A stretch of 39,568 nucleotides of DNA from a virus. Where the stretch lies: IMG/VR virus record IMGVR_UViG_3300021495_000037, positions 1 through 39,568 of that record; one strand, written 5' to 3'. Numbering within the stretch: the stretch's first letter is position 1; each line of letters begins with the position of its first letter. The position numbers were made by a program, and so were the translations under genes. Below, in pieces: positions 1-39,568 of the stretch. The notes under the pieces were generated by a model that saw only the letters and a program-made list of their open reading frames with translations, ran no database searches and had not been told where the DNA came from.

Positions 1-504
1 GCTCAGGGAGACACAGGAGCGCAGGGACCGCAGGGAGTATATCCCGCCTGCAGTTCGGCAGAAATCAACACAGGAACCGAGACAGCCAAAGCTGTAACGC
101 CCGATGCATTGGCAGGGTCTAACGCTTTTACGAGGACTGTCCAGTGCGTAGTATTTGACTTTGGGACTGATGTAGCAACTGGAGACGGAAAGTTTTATTT
201 CCATATTCCAGCATCTCTCAACGGGATGAATTTAGTTGCGGTTCACGCAGAAGTGATAACAGCTGGAACGACGGGAACAACTGATATCCAGATACGTAAT
301 GCAACTGATAGTGTTGATATGCTGTCAACAAAACTGACGATTGACAGCGGAGAAACAGGGTCAGATACAGCGGCAACCCAAGCGGTGATTGACACCGATT
401 ATGATGATGTGGCAACCAACGATTTAATCAGGATTGATGTTGACGCAGTTTCAAGCACAGCTCCTAAAGGTTTGATTGTTACAATGGAATTCAGGTTGCC
501 TTAA
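1..504 (+). CDS. Collagen-like tail fibre, C-terminal part
   Basis: This reading frame is open from the first base and begins with Gly-X-Y triplets ([12 protein letters not shown]). It continues with a segment typical of phage tail-fibre modules (AEINTGTETAKAVTPDALAG) and ends in a beta-rich domain of about 120 residues rich in Thr, Asp and Val. It is most simply the 3' part of the fibre gene that starts at 39131, because both ends are in the same frame and in the same repeat. A short internal start at 109 exists but would cut off the conserved fibre segment, so I do not use it. The fibre would bind the host surface; the terminal domain is the likely tip (inference). Confidence 0.85.
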   Translation, partial: AQGDTGAQGPQGVYPACSSAEINTGTETAKAVTPDALAGSNAFTRTVQCVVFDFGTDVATGDGKFYFHIPASLNGMNLVAVHAEVITAGTTGTTDIQIRNATDSVDMLSTKLTIDSGETGSDTAATQAVIDTDYDDVATNDLIRIDVDAVSSTAPKGLIVTMEFRLP

Positions 505-514
505 AGATAATTAT

Positions 515-1762
515 ATGAAAATTCCAAAAATTTTATCTCAAAAAATAAAAGAAAAATACAACATTAGCCGAAATACTTTTATCTGCAAAGACAAAGGAAA
601 GAAAGCCGAAGAAAGAGAGGTAGAAATTGGCGATATCCATTCGGATATTTTCCAGCCGCAAGTGAAGCTAAAGCAGTGGGAAAACGAGACAAACTTTTCC
701 GCCCGATTGATTGATGATGAATTATTCCGAAGAAGCAGGAGAATTATCAGAAGAAGACCCAGAATTAGAACCGCAGGCGATAAAATTAAGTTCATTAAAG
801 ACAAACTGGAAGCTCATTTTTATGAAACGAAAACAGATAAGAAAACGGACGCCTTTGAATTTGAGGTTATCTTAAAAGAGAAGCCCAAGACAAACAAAGT
901 CAGAATGTCTATCCGCACCAAAGGATTAAAGTTTTATTACCAACTACCTTTGAATGAAGAAAGGCACGACAAGAGAGTTGTTAAAAGCACTCCGACCGAT
1001 TGCTATGACAAAGACGGAAAAGTCATTTGCCACCGCCCCGAAAATGTAGTCGGCTCTTACGCCGTTTATCACGAAAGCAAGCAAGGTGATTATTCTAAAA
1101 TGGGAGGCAAGAATTACCGAGCAGGCAAGGCATTCCATATTTACAGACCCAAAATAACAGATGCTAACGGAAATTGGACTTGGGGAAAGTTAAACATAGA
1201 TGAGAAAAAAGGAATTCTAACAATAGAAATTGACCAGAACTTCTTGGATAAGGCGGTTTATTCTGTGAAGATTGACCCGACTTTTGGGTATACGGCAGAG
1301 GGAGGAACTATTTATGGTATATATGATGATGATATGATTGGAGGTAGGTATTCTTTGTCCGAAAGTGGGGAGGCAACAAGCATATCTGGTTATGTTTATG
1401 GATATGGAAGCGGACAGGTTGGTAAATTTGGCATTTATGACAGTAATAGAAATTTTGAGGGAGGAACATACGAGTTTACTGCTGAATCTTATAGTAAGGC
1501 TTGGAAAACAGAAGATTTAACAAGCTCGGTAAATCTTGCTGCTGGAGATTACTATTTGATGATGTATATTAATGACTACATTGGATTATGTTATGACGAT
1601 GCGTCAAATACTTGGGAAAGAGATAATGATGCTGGTACATATCCAACTTTTCCTAATAGTTTTTCTCCTGATGCTTCAGGAACAGACAACAAATTCTCCA
1701 TCTACTGCACCTATACAGCAGGAGGGGGAGCGGCATTTACTCCAAAGGTAATGTTTTTCTGA
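515..1762 (+). CDS. Putative virion/tail protein, 415 aa
   Basis: I chose ATG 515 rather than an upstream in-frame ATG at 476, which would lie inside the preceding fibre gene. Residues 1-100 are basic. The middle holds a conserved-looking segment (GKAFHIYRPKITDANGNWTW, then LNIDEKKGILTIEIDQNFLD and VKIDPTFGYT) that I recognise as recurring in environmental phage structural proteins without an assigned function. The C-terminal 130 residues form a Gly/Tyr-rich beta domain (GKFGIYDSNRNFEG, NLAAGDYYLMMYIND), plausibly a surface or carbohydrate-binding domain. It sits between the fibre and further tail genes, which supports a virion role. No signal peptide or membrane segment is visible. Confidence 0.7.
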   Translation: MKIPKILSQKIKEKYNISRNTFICKDKGKKAEEREVEIGDIHSDIFQPQVKLKQWENETNFSARLIDDELFRRSRRIIRRRPRIRTAGDKIKFIKDKLEAHFYETKTDKKTDAFEFEVILKEKPKTNKVRMSIRTKGLKFYYQLPLNEERHDKRVVKSTPTDCYDKDGKVICHRPENVVGSYAVYHESKQGDYSKMGGKNYRAGKAFHIYRPKITDANGNWTWGKLNIDEKKGILTIEIDQNFLDKAVYSVKIDPTFGYTAEGGTIYGIYDDDMIGGRYSLSESGEATSISGYVYGYGSGQVGKFGIYDSNRNFEGGTYEFTAESYSKAWKTEDLTSSVNLAAGDYYLMMYINDYIGLCYDDASNTWERDNDAGTYPTFPNSFSPDASGTDNKFSIYCTYTAGGGAAFTPKVMFF

Positions 1763-1763
1763 C

Positions 1764-1825
1764 TAAACTTGTTTATACTCCGTTAAACAAGTTTATACTC
1801 CGTCTAAACAAGTTTATACTCCGTC
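1764..1825 (-). repeat. Three tandem copies of the dispersed 21-nt repeat, inverted
   Basis: Copies lie at 1764-1783, 1784-1804 and 1805-1825, with core AAACAAGTTTATACTCCG. Copies two and three are identical and the first differs at two bases. On the minus strand the core reads CGGAGTATAAACTTGTTT, related to the TGACGAAGTTCAAACTTG repeats at 16325, 18355 and 34016. The array ends one base before the ATG at 1827, so it replaces any ribosome binding site for that gene. It may be an operator or a translation-control element (inference). Confidence 0.85.
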
Positions 1826-1826
1826 T

Positions 1827-3071
1827 ATGATTTCAATTATTACCCCTTTTCATACAAAGGACACAAAATTTTTAAAGGAAGCATACGAAAGCGTAAAAGC
1901 CCAAACTTATAGGGATTGGCAATGGGTTTTAGTCCCAAATAATAAGGGGCTGACAGCTGACTTGCGAGAATTCAAAGACAAACGAATAAAAATAGCCCCT
2001 TATTATGAGCAGACTAATTCAATCGGCAAGATTAAAAACTTTGCCTTTAGGCAGGGAGACGGAGAATGGCTATTAGAATTGGATTCTGACGACATTTTAG
2101 AGCCGACAGCATTGGAAGAATTGTCAAAAGTCAAGGAAGATTTTGCTTATTCCAACACAGCGGAATTCAGGGAAGATCGGGATCGCCGACGCGGTTGGAG
2201 TAGCCCGAAATACAATTTAGCTTATGGCTGGAAATACAGGGAAGTAGAATTTAGAGGGCATAAATTGAACGAAGCAATCAGCTGGAAGCCGACGCCAGCC
2301 TCGGTTTCGCTCATATATTATGCTCCGAACCATTTTAGGGCTTGGCGGAAGGATTTTTACAACAGAATAGGCGGACACAACGAGAATTTTGAAATAGCCG
2401 ATGACCACGAACTGCTGATACGGACATATTTGCAGGGAACGATGAAGCATATTGACAAGTGCCTTTACTTTTACCGCATACACCAAAATAATAACTGGCT
2501 GGAAAGGAACGCCAAAATTCAGGAGTTTACCCACCAGCTTTACTATAATAACATCCATAAGCTTTGCCAGAGATGGTGCGATTTGAATAATTTAAGGAAA
2601 ATAGATTTAGGCGGAAGGTTTAACAAGCCAGAGGGATATGAAAGTGTTGACAGGAAGGATGCGGACATAATCTGCGATTTAAACAAAAAATGGCCGTTTA
2701 AGGACGGAGAAATAGGGCTGATAAGAGCCAATGACATTTTGGAGCATTTATCCGATAAACAGCACACTATGGAAGAAATCCACAGGGTTTTAGCTCCAAA
2801 CGGGTATTTATTGTCAAGCACTCCGTCCGCTATGGGAGAAGGGGCATTTCAAGACCCAACGCACATATCCTACTGGGTCAGAAATTCATTTTACTATTAC
2901 ACAAGAAAAGAGCAGGCAAAATATATTGACAATACTAAAATAAGGTTTCAGGCAATGAAGCTGGAGAACTATTTTCCAAACAAATGGTGCAAGGATAATA
3001 ATATTTTATACATAAGGGCGGATTTGATTAAAGTTTCAGATGAGAGGCTTCCAGGGCTTTTGGAAATTTAA
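1827..3071 (+). CDS. GT2 glycosyltransferase fused to a SAM methyltransferase
   Basis: Residues 2 to about 215 are a GT-A family 2 glycosyltransferase: start ISIITPFHTKDTKFLKEAYES, then the LELDSDDILEP motif whose acidic residues bind the nucleotide-sugar metal. Residues about 255-390 look like a class I SAM-dependent methyltransferase: IDLGGRFNKPEGYESVD (motif I region), DIICDLNKKWPF, NDILEHLSD and EEIHRVLAPNGYLLSSTPS, the usual order of the family. The fused enzyme would transfer a sugar and methylate a glycan (inference). It lies alone among tail genes, directly behind a triple 21-nt repeat, with no Shine-Dalgarno. It also carries one copy of a GC-rich 20-bp word (2175-2194). Acquisition as a unit with its upstream repeats is possible. 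Confidence 0.88.
   Translation: MISIITPFHTKDTKFLKEAYESVKAQTYRDWQWVLVPNNKGLTADLREFKDKRIKIAPYYEQTNSIGKIKNFAFRQGDGEWLLELDSDDILEPTALEELSKVKEDFAYSNTAEFREDRDRRRGWSSPKYNLAYGWKYREVEFRGHKLNEAISWKPTPASVSLIYYAPNHFRAWRKDFYNRIGGHNENFEIADDHELLIRTYLQGTMKHIDKCLYFYRIHQNNNWLERNAKIQEFTHQLYYNNIHKLCQRWCDLNNLRKIDLGGRFNKPEGYESVDRKDADIICDLNKKWPFKDGEIGLIRANDILEHLSDKQHTMEEIHRVLAPNGYLLSSTPSAMGEGAFQDPTHISYWVRNSFYYYTRKEQAKYIDNTKIRFQAMKLENYFPNKWCKDNNILYIRADLIKVSDERLPGLLEI
2175..2194 (+). repeat. GC-rich 20-bp word, copy 1
   Basis: The sequence begins GATCGGGATCGCCGAC and ends CGG. It matches 35997-36016 at 19 of 20 positions and 8375-8394 at 17 of 20. Here it is in frame and encodes DRDRRR. The third copy is read in another frame, so conservation appears to be at the DNA level. 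Confidence 0.7.
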
Positions 3072-3084
3072 TATTTTTAATATT

Positions 3085-4647
3085 ATGGAAAATAAAATTA
3101 TAACTTTAACAATAAATTCCATTTTAGGCGGGCATTCCTCGCTTAAATATCTGACAGCGGAAAACCAATATCTGGACAGCATTGCCATTGACCCAGACTT
3201 CCCCATCAGCGAAACGGACAAAAAGCCTTCAGGGATGTTAAGGCCTGTGGCTTATGAGAAATTCAGCGGGGCGAATGTTGACGGAAACCCGATAGCGATA
3301 ATTACCAATCCAAAGGATACCAAAGTTTATGCAGTATTGGACAACGGGGATATTATTTCATATACTTCAGCTTTAGGTTCGGAAACTTTAGTGGGAACGG
3401 TGGCTGGAGCAAACGCCGAGGGAGCTTGCTATTACAACAATTATATTTATATTTTCGGAACTGGAGCTGATAAGGACGATGTGAGCCGCTATGGACCATT
3501 GGACGGTTCGCCTTCGCTGGCTGACAATGTCTGGAAAGGGGCAACGCTTGGCTCGCAAACTGCATTGGGCGACACTACTTATCCGCCCATCAGAGGTTCT
3601 GGGAATTTGCCAAACCATTGGGGATTTGTCCATCAGGACAATAGATTATATTTTTGCGATTTCAAAGACGGAACAGGATATATCCACTTTATTAAAACCA
3701 AGAAGACAAGCGATGAAGGCGACACAAACGACGGTTCAACTTATAATGCTTTGGATTTGCCTTTCGGATTTATGCCAGTCTGCATAACTAACTGGGGGAC
3801 TGATTTAGTTATCGGGGCGATACAGACTTCCAACAGCACCCTCTCGCAGGGCAAGGCGGCTTTATTCTTCTGGGATTGTTCCTCAAGCTCGTTTTACAGG
3901 ATAGTTTATCTGCCCGAACCTGTAGTTTCTGCCCTTTTGAACAATAACGGAATTGTGTATATCTGGGCAGGGCGGTTTTCAACGGATGGCGGCTATAGTG
4001 TCAGGAAGTATATCGGAGGCGACACAATCAGCAGGGATGAAGACTCTCTGATATTTGGAGAAGGGCATCCGCCCTTGCAGGGAGCGGTTGACGGATTGGG
4101 AAGCAGGATAGTCTGGGGAAGCTGGATTACCACTCCAGAGCCAGCCGCTTGCGTCTGGAGATGCAACAGCTCGCTATTGTTCGCCCATAATGTTGCCAGA
4201 GCGACTGCCTCCGCCTCATCGTCTGACGGAGTGATTACAGCTTTGAAGTTTGCCGAGCAGGGAAGCAGTGCCTTGCCTAAAATGCTCCTTGGATGGAGAG
4301 ACGGAACGCCAGCTTACGGGATTGACAAACTTTCAACGACTTACCAGACGCATTATTTCCGCAAGATGTTTAACATCGGCAGGAATTTTTCCATCAAAAA
4401 AATAAAGTTGTCTCTGGCAAAGGCGGTGGCGGCTAATATGACCATTACGCCGAAGATTTTAATTGACGATGAAAGCTCTTCAGAAACTCTGACAGCTATC
4501 AATAATACTAATTATCCAAATAAAAGGAAAGTTAAATTATATCCAGATGTTCAGGGAAAAAATAATTTCATTTTTGAGTTAAAGTGGAGCGGGACAGCTT
4601 TACTTCCCGTTCTTTTGCCAATAGACATTGATTTAGAAATTTATTAA
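3085..4647 (+). CDS. Putative tail protein with beta-propeller-like repeats, 520 aa
   Basis: ATG 3085 (MENKIITLTINSILGGHSS) is preferred to an in-frame ATG at 3040 that overlaps the previous gene. The N-terminus (SSLKYLTAENQYLDSIAIDP) is of a kind seen in phage virion proteins. The body alternates short Gly/Asp turns and hydrophobic strands (AIITNPKDTKVYAVLDNGD, NNYIYIFGTGAD, QDNRLYFCDF, NNGIVYIWAG), as in beta-propellers. The last 100 residues (FSIKKIKLSLAKAV to LPIDIDLEIY) form a separate beta domain. A role in the tail hub or head-tail junction fits the genomic position. I cannot name a family with certainty. Confidence 0.7.
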   Translation: MENKIITLTINSILGGHSSLKYLTAENQYLDSIAIDPDFPISETDKKPSGMLRPVAYEKFSGANVDGNPIAIITNPKDTKVYAVLDNGDIISYTSALGSETLVGTVAGANAEGACYYNNYIYIFGTGADKDDVSRYGPLDGSPSLADNVWKGATLGSQTALGDTTYPPIRGSGNLPNHWGFVHQDNRLYFCDFKDGTGYIHFIKTKKTSDEGDTNDGSTYNALDLPFGFMPVCITNWGTDLVIGAIQTSNSTLSQGKAALFFWDCSSSSFYRIVYLPEPVVSALLNNNGIVYIWAGRFSTDGGYSVRKYIGGDTISRDEDSLIFGEGHPPLQGAVDGLGSRIVWGSWITTPEPAACVWRCNSSLLFAHNVARATASASSSDGVITALKFAEQGSSALPKMLLGWRDGTPAYGIDKLSTTYQTHYFRKMFNIGRNFSIKKIKLSLAKAVAANMTITPKILIDDESSSETLTAINNTNYPNKRKVKLYPDVQGKNNFIFELKWSGTALLPVLLPIDIDLEIY

Positions 4648-4651
4648 AAAT

Positions 4652-4879
4652 ATGGCTTACGACGCAAACTATTACAAGCAAAAAAAGGACAAAGTTTTGC
4701 GGAAAATCCAGAGAAGCAAGGACATTTTTCTCCAGAGGCAAGTTGACGAGATGAACAGATTTTTGGCGGAGCAAAGGGAGCTCCAAAGCGACATTGCGGA
4801 GATTAACCAAGAGGAGCAAAAGAGCAAGACGGAGAATAAGAAAGAGGAAAGCAAGAAAAATGCCAAAAGAAATATATAA
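4652..4879 (+). CDS. Small charged coiled-coil protein, 75 aa
   Basis: The protein starts MAYDANYYKQKKDKVLRKI and is almost entirely predicted helix, with alternating Lys/Arg and Glu/Gln and heptad-like hydrophobics. The C-terminus is very Lys/Glu-rich. It starts five bases after the stop of the preceding tail gene and its 3' end overlaps the long fibre gene by 20 nt, so translation is probably coupled. It may be a chaperone or trimerisation partner of the fibre (inference). No recognised family. Confidence 0.7.
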   Translation: MAYDANYYKQKKDKVLRKIQRSKDIFLQRQVDEMNRFLAEQRELQSDIAEINQEEQKSKTENKKEESKKNAKRNI

Positions 4880-7800
4880 TTTGCCTACCAGAAAAGAGAA
4901 ATACTTGACCGAACAGGAAGTGCGGGCTATTGTTATTTCCTCAATGGAGAATTTTCAGGGGAATTTCAGGATTAAGAGCGGTTCGGTCAAAGCGGACGGG
5001 GGGACAATAGAAAGCGGTTCGGGAAACTCCATTTTAAAAGTTGATGGAACTAACGGGCTTTGGCTTGGAAATGCGGATTTCAGCTCCGCTCCCTTCAGGG
5101 TGTCCCTTGCTGGAGCTTTGGTGGCGACTTCCGCCGAAATTGAGGGAAAGATTACCGCCACAAGCGGAGAAATAGGCGGATGGGACATTGGAGCGACTAC
5201 TCTGTCAGCGACAAGCATAACTCTTGACAGCGGAAACGAAAAAATAACGGTTGGAGCTTCCAACCCGATTACGATAGACGGGGCGAATAAAAAAATTGAG
5301 AGCGACAACTATGTCTCGGGCTACGCTGGTTCAGGTTTTTACATAGACGAGGACAAGGCGGAATTTGGCAACATCGCCTGCAGAGGACTTATCAGAACTT
5401 CGGTTTTCCAGAAGGATGTCATCTCGGCGATGGGCGGCAATTTTATGGTTTTGGACAGCGATGTGCTGGACGCTGATATGACCGCCGATGACGACAGCGA
5501 TTTGACAACTAAAGGAACGACAACCTTTGCGACGGGCGATATTTTGAGGATTAAGGACGGAACGGATGACGAGTGGCTGGAAGTCACAGCGGTTAACGGG
5601 AATACCTACACGGTTACCCGAGACAAAGCTGGAGCTTACGGAGCTGACGACAACCCCGTTTGGAAAAAAGGAGCAACGGTTGTAAATTACGGGCAATCAG
5701 GGGACGGAGGAGTATATATGACCGCAAGCGAAAGCAACGCCCCTTATTTGTCCGTTTTCACGCATTCTGGAAGCCCTTGGACTGACCTGACTACAAGATT
5801 AAGAATAGGAAATTTAAACGGGTATTTGGGATATACAAGCGATAAATACGGAATAGGAATAGGCGACACCAACTATTATTTAAAATATGACCCGACAAAC
5901 CATCTCCAAATTAAAGGCAATGTGGACATTATAGGCGGCGACGCTTACGACAAGCTGGAAGCCAACCTCCCGAGCGACGAGAACCTTGTCGGCTACTGGA
6001 GCTTTGACGAGGGCAAGGGAGACAAAGCCTACGACGGAAGCGGCAACGGGAACGATGGCACTTTAACAAATATGGCGGACGATGACTGGGTGGACGGAGT
6101 GGCTGGGAGTGCTTTAGATTTTGACGGGAGCAATGATTATGTGGAAGTGGCTGATAATGGTAGTTTGAATATTACTGGTAATATTACAATTTTAGCGTGG
6201 ATAAAATTAGATACACTTGGCTCGGGACAACAACAATATATTGTCGGAAAAACTGAAACTGAATTAACATATGCTATATTTATTGAATCAGATGATACAG
6301 TAAGATGTATTTTACAGGGATTAAATGATACATATCCTTCAGGTTCACCAACAGCTATTACAGATACGAATTGGCATCAGGTTGCAATAAGTTATGACGG
6401 AGAATACATCAGAACATTTTTAGACGGAAAATTACAAATATCTGATGATTCTTCTGGAAATATCAATTCGTCAACGGACAAAATTTATATAGGTATTCGG
6501 AAATATTCAAATTCTTGCTATTTTAACGGCAAAATAGACGAAGTCCGCATCTACAACAAAGCCCTTACCGCCGCAGAAGTCTACGCCCTCTACAAAAACC
6601 CAGCTGGACAGCCGAGTTTGGCTGTGCCGATAGGAAGGCTTACCGCTGGGACAATCTACTCCAAGCAGATAACATTGGCGGTGGCTGACGGGACGGGCGA
6701 CAGCTACATCGCTGGTGGAAACAATCTGGATTTAACTAACTGGAGAGGCGGAGACGCAAGCGGAGGGGCGGTTATTCTCGGGCTGGACGACAGCGACAGC
6801 AACAAGGGGAAGTTCTTTGCTGGAAACTACAGCACTTCCAAATATATGCAATTTGACGGAGAGGATGTAAAAGTCGGAGGCAGAATAACTGCTACCGCTG
6901 GCTCTGATATCCCTTTGGCTTATGTCACGGAAACTTTCACCGCCGCTGAAGATATTTCCCAATACGAGGGAGTTTATCTGGTTAGGGCGGATGCTTCGGC
7001 TGTTGACCCTTCTGATGACACCTATATTGACGAAAGCCAGCCAGATAATAGTTATTGTTCGGCTGGCTATGCATATGTGACCCACGGAACTAACAAAAGA
7101 TATGCGCTCTTTAAATTTTCTTTGACTGGGCACGATAACGCAAGCAATTATAAAACTATTCTGAGGTTGAAAATTTATTCTGCCCCGACAAATACGATGA
7201 CCTGTTATATTTATAAGGTAAATAGTGACTGGTCTGAGTCGTCCTGCCCTACTTGGAACAACCAGCCAACTTTTGATACATATCAAAAAGCATATTTTAC
7301 TGTGCAGGCTTATTCTTACGACGATATAGATGTAGATGTTACGGAATTGTTCAGGCAGTGGAACGATGGCAATAATTACGGATTGGTCATTAAAGCCTCA
7401 ACCGCGGTAGCTGATACGGTTGGCTTTAAGACATCCGAAAACGCAGACCCTTCACAATTGCTGATTTTTGACAATAATTCCTCAAATGTGGGGAAAATCA
7501 AAAAAGCGAAAGCTGACGATTCTCTGACTTGCACTTCCTTTGTTGGAGTAGCCGCCGAGGATATAAGCAATGGCTCTTCTGGCAAAGTTAGAACGCTGGG
7601 AAAGACAACCGCCAAAGGGAATATCGCAGACGCAGGGCTTCCCGCTTATGTTGCTCCTTCTGCCGCTGGAGAATTTAGGGGCGGTCTGACTTCGGTTGAC
7701 GACTATGTGGTTAAGGTTGGAGTAGTCCGACAATCTGGAAATCCTACTGTTGAATTGGTTTTAAGCACTCCTGTTTTGTATTTCAGAAAATTTAATATCA

Positions 7801-8126
7801 GCTGTTCTTCTGCTGATGCTACCGAAGCCAATAATGTCAGAAAACAGATAATTTATGTTGGCTTCAAGCCGACTTTGATGAAATTTAAAACAAAGTCTGG
7901 TTTTGGGGGATATGTCTTTGAGGGCTTTTCTGAGTGCATCGGGGGGGAAGATAATGTTTCTCAAAGGTATGTGCGGTTGGATAATGGCGACCGTGGAAGC
8001 GGTTACATTTGGTATGTTGATGCAAATAATTATTGTAAAATAAAGGTTATAAACGACAATTATATTGTCTTGTATTGGAAAAATAGTACAGGGACAAGTT
8101 ATATGGATATTGAAGCATGGGGATAA
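4860..8126 (+). CDS. Long tail fibre/adhesin with LamG-like and DNRLRE-like domains
   Basis: ATG 4860 (MPKEIYNLPTRKEKYLTEQE) is chosen over an upstream in-frame ATG at 4794 inside the previous gene. The 1088-residue protein has an N-terminal helix, then beta-rich fibre repeats (GEIGGWDIGATTLSATSITL). Residues about 373-585 form a concanavalin A/LamG-like jelly-roll domain (NLVGYWSFDEGKG at its start, YNKALTAAEVYALY at its end). Residues about 719-867 resemble a DNRLRE (CBM96-type) carbohydrate-binding domain (KRYALFKFSL, CPTWNNQPTFD, VDVTELFRQW). The C-terminus is a final beta domain. Both modules bind glycans in other proteins, so this is the best candidate receptor-binding protein. No catalytic residues of a depolymerase were recognised. 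Confidence 0.85.
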   Translation: MPKEIYNLPTRKEKYLTEQEVRAIVISSMENFQGNFRIKSGSVKADGGTIESGSGNSILKVDGTNGLWLGNADFSSAPFRVSLAGALVATSAEIEGKITATSGEIGGWDIGATTLSATSITLDSGNEKITVGASNPITIDGANKKIESDNYVSGYAGSGFYIDEDKAEFGNIACRGLIRTSVFQKDVISAMGGNFMVLDSDVLDADMTADDDSDLTTKGTTTFATGDILRIKDGTDDEWLEVTAVNGNTYTVTRDKAGAYGADDNPVWKKGATVVNYGQSGDGGVYMTASESNAPYLSVFTHSGSPWTDLTTRLRIGNLNGYLGYTSDKYGIGIGDTNYYLKYDPTNHLQIKGNVDIIGGDAYDKLEANLPSDENLVGYWSFDEGKGDKAYDGSGNGNDGTLTNMADDDWVDGVAGSALDFDGSNDYVEVADNGSLNITGNITILAWIKLDTLGSGQQQYIVGKTETELTYAIFIESDDTVRCILQGLNDTYPSGSPTAITDTNWHQVAISYDGEYIRTFLDGKLQISDDSSGNINSSTDKIYIGIRKYSNSCYFNGKIDEVRIYNKALTAAEVYALYKNPAGQPSLAVPIGRLTAGTIYSKQITLAVADGTGDSYIAGGNNLDLTNWRGGDASGGAVILGLDDSDSNKGKFFAGNYSTSKYMQFDGEDVKVGGRITATAGSDIPLAYVTETFTAAEDISQYEGVYLVRADASAVDPSDDTYIDESQPDNSYCSAGYAYVTHGTNKRYALFKFSLTGHDNASNYKTILRLKIYSAPTNTMTCYIYKVNSDWSESSCPTWNNQPTFDTYQKAYFTVQAYSYDDIDVDVTELFRQWNDGNNYGLVIKASTAVADTVGFKTSENADPSQLLIFDNNSSNVGKIKKAKADDSLTCTSFVGVAAEDISNGSSGKVRTLGKTTAKGNIADAGLPAYVAPSAAGEFRGGLTSVDDYVVKVGVVRQSGNPTVELVLSTPVLYFRKFNISCSSADATEANNVRKQIIYVGFKPTLMKFKTKSGFGGYVFEGFSECIGGEDNVSQRYVRLDNGDRGSGYIWYVDANNYCKIKVINDNYIVLYWKNSTGTSYMDIEAWG

Positions 8127-8162
8127 TTTTTTAATAAATAACTAACAGGAAGCAAAAAAAAT

Positions 8163-10190
8163 ATGCCAAACTATTCAGATTTAATCAATGTAAACGGAGA
8201 AATCCGAACAAAGCAGGGAAGAAGGTTTAAAAACCCGACCGAATTAGCGGGCTATCTTGGAATTAAACCTCACCAGATTGACTGGGGAAAAATCGGGAAA
8301 TCGGGAATACCGACACAATTAGATCCGAAAACTCCAAAGCCGACCCAAACCACCACCCCGACCCCTACAACGCCTATCGGAACCGCCGACGCGGTAAGAC
8401 CCCCTACAGCGCCTCAGGCGGGAAGCTATGCCAACCTTGTGAACAAAGGTGGCACTATTTATGCAGGCGAGAGGGCATTCAAAACTCCGACCGAACTGGC
8501 AGGTTATTTGGGCATTCAGCCGCACCAGATTGACTGGGGAAAAATTCCTCCATACAAAGTGACTAAAATCCCTAAAACTCCGCTTGTAGAAACTCCCGAA
8601 ATTCCCAAAGAGCAAGACCTTGCAGGGCTTGGCGAGAGATACGGAATACCTTTAGAGGAAGAAAAGCCATTAACCCCTATACAGAGCATTCAGCGTGTAT
8701 TTGGGCCCGAATGGAAGCCAGCGCCCGCATTTACTCCAGAATTGCAGGCACAGGGAATTTACGGGGCAGTCAGGATTAAAGGCACTAACGATGTCTACAC
8801 AATCGGACCAGGCGGCGGGCTTGAAACACCAGAGAGCTATCAGGCGAAATTCGGCACTTTGGAACAGCAGGGCATTGTCGGAGAAGTTTCAATGGAACAG
8901 GCGGCAAAGCTCGGGATTGTCATACCGTCTGACAAGCTATTGGAAGACCTCAAACCTGTTTCAATAGATGAGGAATTTGAAATAGGGATGACCCCCCAGC
9001 AAATGGCTGAAACGGCTAAAGGAATTAAAACCGAAGCCGAAGAAGCCGCTGGCGTCCAGACTTGGCGGGACAAACTTTTTGAGGCATATAATAATTTAGT
9101 TTCTAAACTGGAGGGAGCTTGGGAAGAATTTACCCAAGCGAGAGCTGAAAAAGCAAAAGAATTAAAGTTGGAAGAGAAATCAGAAGCAATTACCGAAGCC
9201 GAAACAACTTATAATAATGTCCTGTCCGCATACAACCAGACGCTTGAGAAAATAAAAAATGAGCCAATTCCGATGAACCTGATAATGGGACAGCAGGCAA
9301 GGGTCAGAACCCAGATGAGCATAGATTTAGCGCCTCTGGCAACAGCAATCCAAATAGCCCAAAATAACTATGACAGAGCTAAAGAGGTGCTGGATGAGTT
9401 TGCCGATGACTGGAAGCAGGGAATGGAGTGGAGCTTAACGGCGGCACAAACTAAAATAGATATGGTTTCCGGATTTTTATCAGAAGCCCAAAGGGAAGCA
9501 AAGGAAGAAGCCCAAATGAAACTTAACTTTTATATTGAAGATTACAACAGAAAACTTGAGACGCAGGAAGTTGTCAAAGGGCTGATGATATCCTACCCGC
9601 AAGCTGGAATAAGCATACAGGATAGTTTTGAAGATGCTTGGAGAAAACTTTTGCCCTATGCCAAAGATGAGAAAGAAATTAAAGACAGGTTAAGCCAGCT
9701 TGGCATTGAAAGCGCAGAGCTTGACATTGCTCTCCAAAAGAAAGCGTTGGCAAAGCCGTATTATAAGCCAACTGGCGGAGGAGGGAGAGCTGGAAGAAGA
9801 CCAACTACTAAGGAAGAAGAAACTATAAAAATTCCAGCAGAAGTTGACCCGCAAATTGATGCATTAGCAAGAAGTTATTTACGAGGTGAAAGTTTAGGCA
9901 ATCTTGGAAAAATGAGAGGAGCAGTTTTGGCAAGGGCAGAAGAACTTAAAAATGAGCCAGAATTTATTAAGGAAGAATTTGAAAATGATAAAGCTGAAGG
10001 TATGCCTTATGAAGATGCTATAATTTATTATGGAGATGATTTAGGGAAAGAATTTATTGATAATGCTTATAATATAGGAAAAGAGACTTCAGCTGGAGAA
10101 ACAATAACTTCAAGAATAAAAAAGTTTGTTTCAAAATATCCTTCACCTATATCTTATGCTGCAAGTTGGTTTAAAAAAATGATTAAATAA
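8163..10190 (+). CDS. Putative internal virion protein with duplicated N-terminal module
   Basis: The 675-residue protein has two related N-terminal modules: residues about 3-43 (NPTELAGYLGIKPHQIDWGK) and about 88-128 (TPTELAGYLGIQPHQIDWGK), separated by a Pro/Thr-rich linker. Residues about 280-500 are long charged helices, probably coiled coil. The C-terminus contains a Gly/Arg-rich turn (GGGGRAGRRPTTKEEE) and ends in a basic helix. A weak AGGAA site precedes ATG 8163. Its place between the fibre and another very large protein suggests an internal or ejected virion protein (inference). No enzyme motif seen. Confidence 0.65.
   Translation: MPNYSDLINVNGEIRTKQGRRFKNPTELAGYLGIKPHQIDWGKIGKSGIPTQLDPKTPKPTQTTTPTPTTPIGTADAVRPPTAPQAGSYANLVNKGGTIYAGERAFKTPTELAGYLGIQPHQIDWGKIPPYKVTKIPKTPLVETPEIPKEQDLAGLGERYGIPLEEEKPLTPIQSIQRVFGPEWKPAPAFTPELQAQGIYGAVRIKGTNDVYTIGPGGGLETPESYQAKFGTLEQQGIVGEVSMEQAAKLGIVIPSDKLLEDLKPVSIDEEFEIGMTPQQMAETAKGIKTEAEEAAGVQTWRDKLFEAYNNLVSKLEGAWEEFTQARAEKAKELKLEEKSEAITEAETTYNNVLSAYNQTLEKIKNEPIPMNLIMGQQARVRTQMSIDLAPLATAIQIAQNNYDRAKEVLDEFADDWKQGMEWSLTAAQTKIDMVSGFLSEAQREAKEEAQMKLNFYIEDYNRKLETQEVVKGLMISYPQAGISIQDSFEDAWRKLLPYAKDEKEIKDRLSQLGIESAELDIALQKKALAKPYYKPTGGGGRAGRRPTTKEEETIKIPAEVDPQIDALARSYLRGESLGNLGKMRGAVLARAEELKNEPEFIKEEFENDKAEGMPYEDAIIYYGDDLGKEFIDNAYNIGKETSAGETITSRIKKFVSKYPSPISYAASWFKKMIK
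8375..8394 (+). repeat. GC-rich 20-bp word, divergent copy 2
   Basis: Shares ATCGG and CGCCGACGCGG with the copies at 2175 and 35997 (17 of 20 positions against the first). It is read in a different frame here (within TPIGTADAVR) from the other two. Confidence 0.5.
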
Positions 10191-10203
10191 TGATTAAATA
10201 ATT

Positions 10204-12633
10204 ATGGGACGATGGAAAAAAGCACAAGAAGTTGAACAAGGAGCTTTGCGATTAGGACGATGGCAAAAAGCACAAGGGCTTAAAAAGTCTCCTGATGAAT
10301 TTATGCAAGGTTCTATTGTTCAAAAAATATTTGACCCATTGCTTGCTGGACAATATGCAGTGGCTGGTTTAGGGCGCAAATTATTTGGATTAAAGGATGC
10401 TGGAATTAAAGCAGGAATTAAAAAGCGAGCCTCTTGGATTGATATTGCTCACGAAAAATATCCATACAAACCGACTGAAGATTGGAAATTTAACTTTTTA
10501 CAAGAATTGAAAAGAAATTTGCCTGGAACTGTTGCTGATATTGTTTTAGATCCTTTGTGGATAGCACCTCCAGCTAAAATAGCAAAAATGCTTGGTATTA
10601 CAAAAGGTATAAAATGGGCTGGCAGGACAAAAGCAATTAAGCCAATAAAAGAAACAGCAGGCAAGATGTTTGTTTATCGTTATGGACAACCAAAGGAATA
10701 TGCTCAAATAGCAGAAGAGACAATTAAGCGAATTACAGAAGGCGGGGAAACAGCTTTAGACATTGCCCGACCGATTGGAAAATTATCAGCGGCAAAACAG
10801 CGAAAGGTTGCCGAAGTTATTAAAGGCGGAATTACAACGGATAAGGAAATTAAGGCATTAGCTGAACCAGTAATTGAGACATTTAAAAAACTTGGAAAAG
10901 AAGCGGTTGAAGCGGGACTGCTTGATGAACGAACTTTTGCTAAAAACTTTGGCAAGTATATGCCACGATTATATCGGACAAAAGAGATGCCAGAGGGAGC
11001 AATTAAATTTTTCGGGGATAAAAAGCCAATAAGAATTGATTTATCAAGATTTAAAAAACGCAAAGATATTCCAGAAGATATAAGGGATGCATTAGGAGAA
11101 ATCAAGGAAGCTGGTTATCCTTCTGCGAAAGGCATTGCTCAATTATCGCAAGCGATTGAGCGTGCAAAATTTTTCAATACTGTTGCAAAAAAATACGCTT
11201 CCAAAATTGCCAAAGAGGGATTTGAAAAATTGCCAGAAACAAAAACACTCGGAGAATTATCAAATAAATATGTGCCGAGAGCCATATTTGATGATATTCA
11301 AACAATGATTAGGCGAGCTGGAAAAGGTGAAGAAATTTACCGCAAAGGTTTAGGATTATGGAAATTTGGAAAAGTTATTGCTAATCCCGCAACTCACGGA
11401 CGAAATATGATGAGCAATGTTATTTTAGCTGATATGGGCGGACTTTCACCGATTAGAGTAGATATTTACGGGCAAGCATTGAAAGAATTAAAAACCAAAG
11501 GCAAATATTATAAGGAATTAAAGAAAGTAAGTAATATTTTAAGTGAGACATTTTATTCAAGAGAAATAGGAGATTTGCTTGATGCTTTTCAAAAAACAAA
11601 GGGAACTAATATAATCCAAAAAAGTTTAGGAATGGTTAAACGACTAATGAAAAAAAGCGGGGATTTATATCAAGCAGAGGAACAATGGAGCAAAATGGCA
11701 TTATATATTGCTAAAAGAAAAAAAGGATTATCACCCGAAAAAGCCGCTAAAGAGGCAGAAAAATGGTTGTTTGATTATTCTAAAGTTCCACCGTTAATTG
11801 AACATTTAAGAGGAACACGGGGCGTTTCTATTTTTGCTGGAGCTTACCCATTTTTAACTTTTTCTTATAAAGCAATTCCAAGAATGACAGAAATAGCTTT
11901 AACAAAAACTCCTCGTCTTACAAAGTGGATGAAAATAAAACGAGGAGTGGAGGCAATGTCATCAAAAGAAGAAAGAGAGAGAGAAAAAGCGGTATTGCCC
12001 AAGTATATGAGAGAAGGAATGTATATGAAAATTCCTTTTAAGGATAAATATGGCAGAAGTCAGTATTTGGATTTAAATTATATTTTGCCGTGGGGGGATA
12101 TTGGAGAAGTTGGACATACTCTTTATCCTTCTAATCCAGTTTGGGGATTGATTGCCGACATTAAAAGAAATAAGAGCGCTTTTACTCAACGAGAAATTTG
12201 GAAGCCTGGTTCAACAAAAGAAGAAATGTCTCAAGCAATTGTTGATTATGTAGGAAAAGCAATGTTGCCTCCTTTATTGTTTGGGTATTCTTGGGATAAA
12301 TTTTGGAGTATGGTTAAAAGAACGCCTGATTGGCAGGGTAGAGTTCGTAGTTTTTGGGCAACAATGGCTGATATTATGATTGGATTAAAAACAAGACCGA
12401 TTGATATTGAAGAAGAAAGAAAATGGAGAGAATTTGAAAGAGAACAAGATATTAGAGATATTCAAGCAAGAATACGCTCTACATTAAGGCGGACTGATAT
12501 TGCTGAAGAAGAGAAAAAGAGAATTGAAGCCGACTATCAAAAAAAGCTGGAAGAATTAGGAGGTAAAGTTCCTTATGTTCCAACTTTTATTAAAGAGAAA
12601 AAAAAGAGATGGCGTAAAAGTTCACGGCTTTGA
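10204..12633 (+). CDS. Large phage protein (LPD38-like), probable ejected virion protein
   Basis: This 809-residue basic helical protein begins with a short duplication (MGRWKKAQEVEQG and LGRWQKAQGLKK). Around residue 393 it has NPATHGRNMMSN, and near residue 540 a hydrophobic stretch following FDYSKVPPLIEHLRG. Both are of the type found in phage 'large polyvalent protein' segments that end up inside virions. The C-terminal 100 residues are Arg/Glu-rich helices. It follows the preceding gene by 13 nt and ends convergently with a minus-strand gene (12-nt overlap). I infer a role in DNA ejection or internal core formation. No catalytic motif is visible, and the domain name rests on my recollection of the motif. 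Confidence 0.65.
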   Translation: MGRWKKAQEVEQGALRLGRWQKAQGLKKSPDEFMQGSIVQKIFDPLLAGQYAVAGLGRKLFGLKDAGIKAGIKKRASWIDIAHEKYPYKPTEDWKFNFLQELKRNLPGTVADIVLDPLWIAPPAKIAKMLGITKGIKWAGRTKAIKPIKETAGKMFVYRYGQPKEYAQIAEETIKRITEGGETALDIARPIGKLSAAKQRKVAEVIKGGITTDKEIKALAEPVIETFKKLGKEAVEAGLLDERTFAKNFGKYMPRLYRTKEMPEGAIKFFGDKKPIRIDLSRFKKRKDIPEDIRDALGEIKEAGYPSAKGIAQLSQAIERAKFFNTVAKKYASKIAKEGFEKLPETKTLGELSNKYVPRAIFDDIQTMIRRAGKGEEIYRKGLGLWKFGKVIANPATHGRNMMSNVILADMGGLSPIRVDIYGQALKELKTKGKYYKELKKVSNILSETFYSREIGDLLDAFQKTKGTNIIQKSLGMVKRLMKKSGDLYQAEEQWSKMALYIAKRKKGLSPEKAAKEAEKWLFDYSKVPPLIEHLRGTRGVSIFAGAYPFLTFSYKAIPRMTEIALTKTPRLTKWMKIKRGVEAMSSKEEREREKAVLPKYMREGMYMKIPFKDKYGRSQYLDLNYILPWGDIGEVGHTLYPSNPVWGLIADIKRNKSAFTQREIWKPGSTKEEMSQAIVDYVGKAMLPPLLFGYSWDKFWSMVKRTPDWQGRVRSFWATMADIMIGLKTRPIDIEEERKWREFEREQDIRDIQARIRSTLRRTDIAEEEKKRIEADYQKKLEELGGKVPYVPTFIKEKKKRWRKSSRL

Positions 12634-12810
12634 CCAATATTCCTCCCAAGCATTCCATAAACAACCAAGACCAATTAACATAAGAGGCAAACCAATCAAA
12701 CCACTTGCGAATTGCCCCAACTTTTCTTCCATATCAGGAGTTAGAAATAAAATACTAAGAATAACAATTCCAACTATAGTTTGAAAATAATATATCCAGT
12801 TTTCTTTCAT
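12622..12810 (-). CDS. Two-helix membrane miniprotein, 62 aa
   Basis: The protein (start MKENWIYYFQTIVGIVILSI) has two predicted transmembrane segments, about residues 8-23 and 37-54 (GLIGLPLMLIGLGCLW). An acidic PDMEEK turn lies between them and a short charged tail follows. It is the second gene of the only minus-strand unit in the window. The start has no good Shine-Dalgarno, only an A/T-rich leader. The 3' end overlaps the convergent virion gene by 12 nt. It could be a holin-like or superinfection-exclusion protein, or a partner of the upstream structured RNA; the sequence does not decide. Confidence 0.65.
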   Translation of the reverse strand: MKENWIYYFQTIVGIVILSILFLTPDMEEKLGQFASGLIGLPLMLIGLGCLWNAWEEYWSKP

Positions 12811-12833
12811 AATTTTAAATTAAATAAATTAAA

Positions 12834-12959
12834 TTACGCTCCAAGCATTCCAGCAATAAATACTGCGATAAAGCCATAAATTACTATCATAGCTAAAATA
12901 TCATTCTCCTCATCGTATTTTTTCAACTCATACAAGAATTGTTTGATTGTTTCTTTCAT
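12834..12959 (-). CDS. Single-helix membrane miniprotein, 41 aa
   Basis: Read on the minus strand, ATG at 12959 gives a 20-residue charged N-terminus (MKETIKQFLYELKKYDEEND). A single transmembrane helix follows (ILAMIVIYGFIAVFIAGMLG), and the stop is TAA. It is the first coding sequence after the structured RNA at 12990-13484 and lies 23 nt upstream of the second miniprotein. There is no clear ribosome binding site. Its composition is typical of phage membrane miniproteins, but no family is recognised. Confidence 0.6.
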   Translation of the reverse strand: MKETIKQFLYELKKYDEENDILAMIVIYGFIAVFIAGMLGA

Positions 12960-12989
12960 AATTTATATATTATTTTATATTTTTTTCCA

Positions 12990-13484
12990 TTGTTGGACTT
13001 CTTTTAAAGAGGAGGAAGGTTGCGAAAAATAAATTTTTCGCACAATGACCACCTTTCAATTTCTCTTTAAAAGTAAGTCAAACGATTTATTTATTGTCCT
13101 CTTGTCCAGCAAATCGGACAAATTGTTCACGGATAACCGTGTAAGTGCCCATCGGTTAAAACCGACGGAGAGAGCCGATTAAAATCTCCAACATTGTTCG
13201 GGACTTAAACCTGCGCTCTCATTCCTCTGGTTGACCTTGAGATAAATACATATCTCACCATCTAACTGGACCCTCAAAAGTAAAAAGTAAAAGAAGTCCT
13301 CAAGAAAACTTTTTACTACCGCACAGCACTGCATTGCGTAGGTAGCTCTCCCTGCTTTTACGGAGTCCTACTCCTGTAGGTCAATTCATTCGCAGGGTAA
13401 AAAACTAAAACAGGACCCCCGTTCGGAAAAGTCCTGTTAGAAAGATGTATAAAATCTTTTAAAAGATTCCGAACGGGTAATTGT
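12990..13484 (-). ncRNA. Large structured non-coding RNA candidate (minus strand, ~490 nt)
   Basis: The interval between the minus promoter (13491-13518) and the miniprotein genes has no ORF above about 18 codons but is dense in perfect pairings. In plus coordinates: 13469-13477 with 13418-13426 (9 bp); 13431-13438 with 13409-13416 (8 bp, interleaved with the first); hairpin 13453-13468; 13397-13403 with 13310-13316 (7 bp); 13392-13397 with 13350-13355; 13294-13299 with 13201-13206; 13251-13257 with 13238-13244; 13137-13141 with 13128-13132; 13116-13121 with 13102-13107. An 11-bp stem, 13063-13073 with 13001-13011, encloses a 10-bp hairpin at 13021-13042. The strand is assigned from the promoter. 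Size and complexity resemble phage large ornate RNAs (ROOL/GOLLD classes), but I cannot assign a family. Confidence 0.7.
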
Positions 13485-13490
13485 ATCTAC

Positions 13491-13518
13491 ATTTTATCAA
13501 AATTCAAAATCTTGTCAA
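13491..13518 (-). promoter_or_regulatory. Sigma70-type promoter, minus strand
   Basis: On the minus strand TTGACA (13513-13518) and TAAAAT (13491-13496) are separated by 16 bp. A DnaA-box-like TTATCCACA lies just upstream (13528-13537). Transcription would start near 13484 and read the structured RNA and then the two membrane miniproteins. Confidence 0.75.
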
Positions 13519-13527
13519 GAGGTAAAC

Positions 13528-13537
13528 TGTGGATAAC
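13528..13537 (+). promoter_or_regulatory. DnaA-box-like motif TGTGGATAAC
   Basis: A match to the bacterial DnaA box (TTATCCACA on the other strand). It lies between the minus promoter and the plus-strand start at 13546. Similar boxes flank the promoters at 16379, 18393 and 27209. Confidence 0.6.
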
Positions 13538-13545
13538 TTAAAACT

Positions 13546-13761
13546 ATGAAAAACGAAGTCAATGAAAAACAGAATATCGCTATTGCCGAACTTAAAACAG
13601 AAGTCAAAAATTTGAAAGAAAACTTAAACAAGTTTATGAGCAATGACTTTCACGAGTTGAAAGATGATGTTAAAAAGATAGACGACAAAATTCTATACGG
13701 ATTTTTGGCTATGATAGCGGCTACTCTCATTCTGCAAATTATATTAAAGTTTTTAAAGTAA
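13546..13761 (+). CDS. XhlA-like holin/membrane protein, 71 aa
   Basis: The first 48 residues form a charged helical stalk (AELKTEVKNLKENLNKFMSN, then HELKDDVKKIDDKI). One C-terminal transmembrane helix follows (LYGFLAMIAATLILQIILKF) with a Lys tail. This architecture matches the XhlA/haemolysin-associated family encoded beside phage lysis genes. It heads the small-gene module that includes the M23 peptidase and a second holin-like protein. No Shine-Dalgarno precedes the ATG. A weak promoter-like pair (TTGTCA 13512, TAACTT 13534) lies upstream. Confidence 0.65.
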   Translation: MKNEVNEKQNIAIAELKTEVKNLKENLNKFMSNDFHELKDDVKKIDDKILYGFLAMIAATLILQIILKFLK

Positions 13762-13780
13762 AAGGAGGTGAACAAAAAAA

Positions 13781-13891
13781 ATGAAAACAATACTGGAAGG
13801 TGTAGAATTTCTAAGAAAGGAAGGATATGTAGGATACTGGAACGGAAAGTTTTGGAAAGCCGAAGAATTGGAAAAAGAAAATGAGGAATGA
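13781..13891 (+). CDS. Miniprotein, 36 aa
   Basis: ATG 13781 follows a near-perfect ribosome binding site (AAAGGAGGTGA) at good spacing, which supports a real gene. The product (MKTILEGVEFLRKEGYVGYW, then a Glu/Lys-rich tail) is soluble and acidic. Its stop overlaps the next start by 11 nt. Function unknown. Confidence 0.6.
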   Translation: MKTILEGVEFLRKEGYVGYWNGKFWKAEELEKENEE

Positions 13892-14033
13892 AGAAAGAGT
13901 ATTGAGGAAAGAGTTAGGCGAAATAGAAGCCCAGATAGAACTTTTAAAGCAGAGAAAAATACAAATAGAAACAAGATTGGCAATGATAAGGCAGAATGAA
14001 ATGATTAAGAGAAGACAGGAAAGAGGATGGTAA
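13881..14033 (+). CDS. Small coiled-coil protein, 50 aa
   Basis: The start lies inside the end of the preceding gene, indicating translational coupling. The product is one long charged helix (ELGEIEAQIELLKQRKIQIE) with regular Leu/Ile spacing and a basic C-terminus (RRQERGW), suggesting an oligomeric or nucleic-acid-binding role. No family recognised. Confidence 0.55.
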   Translation: MRNEERVLRKELGEIEAQIELLKQRKIQIETRLAMIRQNEMIKRRQERGW

Positions 14034-14035
14034 AA

Positions 14036-14155
14036 ATGAAGGACGAAGAATTGATGAAATTATTGCAGAGAGCGAATGTGCACTTTCAGAACATTACGAC
14101 CGAACTTTGGCAACTTGGCAAGATACTTGATGAGATTAGAGAGAGAAATGGATGA
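14036..14155 (+). CDS. Miniprotein, 39 aa
   Basis: ATG 14036 starts two bases after the previous stop. The helical product (MKDEELMKLLQRANVHFQNI, then TTELWQLGKILDEIRERNG) has no membrane segment. It overlaps the next start by eight bases. The tight packing of four such reading frames suggests a genuine run of small accessory genes. Function unknown. Confidence 0.5.
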   Translation: MKDEELMKLLQRANVHFQNITTELWQLGKILDEIRERNG

Positions 14156-14219
14156 ATACGAACACTATATGGAATTGAAAGAGAAACTGATAAAGCAACT
14201 AACTTTTGAAGAAAATTAA
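14148..14219 (+). CDS. Very short coupled ORF, 23 aa
   Basis: The product MDEYEHYMELKEKLIKQLTF plus three residues is acidic and helical. Its start overlaps the preceding stop (ATGGATGA arrangement) and it ends just before hairpin 14229-14254. It may be translated through coupling; support is positional only. Confidence 0.35.
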   Translation: MDEYEHYMELKEKLIKQLTFEEN

Positions 14220-14228
14220 AAAAATTGT

Positions 14229-14259
14229 GAGAGAGTTTTTCATTTTTCTCTCTCCCCCT
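14229..14259 (+). promoter_or_regulatory. Hairpin with conserved pyrimidine loop, copy 1
   Basis: GAGAGAG (14229-14235) pairs with CTCTCTC (14248-14254) around the 12-nt loop TTTTTCATTTTT, followed by a C-run and then a T-run. A second copy at 15173-15198 has a different stem sequence but nearly the same loop. It may be a weak terminator or a protein-binding RNA hairpin. Confidence 0.6.
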
Positions 14260-14289
14260 TTTTCTTACGAAAATATTATCATCTCTTTT

Positions 14290-14418
14290 ATGAAAACAGA
14301 ACAAATCAACCAAAAATGGGACGAGATTAAGCAGGAGCAGAAATGTGCTTGGATTGTTGGATTTTTTCTCGGAGCTACAATTTTTGGGATATTTGGATTT
14401 ATATTAGGAAGCCTATAG
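14290..14418 (+). CDS. Small membrane protein, 42 aa
   Basis: ATG 14290 is preferred to an upstream in-frame TTG at 14206 that would overlap the hairpin and the previous ORF. A 20-residue polar N-terminus (MKTEQINQKWDEIKQEQKCA) is followed by one Gly-rich transmembrane helix (WIVGFFLGATIFGIFGFILG). There is no obvious Shine-Dalgarno. Its place in the lysis-type module suggests a holin accessory or spanin-like role, unproven. Confidence 0.55.
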   Translation: MKTEQINQKWDEIKQEQKCAWIVGFFLGATIFGIFGFILGSL

Positions 14419-14434
14419 GAGGTGAATAAAAAAA

Positions 14435-14698
14435 ATGGATGAAGAAGTGGATGATTGGATAGATGAGAAGCGTTTGGAATTCTTGAGAGAAATAAGGAAC
14501 TACCATCCGACAGAGTGCAATCTGATAGCTTGGGGCTATGACGAAACACAAGGAATTTTGGCTATCCATTTGGTAGACACCAGAAGCAGAAGGAGATATT
14601 TCATTACGTTTGAGCACAGCGAGAGAGACCGATTGCGGGGATTGCGAAAGAAGATAGACGAGTTTTTGCAGGGAGGTATGAACGAAGGCTATGTCTAA
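14435..14698 (+). CDS. Hypothetical protein, 87 aa
   Basis: A strong ribosome binding site (AGGAGGTGA) precedes the ATG. The product has an acidic N-terminal helix and a central alpha/beta segment (NLIAWGYDETQGILAIHLVD, then RYFITFEHSERDRLRGLRKK). The segment faintly recalls the KTSC fold, but key residues are not convincing, so I leave it unassigned. Its 3' end overlaps the HNH nuclease gene by eight bases, so the two are probably co-translated. Confidence 0.7.
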   Translation: MDEEVDDWIDEKRLEFLREIRNYHPTECNLIAWGYDETQGILAIHLVDTRSRRRYFITFEHSERDRLRGLRKKIDEFLQGGMNEGYV

Positions 14699-15152
14699 GA
14701 AATCGCCTTCACGATATCCGAGAGAAACGCCAGAGCAGAGGAAGTGGATACTTAGGAGAGACAATTCTGAATGCCAGTTTATCAACTTAGACACGGGAGA
14801 GAAGTGCAGAAGCAAGAGCCACATTGAAGTGCATCACATTTCGCCAGTTATTTTCAGTTATGAATTCTTGAAATGGACGCCAGAACAGGTGAATGACCCA
14901 GAGAACTTAATCTGCCTTTGTAGAAACCATCATCAGCGGAATATCCACCCAGATTTCGGCATTATAGCCAAGAAGCAATACAGGTATACGAAGAACACCT
15001 ATAATTTAGCCGCAAAGAGACACAAGGTTTTAGCGAAAAAAGGAGTGCCCTATTGGCAGCCCCAGTGGGACGAGATATTAAGAATGACAGCGAGAATAAG
15101 AACCTTTAGATACAAGAGAGCTCATCCAGACGACCCTTATCCAGAACGGTAA
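14691..15152 (+). CDS. HNH endonuclease
   Basis: The 153-residue protein has an HNH fold. Cys28 and Cys39 flank a turn, His48-His49 lie in HIEVHHISPV, Asn72 in NLICL, Cys75 and Cys77 follow, then NHHQRNIHPD. This order (Cys pair, HH, N, CxC, HxxxxxH) is that of zinc-supported HNH nucleases. Phage HNH proteins assist packaging or act as free-standing homing endonucleases. Here the gene lies in the small-gene/lysis module rather than beside terminase. It could therefore be a homing or host-DNA-degrading nuclease (inference). The C-terminus is Lys/Arg-rich. Confidence 0.88.
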   Translation: MSKKSPSRYPRETPEQRKWILRRDNSECQFINLDTGEKCRSKSHIEVHHISPVIFSYEFLKWTPEQVNDPENLICLCRNHHQRNIHPDFGIIAKKQYRYTKNTYNLAAKRHKVLAKKGVPYWQPQWDEILRMTARIRTFRYKRAHPDDPYPER

Positions 15153-15172
15153 AAAAATAAAAAATAAACAAC

Positions 15173-15206
15173 GAGGAGTTTTCCATTTTTTACTCCTCCC
15201 CTCTTT
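15173..15206 (+). promoter_or_regulatory. Hairpin with conserved pyrimidine loop, copy 2
   Basis: GAGGAGT (15173-15179) pairs with ACTCCTC (15192-15198) around a 12-nt loop TTTCCATTTTTT, then CCCTCTTTT. Compared with 14229 the stem changes on both sides while pairing is kept. It lies between the HNH gene and the ATG at 15213. Confidence 0.6.
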
Positions 15207-15212
15207 TCTAAA

Positions 15213-15392
15213 ATGAAGAAAATAAATTTTACAAAAGAAGAAATTATAGAAATGCTGCGGATTTTATGGCGAGGCATATCCAAAATGCCTACTAAAACTC
15301 AGAAAAATAAAATTTGGAAAAAGATTGAAAACAAGCTAACAAAGGAATTATATGACGTTTCCACTAAAACAAAAAAAGATTTGCGGTTATAA
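15213..15392 (+). CDS. Small basic protein, 59 aa
   Basis: ATG 15213 follows the hairpin by seven bases and lacks a Shine-Dalgarno. The product (MKKINFTKEEIIEMLRILWR, then Lys/Thr-rich sequence) is a basic helical protein without membrane segments. It overlaps the start of the M23 peptidase gene by 41 nt in another frame, so it could be a coupled upstream gene or a control ORF. No family recognised. Confidence 0.45.
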   Translation: MKKINFTKEEIIEMLRILWRGISKMPTKTQKNKIWKKIENKLTKELYDVSTKTKKDLRL

Positions 15393-15945
15393 ATACCAGC
15401 AATGGACTTGGTATGGAGTTAAACATCGGGGAGTAGATTACTGTGCTAACAGAAGTCTGTTGTATGCTCCATCGGATGGAAAGATTATAAGGCAATTTTA
15501 CGGATATCAAGGGGGCAGATGGTTGTATTTCTGGACTGATACGGGCTATTTGTTTAAATTTGCCCATTTAAGCGAGTTTTTCCATAAAGTAGGGGATTAT
15601 ATCAAAGAGGGTCAAAAACTCGCCAGAACGGGCAATACAGGGGCTCTGACGACCTCTCCGCACTTACATATGGAGATATGGAAGGAGAAAGAACAAAAAA
15701 ATCAAATTAATCCTGAGGAATTTTTTAAAACAAGTTTAAACTTTGTCAAAGATATGAGAATAAACCGAGAACAATTAGAAAAAATCTATCAGCTGGCTTT
15801 CAAGCGGAATTTAGACTATGAAGCCCAGGGATATGTGGGCAGAGACCTTGACTTTGTGCTGGACGAACTGCTAAAATCTAAAGAGAACATCTACTACACG
15901 AGATTGTTCAAGGCCGCCAAAGCCATAGAGAAGGAGCTTCCTTAG
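15352..15945 (+). CDS. M23-family peptidoglycan endopeptidase (endolysin-like)
   Basis: The 197-residue protein carries the LytM/M23 zinc site: His25 and Asp29 in HRGVDY, His72 in FAHLS, and His104/His106 in SPHLHMEIW. These residues cut peptide cross-bridges in peptidoglycan. The C-terminal 60 residues (YQLAFKRNLDYEAQGYVGRD, then LDELLKSKENIYYTRLF) resemble a DUF4214-type module. No signal peptide is visible, so export would need a holin; two holin-like proteins lie nearby (13546 and 16063). The TAG stop shares two bases with the start of the tRNA-Ile gene. It is probably the endolysin; a virion-borne peptidase is the alternative. Confidence 0.85.
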   Translation: MTFPLKQKKICGYKYQQWTWYGVKHRGVDYCANRSLLYAPSDGKIIRQFYGYQGGRWLYFWTDTGYLFKFAHLSEFFHKVGDYIKEGQKLARTGNTGALTTSPHLHMEIWKEKEQKNQINPEEFFKTSLNFVKDMRINREQLEKIYQLAFKRNLDYEAQGYVGRDLDFVLDELLKSKENIYYTRLFKAAKAIEKELP

Positions 15946-16015
15946 GCCATTAGTTCAGAGGTAGAGCGCGACTCTTATAAAGTCGATGTCCCTGGTTCGA
16001 GTCCAGGATGGCCTA
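15944..16015 (+). tRNA. tRNA-Ile, anticodon UAU
   Basis: The cloverleaf is complete. The acceptor stem is AGGCCAT with ATGGCCT (7 bp) and the D stem GTTC with GAGC. The anticodon stem is CGACT with AGTCG around loop CTTATAA, with anticodon TAT at 15976-15978. The T stem is CCTGG with CCAGG around TTCGAGT. The discriminator is A and CCA is not encoded. UAU reads AUA directly. Most bacteria instead read AUA with a lysidine-modified CAU tRNA. The first base of the gene lies in the stop codon of the M23 gene. Confidence 0.95.
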
Positions 16016-16062
16016 CTGCTTATCTTGATTTCTACTTCTGTAGATGAGAGGGGGTGAACACG

Positions 16063-16215
16063 ATGAATATTATTGAAATCTTAAAAGGCAGAAAGACTTA
16101 TATTGTTGGTATTCTGATGGTTATTTTAGGGTTGCTTAATGGCGACAACCAGATGGTTCTGGAGGGTTTAGGTTTGATTACTTTGCGCGCTGGAGTGGCG
16201 AAACTTGAGAAATAA
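16063..16215 (+). CDS. Holin-like small membrane protein, 50 aa
   Basis: A good ribosome binding site (GAGGGGGTGAA) precedes ATG 16063. The product begins MNIIEILKGRKTYIVGILMV. It has one hydrophobic helix (about residues 13-27) and then a weaker amphipathic one (MVLEGLGLITLRAGVAKL). The pattern 'KGRKTYIV ... GLGLITLRAGVAK' is familiar from small phage proteins encoded next to endolysins. Its position 118 nt after the M23 peptidase supports a holin role. The gene is followed within 20 nt by the anti-SD-bearing terminator structure. Confidence 0.7.
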   Translation: MNIIEILKGRKTYIVGILMVILGLLNGDNQMVLEGLGLITLRAGVAKLEK

Positions 16216-16231
16216 TATTATTTAAAAAAAT

Positions 16232-16321
16232 CAGCTGGCTACAAATCACCTCCTTTCGGACGGATGCCTGCTGGACTAACATCCAGTTTGGGCTGACGTC
16301 CTTTCGCCAGCTGGTTTTTTT
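16232..16321 (+). terminator. Terminator-linked structured RNA carrying an anti-Shine-Dalgarno
   Basis: CAGCTGGC (16232-16239) pairs with GCCAGCTG (16306-16313), followed by GG and seven T residues (16315-16321). This is an intrinsic terminator with an unusually long 66-nt loop. Within the loop GGACG (16258-16262) pairs with CGTCC (16297-16301) and CTGGA (16271-16275) with TCCAG (16282-16286). Positions 16245-16257 read ATCACCTCCTTTC, identical to the 3' tail of 16S rRNA. The anti-SD segment is left unpaired in this fold. It could act as a 3'UTR-derived small RNA that pairs with ribosome binding sites. Confidence 0.75.
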
Positions 16322-16324
16322 ATT

Positions 16325-16366
16325 TGACGAAGTTCAAACTTGTTTTGACGAAGTTCAAACTTGTTT
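16325..16366 (+). repeat. Two perfect tandem copies of the 21-nt repeat
   Basis: Positions 16325-16345 and 16346-16366 are identical, core TGACGAAGTTCAAACTTG. The core contains the near-palindrome AAGTT-CA-AACTT. The pair lies between the terminator and the 16379 promoter, a typical operator position. Confidence 0.85.
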
Positions 16367-16369
16367 GGA

Positions 16370-16426
16370 GTTATCCACTTGACAAAGTTTTTAAAAGTGA
16401 TAAAATGAGAATGAAATGTGAATAAC
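16370..16426 (+). promoter_or_regulatory. Early promoter with flanking DnaA-box-like motifs
   Basis: TTGACA (16379-16384) and TAAAAT (16401-16406) are 16 bp apart. GTTATCCAC (16370-16378) abuts the -35 element, and TGTGAATAAC (16417-16426) covers the likely start site. The promoter feeds the HTH gene at 16437 with a leader of about 24 nt. Confidence 0.8.
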
Positions 16427-16436
16427 TCATAATACT

Positions 16437-16619
16437 ATGAAAAGGGAAATACAATTAATTCGCAACACAATTTTAGCCGAAGCTTGGGAAACTCATAAAG
16501 CGGAATGGGAAATGGACAAGATAGCCTCCGCTATGGGAATGAACCTTAAAACCGCCTACCGAGTTATTAAGAATTACAAGGAAAAAGAATTTTACAAACA
16601 TTTACGAGAGAGGAGGTGA
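16437..16619 (+). CDS. Small HTH DNA-binding protein, 60 aa
   Basis: The sequence MKREIQLIRNTILAEAWETH is followed by a helix-turn-helix (WEMDKIASAMGMNLKTAYRV, then IKNYKEKEF). It includes the usual A..(L/M)G(M/I)....(A/V)YR.I pattern of a recognition helix, and the C-terminus is basic. It is the first gene after an early promoter flanked by tandem operators, and it lacks a Shine-Dalgarno. It is thus a good candidate autoregulator that binds the 21-nt repeats or the TGTGGATAAC boxes (inference). A short sigma- or terminase-small-type HTH is the alternative. Confidence 0.65.
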   Translation: MKREIQLIRNTILAEAWETHKAEWEMDKIASAMGMNLKTAYRVIKNYKEKEFYKHLRERR

Positions 16620-16625
16620 AAAATT

Positions 16626-17009
16626 ATGACAAAATCAGATTTTCTAAAATTCATTTGGAAATATAGAATGAAACTTTTAGCTGAAGATAATAGACTTACG
16701 AAAGAAGGAAGAAAACTTCGGGCTAAAAGCGATGAACTTCGGGAGAGAGTTAACAAACTTTGGTGGGAAACAGGTAGCAGCAGATTTCACGCCAAGGGCA
16801 ATAAACTCTTGGCTGAAAGCAATAAACTTCAAGCTGAAGGCGATGAACTTCTGGATCAAGGCAGTAAACTTCGGGCTGAAGGCGATAAGCTCTGGGCTGA
16901 AGCTATCTTAGAAGTTTATGGAGATATTAAAATGGAGTGGAAAAATTGGAATGACGAGAAAGAAAGTTATGAATGCCATTTAGAGAATGGCGAAGTTTTT
17001 AAACCATAA
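16626..17009 (+). CDS. Heptad-repeat coiled-coil protein, 127 aa
   Basis: A GAGGAGGTGA site lies directly before the ATG and the gene starts six bases after the HTH stop. Residues about 15-95 are repeats of seven residues of the form KLRAEGD or KLLAESN (for example NKLLAESNKLQAEGDELLDQ), giving a long charged coiled coil. The C-terminal 30 residues (MEWKNWNDEKESYECHLENG) form a separate small unit. Proteins with this heptad occur in phages without known function. The DNA shows a corresponding 21-bp degenerate repeat, so the length may vary by recombination. Confidence 0.75.
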   Translation: MTKSDFLKFIWKYRMKLLAEDNRLTKEGRKLRAKSDELRERVNKLWWETGSSRFHAKGNKLLAESNKLQAEGDELLDQGSKLRAEGDKLWAEAILEVYGDIKMEWKNWNDEKESYECHLENGEVFKP

Positions 17010-17028
17010 CGAAAGGAGGTGATAAATT

Positions 17029-17460
17029 ATGACAAAATCCAAACAGGATTTCTACGGGAAAGTATTGGTAAGAGATTACGAGGAAGCTCCCCAGAGCATT
17101 CAATCCATATCAGAGCTGATTGACACTTCCGACCGCTTCGGGATAGCTGTATCCCTGTTCCAGAAGGCTGTCAATGATGTTATAGCAGAGCGTAAGGCGT
17201 GGGAAGAATTCAACGAAGAGTTTGCCACACCAGAACGAGACGAACAAGAGAAAGAGGAAATGGATAAAACTCCTCTTGGGAATTCTCCAGAAGACCACCA
17301 ATACGAAATCCAACGGGATTTAGACGACGAGGAAAGGCAGGCAAGGATTGACTACGCTGTAGAGGATGGAAGGTTAGACCCAGAGCAAGCTGAACAGATG
17401 TCAGAGGCGGAGATGGACGCTTGGCTGGAACTGCACGACAGAGACTTTGACCCGTATTGA
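17029..17460 (+). CDS. Acidic hypothetical protein, 143 aa
   Basis: The ribosome binding site (GAAAGGAGGTGAT) is the exact complement of the 13-nt anti-SD segment at 16245-16257. The protein is acidic and helical (VNDVIAERKAWEEFNEEFAT, DLDDEERQARIDYAVEDGRL, DPEQAEQMSEAEMDAWLELH). It has no membrane segment or metal motif. Strong acidity and a place in the early operon could fit a DNA-mimic inhibitor or a host-takeover protein, but nothing in the sequence proves this. Confidence 0.7.
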   Translation: MTKSKQDFYGKVLVRDYEEAPQSIQSISELIDTSDRFGIAVSLFQKAVNDVIAERKAWEEFNEEFATPERDEQEKEEMDKTPLGNSPEDHQYEIQRDLDDEERQARIDYAVEDGRLDPEQAEQMSEAEMDAWLELHDRDFDPY

Positions 17461-17462
17461 TA

Positions 17463-17498
17463 GACTGCTGGGCTGGTGAGAACGGCAGTCCTCGCCAG
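17463..17498 (+). promoter_or_regulatory. Interleaved helices directly before a ribosome binding site
   Basis: GACTGC (17463-17468) pairs with GCAGTC (17485-17490), and CTGGTGAG (17473-17480) pairs with CTCGCCAG (17491-17498, one G-U). The order A-B-A'-B' with no gap between A' and B' allows a pseudoknot or two exclusive hairpins. The AGGAG of the next gene starts two bases later. Confidence 0.65.
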
Positions 17499-17514
17499 TC
17501 AGGAGTTTAGCAAT

Positions 17515-17778
17515 ATGAAAAATTTTGAAGATGTTCTAAAAATTAAATGGTCTCGGTTAAGCCAGAGAGACCAGCAAATGGCAATTATGAGTGCCTTAAA
17601 ATCGGCATCGGCTGTTATGCAGGGAACTAAAATAAGTCCCGAAGAGTTATTGGAATACACCGAGAAAATACTTGAGAGGTTCTATGAATTTGAATTTTTA
17701 AAGAAACCAGCTATACCGAAAAAATTATCAGATACAGTTAACGAGGAAATCCAAAAAAATAATAATCAACCATTTTAA
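17515..17778 (+). CDS. Hypothetical protein, 87 aa
   Basis: ATG 17515 with AGGAG nine bases upstream is preferred to an in-frame GTG at 17476 that lies inside the RNA structure. The product (MKNFEDVLKIKWSRLSQRDQ, then MAIMSALKSASAVMQGTKIS) is helical and mildly basic, with a Pro/Lys-rich tail. It precedes the zinc-ribbon protein in the early operon. No family recognised. Confidence 0.65.
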   Translation: MKNFEDVLKIKWSRLSQRDQQMAIMSALKSASAVMQGTKISPEELLEYTEKILERFYEFEFLKKPAIPKKLSDTVNEEIQKNNNQPF

Positions 17779-17797
17779 CGAAAGGAGGTGAAAAACA

Positions 17798-18160
17798 ATG
17801 AAAGCTATAATTAAAAAGACACTTGGCAAAGTGGATTACACTTTTGAGATTGAGGGGCAAAGGGGCTTTGATGTCCTGTCCATTGCAGGCTTTTTGTCAT
17901 CTATGCCAGACACTTGCAAAATCTGTGGCAGTAAAAATGTCCATCTGACAAGCAACAGGGCGAAGGGCTACACTTTTGTTAAGGTTCTCTGCGAGGATTG
18001 CAACGCCAGAGCCCAGCTTGGTCAGTATAAGGACGGTAGCGGTTATTACTGGAAGAGCTGGGAAGAATATAATCCTCCGCAGAGAACTGAACAACCTGCA
18101 CAGCCAGTTTCAGACAGCACTGAAATGCCACCACCACCGTCAGAAGAACAGATATTTTAG
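17798..18160 (+). CDS. Zinc-ribbon protein with SSB-like acidic tail, 120 aa
   Basis: It has a full-strength ribosome binding site (GAAAGGAGGTGA). After a beta-rich start (KVDYTFEIEGQRGFDVLSIA) comes a zinc ribbon: Cys40/Cys43 (CKICGS) and Cys65/Cys68 (CEDC), ending with GYYWKSWEEY. The tail is Pro/Glu-rich and ends SEEQIF, resembling the acidic aromatic-tip tails of single-stranded-DNA-binding proteins (for example DDDIPF). It lies just upstream of the replication operon. It may be an SSB-like or recombination accessory protein, but the fold itself is not diagnostic. Confidence 0.7.
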   Translation: MKAIIKKTLGKVDYTFEIEGQRGFDVLSIAGFLSSMPDTCKICGSKNVHLTSNRAKGYTFVKVLCEDCNARAQLGQYKDGSGYYWKSWEEYNPPQRTEQPAQPVSDSTEMPPPPSEEQIF

Positions 18161-18178
18161 TTTATAACTTAAAAAAAT

Positions 18179-18352
18179 ATGATGGATAAAATTGAATTCA
18201 AAGCAAATATAAAACAAATTACAAGCAAGAACCTTGTATCGGGTGATCAGGAAATTCGGATTATTCTCTCGGTTGTCGGCGAGGACACCCTCAAAGCTAT
18301 CGGGCTTGCCGAACTTAAACCCGATGAACAAGTAAAAGTAGAGACATTATGA
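18179..18352 (+). CDS. Small beta-rich protein, 57 aa
   Basis: The product reads MMDKIEFKANIKQITSKNLV and then EIRIILSVVGEDTLKAIGLA, alternating strands and turns as in a small beta-barrel. Two adjacent ATG codons (18179, 18182) could each start it. No Shine-Dalgarno is present. It is the last gene of the early operon, ending three bases before the repeat that precedes the replication promoter. It resembles small phage proteins near replication genes but I cannot name a family. Confidence 0.65.
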   Translation: MMDKIEFKANIKQITSKNLVSGDQEIRIILSVVGEDTLKAIGLAELKPDEQVKVETL

Positions 18353-18354
18353 GT

Positions 18355-18376
18355 TGACGAAGTTCAAACTTGGTTT
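18355..18376 (+). repeat. Single copy of the 21-nt repeat
   Basis: TGACGAAGTTCAAACTTG followed by GTTT, identical in its 18-nt core to the tandem pair at 16325. It lies immediately upstream of a TGTGGATAAC box and the 18393 promoter, repeating the arrangement at 16325-16384. Confidence 0.85.
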
Positions 18377-18440
18377 GTGGATAACTCTCCTCTTGACAAG
18401 GAAAAAAAATAGGAGTATAATGTAGGTAGTTGTGGATAAC
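18376..18440 (+). promoter_or_regulatory. Replication-operon promoter with two DnaA-box-like motifs
   Basis: TTGACA (18393-18398) and TATAAT (18416-18421) are 17 bp apart, a perfect consensus. TGTGGATAAC occurs at 18376-18385 and again at 18431-18440, bracketing the promoter. The second copy lies at the expected start site. Confidence 0.88.
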
Positions 18441-18450
18441 TAATGTAATT

Positions 18451-18537
18451 ATGACGCAATTAAAGACAACACAAAAATTAAAATTATTACCTAAAAAGAG
18501 CAGGTTTGCAATTTGTGTTGTCGCCTGCTCCTTTTAG
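18451..18537 (+). CDS. Possible leader peptide, 28 aa
   Basis: A short ORF (MTQLKTTQKLKLLPKKSRFA and eight more residues, stop TAG) spans exactly the attenuator-like RNA of the replication leader, ending just after its terminator-like stem. There is no Shine-Dalgarno. Translation could control which of the two helices forms, as in classical attenuation. Support is positional, and it may simply be fortuitous. Confidence 0.35.
   Translation: MTQLKTTQKLKLLPKKSRFAICVVACSF
18465..18535 (+). promoter_or_regulatory. Attenuator-like leader RNA with interleaved helices
   Basis: GACAACACAAA (18465-18475) is the perfect complement of TTTGTGTTGTC (18512-18522). GAGCAGG (18498-18504) pairs with CCTGCTC (18524-18530) and is flanked by an A-run and by CTTTTAG, as in an intrinsic terminator. 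The two helices interleave (A-B-A'-B'), so they form either a pseudoknot or exclusive antiterminator and terminator states before the replication genes. Confidence 0.75.
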
Positions 18538-18546
18538 TTAAAAATT

Positions 18547-19296
18547 ATGAATGACATAAAAATAATTTTAAAAGAATTTTCAGAAAAACCAATCGCTTAT
18601 CAGCCGATTTACAGCAAAATAACGGGAAGTATTACGGCAGGAATTCTATTATCTCAGCTTGTTTATTGGTATTTTGCAATGGGTGAAAAGGAATTTTACA
18701 AAACAAATGAGGATTTTTGCAATGAATTGGCAATGGGATTATGGGAATTAAAAGGAGCAAAGAAAAAATTAAAAGAACTAAAGATAATAGAAATGAAAAT
18801 AAAAGGAATTCCTGCTAAAACATATTATAAAATTAACATTAAAAAAATTATTGCACTGATAACTAATTATAGCAAAACCCGCCAACTTGATGGAGGAAAA
18901 CCAACCAACTGGAGGGAGGAAAACCAACCAACTATTACAGAGAATACTACAGAGAATACACATCCTTTATCGGCTAAAGCCGATGAGGAGAATTTCTCCT
19001 TTGATGGATTCCTACAAGAAATGAAAACTAACAAACAAAGGCATATCCAAATTATCCGTCTCTATTGGTTGGCAAAGAAGAGAAGATACGAAAACCGCAA
19101 GCAAGCCGATTCGGCGATAAGAAGGGATTTAAAAGCGGCTTCTGCTTTGGCGGGTTATTCGGATGAACAAATACAAAATACGATGAAATGGTTAAATAAA
19201 AATTTTCAAGGGGGCGTAAAGCGGTGGACACTGGAGACTGTCGGGAAATATATTGACGATTACAAAAATATAAAAGAAAGGAGATTTCTATTATGA
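18547..19296 (+). CDS. Replication initiator/replisome-organiser-like protein
   Basis: Residues 1 to about 115 form a winged-helix domain of the type found in phage replication proteins (GSITAGILLSQLVYWYFAMG, YKTNEDFCNELAMGLWELKG, LKELKIIEMKIKGIPAKTYY). A Lys/Thr-rich linker follows. The C-terminal domain (about residues 145-249, FLQEMKTNKQRHIQIIRLYW to ETVGKYIDDYKN) is helical. The stop overlaps the helicase start (ATGA-type overlap), as expected of an initiator/loader coupled to its helicase. It probably binds the phage origin and recruits the helicase (inference from family and context). Confidence 0.78.
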   Translation: MNDIKIILKEFSEKPIAYQPIYSKITGSITAGILLSQLVYWYFAMGEKEFYKTNEDFCNELAMGLWELKGAKKKLKELKIIEMKIKGIPAKTYYKINIKKIIALITNYSKTRQLDGGKPTNWREENQPTITENTTENTHPLSAKADEENFSFDGFLQEMKTNKQRHIQIIRLYWLAKKRRYENRKQADSAIRRDLKAASALAGYSDEQIQNTMKWLNKNFQGGVKRWTLETVGKYIDDYKNIKERRFLL

Positions 19297-20153
19297 GATT
19301 ATCAATGGATGATATTGATTCTACAATTAAACGATTGGAAGAAGAAATTAAATCTGCTGAAATGACTGAGGGGGTTTTAGAAATTATGGCTCAATATAGC
19401 AAAGAAGATAAAATAATGCTGGCGGAAAAACTTAAAAAAGAAATTGAAAATGAGCCAACAGCGAAATGGAATTTAAAATTTAATAATACTTTTCCGACTT
19501 TAAATGAAAAAATTGGCGGATTTAGAGCTGGAGATTTAATAGTTGTTTCTGCTCCGACTGGAGAAGGTAAAACTTTGCTTTGTCAAACATTTACTTATCA
19601 TTTTCAAGAGCAAGGAGTTTGTTGGTTTTCTTATGAAATTCCTATTAGGCAATTATTAGAAAGATTTGGAAATAATTTACCGAAATTTTACCTTCCACGA
19701 AAAATGACATCTTCAACTTTAGGGTGGATAGAAGAACGAATTATAGAAGCAATAGCAAAATATAAAATTAAAATTGTGATGATAGACCATTTGCATTATT
19801 TGATTGATTTGGCTAAATTAAAAAATCCGTCAATAGAGTTAGGATTGATAATGCGGCTTTTGAAAAAAATGGCGATTAAGTTAGATATAGCGATAGTAAT
19901 TATTGCTCATACTGGAAAGATAAATAAGACTGAAGAATTAAGTTTGCATAATATTAGAGATTCAAGTTTTATTTCTCAAGAAGCGGATTTTGTTTTAATG
20001 CTTTCACGGGAAAGAGATGATGAAAATGTATTTGGAGAACAAACAAGACTTTCAATTCAAAAAAATAGACGAACTGGAGAAGTAGGAAAATTTAATATAA
20101 TTTTAAATCAAAAAACAAAATGTTTTGAAGAAGTAAGTAAAAGGGAAGAATAA
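19293..20153 (+). CDS. DnaB/RecA-fold replicative helicase
   Basis: The 286-residue protein has Walker A at about residue 86 (SAPTGEGKT), Walker B near residue 160 (IVMIDHLHYL), a sensor-like AHTGK and the arginine-rich IQKNRRTGEVG near the end. An N-terminal helix (DDIDSTIKRLEEEIKSAE) precedes LKFNNTFPTLNEKIGGFRAG, the typical DnaB C-terminal domain entry. It is shorter than full DnaB (about 450 residues) because the N-terminal primase-interaction domain is missing. It would unwind DNA at the phage fork using host primase and polymerase, as the phage encodes neither. Confidence 0.88.
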   Translation: MRLSMDDIDSTIKRLEEEIKSAEMTEGVLEIMAQYSKEDKIMLAEKLKKEIENEPTAKWNLKFNNTFPTLNEKIGGFRAGDLIVVSAPTGEGKTLLCQTFTYHFQEQGVCWFSYEIPIRQLLERFGNNLPKFYLPRKMTSSTLGWIEERIIEAIAKYKIKIVMIDHLHYLIDLAKLKNPSIELGLIMRLLKKMAIKLDIAIVIIAHTGKINKTEELSLHNIRDSSFISQEADFVLMLSRERDDENVFGEQTRLSIQKNRRTGEVGKFNIILNQKTKCFEEVSKREE

Positions 20154-20422
20154 TGCAAGAATCAACTTTTAAACAATTTCAAAAAGTTTATTTACAAATG
20201 CATAAATATTTATTTACTTTGTTAAAAGCAAATAAAATAACTCAACAAGAATATGGACAAGCGTCAAAATCAATATCAGCAGATTATCTTAAAGTTAAAC
20301 AAAGATTTTTGGAAGGCGATGAAGAGCAATCAATTGAGCCGAGCAAAAAAGATAAGAACGAAGATAGAGAAACTGGAGATGAATTCACAAATTATATAAA
20401 AAAATTATTTAATTGCAGATAA
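20153..20422 (+). CDS. Small helical protein after the helicase, 89 aa
   Basis: The start overlaps the helicase stop (TAATG). The product begins MQESTFKQFQKVYLQMHKYL and is helical, with an acidic/Lys-rich C-terminal half (EQSIEPSKKDKNEDRETGDE) ending in NCR. It may be a helicase accessory protein from its position; no family is recognised. Confidence 0.6.
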   Translation: MQESTFKQFQKVYLQMHKYLFTLLKANKITQQEYGQASKSISADYLKVKQRFLEGDEEQSIEPSKKDKNEDRETGDEFTNYIKKLFNCR

Positions 20423-20472
20423 TAAATTCGGGTGAAGCTTATAAACTAATCGGGTGAAAGAAAGGAGTAAAT

Positions 20473-21084
20473 ATGAACCTTAAAATTTCTTCACAAACCA
20501 AGGAGGAACTAATAATCTTCTTAATCGTGATAATGGGATTTATCTGGCTTGCGTTGTTGTTGGAGAATGCCTACAATGAGCAAAAATTGGAAGAACTGAA
20601 GGAAGAAAAGATGAAACTGGAGCAGAGGAACGAGGAACTCTTTCAAGAATTAAAGGAAACTATCCATAAGTCGGAGGCTGGCGTTAGTGGTAGTGAGGCG
20701 CTGGCATCCGACTATAAGGATATACCGAAGGACGACAGGGGCGGCACATCTTCATCTGCAGTGGAAATCTCTGCCCCCTCCGCTCCTGTCTCCGACGGGA
20801 TAATCAGGGAAGTAACAATGTATACCTCCCGTCCCGAAGAGACTGACGAAACGCCCTGTATCTCGGCTGACGGGACGAACATCTGCGAGGTTGACTACAA
20901 TGTCTGTGCCACCAATGCCTTCCCGATTGGCACGAGGCTGTATGTAGACAAGCTGGGCGAGTGTGTCGTCAAGGATACGATGTCCCGAAAATATCAGCAA
21001 AGGATAGATTGGTATGCTGGGACGGATGTGGAACGGGCTCTGGCTTTCGGAATTCAACGCTTACTTGTTAGGAAAATAAATTAG
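20473..21084 (+). CDS. Membrane-anchored 3D-domain (RlpA-like) cell-wall protein
   Basis: AAGGAG precedes the ATG. Residues 13-30 are a signal-anchor (LIIFLIVIMGFIWLALLLEN), about 33-65 a coiled coil, and about 70-105 a Ser/Ala-rich linker. Residues about 110-203 form a 3D/double-psi beta-barrel domain (MYTSRPEETDETPCISADGT, NAFPIGTRLYVD, VVKDTMSRKYQQRIDWYAGT). The pattern TxYxSxPxETDxTPxxxAxGT is the signature of the 3D family, which includes muralytic proteins and appears often in Patescibacteria. It may remodel the host wall. The three GGGTGAA-type motifs near its start are not explained. Its place inside the replication unit is unusual. Confidence 0.8.
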   Translation: MNLKISSQTKEELIIFLIVIMGFIWLALLLENAYNEQKLEELKEEKMKLEQRNEELFQELKETIHKSEAGVSGSEALASDYKDIPKDDRGGTSSSAVEISAPSAPVSDGIIREVTMYTSRPEETDETPCISADGTNICEVDYNVCATNAFPIGTRLYVDKLGECVVKDTMSRKYQQRIDWYAGTDVERALAFGIQRLLVRKIN

Positions 21085-21091
21085 AAACCGA

Positions 21092-21165
21092 CCCGCCATA
21101 TACTGAAACGATTGATCTAATGTCAATCTATTCTCGGCTACGGCTGAGATCAGGTGTATGGCGGG
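21092..21165 (+). ncRNA. Three-way-junction RNA element with alternative pairing
   Basis: A 12-bp closing stem pairs CCCGCCATATAC (21092-21103) with GTGTATGGCGGG (21154-21165, one G-U). Inside are hairpin GATTGA/TCAATC (21110-21115, 21123-21128) and a 7-bp hairpin capped by a C(UACG)G tetraloop (21132-21149). TGATCT (21113-21118) can instead pair with AGATCA (21147-21152), which excludes both inner hairpins. It lies just after the 3D-domain gene. Confidence 0.7.
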
Positions 21166-21202
21166 CAAGGGTTAAAAAATTGATTAAATAACCAATAAAA
21201 GA

Positions 21203-21352
21203 TTACTGGTGCTTGCTACTTCTGAGAATTAAGTCTCCAATGCCATAAAGTTGTTACATCTCTGGACTGCGGTCTAACCTACTGGGGCAAGAGATGACGA
21301 CGAGGAGAAGTAATAAAGCAATGTTAAATGGTATGTAGGATTCAGCCAGTAA
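21203..21352 (+). ncRNA. Multi-branched structured RNA element
   Basis: TTACTGG (21203-21209) pairs with CCAGTAA (21346-21352), GCTT (21211-21214) with AAGC (21316-21319) and TACTTCT (21217-21223) with AGAAGTA (21306-21312). Internal hairpins are GAGA/TCTC (21224-21237) and CATCTCT/AGAGATG (21257-21263, 21290-21296). AT-rich linkers on each side share ATAACCAA-TAAAA. There is no ORF of note, so this is probably one RNA with the neighbouring elements. Confidence 0.65.
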
Positions 21353-21423
21353 AAAAATTGGATTAAAATAACCAAATAAAACTAACTAATCTCTATTTAT
21401 GGGATAAAGGAAAATAAAAACTG

Positions 21424-21468
21424 GGCATAGGTAGTTCCTATTAACTTAACGGAGTTTTACTACCCGCC
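21424..21468 (+). ncRNA. Covarying hairpin, copy 1
   Basis: GGC (21424-21426) pairs with GCC (21466-21468) and GGTAGT (21430-21435) with ACTACC (21459-21464). The stem-loop boundary carries AGTTCCTATT (21433-21442). Copy 2 at 21483 has a different stem but keeps pairing and this sequence. A promoter-like TTAACG-17-TTTAAT overlaps the 3' arm. Confidence 0.65.
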
Positions 21469-21482
21469 TTTAATGAATAATA

Positions 21483-21544
21483 TATAGGCAGAGACAGTTC
21501 CTATTTAAACAACTTATTTGTTGCTGATATACTGTCCGCCTATA
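21483..21544 (+). ncRNA. Covarying hairpin, copy 2
   Basis: TATAGGC (21483-21489) pairs with GCCTATA (21538-21544) and GACAGT (21493-21498) with ACTGTC (21531-21536). AGTTCCTATT is at 21496-21505 and a small CAAC/GTTG hairpin lies in the loop. Relative to copy 1 the GGTAGT/ACTACC stem has become GACAGT/ACTGTC, a double compensatory change. Confidence 0.7.
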
Positions 21545-21546
21545 AT
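21518..21546 (+). promoter_or_regulatory. Possible promoter giving a leaderless transcript
   Basis: TTGTTG (21518-21523) and TATAAT (21541-21546) are 17 bp apart. Transcription would begin at or next to the A of ATG 21553, giving a leaderless mRNA. The elements overlap hairpin copy 2, so the two readings compete. Confidence 0.4.
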
Positions 21547-21552
21547 AAAAAT

Positions 21553-23520
21553 ATGAAATCCACAATAAAATTATTTAAAGCACTTCCAATTAAAATAAAA
21601 AGAAGAAAGAAAGCAAGTGAAAACTTGTTAAAAGAGACAATAAAAAGAGGATTTATTTTTGCTCCAGAGGTTGTTTATAATTATTCAGAATCAGAACTTC
21701 TGAAGTTAATTGATTCTGTTGGTATTACAGCAGAGCAGATTAACAACTCTTTTCACAAGTCTTGGCAGAAAATAAAAGAGGCTGATTTAGAGCAATTGGT
21801 AGTGGAACAGTTGGCTCATTATCTTACAACTTATGGAAAAGAGCAGCCCAAAGAGTATTTGATAGAGAAAAAGGAACAATGGGGAGTGGATAATTTAGCT
21901 GAAAAAATTATTACTCTTGGTGATTTTGAGTCAGATAGAATACAAGATGCTGATTATGTTTATATTCCAAAAGAGATACTAGAGATCCCAGAATTTGAAG
22001 GAATAAATTTAATGATTATTAAGGGATATACCAAAAAAGAATTAAAAACGAAATTATTAAATTTACTTCAATTGGGGATTGCTTTAAGTGAAGATACAAT
22101 AAATGATGTGGTGGATACTGCGACATTTGTTGAGTTAAACGAACAGGAAGTAGATAACGTTAAGAATAAAGAAGTTCGAGTAGCTCTTTGCGATTACCTA
22201 AATCTGTTTCCAGAAAACCCTGTGGAGTTTTTGAGATATGTTGTTTATAAGGCAACGAATAAAACTTTACTAATTAAGGATTCGGCTACCATAGAAGAGA
22301 TTAATTCTAAAAAGAATTTAGATATTCTGAATTTATTTATTAAATATAAAGATAAATACGGCTTAAAAAGATTAGCCGAAATATTTTATCGGTTTAAGCC
22401 ACTCTTCTTGGCGTTTAAAACAAATAAGAAATTAAGCTCTTACATCAATAAAATTAGAAAATTAGCGATTAAATATCATAAGCCGTTGCCTGAAGATTAT
22501 CTTAATGAGATTACGGCGAAAATTAAGAAAGGTGAAAAGATAGATGTAAAGAGATTAAAAGATGAATTAAATAAAGTTAATGTTTTTAGAAAGATAAGAT
22601 TGGCTTACGCTCTACAGTTTAGAATTAAAGATGTTGATTCTATCTTATACAGAATAAGAAATGGAAAAGGATATGCTACGGAGTTCAGCTTTAACAAGAA
22701 AAACCAAGCAAGGAGAATTCTGAATATTGTTTTAGGTTCAATAGCAAAAAGTATAAATGTAAAAGGGAAAAAGATTTATATCCCAAAACATATTAACTAC
22801 GCTTTACCAGCAACAGAAAAACAATTCACTGGTTATTTTTCTTCTGGAACTTATGTTTCAATCCCTAAAGATATGATTATTGGAATTTACTGGGAAAACA
22901 CTAATGGTCATAGAGTTGATTTAGATTTGTCTTTACTTTCACCAGATACAGGAAAGATTGGTTGGGACGCTGATTATCGAACAGAAGACAGAGGTATATT
23001 GTTTTCAGGCGATGTAACAGATGCTCCTAAACCTAATGGCGCTACCGAGTTGTTCTATATTAAAAGACAGACCAAGAATGCTCTAATACTTTTTGTTAAT
23101 TACTATAACTTTAATAGCGAGGTAGAAGTCCCGTTTAAGATAATAGTGGCGAAAGAGCAAATGAGTAATTTTAGAAAAAATTATATGGTTAATCCTAATA
23201 ATGTTGTTGCTATTGCTGAGTCTAAAATCAACCAAAAACAGAAGATATTGGGATTGTTAATTACTACAACTAATGAAAGTAGATTTTATTTTGCTGAAAC
23301 ATATCTTGGAGGGTCAATAACATCTACAGATTCAGATTTTGCTGAAAATAGCAGGAAGTATCTCTTTAATTTTTATGAGAATACAATAGGACTTAATAAT
23401 ATTTTACAGAAAGCAGGAGCTAAGATAGTTAATGATAAGGAGGAATGCGATATTGATTTGTCCCCAGAACGATTGGAAAAAGATAGTATATTGAATTTAT
23501 TACAATCAAAACCTAATTAA
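21553..23520 (+). CDS. Large protein with C-terminal TerD-like domain, 655 aa
   Basis: Residues about 440-600 carry a TerD-like stress domain: HRVDLDLSLLSPDTG at about 454, SGDVTDAPKPNGATE at about 485, then NALILFVNYYNFNSEVEVPF. The pair 'DLDLS ... SGDxxxAPxPxGATE' is the signature I know from TerD relatives and the MXAN_6230/SCO0854-type proteins. The N-terminal 400 residues are helical and Lys/Glu-rich (YNYSESELLKLIDSVGITAE, VVEQLAHYLTTYGKEQ), also like those proteins. No signal or membrane segment was seen. The gene follows the structured RNA region and has no Shine-Dalgarno. TerD proteins are linked to stress and phage resistance, so a counter-defence or exclusion role is possible but unproven. 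Confidence 0.72.
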   Translation: MKSTIKLFKALPIKIKRRKKASENLLKETIKRGFIFAPEVVYNYSESELLKLIDSVGITAEQINNSFHKSWQKIKEADLEQLVVEQLAHYLTTYGKEQPKEYLIEKKEQWGVDNLAEKIITLGDFESDRIQDADYVYIPKEILEIPEFEGINLMIIKGYTKKELKTKLLNLLQLGIALSEDTINDVVDTATFVELNEQEVDNVKNKEVRVALCDYLNLFPENPVEFLRYVVYKATNKTLLIKDSATIEEINSKKNLDILNLFIKYKDKYGLKRLAEIFYRFKPLFLAFKTNKKLSSYINKIRKLAIKYHKPLPEDYLNEITAKIKKGEKIDVKRLKDELNKVNVFRKIRLAYALQFRIKDVDSILYRIRNGKGYATEFSFNKKNQARRILNIVLGSIAKSINVKGKKIYIPKHINYALPATEKQFTGYFSSGTYVSIPKDMIIGIYWENTNGHRVDLDLSLLSPDTGKIGWDADYRTEDRGILFSGDVTDAPKPNGATELFYIKRQTKNALILFVNYYNFNSEVEVPFKIIVAKEQMSNFRKNYMVNPNNVVAIAESKINQKQKILGLLITTTNESRFYFAETYLGGSITSTDSDFAENSRKYLFNFYENTIGLNNILQKAGAKIVNDKEECDIDLSPERLEKDSILNLLQSKPN

Positions 23521-23546
23521 AAATAACCAAGTAAAAAATAGATATT

Positions 23547-23819
23547 ATGGAAAAAGAGAAGAAAATTAAAAAGTGTAAGTATTGTGGAAAAGAATTAGAA
23601 CCCCTCAATCCACCAGTAGAAGATTATTTAGACTGCAAGTTTTGTATTAAATTATTTGGTGATTGGAAGTTAATATTACTTAAAGACCATATAGAGATGG
23701 CTTGTCCAGATTGTTTAATAAATGAACAACGAAACAGAGAACGAGATAATTTTGAGGATGCTGTTAATGAAGCAATTATACAAGAAATAGAAAAAGGCAA
23801 TTTAATTCCAAAAACCTAA
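23547..23819 (+). CDS. Zinc-binding protein, 90 aa
   Basis: Three CxxC pairs (Cys10/13 CKYCGK, Cys30/33 CKFC, Cys53/56 CPDC) indicate one or two zinc sites in a small treble-clef-like fold. The rest is acidic helix (NFEDAVNEAIIQEIEKGNLI). It lies in the accessory run after the TerD-like gene and has an A/T-rich leader without Shine-Dalgarno. Such ribbons usually contact nucleic acid or protein; no specific function is visible. Confidence 0.7.
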   Translation: MEKEKKIKKCKYCGKELEPLNPPVEDYLDCKFCIKLFGDWKLILLKDHIEMACPDCLINEQRNRERDNFEDAVNEAIIQEIEKGNLIPKT

Positions 23820-23822
23820 TTT

Positions 23823-24089
23823 ATGAAAAACTGGCAAAAAACCTACACAGTATTTAATAGTTTTACAGGAGAAGATAAATTTTGGATGACTATCAAAGAG
23901 GCAGACTTTATCTTAAATGAGAAAAGCCGTATGTTTGGACTTTCAAAAGAGTGGGAAATTGAAAAATTGATTAAAAATTTTATTGAACAGCAAAGACAAG
24001 AAATAAAAGAAAAGATTGCCAAACGGTGGAAGTATGTTTACGGAAATTCAAGAGATTATGAGCTTCAGGATATTCTAAAAATAATTTAA
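23823..24089 (+). CDS. Hypothetical protein, 88 aa
   Basis: ATG 23823 starts three bases after the preceding stop. The product (MKNWQKTYTVFNSFTGEDKF, then IKNFIEQQRQEIKEKIAKRW) has a short beta start and a long basic helix. No motif recognised. It is part of the Shine-Dalgarno-poor accessory run. Confidence 0.6.
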   Translation: MKNWQKTYTVFNSFTGEDKFWMTIKEADFILNEKSRMFGLSKEWEIEKLIKNFIEQQRQEIKEKIAKRWKYVYGNSRDYELQDILKII

Positions 24090-24159
24090 GAAACCTGAAT
24101 AAAATTATGAAGAAGAAATAATAAAAGAATTATTATCATTATTACTATTATAAAAATTT

Positions 24160-24390
24160 ATGAAGGAGAAAAAAAGAATTAAATTTAACAAGGATGAGTA
24201 TTGTAATTGTATAAATCCTATTTTTGAGCATCAGTGGACACAATTTGAGTATCTTGGTTTTAGGTGTATTTATTGTGGTAAAAAATACTATCCTAAACCT
24301 CTTACTTTTTGGGAAAAAATATTTCTGTTTTTATTATTTGTAACACCTTTTTTACTCTTACTACTGATTTTATTTTATTTCAATAGTTAA
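24160..24390 (+). CDS. Membrane protein with N-terminal zinc knuckle, 76 aa
   Basis: Cys15/Cys17 (CNC) and Cys36/Cys39 (CIYCGK) form a small zinc-ribbon-like head. A strongly hydrophobic segment at residues 54-74 (IFLFLLFVTPFLLLLLILFY) anchors the protein. The head would face the cytoplasm given the Lys-rich N-terminus. A 70-nt A/T-rich gap precedes it, with no Shine-Dalgarno. Role unknown; membrane-located exclusion or signalling is possible. Confidence 0.65.
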   Translation: MKEKKRIKFNKDEYCNCINPIFEHQWTQFEYLGFRCIYCGKKYYPKPLTFWEKIFLFLLFVTPFLLLLLILFYFNS

Positions 24391-24400
24391 AAAACAACCT

Positions 24401-24664
24401 ATGAAAAAAAAAGAAAAGAAAATTAAGGAGCCGAGACAAGAAATAATAGATAAGGTTGTTGAGATGTTAAATAAAGTAAAATTAGAGAAAGTTAATGAAA
24501 TGAAAATTGTAAAAGAAGCAGAAAAAGAAAGAATACCAAAAGAAAAAATATTAGAAATTTTCTGTTATTGGCAAGGATATAATCGTGTTATTAAAAATAT
24601 AGAAGTTAAAATTAGAATTATTAAAAAAGAATTGAAAAAACTATCAGATAGAATAAATTTATGA
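24401..24664 (+). CDS. Highly charged helical protein, 87 aa
   Basis: The product is Lys/Glu-rich and helical (EIIDKVVEMLNKVKLEKVNE, IEVKIRIIKKELKKLSDRIN), likely a coiled coil. Its stop overlaps the next start (TTTATGA), suggesting coupling. No family recognised. Confidence 0.6.
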   Translation: MKKKEKKIKEPRQEIIDKVVEMLNKVKLEKVNEMKIVKEAEKERIPKEKILEIFCYWQGYNRVIKNIEVKIRIIKKELKKLSDRINL

Positions 24665-24888
24665 GAAAAGAAAATAAAATTAAATATCAAGTAATGATTA
24701 AAAATTTTATTACCAAAAAATGGGATATTATGAAGTTAGCGTATGACCCAAGAACTGGTAAAAAAGGGTTAGCTATTTATAACAATGAGAGAGAGGCAGA
24801 ACTTTGTAAGGATATAGCAAATTCTATAGCAGGCGGAACAATTCAAACAAAGATACAAAAGATAATCTACTCAATTAAAAATAACTAA
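24661..24888 (+). CDS. Basic hypothetical protein, 75 aa
   Basis: The product MRKENKIKYQVMIKNFITKK (then WDIMKLAYDPRTGKKGLAIY) is basic with a predicted beta hairpin and a C-terminal helix. It overlaps the preceding gene by four bases. It could bind nucleic acid from its charge. No family recognised. Confidence 0.6.
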   Translation: MRKENKIKYQVMIKNFITKKWDIMKLAYDPRTGKKGLAIYNNEREAELCKDIANSIAGGTIQTKIQKIIYSIKNN

Positions 24889-24897
24889 ATAAAATTT

Positions 24898-25227
24898 ATG
24901 GCAAAAGAAAATAAAACAATTGAGAAGGAGATAGAAGAAAAAATAGAAGAGAAGTTTGGGTGGTTGTTTGATAATCCTATATGGTTTGGTAATTCTTTAG
25001 GAGAAATCAATAGGCTTAATATTATAATGGTAAAAAATGATTTTAAGTTATTTATTTCTCGGATTATCAAGCAAATTCTCCAACGCTTTGTAGAGGAGAC
25101 AAAACCTTATAGAGCAGGTGAAGTTGTTCGTGTAGATGATGTAAGAGAAGGAGATGGTGTTAAGAAATGTCTTGAGAAACTTGACCAAAAACAAGCAAAA
25201 TGGCTAAAGGAGAAACTATCACAATAG
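24898..25227 (+). CDS. Hypothetical protein, 109 aa
   Basis: An acidic N-terminal helix (NKTIEKEIEEKIEEKFGWLF) leads into a basic helical region (NDFKLFISRIIKQILQRFVE) and a mixed tail. Its TAG stop lies in the left arm of the hairpin at 25221-25256. No Shine-Dalgarno, no family recognised. Confidence 0.6.
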   Translation: MAKENKTIEKEIEEKIEEKFGWLFDNPIWFGNSLGEINRLNIIMVKNDFKLFISRIIKQILQRFVEETKPYRAGEVVRVDDVREGDGVKKCLEKLDQKQAKWLKEKLSQ

Positions 25228-25266
25228 GAACTGAACTACCATTGAGACCCTATTGTAATAGGAATT
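25221..25266 (+). promoter_or_regulatory. Hairpin with sequence complementary to the 21.4-21.5 kb hairpins
   Basis: ACAATAGG (25221-25228) pairs with CCTATTGT (25249-25256). AATAGGAACT (25223-25232) is the exact reverse complement of AGTTCCTATT in both hairpins at 21424 and 21483, and ACTACC a few bases on also complements copy 1. AATAGGAATT (25257-25266), next to the 25273 start, can pair with the same sequence with one G-U. Long-range or trans RNA pairing is possible. Confidence 0.55.
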
Positions 25267-25272
25267 AAAATT

Positions 25273-25572
25273 ATGGAAAAAACTATAAAACAATTTAAAC
25301 TAACCCCAGAACAGAGAAAACATCTCAATAGCATTGAATGGCTGTTTAACGAGGATAATCGGCAGAAGGGCAGAAGTTTTCTGCTTGCTTATATTTATAT
25401 TACTAAAGCTTTAAAAGGAAAAACTATTAAAATCATAGACCACGCATATATTACACACGGCGGCAAATTTATAATGAATAAGCATTTAGCGGATAGAATT
25501 GATGAAATAATTAAAAATAATCATCTGCCGCTAAAAATAGATTGGTCAACTTTGGAATTGAAATTATGCTAA
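25273..25572 (+). CDS. Hypothetical protein, 99 aa
   Basis: The product (MEKTIKQFKLTPEQRKHLNS, FLLAYIYITKALKGKTIKII, GKFIMNKHLADRIDEIIKNN) is an alpha/beta protein with a hydrophobic central helix that is too short and polar-flanked for a clear membrane anchor. It overlaps the YopX gene by seven bases. Its translation start lies beside a sequence that can pair with the 21.5-kb hairpins. Confidence 0.6.
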   Translation: MEKTIKQFKLTPEQRKHLNSIEWLFNEDNRQKGRSFLLAYIYITKALKGKTIKIIDHAYITHGGKFIMNKHLADRIDEIIKNNHLPLKIDWSTLELKLC

Positions 25573-26024
25573 CCGAAAAACAAAGAGAAATAAAATTTAG
25601 AATTTGGGATAAATTATTGGGTAGAATGGAGAAAGTTCAACAACTTATTTTTGGGATAAATTATGATTATGGAAGAATTATAGCGGTGATAGAGTGTGTA
25701 GATAAGGATAATAATCAAGAAACTATTTATAAGACATATCAAAGAGTAATATATACGGATGATGGAGAAAAGAGCGAAGGAATTTTAATGCAATATACTG
25801 GACTAAAAGACAAGAATGGAAAAGAAATTTATGAAGGAGATATAGTTAAAAATAAATTGGGATTGTTTGTAGTAATAGAAGATGGATGTGCAATGTTTGA
25901 GGTAAGGGATGAGCAACGTATTACTTTTAAACAACTACCATTGATAGAATTTTTTGCTGAAGATGAAAATGTGGAAGTTATCGGCAATATTTTTGAAAAT
26001 CAAGATTTATTAAAAAAATGCTAA
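25566..26024 (+). CDS. yopX: YopX-family protein
   Basis: ATG 25566 (MLTEKQREIKFRIWDKLLGR) is chosen because REIKFRIWD is the standard YopX N-terminus; an upstream start would add eight unrelated residues. The core has LMQYTGLKDKNGKEIYEGDI, then a beta-rich tail ending EVIGNIFEN, the complete YopX signature at the usual length (152 aa). YopX proteins are common in phages and prophages, form beta-barrel oligomers and have no agreed function. The first 16 bases of the gene recur at 26018 and 26334. Confidence 0.88.
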   Translation: MLTEKQREIKFRIWDKLLGRMEKVQQLIFGINYDYGRIIAVIECVDKDNNQETIYKTYQRVIYTDDGEKSEGILMQYTGLKDKNGKEIYEGDIVKNKLGLFVVIEDGCAMFEVRDEQRITFKQLPLIEFFAEDENVEVIGNIFENQDLLKKC

Positions 26025-26034
26025 CCGAAAAATA
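26018..26034 (+). repeat. Duplicated gene-start sequence (MLTEK), truncated copy
   Basis: ATGCTAACCGAAAAA occurs at 25566, 26018 and 26334. At 25566 and 26334 it begins real genes (YopX and VRR-NUC). Here it overlaps the YopX stop and gives only MLTEK before a stop codon. Confidence 0.7.
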
Positions 26035-26052
26035 AACTGAAAGGAAAAATTT

Positions 26053-26319
26053 ATGAAGAAAACAATGAAAAAGACAAACAAAATAAGAATTAGCAGTGCG
26101 GCCAGCATAGCTGTGGATGTATATGAATTTAAATGTTCTCGATGTGGAAAATGGGTAAATTCTTCTCATCAGGAAAAAGGCTCGGAATTATCTCCTCTTG
26201 TATGTCCAGGATGTGGAAAAGAGTATGAAACTTTATGGTCTCTTGATGGGTCTATTTGGATGTATAATCCTAAACATCAGAAACTTAAAGTAAGAAAGAG
26301 AATATTTAGAATTAAATAA
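26053..26319 (+). CDS. Zinc-ribbon protein, 88 aa
   Basis: AAAGGA precedes the ATG. Cys28/Cys31 (CSRCGK) and Cys51/Cys54 (CPGCGK) form a classic zinc ribbon. A Lys/Arg-rich N-terminus and a basic C-terminal tail (LKVRKRIFRIK) flank it. It may bind nucleic acid. It sits between YopX and the VRR-NUC gene in the accessory run. Confidence 0.7.
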   Translation: MKKTMKKTNKIRISSAASIAVDVYEFKCSRCGKWVNSSHQEKGSELSPLVCPGCGKEYETLWSLDGSIWMYNPKHQKLKVRKRIFRIK

Positions 26320-26333
26320 ATTAAATAGTTGAA

Positions 26334-26648
26334 ATGCTAACCGAAAAACAAATAGAAAACCAAATACTTGACTGGTTTAAATGGCACAATGTTTTAGCTT
26401 GGAAAAATAATTCTGGGGACATTTACGCTTACGGGCGGAAAATAAAGCTTGCTCCAGCTGGAATGCCCGACATATCCTTCATCCTCAAGGGCGGGATAGC
26501 AGGATATGTGGAAGTCAAGAAAAAAGGCGGAAGATTGTCAGAAAGCCAGAAGAATTTTATTAACCGCTTGAGAGAATTAGGTTGCATAGTATTTGTGGTT
26601 TATTCGCTGGAAGAGCTTGAAGAAAAGCTGAAGCCATATATTTTATGA
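26334..26648 (+). CDS. VRR-NUC domain nuclease, 104 aa
   Basis: The single-domain protein has the PD-(D/E)xK core of the VRR-NUC family: Glu8 in the first helix, GMPDI with Asp46, then GYVEVKKKGG with Glu60 and Lys62, and SESQKNF with Gln72. Length matches stand-alone phage VRR-NUC proteins (about 90-110 residues). These cut branched or structured DNA, probably resolving replication or packaging intermediates. The start shares a 16-bp duplicated sequence with the YopX gene. Codons here are more G/C-rich than in its neighbours. Confidence 0.9.
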   Translation: MLTEKQIENQILDWFKWHNVLAWKNNSGDIYAYGRKIKLAPAGMPDISFILKGGIAGYVEVKKKGGRLSESQKNFINRLRELGCIVFVVYSLEELEEKLKPYIL

Positions 26649-26896
26649 AAAAAACAAAAGAAAAACAAAAAATAAGATTAAGTATTAGTGATTGCGAACG
26701 AGATTTTATTCAATTTATGTTCTGTGAAAATAGGGTTTTGCTTGGTTATAAGTATAAAGAATTGTATAAAGCGATGTTTAAAATCTATAAAGATATTTGG
26801 AAAATAGGAAAAGATAATAGGCTTGATTTAGGAATGGTGAATGAAATTTTTAAGGGTAAATTATGGAAAAACAAAAGAAAACAATTAAAGAAATAG
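26645..26896 (+). CDS. Basic hypothetical protein, 83 aa
   Basis: The start overlaps the VRR-NUC stop (TTTTATGA). The product (KQKIRLSISDCERDFIQFMF, YKYKELYKAMFKIYKDIWKI) is helical and Lys-rich. It overlaps the next gene by 34 nt in another frame. No motif recognised. Confidence 0.55.
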   Translation: MKKTKEKQKIRLSISDCERDFIQFMFCENRVLLGYKYKELYKAMFKIYKDIWKIGKDNRLDLGMVNEIFKGKLWKNKRKQLKK

Positions 26897-27174
26897 TAAA
26901 AGAAAAAGGGAAGTTAGGAAAAGATATACAGGAATGGGAAAAAATAGAAGCAAAAGAAAGAGTAAAGTTTTTTAAGAAAAAAAGTAAACAAGCAGTGAGG
27001 ATGGTTTCTTTCTGGTTAATAGATGGTAAGGTATTACCAACTGTAATAGGGAAATTATATTATAATGAGCAAGATTTTTTAGAATTGATGAAGATTATTA
27101 GAGACTGGGCTAATTTTCAAATTGCTCATCAGAAAGAAACTTTTGAGTTTATAGAAAATTGGGGGCAGAAATGA
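26863..27174 (+). CDS. Hypothetical protein, 103 aa
   Basis: A Lys-rich N-terminal helix (KKTIKEIVKEKGKLGKDIQE) is followed by a mixed domain (VRMVSFWLIDGKVLPTVIGK, FLELMKIIRDWANFQIAHQK). It is the last gene before the late promoter. A weak GGGT precedes its start. Unknown function. Confidence 0.6.
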   Translation: MEKQKKTIKEIVKEKGKLGKDIQEWEKIEAKERVKFFKKKSKQAVRMVSFWLIDGKVLPTVIGKLYYNEQDFLELMKIIRDWANFQIAHQKETFEFIENWGQK

Positions 27175-27191
27175 ATGGTTTAAAACTTGAT
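27172..27191 (+). repeat. Possible degenerate copy of the 21-nt repeat
   Basis: TGAATGGTTTAAAACTTGAT shares TGA at its start and AAACTTG near its end with the TGACGAAGTTCAAACTTG family. It lies upstream of the late promoter, where the family sits at two other promoters. Similarity is partial. Confidence 0.35.
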
Positions 27192-27208
27192 ATTTTATGA
27201 GGGGGGTC

Positions 27209-27266
27209 TTGACAAGGTTTTAGGAATAGTTTAAAATGAAGGTGGTGTGGATAACCTGTGGATAAC
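27209..27266 (+). promoter_or_regulatory. Late promoter with two DnaA-box-like motifs
   Basis: TTGACA (27209-27214) and TAAAAT (27232-27237) are 17 bp apart. TGTGGATAAC occurs twice in tandem just downstream (27246-27255 and 27257-27266), at the expected start site. It drives the terminase/structural operon through a leader of about 135 nt. Confidence 0.85.
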
Positions 27267-27287
27267 TTATGGTTTATAAACTATTCC
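27223..27287 (+). promoter_or_regulatory. 11-bp inverted repeat around the late start site
   Basis: GGAATAGTTTA (27223-27233) overlaps the -10 element and is the perfect inverted copy of TAAACTATTCC (27277-27287). The left arm is upstream of the start site and so is not transcribed. This points to a DNA-level operator or looping pair rather than an RNA hairpin. Confidence 0.6.
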
Positions 27288-27310
27288 AGAATATAAATAA
27301 TAAAGTTTTA

Positions 27311-27353
27311 TTTTATTGAAAGGTAATTTTATAATTGCCTTTTTTTAATAAAA
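27311..27353 (+). terminator. Leader terminator/attenuator of the late operon
   Basis: AAAGGTAATT (27319-27328) pairs with AATTGCCTTT (27333-27342, one G-U) around a TTAT loop, followed by a run of seven T. TTTTATT (27311-27317) and AATAAAA (27347-27353) can extend the stem. It lies 26 nt before the first late gene, so full late expression probably requires read-through. Confidence 0.8.
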
Positions 27354-27378
27354 GCAATCTGTTATTTTTCTGTTATAT

Positions 27379-27801
27379 ATGGCAAATAAACCCGAAAACT
27401 TGAAACCATTTAAAGAAGGAGAAGACAGTCGCAGACATAAGAAGCAGAAAGGCGAAATTAGCGCGAAGACAAAAGCCTATAATTTTTTACAAGACTATTT
27501 CAGATATAAGCAAAAGAAAGGAATTTCCGAAGAAGAGGCAATAAATGAAATAATGGAGAAGTTTGACAAACTTTCCAGCAGAAACCCTAAAATTTTGCTT
27601 GAAATAGCAAATCGGGTTTACGGAAAGGTGGCGGAAAATCTGAATTTAGAGGGAGATATTAAAGTGGAATTAGTAAAATATGTTGAAGATACAAGTTCCT
27701 TACAAATACCAGCCGAGGGATTATCAGTTGAACCTTCTGAAAGCAATGGAGAAAGTAAAACGGGCGGTAGTAGTGTGGCACAGGAGAAGTGGCAAGGATA
27801 A
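27379..27801 (+). CDS. terS: Terminase small subunit-like protein
   Basis: The 140-residue basic protein (MANKPENLKPFKEGEDSRRH) has a helical core with NPKILLEIANRVYGKVAENL, followed by IKVELVKYVEDT. This arrangement is common in small terminases encoded before the large subunit. The last 40 residues are Ser/Glu-rich. It is first in the late operon and overlaps the terL start by 122 nt in a different frame, an unusually long overlap. It would recognise the packaging start site. Assignment rests on position and general pattern. Confidence 0.7.
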   Translation: MANKPENLKPFKEGEDSRRHKKQKGEISAKTKAYNFLQDYFRYKQKKGISEEEAINEIMEKFDKLSSRNPKILLEIANRVYGKVAENLNLEGDIKVELVKYVEDTSSLQIPAEGLSVEPSESNGESKTGGSSVAQEKWQG

Positions 27802-28975
27802 GACTGCAATAAATATAACTGTCTCCAAGATGTTTGAGAGGGTAGGCATTTACTATTATTTTATGCCTACTTATTCGCAAGGCAAAAAAATTATCTGGGA
27901 CGGGATGGACAGAAGCGGAATGCCATTTTTAGACCATTTTCCAAAACCGTTAATTAAAAGCAAAAACGAAACAGAGCTGAAAATTGAATTAAAAAATGGT
28001 TCGCTGTTCCAGATAATCGGCACGGACAAGATTGACGCAATTGTCGGAACAAATCCTGTAGGCTGTGTTTTCTCGGAATATTCTCTCCAAAACCCGAAGG
28101 CTTGGGATTATATCAGGCCAATTCTTGCGGAAAATGGTGGATGGGCTTTATTCCTGTATACCCCGAGAGGAATGAACCACGGATGGAAATTATTGCAGCA
28201 AGCTAAAGATTCTGATAATTGGTTTTGGGAAATTCTAACGGTTGATGACACAAAGGCGATAAGCAAAGAAGTGTTAGAGCAGGAAAAAAAGGAAATGCCG
28301 AGCGATTTATACCAGCAGGAATACGCTTGTAAATTCCTTGAAAGTGCTGGACAGGCAATTAGGAGAATTGAGGAGAATTTATGGGATGGCGAGTTGGAAA
28401 TTTTGCCAGACAAGTTTTACCAATTAGGCGTTGACTTGGCAAAATATCAGGATTGGACGGTTCTAACGCCAATTGACTTGCATACTTTCAAGGTAGGCAA
28501 GATAGAGAGATTTAACCAGATAGACTGGAACTTGCAAAAAAGCAAGATAGAAGCGGCGGCAAGGAGATATAACAATGCCAGGATAGTGCTGGATTCTTCA
28601 GGCGTAGGAGATCCGATATTTGACGACTTGCAGAAGCAGGGTTTAAACATTGAGGGCTTTAAATTTACCGAGCCGAGCCGAAAGCAATTATTGGAGAATC
28701 TGATTTTGATGATGGAACAGGACAAAATAAAAATACCCAATGACCCGATTTTGATTGATGAGTTGAGAAGTTTAAAATGGGAATTATCTGACAGGGGCAA
28801 GTTAAGACTGCAGGTTCCAGAAGGACTGCACGATGACTGCATAATGAGTTTAGCTTTGGCGGTTTGGGGATTGAGCGTCCCTCTGCCGCATAAAACAGTC
28901 AAGAGATTAAGCGAATTTACAGATTTAACCGACGAATACGAGCAATATAATGTCTCAAGATTTCATTATAAATAA
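27680..28975 (+). CDS. terL: Terminase large subunit
   Basis: The 431-residue protein has an ATPase domain with a Walker A variant at residues 31-41 (VVWHRRSGKDK), Walker B at about 127-135 (GCVFSEYS) and a coupling motif (LYTPRG). A C-terminal RNase H-like nuclease follows, with acidic residues in GVDLAKYQDW (about 250), IVLDSSGVGD and LHDDCIMS (about 383). It is complete. The start is inside the terS gene; MLKIQVPYKYQPRDYQLNLL gives the expected N-terminal adenine-binding segment, so the overlap appears real. It translocates and cuts phage DNA into the procapsid through the portal. Confidence 0.95.
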   Translation: MLKIQVPYKYQPRDYQLNLLKAMEKVKRAVVVWHRRSGKDKTAINITVSKMFERVGIYYYFMPTYSQGKKIIWDGMDRSGMPFLDHFPKPLIKSKNETELKIELKNGSLFQIIGTDKIDAIVGTNPVGCVFSEYSLQNPKAWDYIRPILAENGGWALFLYTPRGMNHGWKLLQQAKDSDNWFWEILTVDDTKAISKEVLEQEKKEMPSDLYQQEYACKFLESAGQAIRRIEENLWDGELEILPDKFYQLGVDLAKYQDWTVLTPIDLHTFKVGKIERFNQIDWNLQKSKIEAAARRYNNARIVLDSSGVGDPIFDDLQKQGLNIEGFKFTEPSRKQLLENLILMMEQDKIKIPNDPILIDELRSLKWELSDRGKLRLQVPEGLHDDCIMSLALAVWGLSVPLPHKTVKRLSEFTDLTDEYEQYNVSRFHYK

Positions 28976-28995
28976 TACAACGGAAAGCAGGTAAA

Positions 28996-30639
28996 GTGGA
29001 AAAAAATTTAGGAGAATTTAAAACTGAAGCTGATAAAATTTACGATAAAAGGGAATTTTACAGGAAATGTTCAGCTCAGGACAGAAGCAAATGGGTTGAT
29101 TACTACAAGGCGTATATGAGTGTGCCAGAGACTAACAACCCATTTTTAGCAAATTTGTTCATTCCAAAGACGCACGAAGCGGTGGAATTGTTAGCCGCAT
29201 TCCTTGTTGGGCCCAACCAGTCTATCTCGGCAAGCCCAGAAGGCAGGGAAGACACCGCTAAAGCGATAGTTGCGGAGAAACTTTTGGAATTCCAATGGCG
29301 GAAGGTTCTAAAAGCCCGAGAGAAAATTATAACTTGGGTGAAGCAGGGAATTATATTCGGCAACGGGATAATGAAGGTAGGATGGGAAGACGGAAATCCT
29401 TGGATAGAGCCGATATCCCTTCCAGATGTATATTTTGACTATTACCAGAGGGATATTCAGGACAGCGAAATGGTGATACACCGCATTGTTAAGAGCATTG
29501 ATGAAGTTAAAAAGGATAAAAAATATAACTCCAACCGTAAGAAAGTGGTTGCTGAAGCCGAAGAAGAGGAAAAGGACACAAAATTTAACGCCTATGATAC
29601 CGCAACATCTGCGACTGACAACACAAAAGTTGAGATTTTGGAAGTGTGGACAAAGGAAGAAGTGATAACTACAGCTCCAACTGGGGCTGGATATACAATT
29701 CTCCGCAGGGAGAAGAACCCTTACGACTTTGTGCCATTTGTAAAGTTGAGGTTTAAGAACAATCCATTGCCTAACAGGGCTTATGATATAGGGGCGATTG
29801 CTCCGACTATTAACATCCAGAAGGCGTTTAACGACACAATTAACGAGTTTTTTGACAATGCAACCCTGATTAACAACAAGATGTGGATTAAGCGGAGAGG
29901 AGCGGCTATTAACCCAATGGATTTAAGGCGGAGGCCAGGCGGAGTGATAACAGTTGACGACATTGAAAGGGATTTAAAGCCCGATGAGGTTTCAGACATT
30001 AAGCCATCCCTATTGAAACTGCTTGAGGTTCTTGACAATGAGTTTCAGCAAGCGTCGCTGGTGATAAATATCCTCAAAGGAGTGCCAGGGGCTAAATTTG
30101 CCACAGAAGTGGCGGCAGGGCAGGCAAATGTCCAACAAATGCTGGATATTATTGACGGGAACATCAAGGATGCTTTAAGCGAACTGGGGCAGATGGTTTT
30201 GGAAATGGATTTGAAGAATATCAAGAAAACCCAGTCAATTAAAGTTTTGGACAATGAGGAAGAGTGGGGATGGATTGAGATTGAGCCTAAAGACTTCAGC
30301 GGAAAGTTTGATGTGGAAGTGAAGCCAAACAGGAATATTTTCGGGTCAAAGGCGGTGAAGCAGAAGCAGTTATTAGATTTCTTAGGGATTATTTCAGGGG
30401 ATGAGCAGATAACTTCCCGCTATCCGAACCTTAAGATGAAAATTTACAAGAAATGGCTTGAGGAGGCAGGATTTAGCGATGCGGCTTATTTCTTTGAGGA
30501 AAATAGCAGGGAAACGCCTCCGACGGAAACATTGCCCCAGACAACTCCGACCGCATCGGCAACTCCAACCAAAGTTAATGCTGGAGTAGGCGAACCCAAA
30601 GAGCCAACAACTTTTAGAAATATGGCGATACATTTATGA
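28996..30639 (+). CDS. Portal protein
   Basis: A GTG start follows a GGAAAGCAGG site. The 547-residue protein has the podovirus-type portal pattern: an N-terminal helical region (WVDYYKAYMSVPETNNPFLA), KQGIIFGNGIMKVGWEDG, YDIGAIAPTINIQKAFNDTI, and a long stem helix region (NEFQQASLVINILKGVPGAK). A Thr/Pro-rich tail closes it. Twelve copies would form the DNA-entry ring at one capsid vertex and bind TerL during packaging. It follows terL by 20 nt and precedes scaffold and capsid genes, the standard order. Confidence 0.88.
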   Translation: MEKNLGEFKTEADKIYDKREFYRKCSAQDRSKWVDYYKAYMSVPETNNPFLANLFIPKTHEAVELLAAFLVGPNQSISASPEGREDTAKAIVAEKLLEFQWRKVLKAREKIITWVKQGIIFGNGIMKVGWEDGNPWIEPISLPDVYFDYYQRDIQDSEMVIHRIVKSIDEVKKDKKYNSNRKKVVAEAEEEEKDTKFNAYDTATSATDNTKVEILEVWTKEEVITTAPTGAGYTILRREKNPYDFVPFVKLRFKNNPLPNRAYDIGAIAPTINIQKAFNDTINEFFDNATLINNKMWIKRRGAAINPMDLRRRPGGVITVDDIERDLKPDEVSDIKPSLLKLLEVLDNEFQQASLVINILKGVPGAKFATEVAAGQANVQQMLDIIDGNIKDALSELGQMVLEMDLKNIKKTQSIKVLDNEEEWGWIEIEPKDFSGKFDVEVKPNRNIFGSKAVKQKQLLDFLGIISGDEQITSRYPNLKMKIYKKWLEEAGFSDAAYFFEENSRETPPTETLPQTTPTASATPTKVNAGVGEPKEPTTFRNMAIHL

Positions 30640-30648
30640 CGATGACTA

Positions 30649-30945
30649 ATGACTATGACTATGACTATGACCAATGACATAGAGGAAATTAAAAAAAATG
30701 CCGAAGACAAAAAATCACAGGCAAGGCTTGTTGAGGCAATGCTTAAAAGCCCTGGCTGGGAAATTTTTGAAGATATTTTAGGCAAAAAATTCCAAGAAAT
30801 AAAAGATAAGGACGATTACGAAACAATTGAAGACTTTAGAGCGGATAGAAAAGCGGTTGAAATTGTCAGCGGAATAGTTAATGAATTAGAAGATATTGTC
30901 TTGGAAGCCGAAGAGGCAGACAATATTTTAGATAAAATTAAATAA
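30649..30945 (+). CDS. Small acidic protein with repeated ATG start tract, 98 aa
   Basis: The N-terminus is MTMTMTMTNDIEEIKK, produced by an ATGACT hexamer tract (30649-30672). Each in-frame ATG could serve as a start, and no Shine-Dalgarno is visible. The rest is acidic helix (SPGWEIFEDILGKKFQEIKD, NELEDIVLEAEEADNILDKI). Placement between portal and scaffold suggests a head-assembly role (inference). No family recognised. Confidence 0.65.
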   Translation: MTMTMTMTNDIEEIKKNAEDKKSQARLVEAMLKSPGWEIFEDILGKKFQEIKDKDDYETIEDFRADRKAVEIVSGIVNELEDIVLEAEEADNILDKIK

Positions 30946-30948
30946 GGG

Positions 30949-30963
30949 GCACGAGCCCTAAAG
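30949..30963 (+). promoter_or_regulatory. Small hairpin before the scaffold ribosome binding site
   Basis: AGGG and CCCT close a short loop and the AAAGGAG of the scaffold gene follows at once. It may modulate scaffold translation. Confidence 0.3.
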
Positions 30964-30972
30964 GAGAAAAAT

Positions 30973-31611
30973 ATGGAAACTGACCAAACTTCTCAAGATG
31001 ATGTCCAAGCTGACGCCACAGGGCAAACCAGCGAAGACACATCGAAAGAAACGGCAGGTGAACAGGCGACACCTGAAAAAGAAGAGATTGACTACAAAGT
31101 CAAATTCTCTGAATCGTCCGCCGAAGCTCAAAGGCTTTTGGACGAAAAAAAGCGCCTGCAGGCTGAAAAGGAAGAAAAGGAAAGGGAATTGAGGGAGAGA
31201 ACTGAAGAGCTTGAGCGGCTGAGGGAGGAAAATGAGGCTTTAGCAAGCGGTAATCCTGAAGCGTATGACACGGTAAAACTAAAAAAATCCCTTGAAGAAA
31301 TTAAAAAACAAGTGCTGATAGAGCGCGAAGAGAGGGAACTTCAGGATTATATCAGGAGAAATCCTCAGGCTGAAGCCCATAAGGAAGCCTTGCGCAAGCT
31401 TGGTCGGCACAGTAAGCTCTCTTACGACAAAATATGGGCTGAAAATTTTAAGCCTGTATATGACAGGATGACAGAAAAGAAAGGCGCCGTTCAGTCTGAA
31501 AAAGGCAAGGGGAATATGAGCCAAGAACCCAGCTCAGAGATTGATTTGGAGGAATTCAATAAACTGCCTCTTGCAAAACGAAAGGCGTATTTCAAGAAAA
31601 TGGGTTTTTAG
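30973..31611 (+). CDS. Capsid scaffolding protein
   Basis: AAAGGAG precedes ATG 30973. The 212-residue acidic protein has a disordered N-terminus, a long central coiled coil (DEKKRLQAEKEEKERELRER, then TEELERLREENEALASG) and a short C-terminal helix-turn (LEEFNKLPLAKRKAYFKKMG) of the kind that binds capsid protein. Composition and position directly before the major capsid gene are typical of scaffolds, which shape the procapsid and then leave or are degraded. No protease motif is visible. Confidence 0.85.
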   Translation: METDQTSQDDVQADATGQTSEDTSKETAGEQATPEKEEIDYKVKFSESSAEAQRLLDEKKRLQAEKEEKERELRERTEELERLREENEALASGNPEAYDTVKLKKSLEEIKKQVLIEREERELQDYIRRNPQAEAHKEALRKLGRHSKLSYDKIWAENFKPVYDRMTEKKGAVQSEKGKGNMSQEPSSEIDLEEFNKLPLAKRKAYFKKMGF

Positions 31612-31635
31612 TTCATTAAAAGGAAAGCCAAATAA

Positions 31636-32562
31636 ATGGCAGTAGGAACCACTTCGACGACTGCTAAGGCGATGAAGCAGTATTGGAATGACCTGTTTCT
31701 GGAGAATTTGTATGATTGGCGGGTAATGGACGGATTGACTAAGAAAACTAATGTCCCCAAAGGGCAAGGAACTACGGTTTGGTGGGTTGGAATTAACAAA
31801 GTAAGCCCAGCTGGTTCGGTAGCGTCGACAGAAGGAGCAGACCCGACCTCAAGGTCAACCACAGCTCACAGAGTGTCAGCGGTTTTGAAAGAATATAATA
31901 ACTTGGTTATAGACTCCAAGCTATTGATTGACACAGCAATTGACGGCACAAAGGAAGCAATCATTAAGGATTTAGCGAAAGATGCCGCTAAGCTCTTGGA
32001 TGACACTCTTTTAGCTAAGGCATTGAGTGGAGGAACTGCTCTCTATGCTAATGGCAAACTGCACCGTTCTGATGTGGTCAAAGCGTGCACTGCGACGATT
32101 AAGGATATCCGTAAAGCGGTTCGGTTGCTTGAGCTTTCATCAGTCCCGAGATGGGCAGATGGATATTATGTTGGGCTTATCCACCCCGATGTGAAATTTG
32201 ATTTGCAGTCAGATAGTCATTGGGAGGATATTGTTAAGTATAGGGACACTGTGAAGTATGATATTAAGGGCGAAGTTGGAAGAATATGGGGTGTAAGATT
32301 TGTCCTTGCGCCGACTATTCCAATTCTTACCAACTCAGGTTCAGCGAATGTTGACATCTACAGGACGATGATTTTCGGGCCAGATTATCTTGGTGAATCT
32401 CATCTTGGCAAGCTGGATGTTGTTATCAACGAGCCTGCTAAGACGGTAGAATTGGGTAGAAAGTGCGCATACGGATATAACTTTGTGATGGCGACAGAAG
32501 TTCTTGACAACCAGAGAGCGGTAAGATTAGAATCATCTGCATCGCTTGGCAGCAACAGTTAA
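31636..32562 (+). CDS. Major capsid protein, N4-gp56 family
   Basis: AAAGGAA precedes the ATG. The 308-residue protein follows the N4-gp56 capsid pattern. The N-terminus is short (YWNDLFLENLYDWRVMDGLT), then KGQGTTVWWVGINK with STEGADPTSR. A spine helix region follows (YNNLVIDSKLLIDTAIDGTK), then GLIHPDVKFDLQSDSHWEDI and, at about residue 212, EVGRIWGVRFVLAPTIPI with IYRTMIFGPDYLGE. It is an HK97-fold subunit forming the icosahedral shell. This family occurs in podoviruses and some other tailed phages, supporting a short-tailed particle. Confidence 0.9.
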   Translation: MAVGTTSTTAKAMKQYWNDLFLENLYDWRVMDGLTKKTNVPKGQGTTVWWVGINKVSPAGSVASTEGADPTSRSTTAHRVSAVLKEYNNLVIDSKLLIDTAIDGTKEAIIKDLAKDAAKLLDDTLLAKALSGGTALYANGKLHRSDVVKACTATIKDIRKAVRLLELSSVPRWADGYYVGLIHPDVKFDLQSDSHWEDIVKYRDTVKYDIKGEVGRIWGVRFVLAPTIPILTNSGSANVDIYRTMIFGPDYLGESHLGKLDVVINEPAKTVELGRKCAYGYNFVMATEVLDNQRAVRLESSASLGSNS

Positions 32563-32624
32563 TCTAACAAACTAATTTCTTATTTATCTCGAAAAAAACG
32601 AGATTGTAAGAGTTATTGTTTGCT

Positions 32625-32666
32625 TAATTGGGCGTTCAGCTTTCCGAACAGCCCAATTAGGAAAGC
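32625..32666 (+). promoter_or_regulatory. Interleaved helices before the glycan cassette
   Basis: TAATTGGGC (32625-32633) pairs with GCCCAATTA (32651-32659), and GCTTTCC (32639-32645) pairs with GGAAAGC (32660-32666). The order is A-B-A'-B' with no gap between A' and B'. The AAGGAA site of the GTG-started glycosyltransferase follows within two bases. A pseudoknot or a two-state switch controlling translation is plausible. There is no T-run, so it is not a terminator. Confidence 0.7.
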
Positions 32667-32680
32667 AAGGAAACAGTAAT

Positions 32681-34018
32681 GTGATTTCAGTTATAATATC
32701 TACATATAACCGTAGAAAACAATTAAAACGGGCAATCCAATCGGTTTTAAACCAAAGTTATAAAGATTTTGAGCTTATAGTTGTTGATGACTGCTCAACT
32801 GACGGAACAGAAGAAATGCTGAAGAAATTTCCGCAGGTTGAGTATTTCAAGACAAAAAGGAATTCAGGACACGACGGATTGCCAAAGAATATAGGAATTC
32901 AGAAGGCAAAAGGTGATTATATATGCTTTCTTGACGACGACGACATCTGGAGAAGGGACGCCTTAAAGGTTCTTTCAAAATATATTGAATATAGCAAAGC
33001 TGATATAGTTTATGCTGATTATCTGATAGACAGAAAACCAGGCTGGAGCATCCATTTCAGCGCCTCGCTTTTGTCAAAGCAGAATTATATCACAATGGAC
33101 ACGGTGATTGTCAGGAGAAAATGCTTGCTGGAAGTTGGAGGGTTTAACGAGGAAATCCCAAGGTTTAAGGATTGGAATTTATGGCTGAGACTGCAGAAAC
33201 GGGGCTATAAGTTTTTACATATTCCGATTATTATTACAGAAGTTCAGATCGGCAAAGAAACTATCAGCGAAAAGTATAAAGTTGACAGGGATGAACAGGG
33301 GAGTTTTCTGCCGACATTTTTCAACCCTGCCGATTGCAAGATATATGCTGATAAGACTATTTTAGGCGAACAGAAGCCCTTGAAGGTTGCCTTGTTTACT
33401 CTGACAATGAACAGGTTGAAACTTACCAAGGAAATGTATAAGTCTCTGGAAACTGCTGGCTATGACTTTGACTGGTTTGTGGTAGACCAAGCAAGCCAAG
33501 ACGGAACAAAGAAATGGCTGAAGGGCAAGGCAATAGTAAAATACAACAGGCAAAATGAAGGAATAGCTAAAGGCTGGAACCAAGCAATAGAGCTGATTAA
33601 GAAGACAGGCAAGTATGATATTGTTTGCAAAGTGGACAATGACGCTCTTCTGATGACTGACGGGTGGCTGAAGATGATGGTTGATTTGTTTGAAAGGAAC
33701 AGGAAAATTATATTAAGCCCTTATGTGGAAGGACTTGAAGACAGCCCTGGAGGCGTTTTGAGGCAGAGAAGCGGCGGAGAGAGCCCTTATGTGATGATAA
33801 ACGAGAGAGTGCTCGGCGTAGCCCCCCATCTCGGCGGTATAGTGTTTGGCTCTCCGATAGAGTTGTATGATAATTTTAAGTTTCCAGAGGATTTAAAAGG
33901 CAATAAGGATTATTTTTTAAGCAGATATGCTCTTCAGCGGGGCTGGACTTTGTTTTATATGGAAGAGGCGAGAGTATTCCACAACGGGCAGGAAGAGCAA
34001 GTAAAGGATTATAAATAA
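32681..34018 (+). CDS. Tandem-domain GT2 glycosyltransferase
   Basis: GTG 32681 follows AAGGAA. Residues 1 to about 210 are a family 2 GT-A domain (ISVIISTYNRRKQLKRAIQS, VVDDCSTDGTEE, ICFLDDDDIW). A second GT-A-like domain starts at about residue 232 (LKVALFTLTMNRLKLTKEMY, VVDQASQDGTKKW, CKVDNDALLMTDGW). Both contain DxD-like acidic pairs (DDD and DND), so two sugar transfers are possible. It heads the glycan cassette and is preceded by the interleaved RNA element. Targets could be capsid, fibres or a host surface glycan. Confidence 0.88.
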   Translation: MISVIISTYNRRKQLKRAIQSVLNQSYKDFELIVVDDCSTDGTEEMLKKFPQVEYFKTKRNSGHDGLPKNIGIQKAKGDYICFLDDDDIWRRDALKVLSKYIEYSKADIVYADYLIDRKPGWSIHFSASLLSKQNYITMDTVIVRRKCLLEVGGFNEEIPRFKDWNLWLRLQKRGYKFLHIPIIITEVQIGKETISEKYKVDRDEQGSFLPTFFNPADCKIYADKTILGEQKPLKVALFTLTMNRLKLTKEMYKSLETAGYDFDWFVVDQASQDGTKKWLKGKAIVKYNRQNEGIAKGWNQAIELIKKTGKYDIVCKVDNDALLMTDGWLKMMVDLFERNRKIILSPYVEGLEDSPGGVLRQRSGGESPYVMINERVLGVAPHLGGIVFGSPIELYDNFKFPEDLKGNKDYFLSRYALQRGWTLFYMEEARVFHNGQEEQVKDYK

Positions 34019-34058
34019 CGAAGTTTTAACTTGTTATGACGGAGTTTAAATTTGGTTT
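34016..34058 (+). repeat. Two degenerate tandem copies of the 21-nt repeat
   Basis: Copy 1 (34016-34036) is TAACGAAGTTTTAACTTG plus TTA, with the palindromic core AAGTT-TT-AACTT. Copy 2 (34037-34058) is TGACGGAGTTTAAATTTG plus GTTT. The junction of the two copies creates the ATG start (34036) of the next gene. The 21-nt period matches that at 16325 and 1784. Confidence 0.65.
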
Positions 34059-34794
34059 AAGAGTTTTATCAACAAAGAAGACATTTAAAGTATTGAACAA
34101 GAAACTGGATAATCAGAAGCGGTTTGCCTATCTCCGCTATGGAGACGGAAGGATTATGATGATGGACGGATGGAAGGGAGAGCAGTCAGACCATTTTTAC
34201 AGCCCTAAATTGAGAGAAGAGTTAATCAGCAGCATTCAGATAGAAGATGAGGATTATATGATTTCAGTCGGTTGTGGCTATAAGATGGAAAAAGGGATGA
34301 AGGGTTCTGTTTTCGGAAGGTTTACCAACGATGATAAGTTGCAAGAAATTGTCAGCAATTATGCAAACCAAGATAGGTTTTATAACTTTGTAGCTTTGCA
34401 TTATTACAGCTTGTTTAAGCCAGAATTGCTGATAGAATTTTTTAAAAAAATCAGGGAAAGAAGAGTAGTTATTGCAGGGGGAGAGCATTTGCGAAAAACA
34501 GCGGGATATTTCAGGGCGGAATTTGTATCAGCCCCTAAAACCGACGCTTACAAGGAGATAGAGACAATATACAAGAATATCTTTGAGAAAAAGCCAGAAG
34601 TTATCATTTTAGGGCTTGGGATGTGCTCCGCCGTTCTGCAGAAGTGGATATTTCAGGAAGGAAGGGAAGTTATTACTTTGGATTTCGGCAGTTTGTTAGA
34701 CGCAATGCTTGGAATACAATCTCGGGGATGGATAGTTAACAGCCCCGAGAGGATAAGGAAATTTATAAAACTTTTAAACAATGAAAAATCCTAA
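34036..34794 (+). CDS. GT-D-fold glycosyltransferase (DUF1792-like)
   Basis: The 252-residue protein shows the DUF1792/GT-D pattern: RFAYLRYGDGRIMMM near residue 35, ERRVVIAGGEHLRKT, KPEVIILGLGMCSAVLQKWI and VITLDFGSLLDAML. In family members I know, the first motif is usually GDGE, with the acid part of a D-x-E metal site; here it is GDGR, so activity may be altered or the metal ligand lies elsewhere. The start codon arises within a 21-nt repeat and there is no Shine-Dalgarno. It overlaps the next GT gene by 14 nt. Confidence 0.75.
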   Translation: MTEFKFGLRVLSTKKTFKVLNKKLDNQKRFAYLRYGDGRIMMMDGWKGEQSDHFYSPKLREELISSIQIEDEDYMISVGCGYKMEKGMKGSVFGRFTNDDKLQEIVSNYANQDRFYNFVALHYYSLFKPELLIEFFKKIRERRVVIAGGEHLRKTAGYFRAEFVSAPKTDAYKEIETIYKNIFEKKPEVIILGLGMCSAVLQKWIFQEGREVITLDFGSLLDAMLGIQSRGWIVNSPERIRKFIKLLNNEKS

Positions 34795-35506
34795 ATTTTC
34801 AATAATAACAGCGGTTTACAACCAGAAGCAGTATTTGCCGAAGATAATTGAGAGCCTTGAAAACCAATCGTACCGCGTCGGCGTTTCCGATAAATCTTTT
34901 GAGTGGATTGTATGCGATGACGGGTCTGATGACGGGACAGATGAGTTTTTTCGGAATTACCGACACAGTAAAAAAAATATCCCTAATTTTGAATATCAGT
35001 ATTTAAGGCAGAGGCATAAAGGAAATCTCTCAAAAAATATCAACCAAGGAATTAGAAAAGCCAGAGGAGAATATTTAGTGTTCATAATGGGCGACAGCTT
35101 TCCAGAAACCAACTATTTGGAAGTTTTAAACGAATGGGTTAATCCCAATTATGTGATTTGCGGAATAAGGGTAAACATAGAAGGCAAGAGAGTTGTTGAG
35201 ATGGATTATAGGTTGAGAAAAGGGCTGATACCTCAAACATCAGTTTTATTAGTTAACGAACCCTGGAATTTAGCCACTGGCAACGGGTTGACAATTCCAA
35301 GGCAGGCATTAGAAAAGCAAGGGTGGGACGAGAGATTTAAAGTAGGCGGAGAGGACAACGAGATAATAGCCCGTTTATTCTACCAAGGATATTTGATATG
35401 GAGTGTGCCGCAGTTGATTATCTACCATAATTACCACAGAAACGCTTTGCCAAGGGAGAGAAATGATAATTTATTAAATAAAATAATAAGAAAATATGCC
35501 AGTTAA
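34781..35506 (+). CDS. GT2 family glycosyltransferase
   Basis: The 241-residue protein is a single GT-A domain: KFSIITAVYNQKQYLPKIIE, IVCDDGSDDGTDEFF, EYLVFIMGDSFPE, then GWDERFKVGGEDNEIIARLF, the usual acceptor-side motif. The position normally held by a DxD shows MGD, a weaker variant. Start and stop overlap both neighbours, so the cassette is tightly coupled. It likely adds a hexose-type sugar to the cassette's glycan (inference). Confidence 0.85.
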   Translation: MKNPKFSIITAVYNQKQYLPKIIESLENQSYRVGVSDKSFEWIVCDDGSDDGTDEFFRNYRHSKKNIPNFEYQYLRQRHKGNLSKNINQGIRKARGEYLVFIMGDSFPETNYLEVLNEWVNPNYVICGIRVNIEGKRVVEMDYRLRKGLIPQTSVLLVNEPWNLATGNGLTIPRQALEKQGWDERFKVGGEDNEIIARLFYQGYLIWSVPQLIIYHNYHRNALPRERNDNLLNKIIRKYAS

Positions 35507-36188
35507 GTTTTTTTTAGAAATACACGATTTCGGAATGCTTTTGCCGGGGATGGACAATCTTTTAAAAATTAAGGAAATATACCCGAATTTTAAAATAACG
35601 GCATTTACAATTCCGATGCCGAAAGAGTTTTTTCTCCCAGACAACCAGAAGCATTTTACCAAAGACAAATACAGGAAATGGGCGGAAATTGTCAACAGCT
35701 ATGACTGGCTGGAAGTGGGGATGCACGGATTTGCCCATACCTATTATGAATTTGATTGCGTATATGACAAGGCGGCAATGGCTCTGAAGGCTGGCGAGAA
35801 CTTATGGAAGGTAGCAGGCTTGAAATACAAGAAACTTTTTGTCGCTCCTTATTGGCAGTATTCCTACGATGCTCTCAACGCTCTGAAGGACGGAGGATGG
35901 GCTGTAGGTGTAGACAGAAACCATCCTATTCCAATACCAAAAGGATTGAAAACTTTTACTTATAACTGGAGCTATGATGAAGAATTGCCTAAAGGCGATC
36001 GGGATCGCCGACACGGTAAAATAATTGGGCACGGGCATTATTACCATACTGAAGGGAGCAGAAATGCCATAGATGACTGCTATTATAATATAATTAGGCA
36101 AATTCCAAAGGATGCGGAATTTGGATTTATCAGCGAGTTAATGGAGGGGGGTGATAAAAGTGAAAAAAACAACCAAAAAAGCAACTAA
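35496..36188 (+). CDS. Polysaccharide deacetylase-like protein (NodB/DUF2334 type)
   Basis: The 230-residue protein has a NodB-like barrel pattern: FFLEIHDFG near residue 10 (catalytic/metal Asp), GMHGFAHTYYE near residue 74 (HxxxH metal pair), FVAPYWQYSYDALNAL near 115 and GHGHYYH near 178. Family members remove acetyl groups from sugar chains. In this cassette it would trim the glycan made by the neighbouring transferases. The gene includes a perfect copy of the GC-rich 20-bp word (35997-36016). Its last 29 nt overlap the next small gene. Confidence 0.78.
   Translation: MPVKFFLEIHDFGMLLPGMDNLLKIKEIYPNFKITAFTIPMPKEFFLPDNQKHFTKDKYRKWAEIVNSYDWLEVGMHGFAHTYYEFDCVYDKAAMALKAGENLWKVAGLKYKKLFVAPYWQYSYDALNALKDGGWAVGVDRNHPIPIPKGLKTFTYNWSYDEELPKGDRDRRHGKIIGHGHYYHTEGSRNAIDDCYYNIIRQIPKDAEFGFISELMEGGDKSEKNNQKSN
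35997..36016 (+). repeat. GC-rich 20-bp word, copy 3
   Basis: Matches 2175-2194 at 19 of 20 positions. With three preceding bases it forms the inverted repeat GGCGAT-CGGG-ATCGCC (35994-36009). It encodes DRDRRH here. Confidence 0.7.
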
Positions 36189-36303
36189 AACTATCAAAAA
36201 AGTTAAAAAAGTTAAGATTGAGAAACTGCCTGAAGATTATGTAGTGGATAATGTTAAAATCCAGCAAAAAGTTAATGAAATTATTGAAAAAATAAACAAA
36301 TAA
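36160..36303 (+). CDS. Small Lys-rich protein, 47 aa
   Basis: A GTG start follows a strong GGAGGGGGGTGA site, which is the main support. The product begins with a Lys/Thr run (KKTTKKATKTIKKVKKVKIE) and ends in a mixed helix (DNVKIQQKVNEIIEKINK). Such basic tails bind DNA or acidic surfaces. It overlaps the deacetylase-like gene by 29 nt in another frame. Function unknown. Confidence 0.55.
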   Translation: MKKTTKKATKTIKKVKKVKIEKLPEDYVVDNVKIQQKVNEIIEKINK

Positions 36304-36307
36304 ACAA

Positions 36308-37054
36308 ATGAGAAAACAAGCAGTAGGAATATTGGGCTATGGCGAAGTAGGAAAAGCATTAGCCAGATTTTACAAAAAACCTTATATCAAAGATTTAGAG
36401 AGGGATAATTTCCCTAAATTCCTTGATGTGTTAAATGTCTGTATTCCTTACAGCAACAATTTTGTAAAAATAGTCAGGGACACGATTAAAAAATATAATT
36501 GCCAATTAGTTATTATCCATTCAACGGTAGCGGTTGGGACAACTGAAAGAATTGGCTGGCGGTTCTGTGTGCATTCACCAGTAAGGGGTGTCCATCCGAA
36601 TTTATACGAGGGATTAAAAACTTTTACAAAATATGTGGGGGCGGATTTCGCTGGAGCTGGAAGGTTAGCCGCAAAACATCTGATGAAAATAGGAATGAAG
36701 CCCAAAGTTTTATACAAATCCAAAACTACAGAATTGGCGAAACTTCTCTCAACAACTTATTACGGGATGTGCATTGCCTACCACGCTTACGCTAACAAAC
36801 TTTGCGAAAAAGAAGGATTGAATTTTGAGCAAGTGATGACCGAATGGAACAACAGCTATAACGCTGGTTATATGGAATTAGGAAAGCCAGAAGTAATCAG
36901 GCCAATACTTTATCCTCCTGTTAATGATAAAATTGGCAAACATTGCGTAATCCCCAATACTGAAATCCTTAAAAAGCAATTTGGCGACGATTTAATTTTA
37001 GATACTATTTTAAGACATAAAAATTATGCCAAAATCAGCAGAAAGAAAAATTAA
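36308..37054 (+). CDS. Short nucleotide-sugar dehydrogenase-like protein
   Basis: The 248-residue protein starts with a Rossmann NAD site (GILGYGEVGKALARF) and continues with the UDP-glucose/GDP-mannose dehydrogenase pattern (IIHSTVAVGTTER, HSPVRGVHPNLYEGLKTFTK, TELAKLLSTTYYGMCIAYHA). A Cys in GKHCVIPN (about residue 212) occupies the place of the catalytic Cys. It lacks the C-terminal UDP-binding domain of full enzymes (about 400 residues), so it may be a minimal or altered version. The last 29 nt overlap the next gene. Confidence 0.75.
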   Translation: MRKQAVGILGYGEVGKALARFYKKPYIKDLERDNFPKFLDVLNVCIPYSNNFVKIVRDTIKKYNCQLVIIHSTVAVGTTERIGWRFCVHSPVRGVHPNLYEGLKTFTKYVGADFAGAGRLAAKHLMKIGMKPKVLYKSKTTELAKLLSTTYYGMCIAYHAYANKLCEKEGLNFEQVMTEWNNSYNAGYMELGKPEVIRPILYPPVNDKIGKHCVIPNTEILKKQFGDDLILDTILRHKNYAKISRKKN

Positions 37055-37181
37055 AGCAAGAGGCGGAGCAGAACGCTGGCGGACAATCAAAAGGGATGGC
37101 AAAACTTTAAGGTGCGCTATTACCCGTAAGGCGGGAAAACGGGGAGGGCGAACCGTATGCTATCCCATTAAGAAGAAATAA
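37026..37181 (+). CDS. Small basic Gly/Arg-rich protein, 51 aa
   Basis: ATG 37026 lies inside the end of the dehydrogenase-like gene. The product (MPKSAERKIKARGGAERWRT, then ITRKAGKRGGRTVCYPIKKK) is strongly basic with two Cys residues 33 codons from the N-terminus and beyond. The stop touches the next start (TAAATG). It could be a small virion or nucleic-acid-binding protein. No family recognised. Confidence 0.6.
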   Translation: MPKSAERKIKARGGAERWRTIKRDGKTLRCAITRKAGKRGGRTVCYPIKKK

Positions 37182-38204
37182 ATGAAGATTTTCTGCATCC
37201 ATAACAATACGGGCTCTCGCTATTACCGCTTAATTCCCCAACTGACTGAAATGCAGAAACGGGGGCACAAGGTTATTTTAGAGCCCCATAATACGCCATC
37301 CATTGAGAAGAAAATTGACTGGGCGGATTTGGTTATCTTCCAAATGGTTTTGTCCCTTGATTTGGTAAAATACGCCAAAGCAAGAGGCAAAAAAGTTATA
37401 TTTGAATGCGATGACCTAATCCATAAAGTTCCTAAAACCCACTACGCTTACAAGGAAACTAAAGGGCTGAAAGGATTGGAGCTTTTATGGAAAATGCTGA
37501 AAATATCTTGGTATGCCGACGGATTTATCGCCGCAACTCCCCAACTTTTGAAATACGCCCCGTTTTCTAAAAAATTATTGTTTCCAAATTATTGCGATTT
37601 AGTCCACTGGCTGAAGGAATACAAAGAAAATCAGACAGACAGGGTTAGGTTGTTATACGCAGGTTCAACCTCGCATACTGGAGACCTTGAGTGGATAAAG
37701 CCAGTTTTGAAAAAAGCCCTAAATAAATATCCCAATATCCAGTTTATTTATGTGGGCACTGGCGGAATTAAAACCAACGATTTAAACGCAAGGTTTATTT
37801 ACGGGGAGGATTTTTTTGAAGGATTGCCGAATAACAGGGAGGCAATGCTCCCAGTTCCGCCGAATGTCTGGCCTTATATCCTGTCATCCCTAATGGCTGA
37901 TATGGCTATTGCTCCCCTTGAAAAGAATTATTTCAACAAGTGTAAAAGCCAGTGCAAATATTTGGAATACGGCATTAACAGAATACCAGCGGTATATTCC
38001 AGACACCATTATACCGATGTTAAGGACGGGAAAACTGGCTTGCTGGCTGACACCAAAGACGAATGGTTTGAAAAAATATGCTGGCTGGCTGAACACGAAA
38101 AGGAAAGGAAGCAGATAGGACAGAACGCCTATCAGGATATTTTAAAAAACTACGATATAAGGAAATATATTATTAACTGGGTAAATTTTACGGAAAGCCT
38201 ATGA
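37182..38204 (+). CDS. GT-B glycosyltransferase, GT4-like
   Basis: The 340-residue protein shows the two-Rossmann GT-B layout. The N-terminal domain contains SRYYRLIPQLTEMQKRGHKV and VIFECDDLIHKVP. The C-terminal domain contains RLLYAGSTSHTGDLEWIKPV, IQFIYVGTGG, MADMAIAPLEKNYFNKCKS, KYLEYGINRIPAVYS and GKTGLLADTKDEW, the GT4 donor-site order (the usual ExxxxxxxE region is KCKSQCKYLEYG). It would use an activated sugar nucleotide without a DxD metal. It closes the glycan cassette and abuts both neighbours. Confidence 0.85.
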   Translation: MKIFCIHNNTGSRYYRLIPQLTEMQKRGHKVILEPHNTPSIEKKIDWADLVIFQMVLSLDLVKYAKARGKKVIFECDDLIHKVPKTHYAYKETKGLKGLELLWKMLKISWYADGFIAATPQLLKYAPFSKKLLFPNYCDLVHWLKEYKENQTDRVRLLYAGSTSHTGDLEWIKPVLKKALNKYPNIQFIYVGTGGIKTNDLNARFIYGEDFFEGLPNNREAMLPVPPNVWPYILSSLMADMAIAPLEKNYFNKCKSQCKYLEYGINRIPAVYSRHHYTDVKDGKTGLLADTKDEWFEKICWLAEHEKERKQIGQNAYQDILKNYDIRKYIINWVNFTESL

Positions 38205-38207
38205 AAA

Positions 38208-38906
38208 ATGAATTTAAAAACAATTAGAGAAAAAGCAAGGAAATTATCAACAATTACCAATTCAGCTGATTATTCCACCTCTGATTTGAACACGGATATA
38301 AATATTGCTTACCAAGAATTGGCATTAGTTTTAGCCAACCTTAATGAGGATTTTTTTGAAGAGCAGAAAACTACTTTTGACCTTAAGCAGAATTCTGCTC
38401 TTTATTCTTTGCCGACGGATTTGCTGAAGTTTAAGCAGTTGAGGTTGGCTTATACTACTCCGACCGACGAGGATGACTACAAGATTGCCGAGGAATACGA
38501 CCCGTCGGAAATTCAGGATATCCAGACGCAGGAAATAGATGTAGCGACAAGCAATCCGATAGTTGATATTACCAATAATTATATGCGGATTAGCCCAGTG
38601 CCAGATTCGGATGTCACCAAAGGCGGAGAGATATATTATATTGCCCGCCCTTCAGCCCTGTCCAATTCAGGAGATACGCCAGTTTTGCCGACGGAAATCC
38701 ATCCCTTGCTGGCTGTCTATGGAGCCAAAGAAATAGCGATGAACAAGGGATTATATGACAGGTTTAATATTCTTAAAAGGGAATGGTTTGAAGGAATTGA
38801 AAGAATTAAAAGGCAGTTTGCCGAGAGGAATATCAACAGGCAAACCAGATTTAGGAACATTTTGGAAGTTCCAAGGCGTAGAAATAAAACGGAATTGTGG
38901 GGATAA
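38208..38906 (+). CDS. Head-tail connector/adaptor-like protein
   Basis: The 232-residue protein (LKTIREKARKLSTITNSADY, STSDLNTDINIAYQELALVL, LYSLPTDLLKFKQLRLAYTT, TEIHPLLAVYGAKEIAMNKG) has the helix-then-beta pattern of phage adaptor proteins that extend the portal. The phrases 'YSLPTDLLKFKQLRLAY' and 'HPLLAVYGAKEIA' are typical of this group. Its location between capsid and fibre genes agrees. The C-terminus is basic. The glycan cassette separates it from the portal and capsid genes, which is unusual. Confidence 0.72.
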   Translation: MNLKTIREKARKLSTITNSADYSTSDLNTDINIAYQELALVLANLNEDFFEEQKTTFDLKQNSALYSLPTDLLKFKQLRLAYTTPTDEDDYKIAEEYDPSEIQDIQTQEIDVATSNPIVDITNNYMRISPVPDSDVTKGGEIYYIARPSALSNSGDTPVLPTEIHPLLAVYGAKEIAMNKGLYDRFNILKREWFEGIERIKRQFAERNINRQTRFRNILEVPRRRNKTELWG

Positions 38907-38912
38907 TATAAT

Positions 38913-39086
38913 ATGGCAACAACATTTACCAAAGAAACTAAACCTTCTGCTGATAGTTATCTTCTGAAAGAGGATAGTTATTATCTTCTGCTGGAAACGG
39001 GCGACAAGATAGTTTTAAGCAGAGGAATTGCCTTTAGTAAGGAAAGCAAACCAACTACTTCTTTTACAAAAGAAACTAAACCCTAA
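38913..39086 (+). CDS. Small tail-associated protein with repeated KETKP motif, 57 aa
   Basis: The product begins MATTFTKETKPSADSYLLKE and ends FSKESKPTTSFTKETKP, so a (F)(T/S)KE(T/S)KP unit occurs three times. The middle (SYYLLLETGDKIVLSRGIAF) resembles short phage proteins with 'YLLLETGD' that sit beside tail-fibre genes. It starts six bases after the connector-like gene and 44 nt before the fibre gene. A virion decoration or fibre-linker role is likely but unproven. Confidence 0.65.
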   Translation: MATTFTKETKPSADSYLLKEDSYYLLLETGDKIVLSRGIAFSKESKPTTSFTKETKP

Positions 39087-39130
39087 TAGGGGTAAACCAT
39101 AGTTTTCAGGAAAGCAGACTATTTAAATAA

Positions 39131-39568
39131 ATGGCAGACCAAAAGATAAGCGAATTAAACGAATTAACAACACCAGACGGAGATGCCGATTTTGTGCCAG
39201 TTGTTGATACTTCTGCAGGGACAACTAAAAAAATAACTCCTAATAATTTAGGGGCGCAAGGACCGCAGGGACCGCAGGGACCTCAGGGAGACGCTGGTGC
39301 ACAGGGTGCCCAAGGAGCGCAAGGTGCCCAAGGTGATACAGGAGCTCAAGGACCCCAAGGAGACGCAGGCGCTCAAGGCGCACAGGGCGCACAAGGAGCG
39401 CAAGGAGACACGGGAGCTCAGGGACCGCAGGGAGATACAGGTCCCCAGGGAGCCCAAGGAGCGCAGGGCGCGCAGGGGGCACAAGGCGCTCAGGGTCCAC
39501 AAGGAGATACAGGGGCGCAGGGAGCTCAAGGTGATACAGGCGCTCAAGGAGCCCAAGGGGCTCAGGGA
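39131..39568 (+). CDS. Collagen-like tail fibre, N-terminal part
   Basis: ATG 39131 begins a phage-fibre anchor ([20 protein letters not shown], then [20 protein letters not shown]). It continues as 35 Gly-X-Y triplets, mostly GAQ, GPQ, GDT and GDA, to the last base of the window. The codons vary between copies of the same triplet, so the repeat is kept at protein level. The frame matches that at position 1; joined, the fibre would have at least 313 residues. Assemblers often collapse such repeats, so the true length may be greater. The collagen-like rod would place the tip domain away from the virion. Confidence 0.88.

Follow-up and report, generated by a model that had tools for sequence, protein, structure and literature searches.

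A predicted promoter-proximal RNA pseudoknot heads a large folded RNA and two membrane miniprotein genes in a probable Patescibacteria phage

Phage put-type antiterminator leaders, such as those of HK022, are structured RNAs placed right after early promoters, and put RNAs keep their sequence. The pseudoknot leader that we describe here likewise lies directly past a promoter, but its stems are unrelated from case to case, and what is kept is the topology and a few unpaired bases. A second resemblance is to the viral exoribonuclease-resistant RNAs (xrRNAs; PMC5760640) and the 5′ stabilizer hairpins of bacterial mRNAs. Like them, the leader is a compact pseudoknot whose topology persists although its sequence is hardly conserved, and it is sited where a 5′ exonuclease would enter. 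This likeness is one of topology and placement only: the phage leaders have longer stems (8-11 and 7-10 bp), and they are found in bacteriophages, not in RNA viruses. Among longer RNAs, GOLLD and ROOL are phage RNAs frequently found near tRNAs (PMC12286853), and the mRNA of TimP was originally annotated as non-coding, although it codes for an inner-membrane toxin whose translation uses a pseudoknot (PMC11228461).

The window that we analyzed is the whole 39,568-nt IMG/VR record IMGVR_UViG_3300021495_000037, from a phage whose host probably belongs to the ultra-small Patescibacteria. The initial annotation had described a single leftward unit in it, a large structured RNA ahead of membrane miniproteins, and this is confirmed as a real minus-strand unit. 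It is ordered as a sigma-70 promoter, an ORF-free folded stretch, and then the 41-aa and 62-aa membrane-type ORFs that had been said to follow (Table 1). That no other unit points leftward agrees with the ORF list, in which those other minus-strand ORFs of at least 60 aa that were checked by eye overlap plus-strand ORFs; every family match in the window is on the plus strand. The promoter deserves to be called good, and the minus-strand stretch described as free of ORFs, between about 13487 and 12960, has a longest ORF of 51 aa, which is unsupported. Plus-strand promoter-like sites across the unit are weak (9/12, at 12943 and 13156), and no antisense promoter there scores above 9/12. We assign the unit to the minus strand because of the promoter, the position of the pseudoknot relative to it, and the downstream ORFs. 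The DnaA-box-like 9-mer has five exact copies across the window versus 0.42 expected, and all five are at most 20 nt from a strong TTGACA promoter.

Table 1. Features of the leftward unit, its neighbors, and the second pseudoknot leader in the window
Feature	Position	Strand	Detail
Convergent 809-aa virion structural gene	10204..12633	+	phrog_22602, E 7.6e-13
62-aa ORF	12622..12810	-	two TM-like segments
41-aa ORF	12834..12959	-	one C-terminal TM-like segment
Large ORF-free structured RNA, orphan	12960..13405	-	z -6.23, helix probabilities
Long-range 12-bp helix	13299-13288/13006-12995	-	within the large RNA
Hairpins in the large RNA (among others)	13042-13021, 13169-13148, 13141-13128, 13257-13238	-	
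U-rich tract TTTTAGTTTTTT at the S2 end	13399..13410	-	terminator-like
5′-terminal H-type pseudoknot	13409..13477	-	interleaved helices S1 and S2
Pseudoknot S1 CCCGUUCGGAA/UUCCGAACGGG	13477-13467/13428-13418	-	11 bp
Pseudoknot S2 AACAGGAC/GUCCUGUU	13438-13431/13416-13409	-	8 bp
Pseudoknot loops		-	L1 28 nt, L2 2 nt, L3 = unpaired G 13417
Predicted RNA 5′ end GATACAATTA	13478..13487	-	from the promoter position
Sigma-70-type promoter TTGACA-16-TAAAAT	13491..13518	-	score 11/12, TG ahead of -10
Exact DnaA-box-like 9-mer TTATCCACA	13528..13536	-	9 nt upstream of the -35 hexamer
Divergent 71-aa coiled-coil and TM protein	13546..13761	+	sequence features
Consensus promoter TTGACA-17-TATAAT	18393..18421	+	ahead of the second leader
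Second pseudoknot leader, same type	18465..18530	+	S1 11 bp, S2 7 bp, L3 = G
Replication initiation gene (O-like/DnaD-like)	18547..19296	+	phrog_9773, E 3.7e-22

The initial annotation had listed an interleaved pair of helices of 9 and 8 bp. The second helix does have 8 bp, and the first has 11 bp. We say that a sequence has a pseudoknot leader if an S1 of at least 8 bp and an S2 of at least 7 bp interleave, with L2 of at most 8 nt and L3 of at most 2 nt, and if the structure starts 8-22 nt past a -10 box. Two sequence criteria can be added, YRATTA ahead of S1 and an unpaired G between S1′ and S2′. The leftward pseudoknot starts 13 nt past its -10 box and falls within these bounds with stems of 11 and 8 bp, L2 of 2 and L3 of 1. 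ACAATTA, an instance of YRATTA, precedes S1, and G13417 is the unpaired base between S1′ and S2′; at the predicted 5′ end this single-stranded motif is common to other pseudoknot leaders. The second leader in the window, at +18465, is preceded by GCAATTAAA and lies 43 nt past its -10 box and 16 nt ahead of the start codon of the replication initiation gene.

Promoter-following pseudoknots are also present in G001, G002, G032, G009, L259, and L393, the last a Patescibacteria MAG phage contig, at distances of 8-18 nt from the -10 box. Counting the two leaders of the window as well, the stem sequences are unrelated, and so are the genes that follow, among them a replication initiator and a YopX-type gene. 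The interleaved helices are thus supported as a genuine structure that recurs, with other phages showing the same topology in different stems. Six of the eight cases, from five records, have the unpaired G at the S1′/S2′ junction. Wherever a promoter-linked case has a junction of 1 nt (five cases), that base is G, as it is at +18465. The case is weakened because G002 and L259 lack the junction G, and because the +18465 leader is farther from its promoter. Two further candidates were left uncounted: L397 16739, a MAG contig site that has a 2-nt junction and overlaps a Shine-Dalgarno and the start of a coding sequence, and L175 11926, with a promoter of only 9/12 and no junction base.

With eight cases, and thresholds chosen once two had been seen, Fisher tests on all data give P from 7e-6 to 4e-4. 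The window and G001 are the records that suggested the motif, hence a stricter test leaves them out, with P = 0.0013 (promoter at least 10) to 0.005 (promoter at least 9). At S1 of at least 8 and S2 of at least 7 bp, there are 5 promoter-linked matches in set A versus none in 5 shuffles. Moreover, a scan for YRATTA plus the junction G reports four matches of 17-20 stem pairs versus at most 15 in three shuffles. As controls, promoter-proximal hairpins include a pseudoknot in 0/62 proteobacterial and 0/93 Patescibacteria cases, and a pseudoknot as a feature of the host is rejected for that sample (0.73 Mb of host-phylum DNA). We read a fold that recurs in unrelated letters at the predicted 5′ end as a sign of a new RNA control element that these phages share.

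One way to read this element is as an attenuation leader, in which S2 and the U-rich tract would make an intrinsic terminator, and S1/S2 folding would choose between an ~80-nt pseudoknot RNA and read-through to the large RNA and the miniproteins. The window pseudoknot does place a stem and then a U-run in the leader, S2 with TTAGTTTTTT scores as terminator-like, a U-rich stretch follows S2 in G002, L278, L061, and at +18465, and two promoter-hairpin-T-run units stand in tandem in L345, a Patescibacteria genome. On the other hand, S1 and S2 have no common bases and so are not alternative helices, and no U-tract follows S2 in G001, L039, and L259, because of which we do not regard the U-run, judged by sequence, as a defining trait of the group. 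A promoter-proximal hairpin with a T-run is also rejected as a general Patescibacteria rule, with a T-run in only 3 of 23 such hairpins of host-phylum DNA. We consider attenuation distinctly unlikely.

Behind the pseudoknot, the large RNA contains more than ten perfect helices, in keeping with the initial count of at least ten. Its 12-bp long-range helix interleaves with a 10-bp hairpin (13317-13308/13288-13279), with one base (13288) in common, and competes with an 11-bp helix (13073-13063/13011-13001). Compared with dinucleotide shuffles, the MFE z-score of 12955-13482 is -6.07 on the minus strand and -8.03 on the plus strand; leaving out the 5′ pseudoknot (12960-13405), it is -6.23 and -6.37. 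In each of these four tests, 0 of 100 shuffles folded as well as the native sequence. The folding of the unit is far from chance, yet the energy alone carries no strand information. The inverted repeats could then work at the DNA level, or in mRNA of the plus strand, where they would form a long 3′ UTR behind the structural gene, and perfect helices, alike on both strands, do not discriminate. Against this, the pseudoknot lies just past a minus-strand promoter, a placement that recurs in other phages and has no such cases in the host-phylum and proteobacterial controls, and we hold this alternative to be very improbable.

Does the large RNA then represent a new class of ornate phage RNA that stands on its own, an abundant and self-folding molecule serving as a scaffold or within a complex like GOLLD, ROOL, or OLE, with the miniproteins as read-through products or partners? 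Like OLE, ROOL, GOLLD, and raiA, it is long (~530 nt), free of ORFs, and rich in helices, some of them interleaved. It folds at z about -6 and lies in a phage genome, with lysis genes close by and a phage tRNA gene 2.4 kb away; the region itself contains no tRNA or tmRNA. But the known ornate classes are broadly conserved, and this RNA is an orphan. The suggested kinship with OLE, ROOL, GOLLD, and raiA found no support when the proposed search with Rfam models was run, as only chance matches appear at the gathering threshold and up to E = 10, and no conserved family was found for the RNA. No homolog was found in INPHARED, PLSDB, 38 related IMG/VR records, 320 loci (4.1 Mb), or 380 Patescibacteria genomes; DNA similarity in near and distant phages and in plasmids is nothing above chance, and the 380 genomes return only short AT-rich or promoter-like matches to the unit. 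The exact core patterns CCAGAGGAATGAGAGC and AGGTTTAAGTCCCGA have 5 and 17 matches in IMG/VR, as expected by chance, none extending past the pattern. The RNA behind the G002 pseudoknot was rejected as a homolog, being not unusually structured (z -1.1) and without similarity. Such a free-standing RNA seems unlikely to us.

Relatives found by means of the 809-aa structural gene are informative here. At the syntenic place, L003 and L004 also have a TTGACA promoter, which leads to a leaderless membrane miniprotein of 33 aa (L003) or 42 aa (L004) and no large RNA. Because these two relatives keep the leftward promoter and a miniprotein without the large RNA, we take the large RNA to be lineage-specific. 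Unlike OLE, ROOL, GOLLD, and raiA, it follows a small-membrane-ORF promoter and is absent at the syntenic place in relatives. The same observation weakens the comparison with OLE RNA and OapA; for an adjacent membrane protein of OapA type, neither the 41-aa nor the 62-aa ORF has a Pfam or PHROGs family match.

The 62-aa ORF is the positional counterpart of the L003 and L004 miniproteins, and its stop codon overlaps the 3′ end of the structural gene that converges on it. It has no homologs in IMG/VR and INPHARED, neither ORF has any in the 320 loci, and no Shine-Dalgarno precedes either one. The neighborhood holds lysis genes, a holin-like gene and an M23 endopeptidase; the positional counterpart in L003 of the divergent 71-aa protein matches the phage 'hemolysin' phrog_1193 (holin-like). 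By sequence, a small membrane protein sits behind a structured leader, as in type I toxin-antitoxin systems, and the TimP/RyfA toxin mRNA is a precedent for a pseudoknotted RNA ahead of a small membrane-protein ORF (PMC11228461). The leader could silence a small membrane toxin, with translation starting only when the RNA refolds or an antisense RNA disappears. However, the pseudoknot here occupies the extreme 5′ end and turns up again ahead of unrelated genes, no antisense RNA is evident, with plus-strand promoters across the unit no better than 9/12, the miniproteins match no family, and the miniprotein of the relatives is leaderless and unguarded. We give a toxin-like unit only a small chance.

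The explanation that we tentatively favor, at somewhat less than even confidence, is that the transcript is stabilized or gated by its pseudoknot leader, and that a long leader acting in cis then precedes the miniproteins beside the lysis genes. Host RNA polymerase would read the minus-strand unit as one transcription unit. Its 5′-terminal H-type pseudoknot would be a module that this phage and its relatives deploy repeatedly before different early-type or accessory genes, most likely closing the 5′ end of the transcript and shielding it from 5′-dependent decay, and/or acting as a gate for early elongation or for the entry of ribosomes. Protection or gating of the 5′ end is consistent with a topology, spacing, and junction G that are kept while the stem letters vary freely. 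The ~450-nt folded RNA would be a lineage-specific cis-acting long leader that delays or times translation of the 41-aa and 62-aa miniproteins. These may replace the single leaderless membrane miniprotein that the relatives have in this position, next to the holin-like and M23 endopeptidase genes, and may act in lysis or membrane physiology. This explanation is weakened because the plus strand folds equally unusually, because the large RNA is an orphan, and because the miniproteins lack homologs and a Shine-Dalgarno. The sequence itself shows the unit, the pseudoknot with its recurrence, and the leaderless miniproteins at the syntenic place; that the unit is transcribed, that its 5′ end is protected or gated, that translation is controlled, and that the miniproteins serve lysis or membrane physiology is inferred. 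A bolder version, which we regard as possible and on the doubtful side, is that phages of Patescibacteria (CPR) carry an undescribed 5′ pseudoknot 'cap' or switch, defined by its topology, a 5′ YRAUUA, and the junction G rather than by its stem sequence, which here heads a new large RNA acting with membrane miniproteins at lysis.

Knowledge of RNA control in candidate phyla radiation phages is, as far as we are aware, scant. Because the fold of the pseudoknot leader is kept while its stems vary, BLAST cannot find it, and with no Rfam match either it is easily missed. The orphan RNA, if confirmed, would be a further large structured RNA, one linked to membrane miniproteins. The pseudoknot leader is a directly testable element, for 5′ protection, attenuation, or translation gating, and it could serve as a tag for the early or accessory promoters of phages that are uncultured.

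In the window, a 39,568-nt virus record from IMG/VR, nearly all genes run rightward by the ORF list, and the leftward unit sits in the gap between an 809-aa structural gene and a 71-aa gene. The interleaved helix pair that the initial annotation placed in this unit is real, with lengths of 11 and 8 bp instead of the 9 and 8 bp reported there. The minimum free energy of the RNA region falls far below that of dinucleotide shuffles on both strands, and without the first 80 nt the z-scores on the two strands are -6.23 and -6.37. The strand of the RNA is not decided by folding energy; it is decided by the promoter, the ORFs, and the position of the pseudoknot.

Features of the leftward unit and other sites in the window
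Feature	Position	Strand	Remarks
809-aa structural gene	end 12633	+	
71-aa gene	start 13546	+	
Promoter TTGACA-16-TAAAAT	13518-13491	-	consensus match
5′ pseudoknot	13409-13477	-	
ORF-free stretch of leftward unit	promoter to about 12960	-	
41-aa ORF	leftward unit	-	one TM-like segment
62-aa ORF	leftward unit	-	two TM-like segments
Second pseudoknot copy	18465-18530	+	ends 16 nt before replication initiation gene
DnaA boxes TTATCCACA	13528-13536, 18376-18384, 18431-18439, 27246-27254, 27257-27265		exact
ORF-poor region	21054-21582		folds unusually, z about -4.6 on the minus strand and -2.9 on the plus strand

The search for similar leaders started from a structure scan of ORF-poor regions in related records (G-numbers; L-numbers are loci taken from them). 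In G001 a further leftward unit (L072 7538) begins, after a TTGACA, with the window's pseudoknot topology: S1 of 11 bp, a loop, S2 of 9 bp, S1′, a G, and S2′. We scanned for this topology, requiring S1 of at least 8 and S2 of at least 7 Watson-Crick pairs, short L2 and L3 loops, and a position at most 30 nt downstream of a promoter. In 0.77 Mb of related virus DNA it matched in the window, G001, G002 (L076 6903), G032 (L039 5044), and G009 (L061 10431). Five block shuffles of that DNA gave no match near a promoter, and at the same threshold there was none in terminase loci, mostly proteobacterial, totalling 1.19 Mb. Two further sets add L259 6846 and, weakly, L175 11926. The stems have no sequence in common between phages.

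Among hairpins with S1 of at least 8 bp, an S2 partner is present in 7 of the 212 that lie 8-22 nt after a promoter (at least 9/12) and in 27 of the 4825 others (P = 4e-4); for promoters of at least 10/12 the counts are 5/42 vs. 29/4995 (P = 7e-6). Leaving out the window and G001, from which the motif came, the enrichment has P = 0.005, or 0.0013 with the stricter promoters. The partner occurs in none of 62 promoter-proximal hairpins of the proteobacterial set; Patescibacteria DNA (0.73 Mb) has 93 such hairpins, again none with the partner. The mirrored topology, which served to control for orientation, is not significantly enriched near promoters (4/212 vs. 36/4825, P = 0.09). The cases behind these figures are few, the thresholds were fixed after two of them had been seen, the promoter calls are consensus matches, and the contigs, all from uncultured sources, are in many cases incomplete. 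That the 5′ pseudoknot recurs across phages is our firmest claim, and very probably correct. We found no description of such a leader in the open-access literature.

A lone unpaired G separates S1′ from S2′ in both window copies, G001, G032, G009, and L393 16090, a copy in a Patescibacteria MAG phage contig; wherever a promoter-linked case has a one-base junction, that base is G (5/5). It is missing in G002 and L259, which may be looser relatives or chance. YRATTA(AAA) directly precedes S1 in both window copies, G001, and G009, and these four (17-20 stem pairs) are the combinations of YRATTA, pseudoknot, and junction G in all DNA examined, apart from a promoterless match with 16 stem pairs and a loop of 72 nt. 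Three shuffles reached 15 stem pairs at most. The window's second copy lies 43 nt past the -10 of a perfect TTGACA-17-TATAAT promoter, beyond the 8-22 nt criterion. That copy precedes the replication initiation gene, and the one in L393 a DnaD-like gene; the L061 copy stands before a YopX-type gene, and small membrane proteins follow those in L039 and G001 (there as the second ORF). Since the genes differ, the module is tied to transcript starts and not to one gene.

Other structured sites were seen. L167 13942 and L175 11926 (both plus strand) have a common pseudoknot downstream of terminase, with no junction base; S2 reads CGGAAAG/CTTTCCG in both, and S1 differs by compensatory changes (AGCTGTTCA/TGAACAGCT vs. 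AGCTGGAC/GTCCAGCT). The homologous plus-strand sites L308 2815 and L309 3524, possibly at a gene start, show pseudoknot-like pairing with S2 altered on both sides (CGGGAA/TTCCCG vs. CGGCAA/TTGCCG). L056 5775-6552 (G004), ORF-free with z about -8, adjoins a lysozyme-like gene and holds apparent tandem short RNAs on both strands, each with promoter and terminator; L064 17672-18046 (G015) is 370 nt, ORF-free, with plus-strand z -8.7 and long imperfect helices. Neither matches Rfam. On the minus strand of L345 (G218, Patescibacteria), near 1073 and 1183, two tandem promoter-hairpin-T-run units directly upstream of a gene resemble a double attenuator. Similar leaders (TTATAAGG...TTG...CTTTACAATTAANATG) before both ORFs of G001's leftward unit (L072 7435 and 7149, minus strand) are possibly a non-Shine-Dalgarno translation signal.

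Five exact DnaA boxes occur in the window, vs. 0.42 expected, each no more than 20 nt away from a strong TTGACA promoter; random placement put all five within 45 nt in 0 of 20,000 trials. The promoter at 16379 has flanking near-boxes too. These phage promoters may be under the control of host DnaA. The nearest GTDB-genome terminases include one on a Staskawiczbacteria contig (58%), similar TTATCCACA...TTGACAA promoters are present in Patescibacteria genomes, and one Patescibacteria MAG phage contig carries the leader; a Patescibacteria host is likely. G009, at 58% GC, may have a different one.

Using the 809-aa protein, we found two IMG/VR phages with the whole region, L003 and L004. In both gaps a minus-strand TTGACA promoter directly adjoins the plus-strand gene start and is followed by a leaderless minus-strand membrane miniprotein (33 and 42 aa, respectively) ending over or beside the structural-gene stop; the large RNA is absent from both. 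What the locus conserves is therefore a leftward promoter and a membrane miniprotein, and in the window some 500 nt more lie between these two. The next genes, for a holin-like coiled-coil/TM protein, an HNH nuclease, and an M23 endopeptidase, make the surroundings a lysis region; the counterpart of the holin-like protein in L003 has a match to phage hemolysin phrog_1193 (E 2e-4).

The suggested kinship of the large RNA with OLE, ROOL, GOLLD, or raiA found no support: Rfam gave no family match even at E = 10, just three implausible sub-threshold eukaryotic matches on the opposite strand. DNA similarity was absent from INPHARED, PLSDB, 38 related virus records, 320 loci (4.1 Mb), and 380 Patescibacteria genomes, and two exact-core scans of IMG/VR yielded no relative. 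By these comparisons the large RNA is an orphan. The preferred reading is a long leader that would act in cis on the membrane miniproteins; the rival readings are a free-standing ornate RNA and, by analogy with TimP (PMC11228461), a type I toxin-like mRNA. For the pseudoknot, topology, promoter spacing, and junction base are constrained while the stem letters are free, and we infer from this that it acts mechanically on the 5′ end, most likely by one or more of hindering 5′-dependent decay, gating early elongation, and gating ribosome access. A serious rival to this is attenuation, the U-rich tract after S2 scoring as terminator-like in the window, but G001, L039, and L259 have no such tract.

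Follow-up and report, generated by a model that had tools for sequence, protein, structure and literature searches.

A terminator-type hairpin in a phage genome with a predicted open copy of the 16S rRNA anti-Shine-Dalgarno tail, complementary to the leaders of nearby genes

Streptococcal csRNAs are small RNAs, expressed under CiaR control, whose presumed pairing sites are the translation start regions of messages, including the Shine-Dalgarno (SD) sequence; their structure differs from that of the phage hairpin described here. In the excerpt of the icaR report used here, the 3'-UTR of this Staphylococcus aureus mRNA carries an anti-SD motif (UCCCCUG) that pairs with the SD in cis or in trans, prevents initiation and creates a substrate for RNase III, and the effect was tested by substitution of the motif and, in vitro, by compensation (PMC3868564). 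According to the same excerpt, a UCCCC motif of S. aureus RNAIII and RsaE pairs with target mRNAs and prevents initiation (PMC3868564), and an excerpt on Listeria LhrC describes UCCC motifs and C-rich pairing with target mRNAs (PMC12282133). Extended SD-anti-SD helices matter for initiation in S. aureus (excerpt of PMC13009471). In phages P1 and P7, c4 is a phage RNA with sequences, probably located in loops, that are complementary to the surroundings of a ribosome-binding site of the same phage; its target, in immunity, is the ant mRNA, and the excerpt describes no anti-SD in a terminator loop (PMC12197685).

The locus analyzed here would resemble icaR in having an anti-SD in the presumed 3' region of an mRNA. 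It differs in that the icaR motif is 7 nt long and lies 260 nt after the stop codon (excerpt of PMC3868564), whereas the phage segment comprises 13 to 14 nt in the loop of a putative terminator. RNAIII, RsaE and LhrC have, in the excerpts cited, short motifs in small RNAs, whereas in the phage all 13 nt of the 16S tail stand at what is presumed to be the 3' end of an mRNA. The preliminary description of this DNA stated that no RNA of such a kind had been described; for the mechanism this was too strong, given icaR (PMC3868564) and c4 (PMC12197685) as precedents, both taken from excerpts. No phage RNA of this kind was found in the titles and abstract openings listed for the anti-SD and phage small-RNA literature, which is weak evidence that a terminator-loop anti-SD is new in a phage.

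The window, that is, the whole stretch of DNA analyzed, is a virus record of 39,568 bases from a phage with portal and terminase genes, which also encodes a DnaB-like helicase, an M23 peptidase and one tRNA-Ile(TAT). The features at the hairpin are as follows.

15352-15945, plus strand: M23 peptidase (endolysin-like), presumed member of the transcription unit ending at the hairpin
15944-16016, plus strand: tRNA-Ile (TAT), presumed member of the same unit
16063-16215, plus strand: small hydrophobic protein of 50 amino acids, directly 5' of the hairpin, leader AGAGGGGGTGAA; possible cis target
16224-16321, plus strand: terminator-type hairpin (by fold and detector), outer stem 16224-16239/16306-16321
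16245-16257, plus strand: anti-SD segment ATCACCTCCTTTC, predicted unpaired, part of the 18-nt 5' strand of an asymmetric internal loop, opposite TTTC
16258-16301, plus strand: inner hairpin GGACG...CGTCC, which keeps the loop open in the predicted fold
16324-16365, plus strand: 21-nt operator-like repeat that contains a palindrome (TTGACGAAGTTCAAACTTGTT), in two direct copies, 3' of the hairpin
16379-16406, plus strand: sigma-70-type promoter-like site, by an 11/12 consensus match only, with TG before the -10; faces the downstream genes

Since the repeats and the promoter-like site lie 3' of the hairpin, it looks to be placed at an apparent boundary between two rightward units. The terminator after lysis genes that had been proposed earlier corresponds to a strong terminator-type hairpin after the M23 peptidase and the small hydrophobic protein, the latter without a Pfam or PHROGs family. 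The word TTATCCAC, which we take to resemble a DnaA box, is also found 3' of the hairpin, near the repeats and the promoter-like site. By eye, the operator-like repeats form a family around the palindrome AAGTTYRAACTT, with members at 16324-16365, 18354-18377, 34018-34057, 1785-1825 and 15727-15750, some of them just 5' of promoter-like sites or gene starts. Also by eye, the 127-amino-acid product of gene 16626-17009 is made of short repeats, and the window ends (1-80 and 39489-39568) carry similar collagen-like repeats; the ends share no exact overlap of 10 to 499 bases, and the genome may be circular, with the record opened inside a repeat.

The outer stem of the hairpin has 16 bp (7 A-U, 1 G-U and 8 perfect pairs), or 17 bp with T16223-A16322. 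Its perfect 8-bp base is formed by 16232-16239 and 16306-16313, with six G-C pairs, and A7 at 16224-16230 faces T7 at 16315-16321. Because A7 reads as a T-tract on the minus strand, the hairpin could terminate transcription in both directions. The interior holds a second stem, GGACG (16258-16262) with CGTCC (16297-16301), which encloses a further hairpin, and the 18-nt open strand TACAAATCACCTCCTTTC (16240-16257) stands opposite TTTC. The predicted fold of 16222-16325 has an energy of -44 kcal/mol (z -7.3), equaled by 0 of 200 shuffles. The stem noted earlier, an 8-bp base with T7, was recovered and lengthened to 16 bp. The 13 nt, previously described as unpaired in the loop, were predicted to be mostly open, with a mean unpaired probability of 0.89 to 0.91 in four of five transcript lengths and 0.59 for 15800-16322. 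A fold of 16017-16325 retained the hairpin, with the SD of 16063 not paired to it. The hairpin has the G+C-rich stem and following U-tract of an intrinsic terminator (8 perfect pairs, 6 of them G-C, then T7) but a long loop, with 66 nt between the perfect arms, inner hairpin included; loops of intrinsic terminators are usually under about 10 nt. Because the loop is large, a simple terminator scanner (loop 3-8) omitted the hairpin. In an Rfam covariance search of the window, the tRNA alone passed the cut-off and the hairpin matched no family; a psRNA2 candidate on the minus strand was rejected at 26.2 bits against a 65-bit cut-off. From this anatomy, we infer that the hairpin is probably a terminator.

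The segment ATCACCTCCTTTC occurs at 16245-16257 without mismatch. Its only other exact copy in the window lies on the minus strand at 17011-17023, where it is the SD of gene 17029, and a copy with one mismatch (17780-17792) is the SD of gene 17798. With two or fewer mismatches there are 6 sites, compared with 1.53 expected, a number reached in 0 of 100 shuffles, and the exact 13-mer is expected 0.00009 to 0.00013 times on the plus strand of the window. Twelve genomes were searched for the 16S tail; seven gave a 16S match and five a tail, found by a pattern that presupposes GATCACCTCC. The tail reads GGATCACCTCCTTTCTA in four of these five, namely Terrilactibacillus (6 of 7 16S copies), an Anaerolineales, and a Paceibacterota and a Moraniibacteriota, both Patescibacteria, which bears out the identity to the bacterial 16S 3' tail first reported for this segment; the fifth tail, from an archaeon, reads CCTCCTACG. 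The identity of the hairpin to 16S ends at 13 nt on both sides. An rRNA-operon origin, suggested by a tRNA-Ile near a 16S tail, was rejected on the anticodon (TAT), the position of the tRNA before the tail and the end of the identity at 13 nt; in rRNA operons, the tRNA comes after 16S. Two related records carry a tRNA-Trp(CCA) (G004, at L025 15078-15150, and G016, at L046 3127-3198), where the window has tRNA-Ile(TAT).

At 17010 and 17779 the phage carries CGAAAGGAGGTGA, its own ribosome-binding cassette, whose complement the loop displays. Complementarity to the 17029 leader runs to 14 nt, versus 13 nt of identity to 16S, and ends there, so that a longer copy is not visible; a reverse-complement match of at least 14 nt elsewhere in the window was found for 1 of 500 random 27-mers from the window. 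The extra base would favor an origin from the phage's own ribosome-binding site over one from 16S, as a hint only, because it also pairs in the inner stem. The leaders with the strongest complementarity are listed here.

17010-17023, plus strand: leader of gene 17029, CGAAAGGAGGTGAT, exact 14-nt complement of 16245-16258
17779-17791, plus strand: leader of gene 17798, CGAAAGGAGGTGA, exact 13-nt complement of 16246-16258
16604-16625, plus strand: leader of gene 16626, GAGAGGAGGTGA; predicted loop duplex -21.8 kcal/mol

The exact complement before 17029 and the 12-nt complement before 17798 had been pointed out previously, and both prove one nucleotide longer than stated. Extended SDs are also present at starts 16063, 16626, 13781 (36 amino acids), 14435 and 36160. 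We calculated the duplex of the loop with 52 start regions of our own choosing, among which 14035 lacks a start codon, 36160 is a GTG within ORF 36151-36303 and 13781 opens only 36 codons. Seven of the 52 paired strongly (17029, -24.5 kcal/mol; 17798, -23.2; 16626, -21.8; 36160, -21.4; 16063, -21.0; 13781, -18.1; 14435, -16.1), while the other 45 reached -12.9 kcal/mol or weaker; the 1% point of 3,000 random 40-mers was -15.1 kcal/mol. Six of the seven lie at 13781 to 17798, within 2.5 kb of the hairpin. Extended SDs were confined to a few small starts (13781, 14435, 16063, 16626, 17029, 17798 and 36160). Most other starts tested have a weak or absent SD, and the contrast between SD genes and genes lacking one, on which the first interpretation relied, is real among the starts tested.

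Co-folding of the whole hairpin with 24 leaders, in nested structures without pseudoknots and with 20 shuffled loops as controls, gave these gains: -9.9 kcal/mol for 17029, -5.1 for 17798, -2.6 for 16063 and -2.1 for 36160, and -0.6 or nearer zero for the other 20 leaders, including 16626 and 14435 (both -0.5) and 13781 (0). Shuffled loops gained on average -0.2 to 0.0 for 17029, 17798 and 16063, and 14435 did better with shuffled loops (mean -3.0). In these nested co-folds the pairing was obtained only by opening the terminator stem, and the gains include the loss of the outer stem; full 13-bp pairing inside the closed internal loop would be strained. For 16063, on the presumed same message, the duplex energy of -21.0 kcal/mol stands beside a predicted cis fold without that pairing; an SD complement stands just 3' of ORF 16063-16215, with which it is presumably cotranscribed. 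Duplexes of the loop with the SDs are about as strong as those of the 16S tail itself, so the loop would have to compete with ribosomes.

The reading we prefer, with a probability of roughly 40%, is that the RNA 3' end left by the terminator pairs with the SDs of nearby genes and so represses them, in the manner of S. aureus icaR or P1 c4. An intrinsic, probably bidirectional, terminator would close the unit 13546-16215 and insulate it from the promoter region 16324-16406, and its oversized loop would expose the antisense of the cassette CGAAAGGAGGTGA. With transcription ending at about 16321, the 3'-terminal part of the message, either intact or trimmed, would pair with extended SDs and block ribosome entry. 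In trans it would act first on 17029 and 17798 and then on 16626; on its own transcript, the cis targets would be 16063 and possibly 14435 and 13781. Genes without an SD would be unaffected. Translation of the neighboring small accessory genes would then be expected to drop when the unit is transcribed. The transcription unit, termination, the stability of the RNA, its pairing in the cell, and repression and its timing are postulates of this reading. An unlikely variant is a late switch, in which the copy of the 16S tail at the 3' end of the lysis message would silence early SD accessory genes: upon transcription of the late unit, the terminator RNA would compete with ribosomes for extended SDs, and SD-less genes, namely, those for replication and the virion, would be spared.

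We surveyed other sequences for similar arrangements. At least 120 loci in viral contigs have a 12-mer with T6 behind it at the appropriate distance; in genome contigs, where an A-tract was added to the 12-mer and T6, there were 78 loci. Among the matches listed, 75 of 120 viral loci were ordinary SDs, which we defined as having, on the opposite strand, a closely following start codon with 30 or more open codons, as were 29 of the 78 genome loci. The detector, which requires the motif to lie within a stem of 7 or more consecutive pairs, 3 of them G-C, next to a T-run, picked up the hairpin of the window itself, one of 120 viral loci among the matches listed (a weak, intragenic hairpin of 9 pairs with 3 G-C) and none of the 78 genome loci; it leaves out L147 and L200, where the motif itself is a stem arm, and several loci where, by eye, a compact terminator-like hairpin directly follows the motif (for example, L091 and L163). 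L147 5530-5568 (plus) and L200 3508-3547 (minus), one in a viral contig and the other in Chitinophaga dinghuensis, are compact terminator-like hairpins with a stem of SD paired with anti-SD, followed by a T-run. The motif is thus paired as a stem arm in 2 of 198 loci, among the matches listed, and open in the window. An open anti-SD inside a terminator stem is not a routine by-product, being shown by none of the 78 genome loci and, among the matches listed, by the one intragenic case in 120 viral loci; an open loop like that of the window was not found elsewhere in the sequences searched.

Baits from the portal and the major-capsid-like protein retrieved 25 distinct records in all, with a close group (portal 45 to 59% and capsid-like protein 59 to 73% identical) and six distant records (23 to 33%). 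Ten related records, full or nearly so, were scanned for hairpins and ORF matches. Plus-strand ORFs of at least 45 amino acids between 13546 and 27174 had no match in the compared loci, so none of these loci shows the orthologous junction; the related record G015, at 39 kb about as long as the window, yet carries other genes there. Searches by pattern and BLAST in viral contigs, phages, plasmids and related records found no homologue of the hairpin from which conservation or covariation could be judged. The pattern CACCTCCTTTC with one mismatch gave 4 sites in 3 of the 14 related records searched out of 25, none exact, compared with 11 sites for the backward-read control in the same 14 records. 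G015 and G016 contain two and one large T-tract hairpins, respectively, without anti-SD (outer stems of 16 to 23 pairs, z -6.3 to -8.8), which by the ORF lists precede transcription units rather than follow them, in a place that is not orthologous. A hairpin flagged for CCTCC in the relatives (L029 12381-12437) was dropped, as it overlaps a terminase match. In viral contigs, the exact 27-nt element pattern had no match, and two matches to the 16-nt core were rejected as chance, neither being enclosed by a hairpin. The M23 peptidase bait gave one candidate stretch and no relative in viral contigs, and the peptidase was found in 0 of 14 related records; helicase 19293 was found in 0 of 7 further related records, and its bait gave one distant relative (30% identity) in viral contigs. 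The capsid-like protein 31636, whose capsid role is assumed, gave 207 candidate stretches in genome contigs, and since none was confirmed, no host was found. BLAST of the region gave only short matches, rejected as composition, in phages (A/T-rich query part 9-54 and E 0.03 to 5 among the matches listed; 74 of 77 records from Staphylococcus phages) and in plasmids (two, E 0.06 and 0.7).

Other large structured stretches were observed. The intergenic stretch 12990-13515 of the window (526 nt, -153.5 kcal/mol, z -7.3) lies near a leftward promoter-like site (13518-13491, 11/12 with TG), followed by a small minus-strand ORF (12622-12810), and a second one occupies 21080-21550 (471 nt, z -4.8); neither gave an Rfam match above the cut-off or a BLAST match in phages. 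In G016, L045 880-1480 (minus strand) comprises about 500 nt mostly without a listed ORF, with a TTGACA/TATAAT start by eye and a T-tract hairpin of 19 to 20 bp; it has no Rfam match above the cut-off and may be a large structured RNA. In G015, two large T-tract hairpins, L044 668-765 and 1062-1153 (z -6.9 and -8.8), are very stable; they head divergent genes and are possible attenuators.

The regulatory reading stands ahead, with close behind it a plain bidirectional terminator between two units, in which the anti-SD is an incidental inverted copy or relic of a ribosome-binding cassette with no regulatory role. For a stem with A and T tracts that stands at a boundary, with operator-like repeats and a promoter-like site behind it, termination is explanation enough; the word is the cassette of the phage itself, in opposite sense at 17010 and 17779; no similar open loop was seen elsewhere in the sequences searched, the word being merely a stem arm in L147 and L200; and scanning many windows turns up coincidences. 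However, an interior of 66 nt in which 13 of 18 open bases are anti-SD is odd for a terminator, the chance count is 1e-4 per window strand, and an inverted copy longer than the 14 nt shared with the 17029 leader is not visible. We lean slightly toward a function of the loop because chance would rarely produce the segment and the targets lie nearby, and judge the matter near even because no relative with the hairpin was found. It is improbable that the hairpin is a structured RNA or a site for protein binding that serves some other purpose, such as antitermination or processing, with the anti-SD as a secondary feature: the phage and its relatives do have further large structured intergenic stretches, but no Rfam family reaches the cut-off at the hairpin, and no common sequence was seen between it and the two other structured stretches of the window.

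A functional minus strand, in which GAAAGGAGGTGAT would be a real SD, left from a lost gene start or serving as a ribosome-binding decoy, appears more improbable still. There is a perfect SD on that strand, followed by TTG TAG, and the hairpin folds there too (-35.6 kcal/mol, z -4.4), but the plus-strand fold is better (-41.1 kcal/mol, z -6.3), no minus-strand ORF of at least 60 amino acids overlaps the hairpin, and the minus strand has no promoter-like site between the hairpin and 17026. Least credible is the wide form of the original proposal, in which the RNA would mask host SDs generally and shift translation to SD-less phage genes. In its favor, several bacteria have a 16S tail identical to the loop segment, and pairing with the loop is weak for most of the 52 phage starts tested. 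Against this, the phage's own SD genes would also be affected, the RNA would be needed in excess over messages while competing with ribosomes, and it is a leader of the phage itself that gives the longest match. Of the SD masking envisaged in the preliminary description, the part on host mRNAs is unsupported, the longest complementarity being to the 17029 leader. Overall, the observation is confirmed and its interpretation partly supported.

Should the loop have no function, it would serve as a warning that a loop can match 16S exactly over 13 nt and yet be an inverted ribosome-binding site. If the preferred reading, repression of nearby genes by the terminator RNA, is true, the terminator would double as a regulator of translation that sorts messages by SD length, and a simple test of gene timing would become available in phages with mixed SD usage. 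In the case of the late switch, genes would be sorted by SD type with one short RNA. Under the preferred reading, control by a 3'-UTR anti-SD would also extend from a staphylococcal mRNA to phages.
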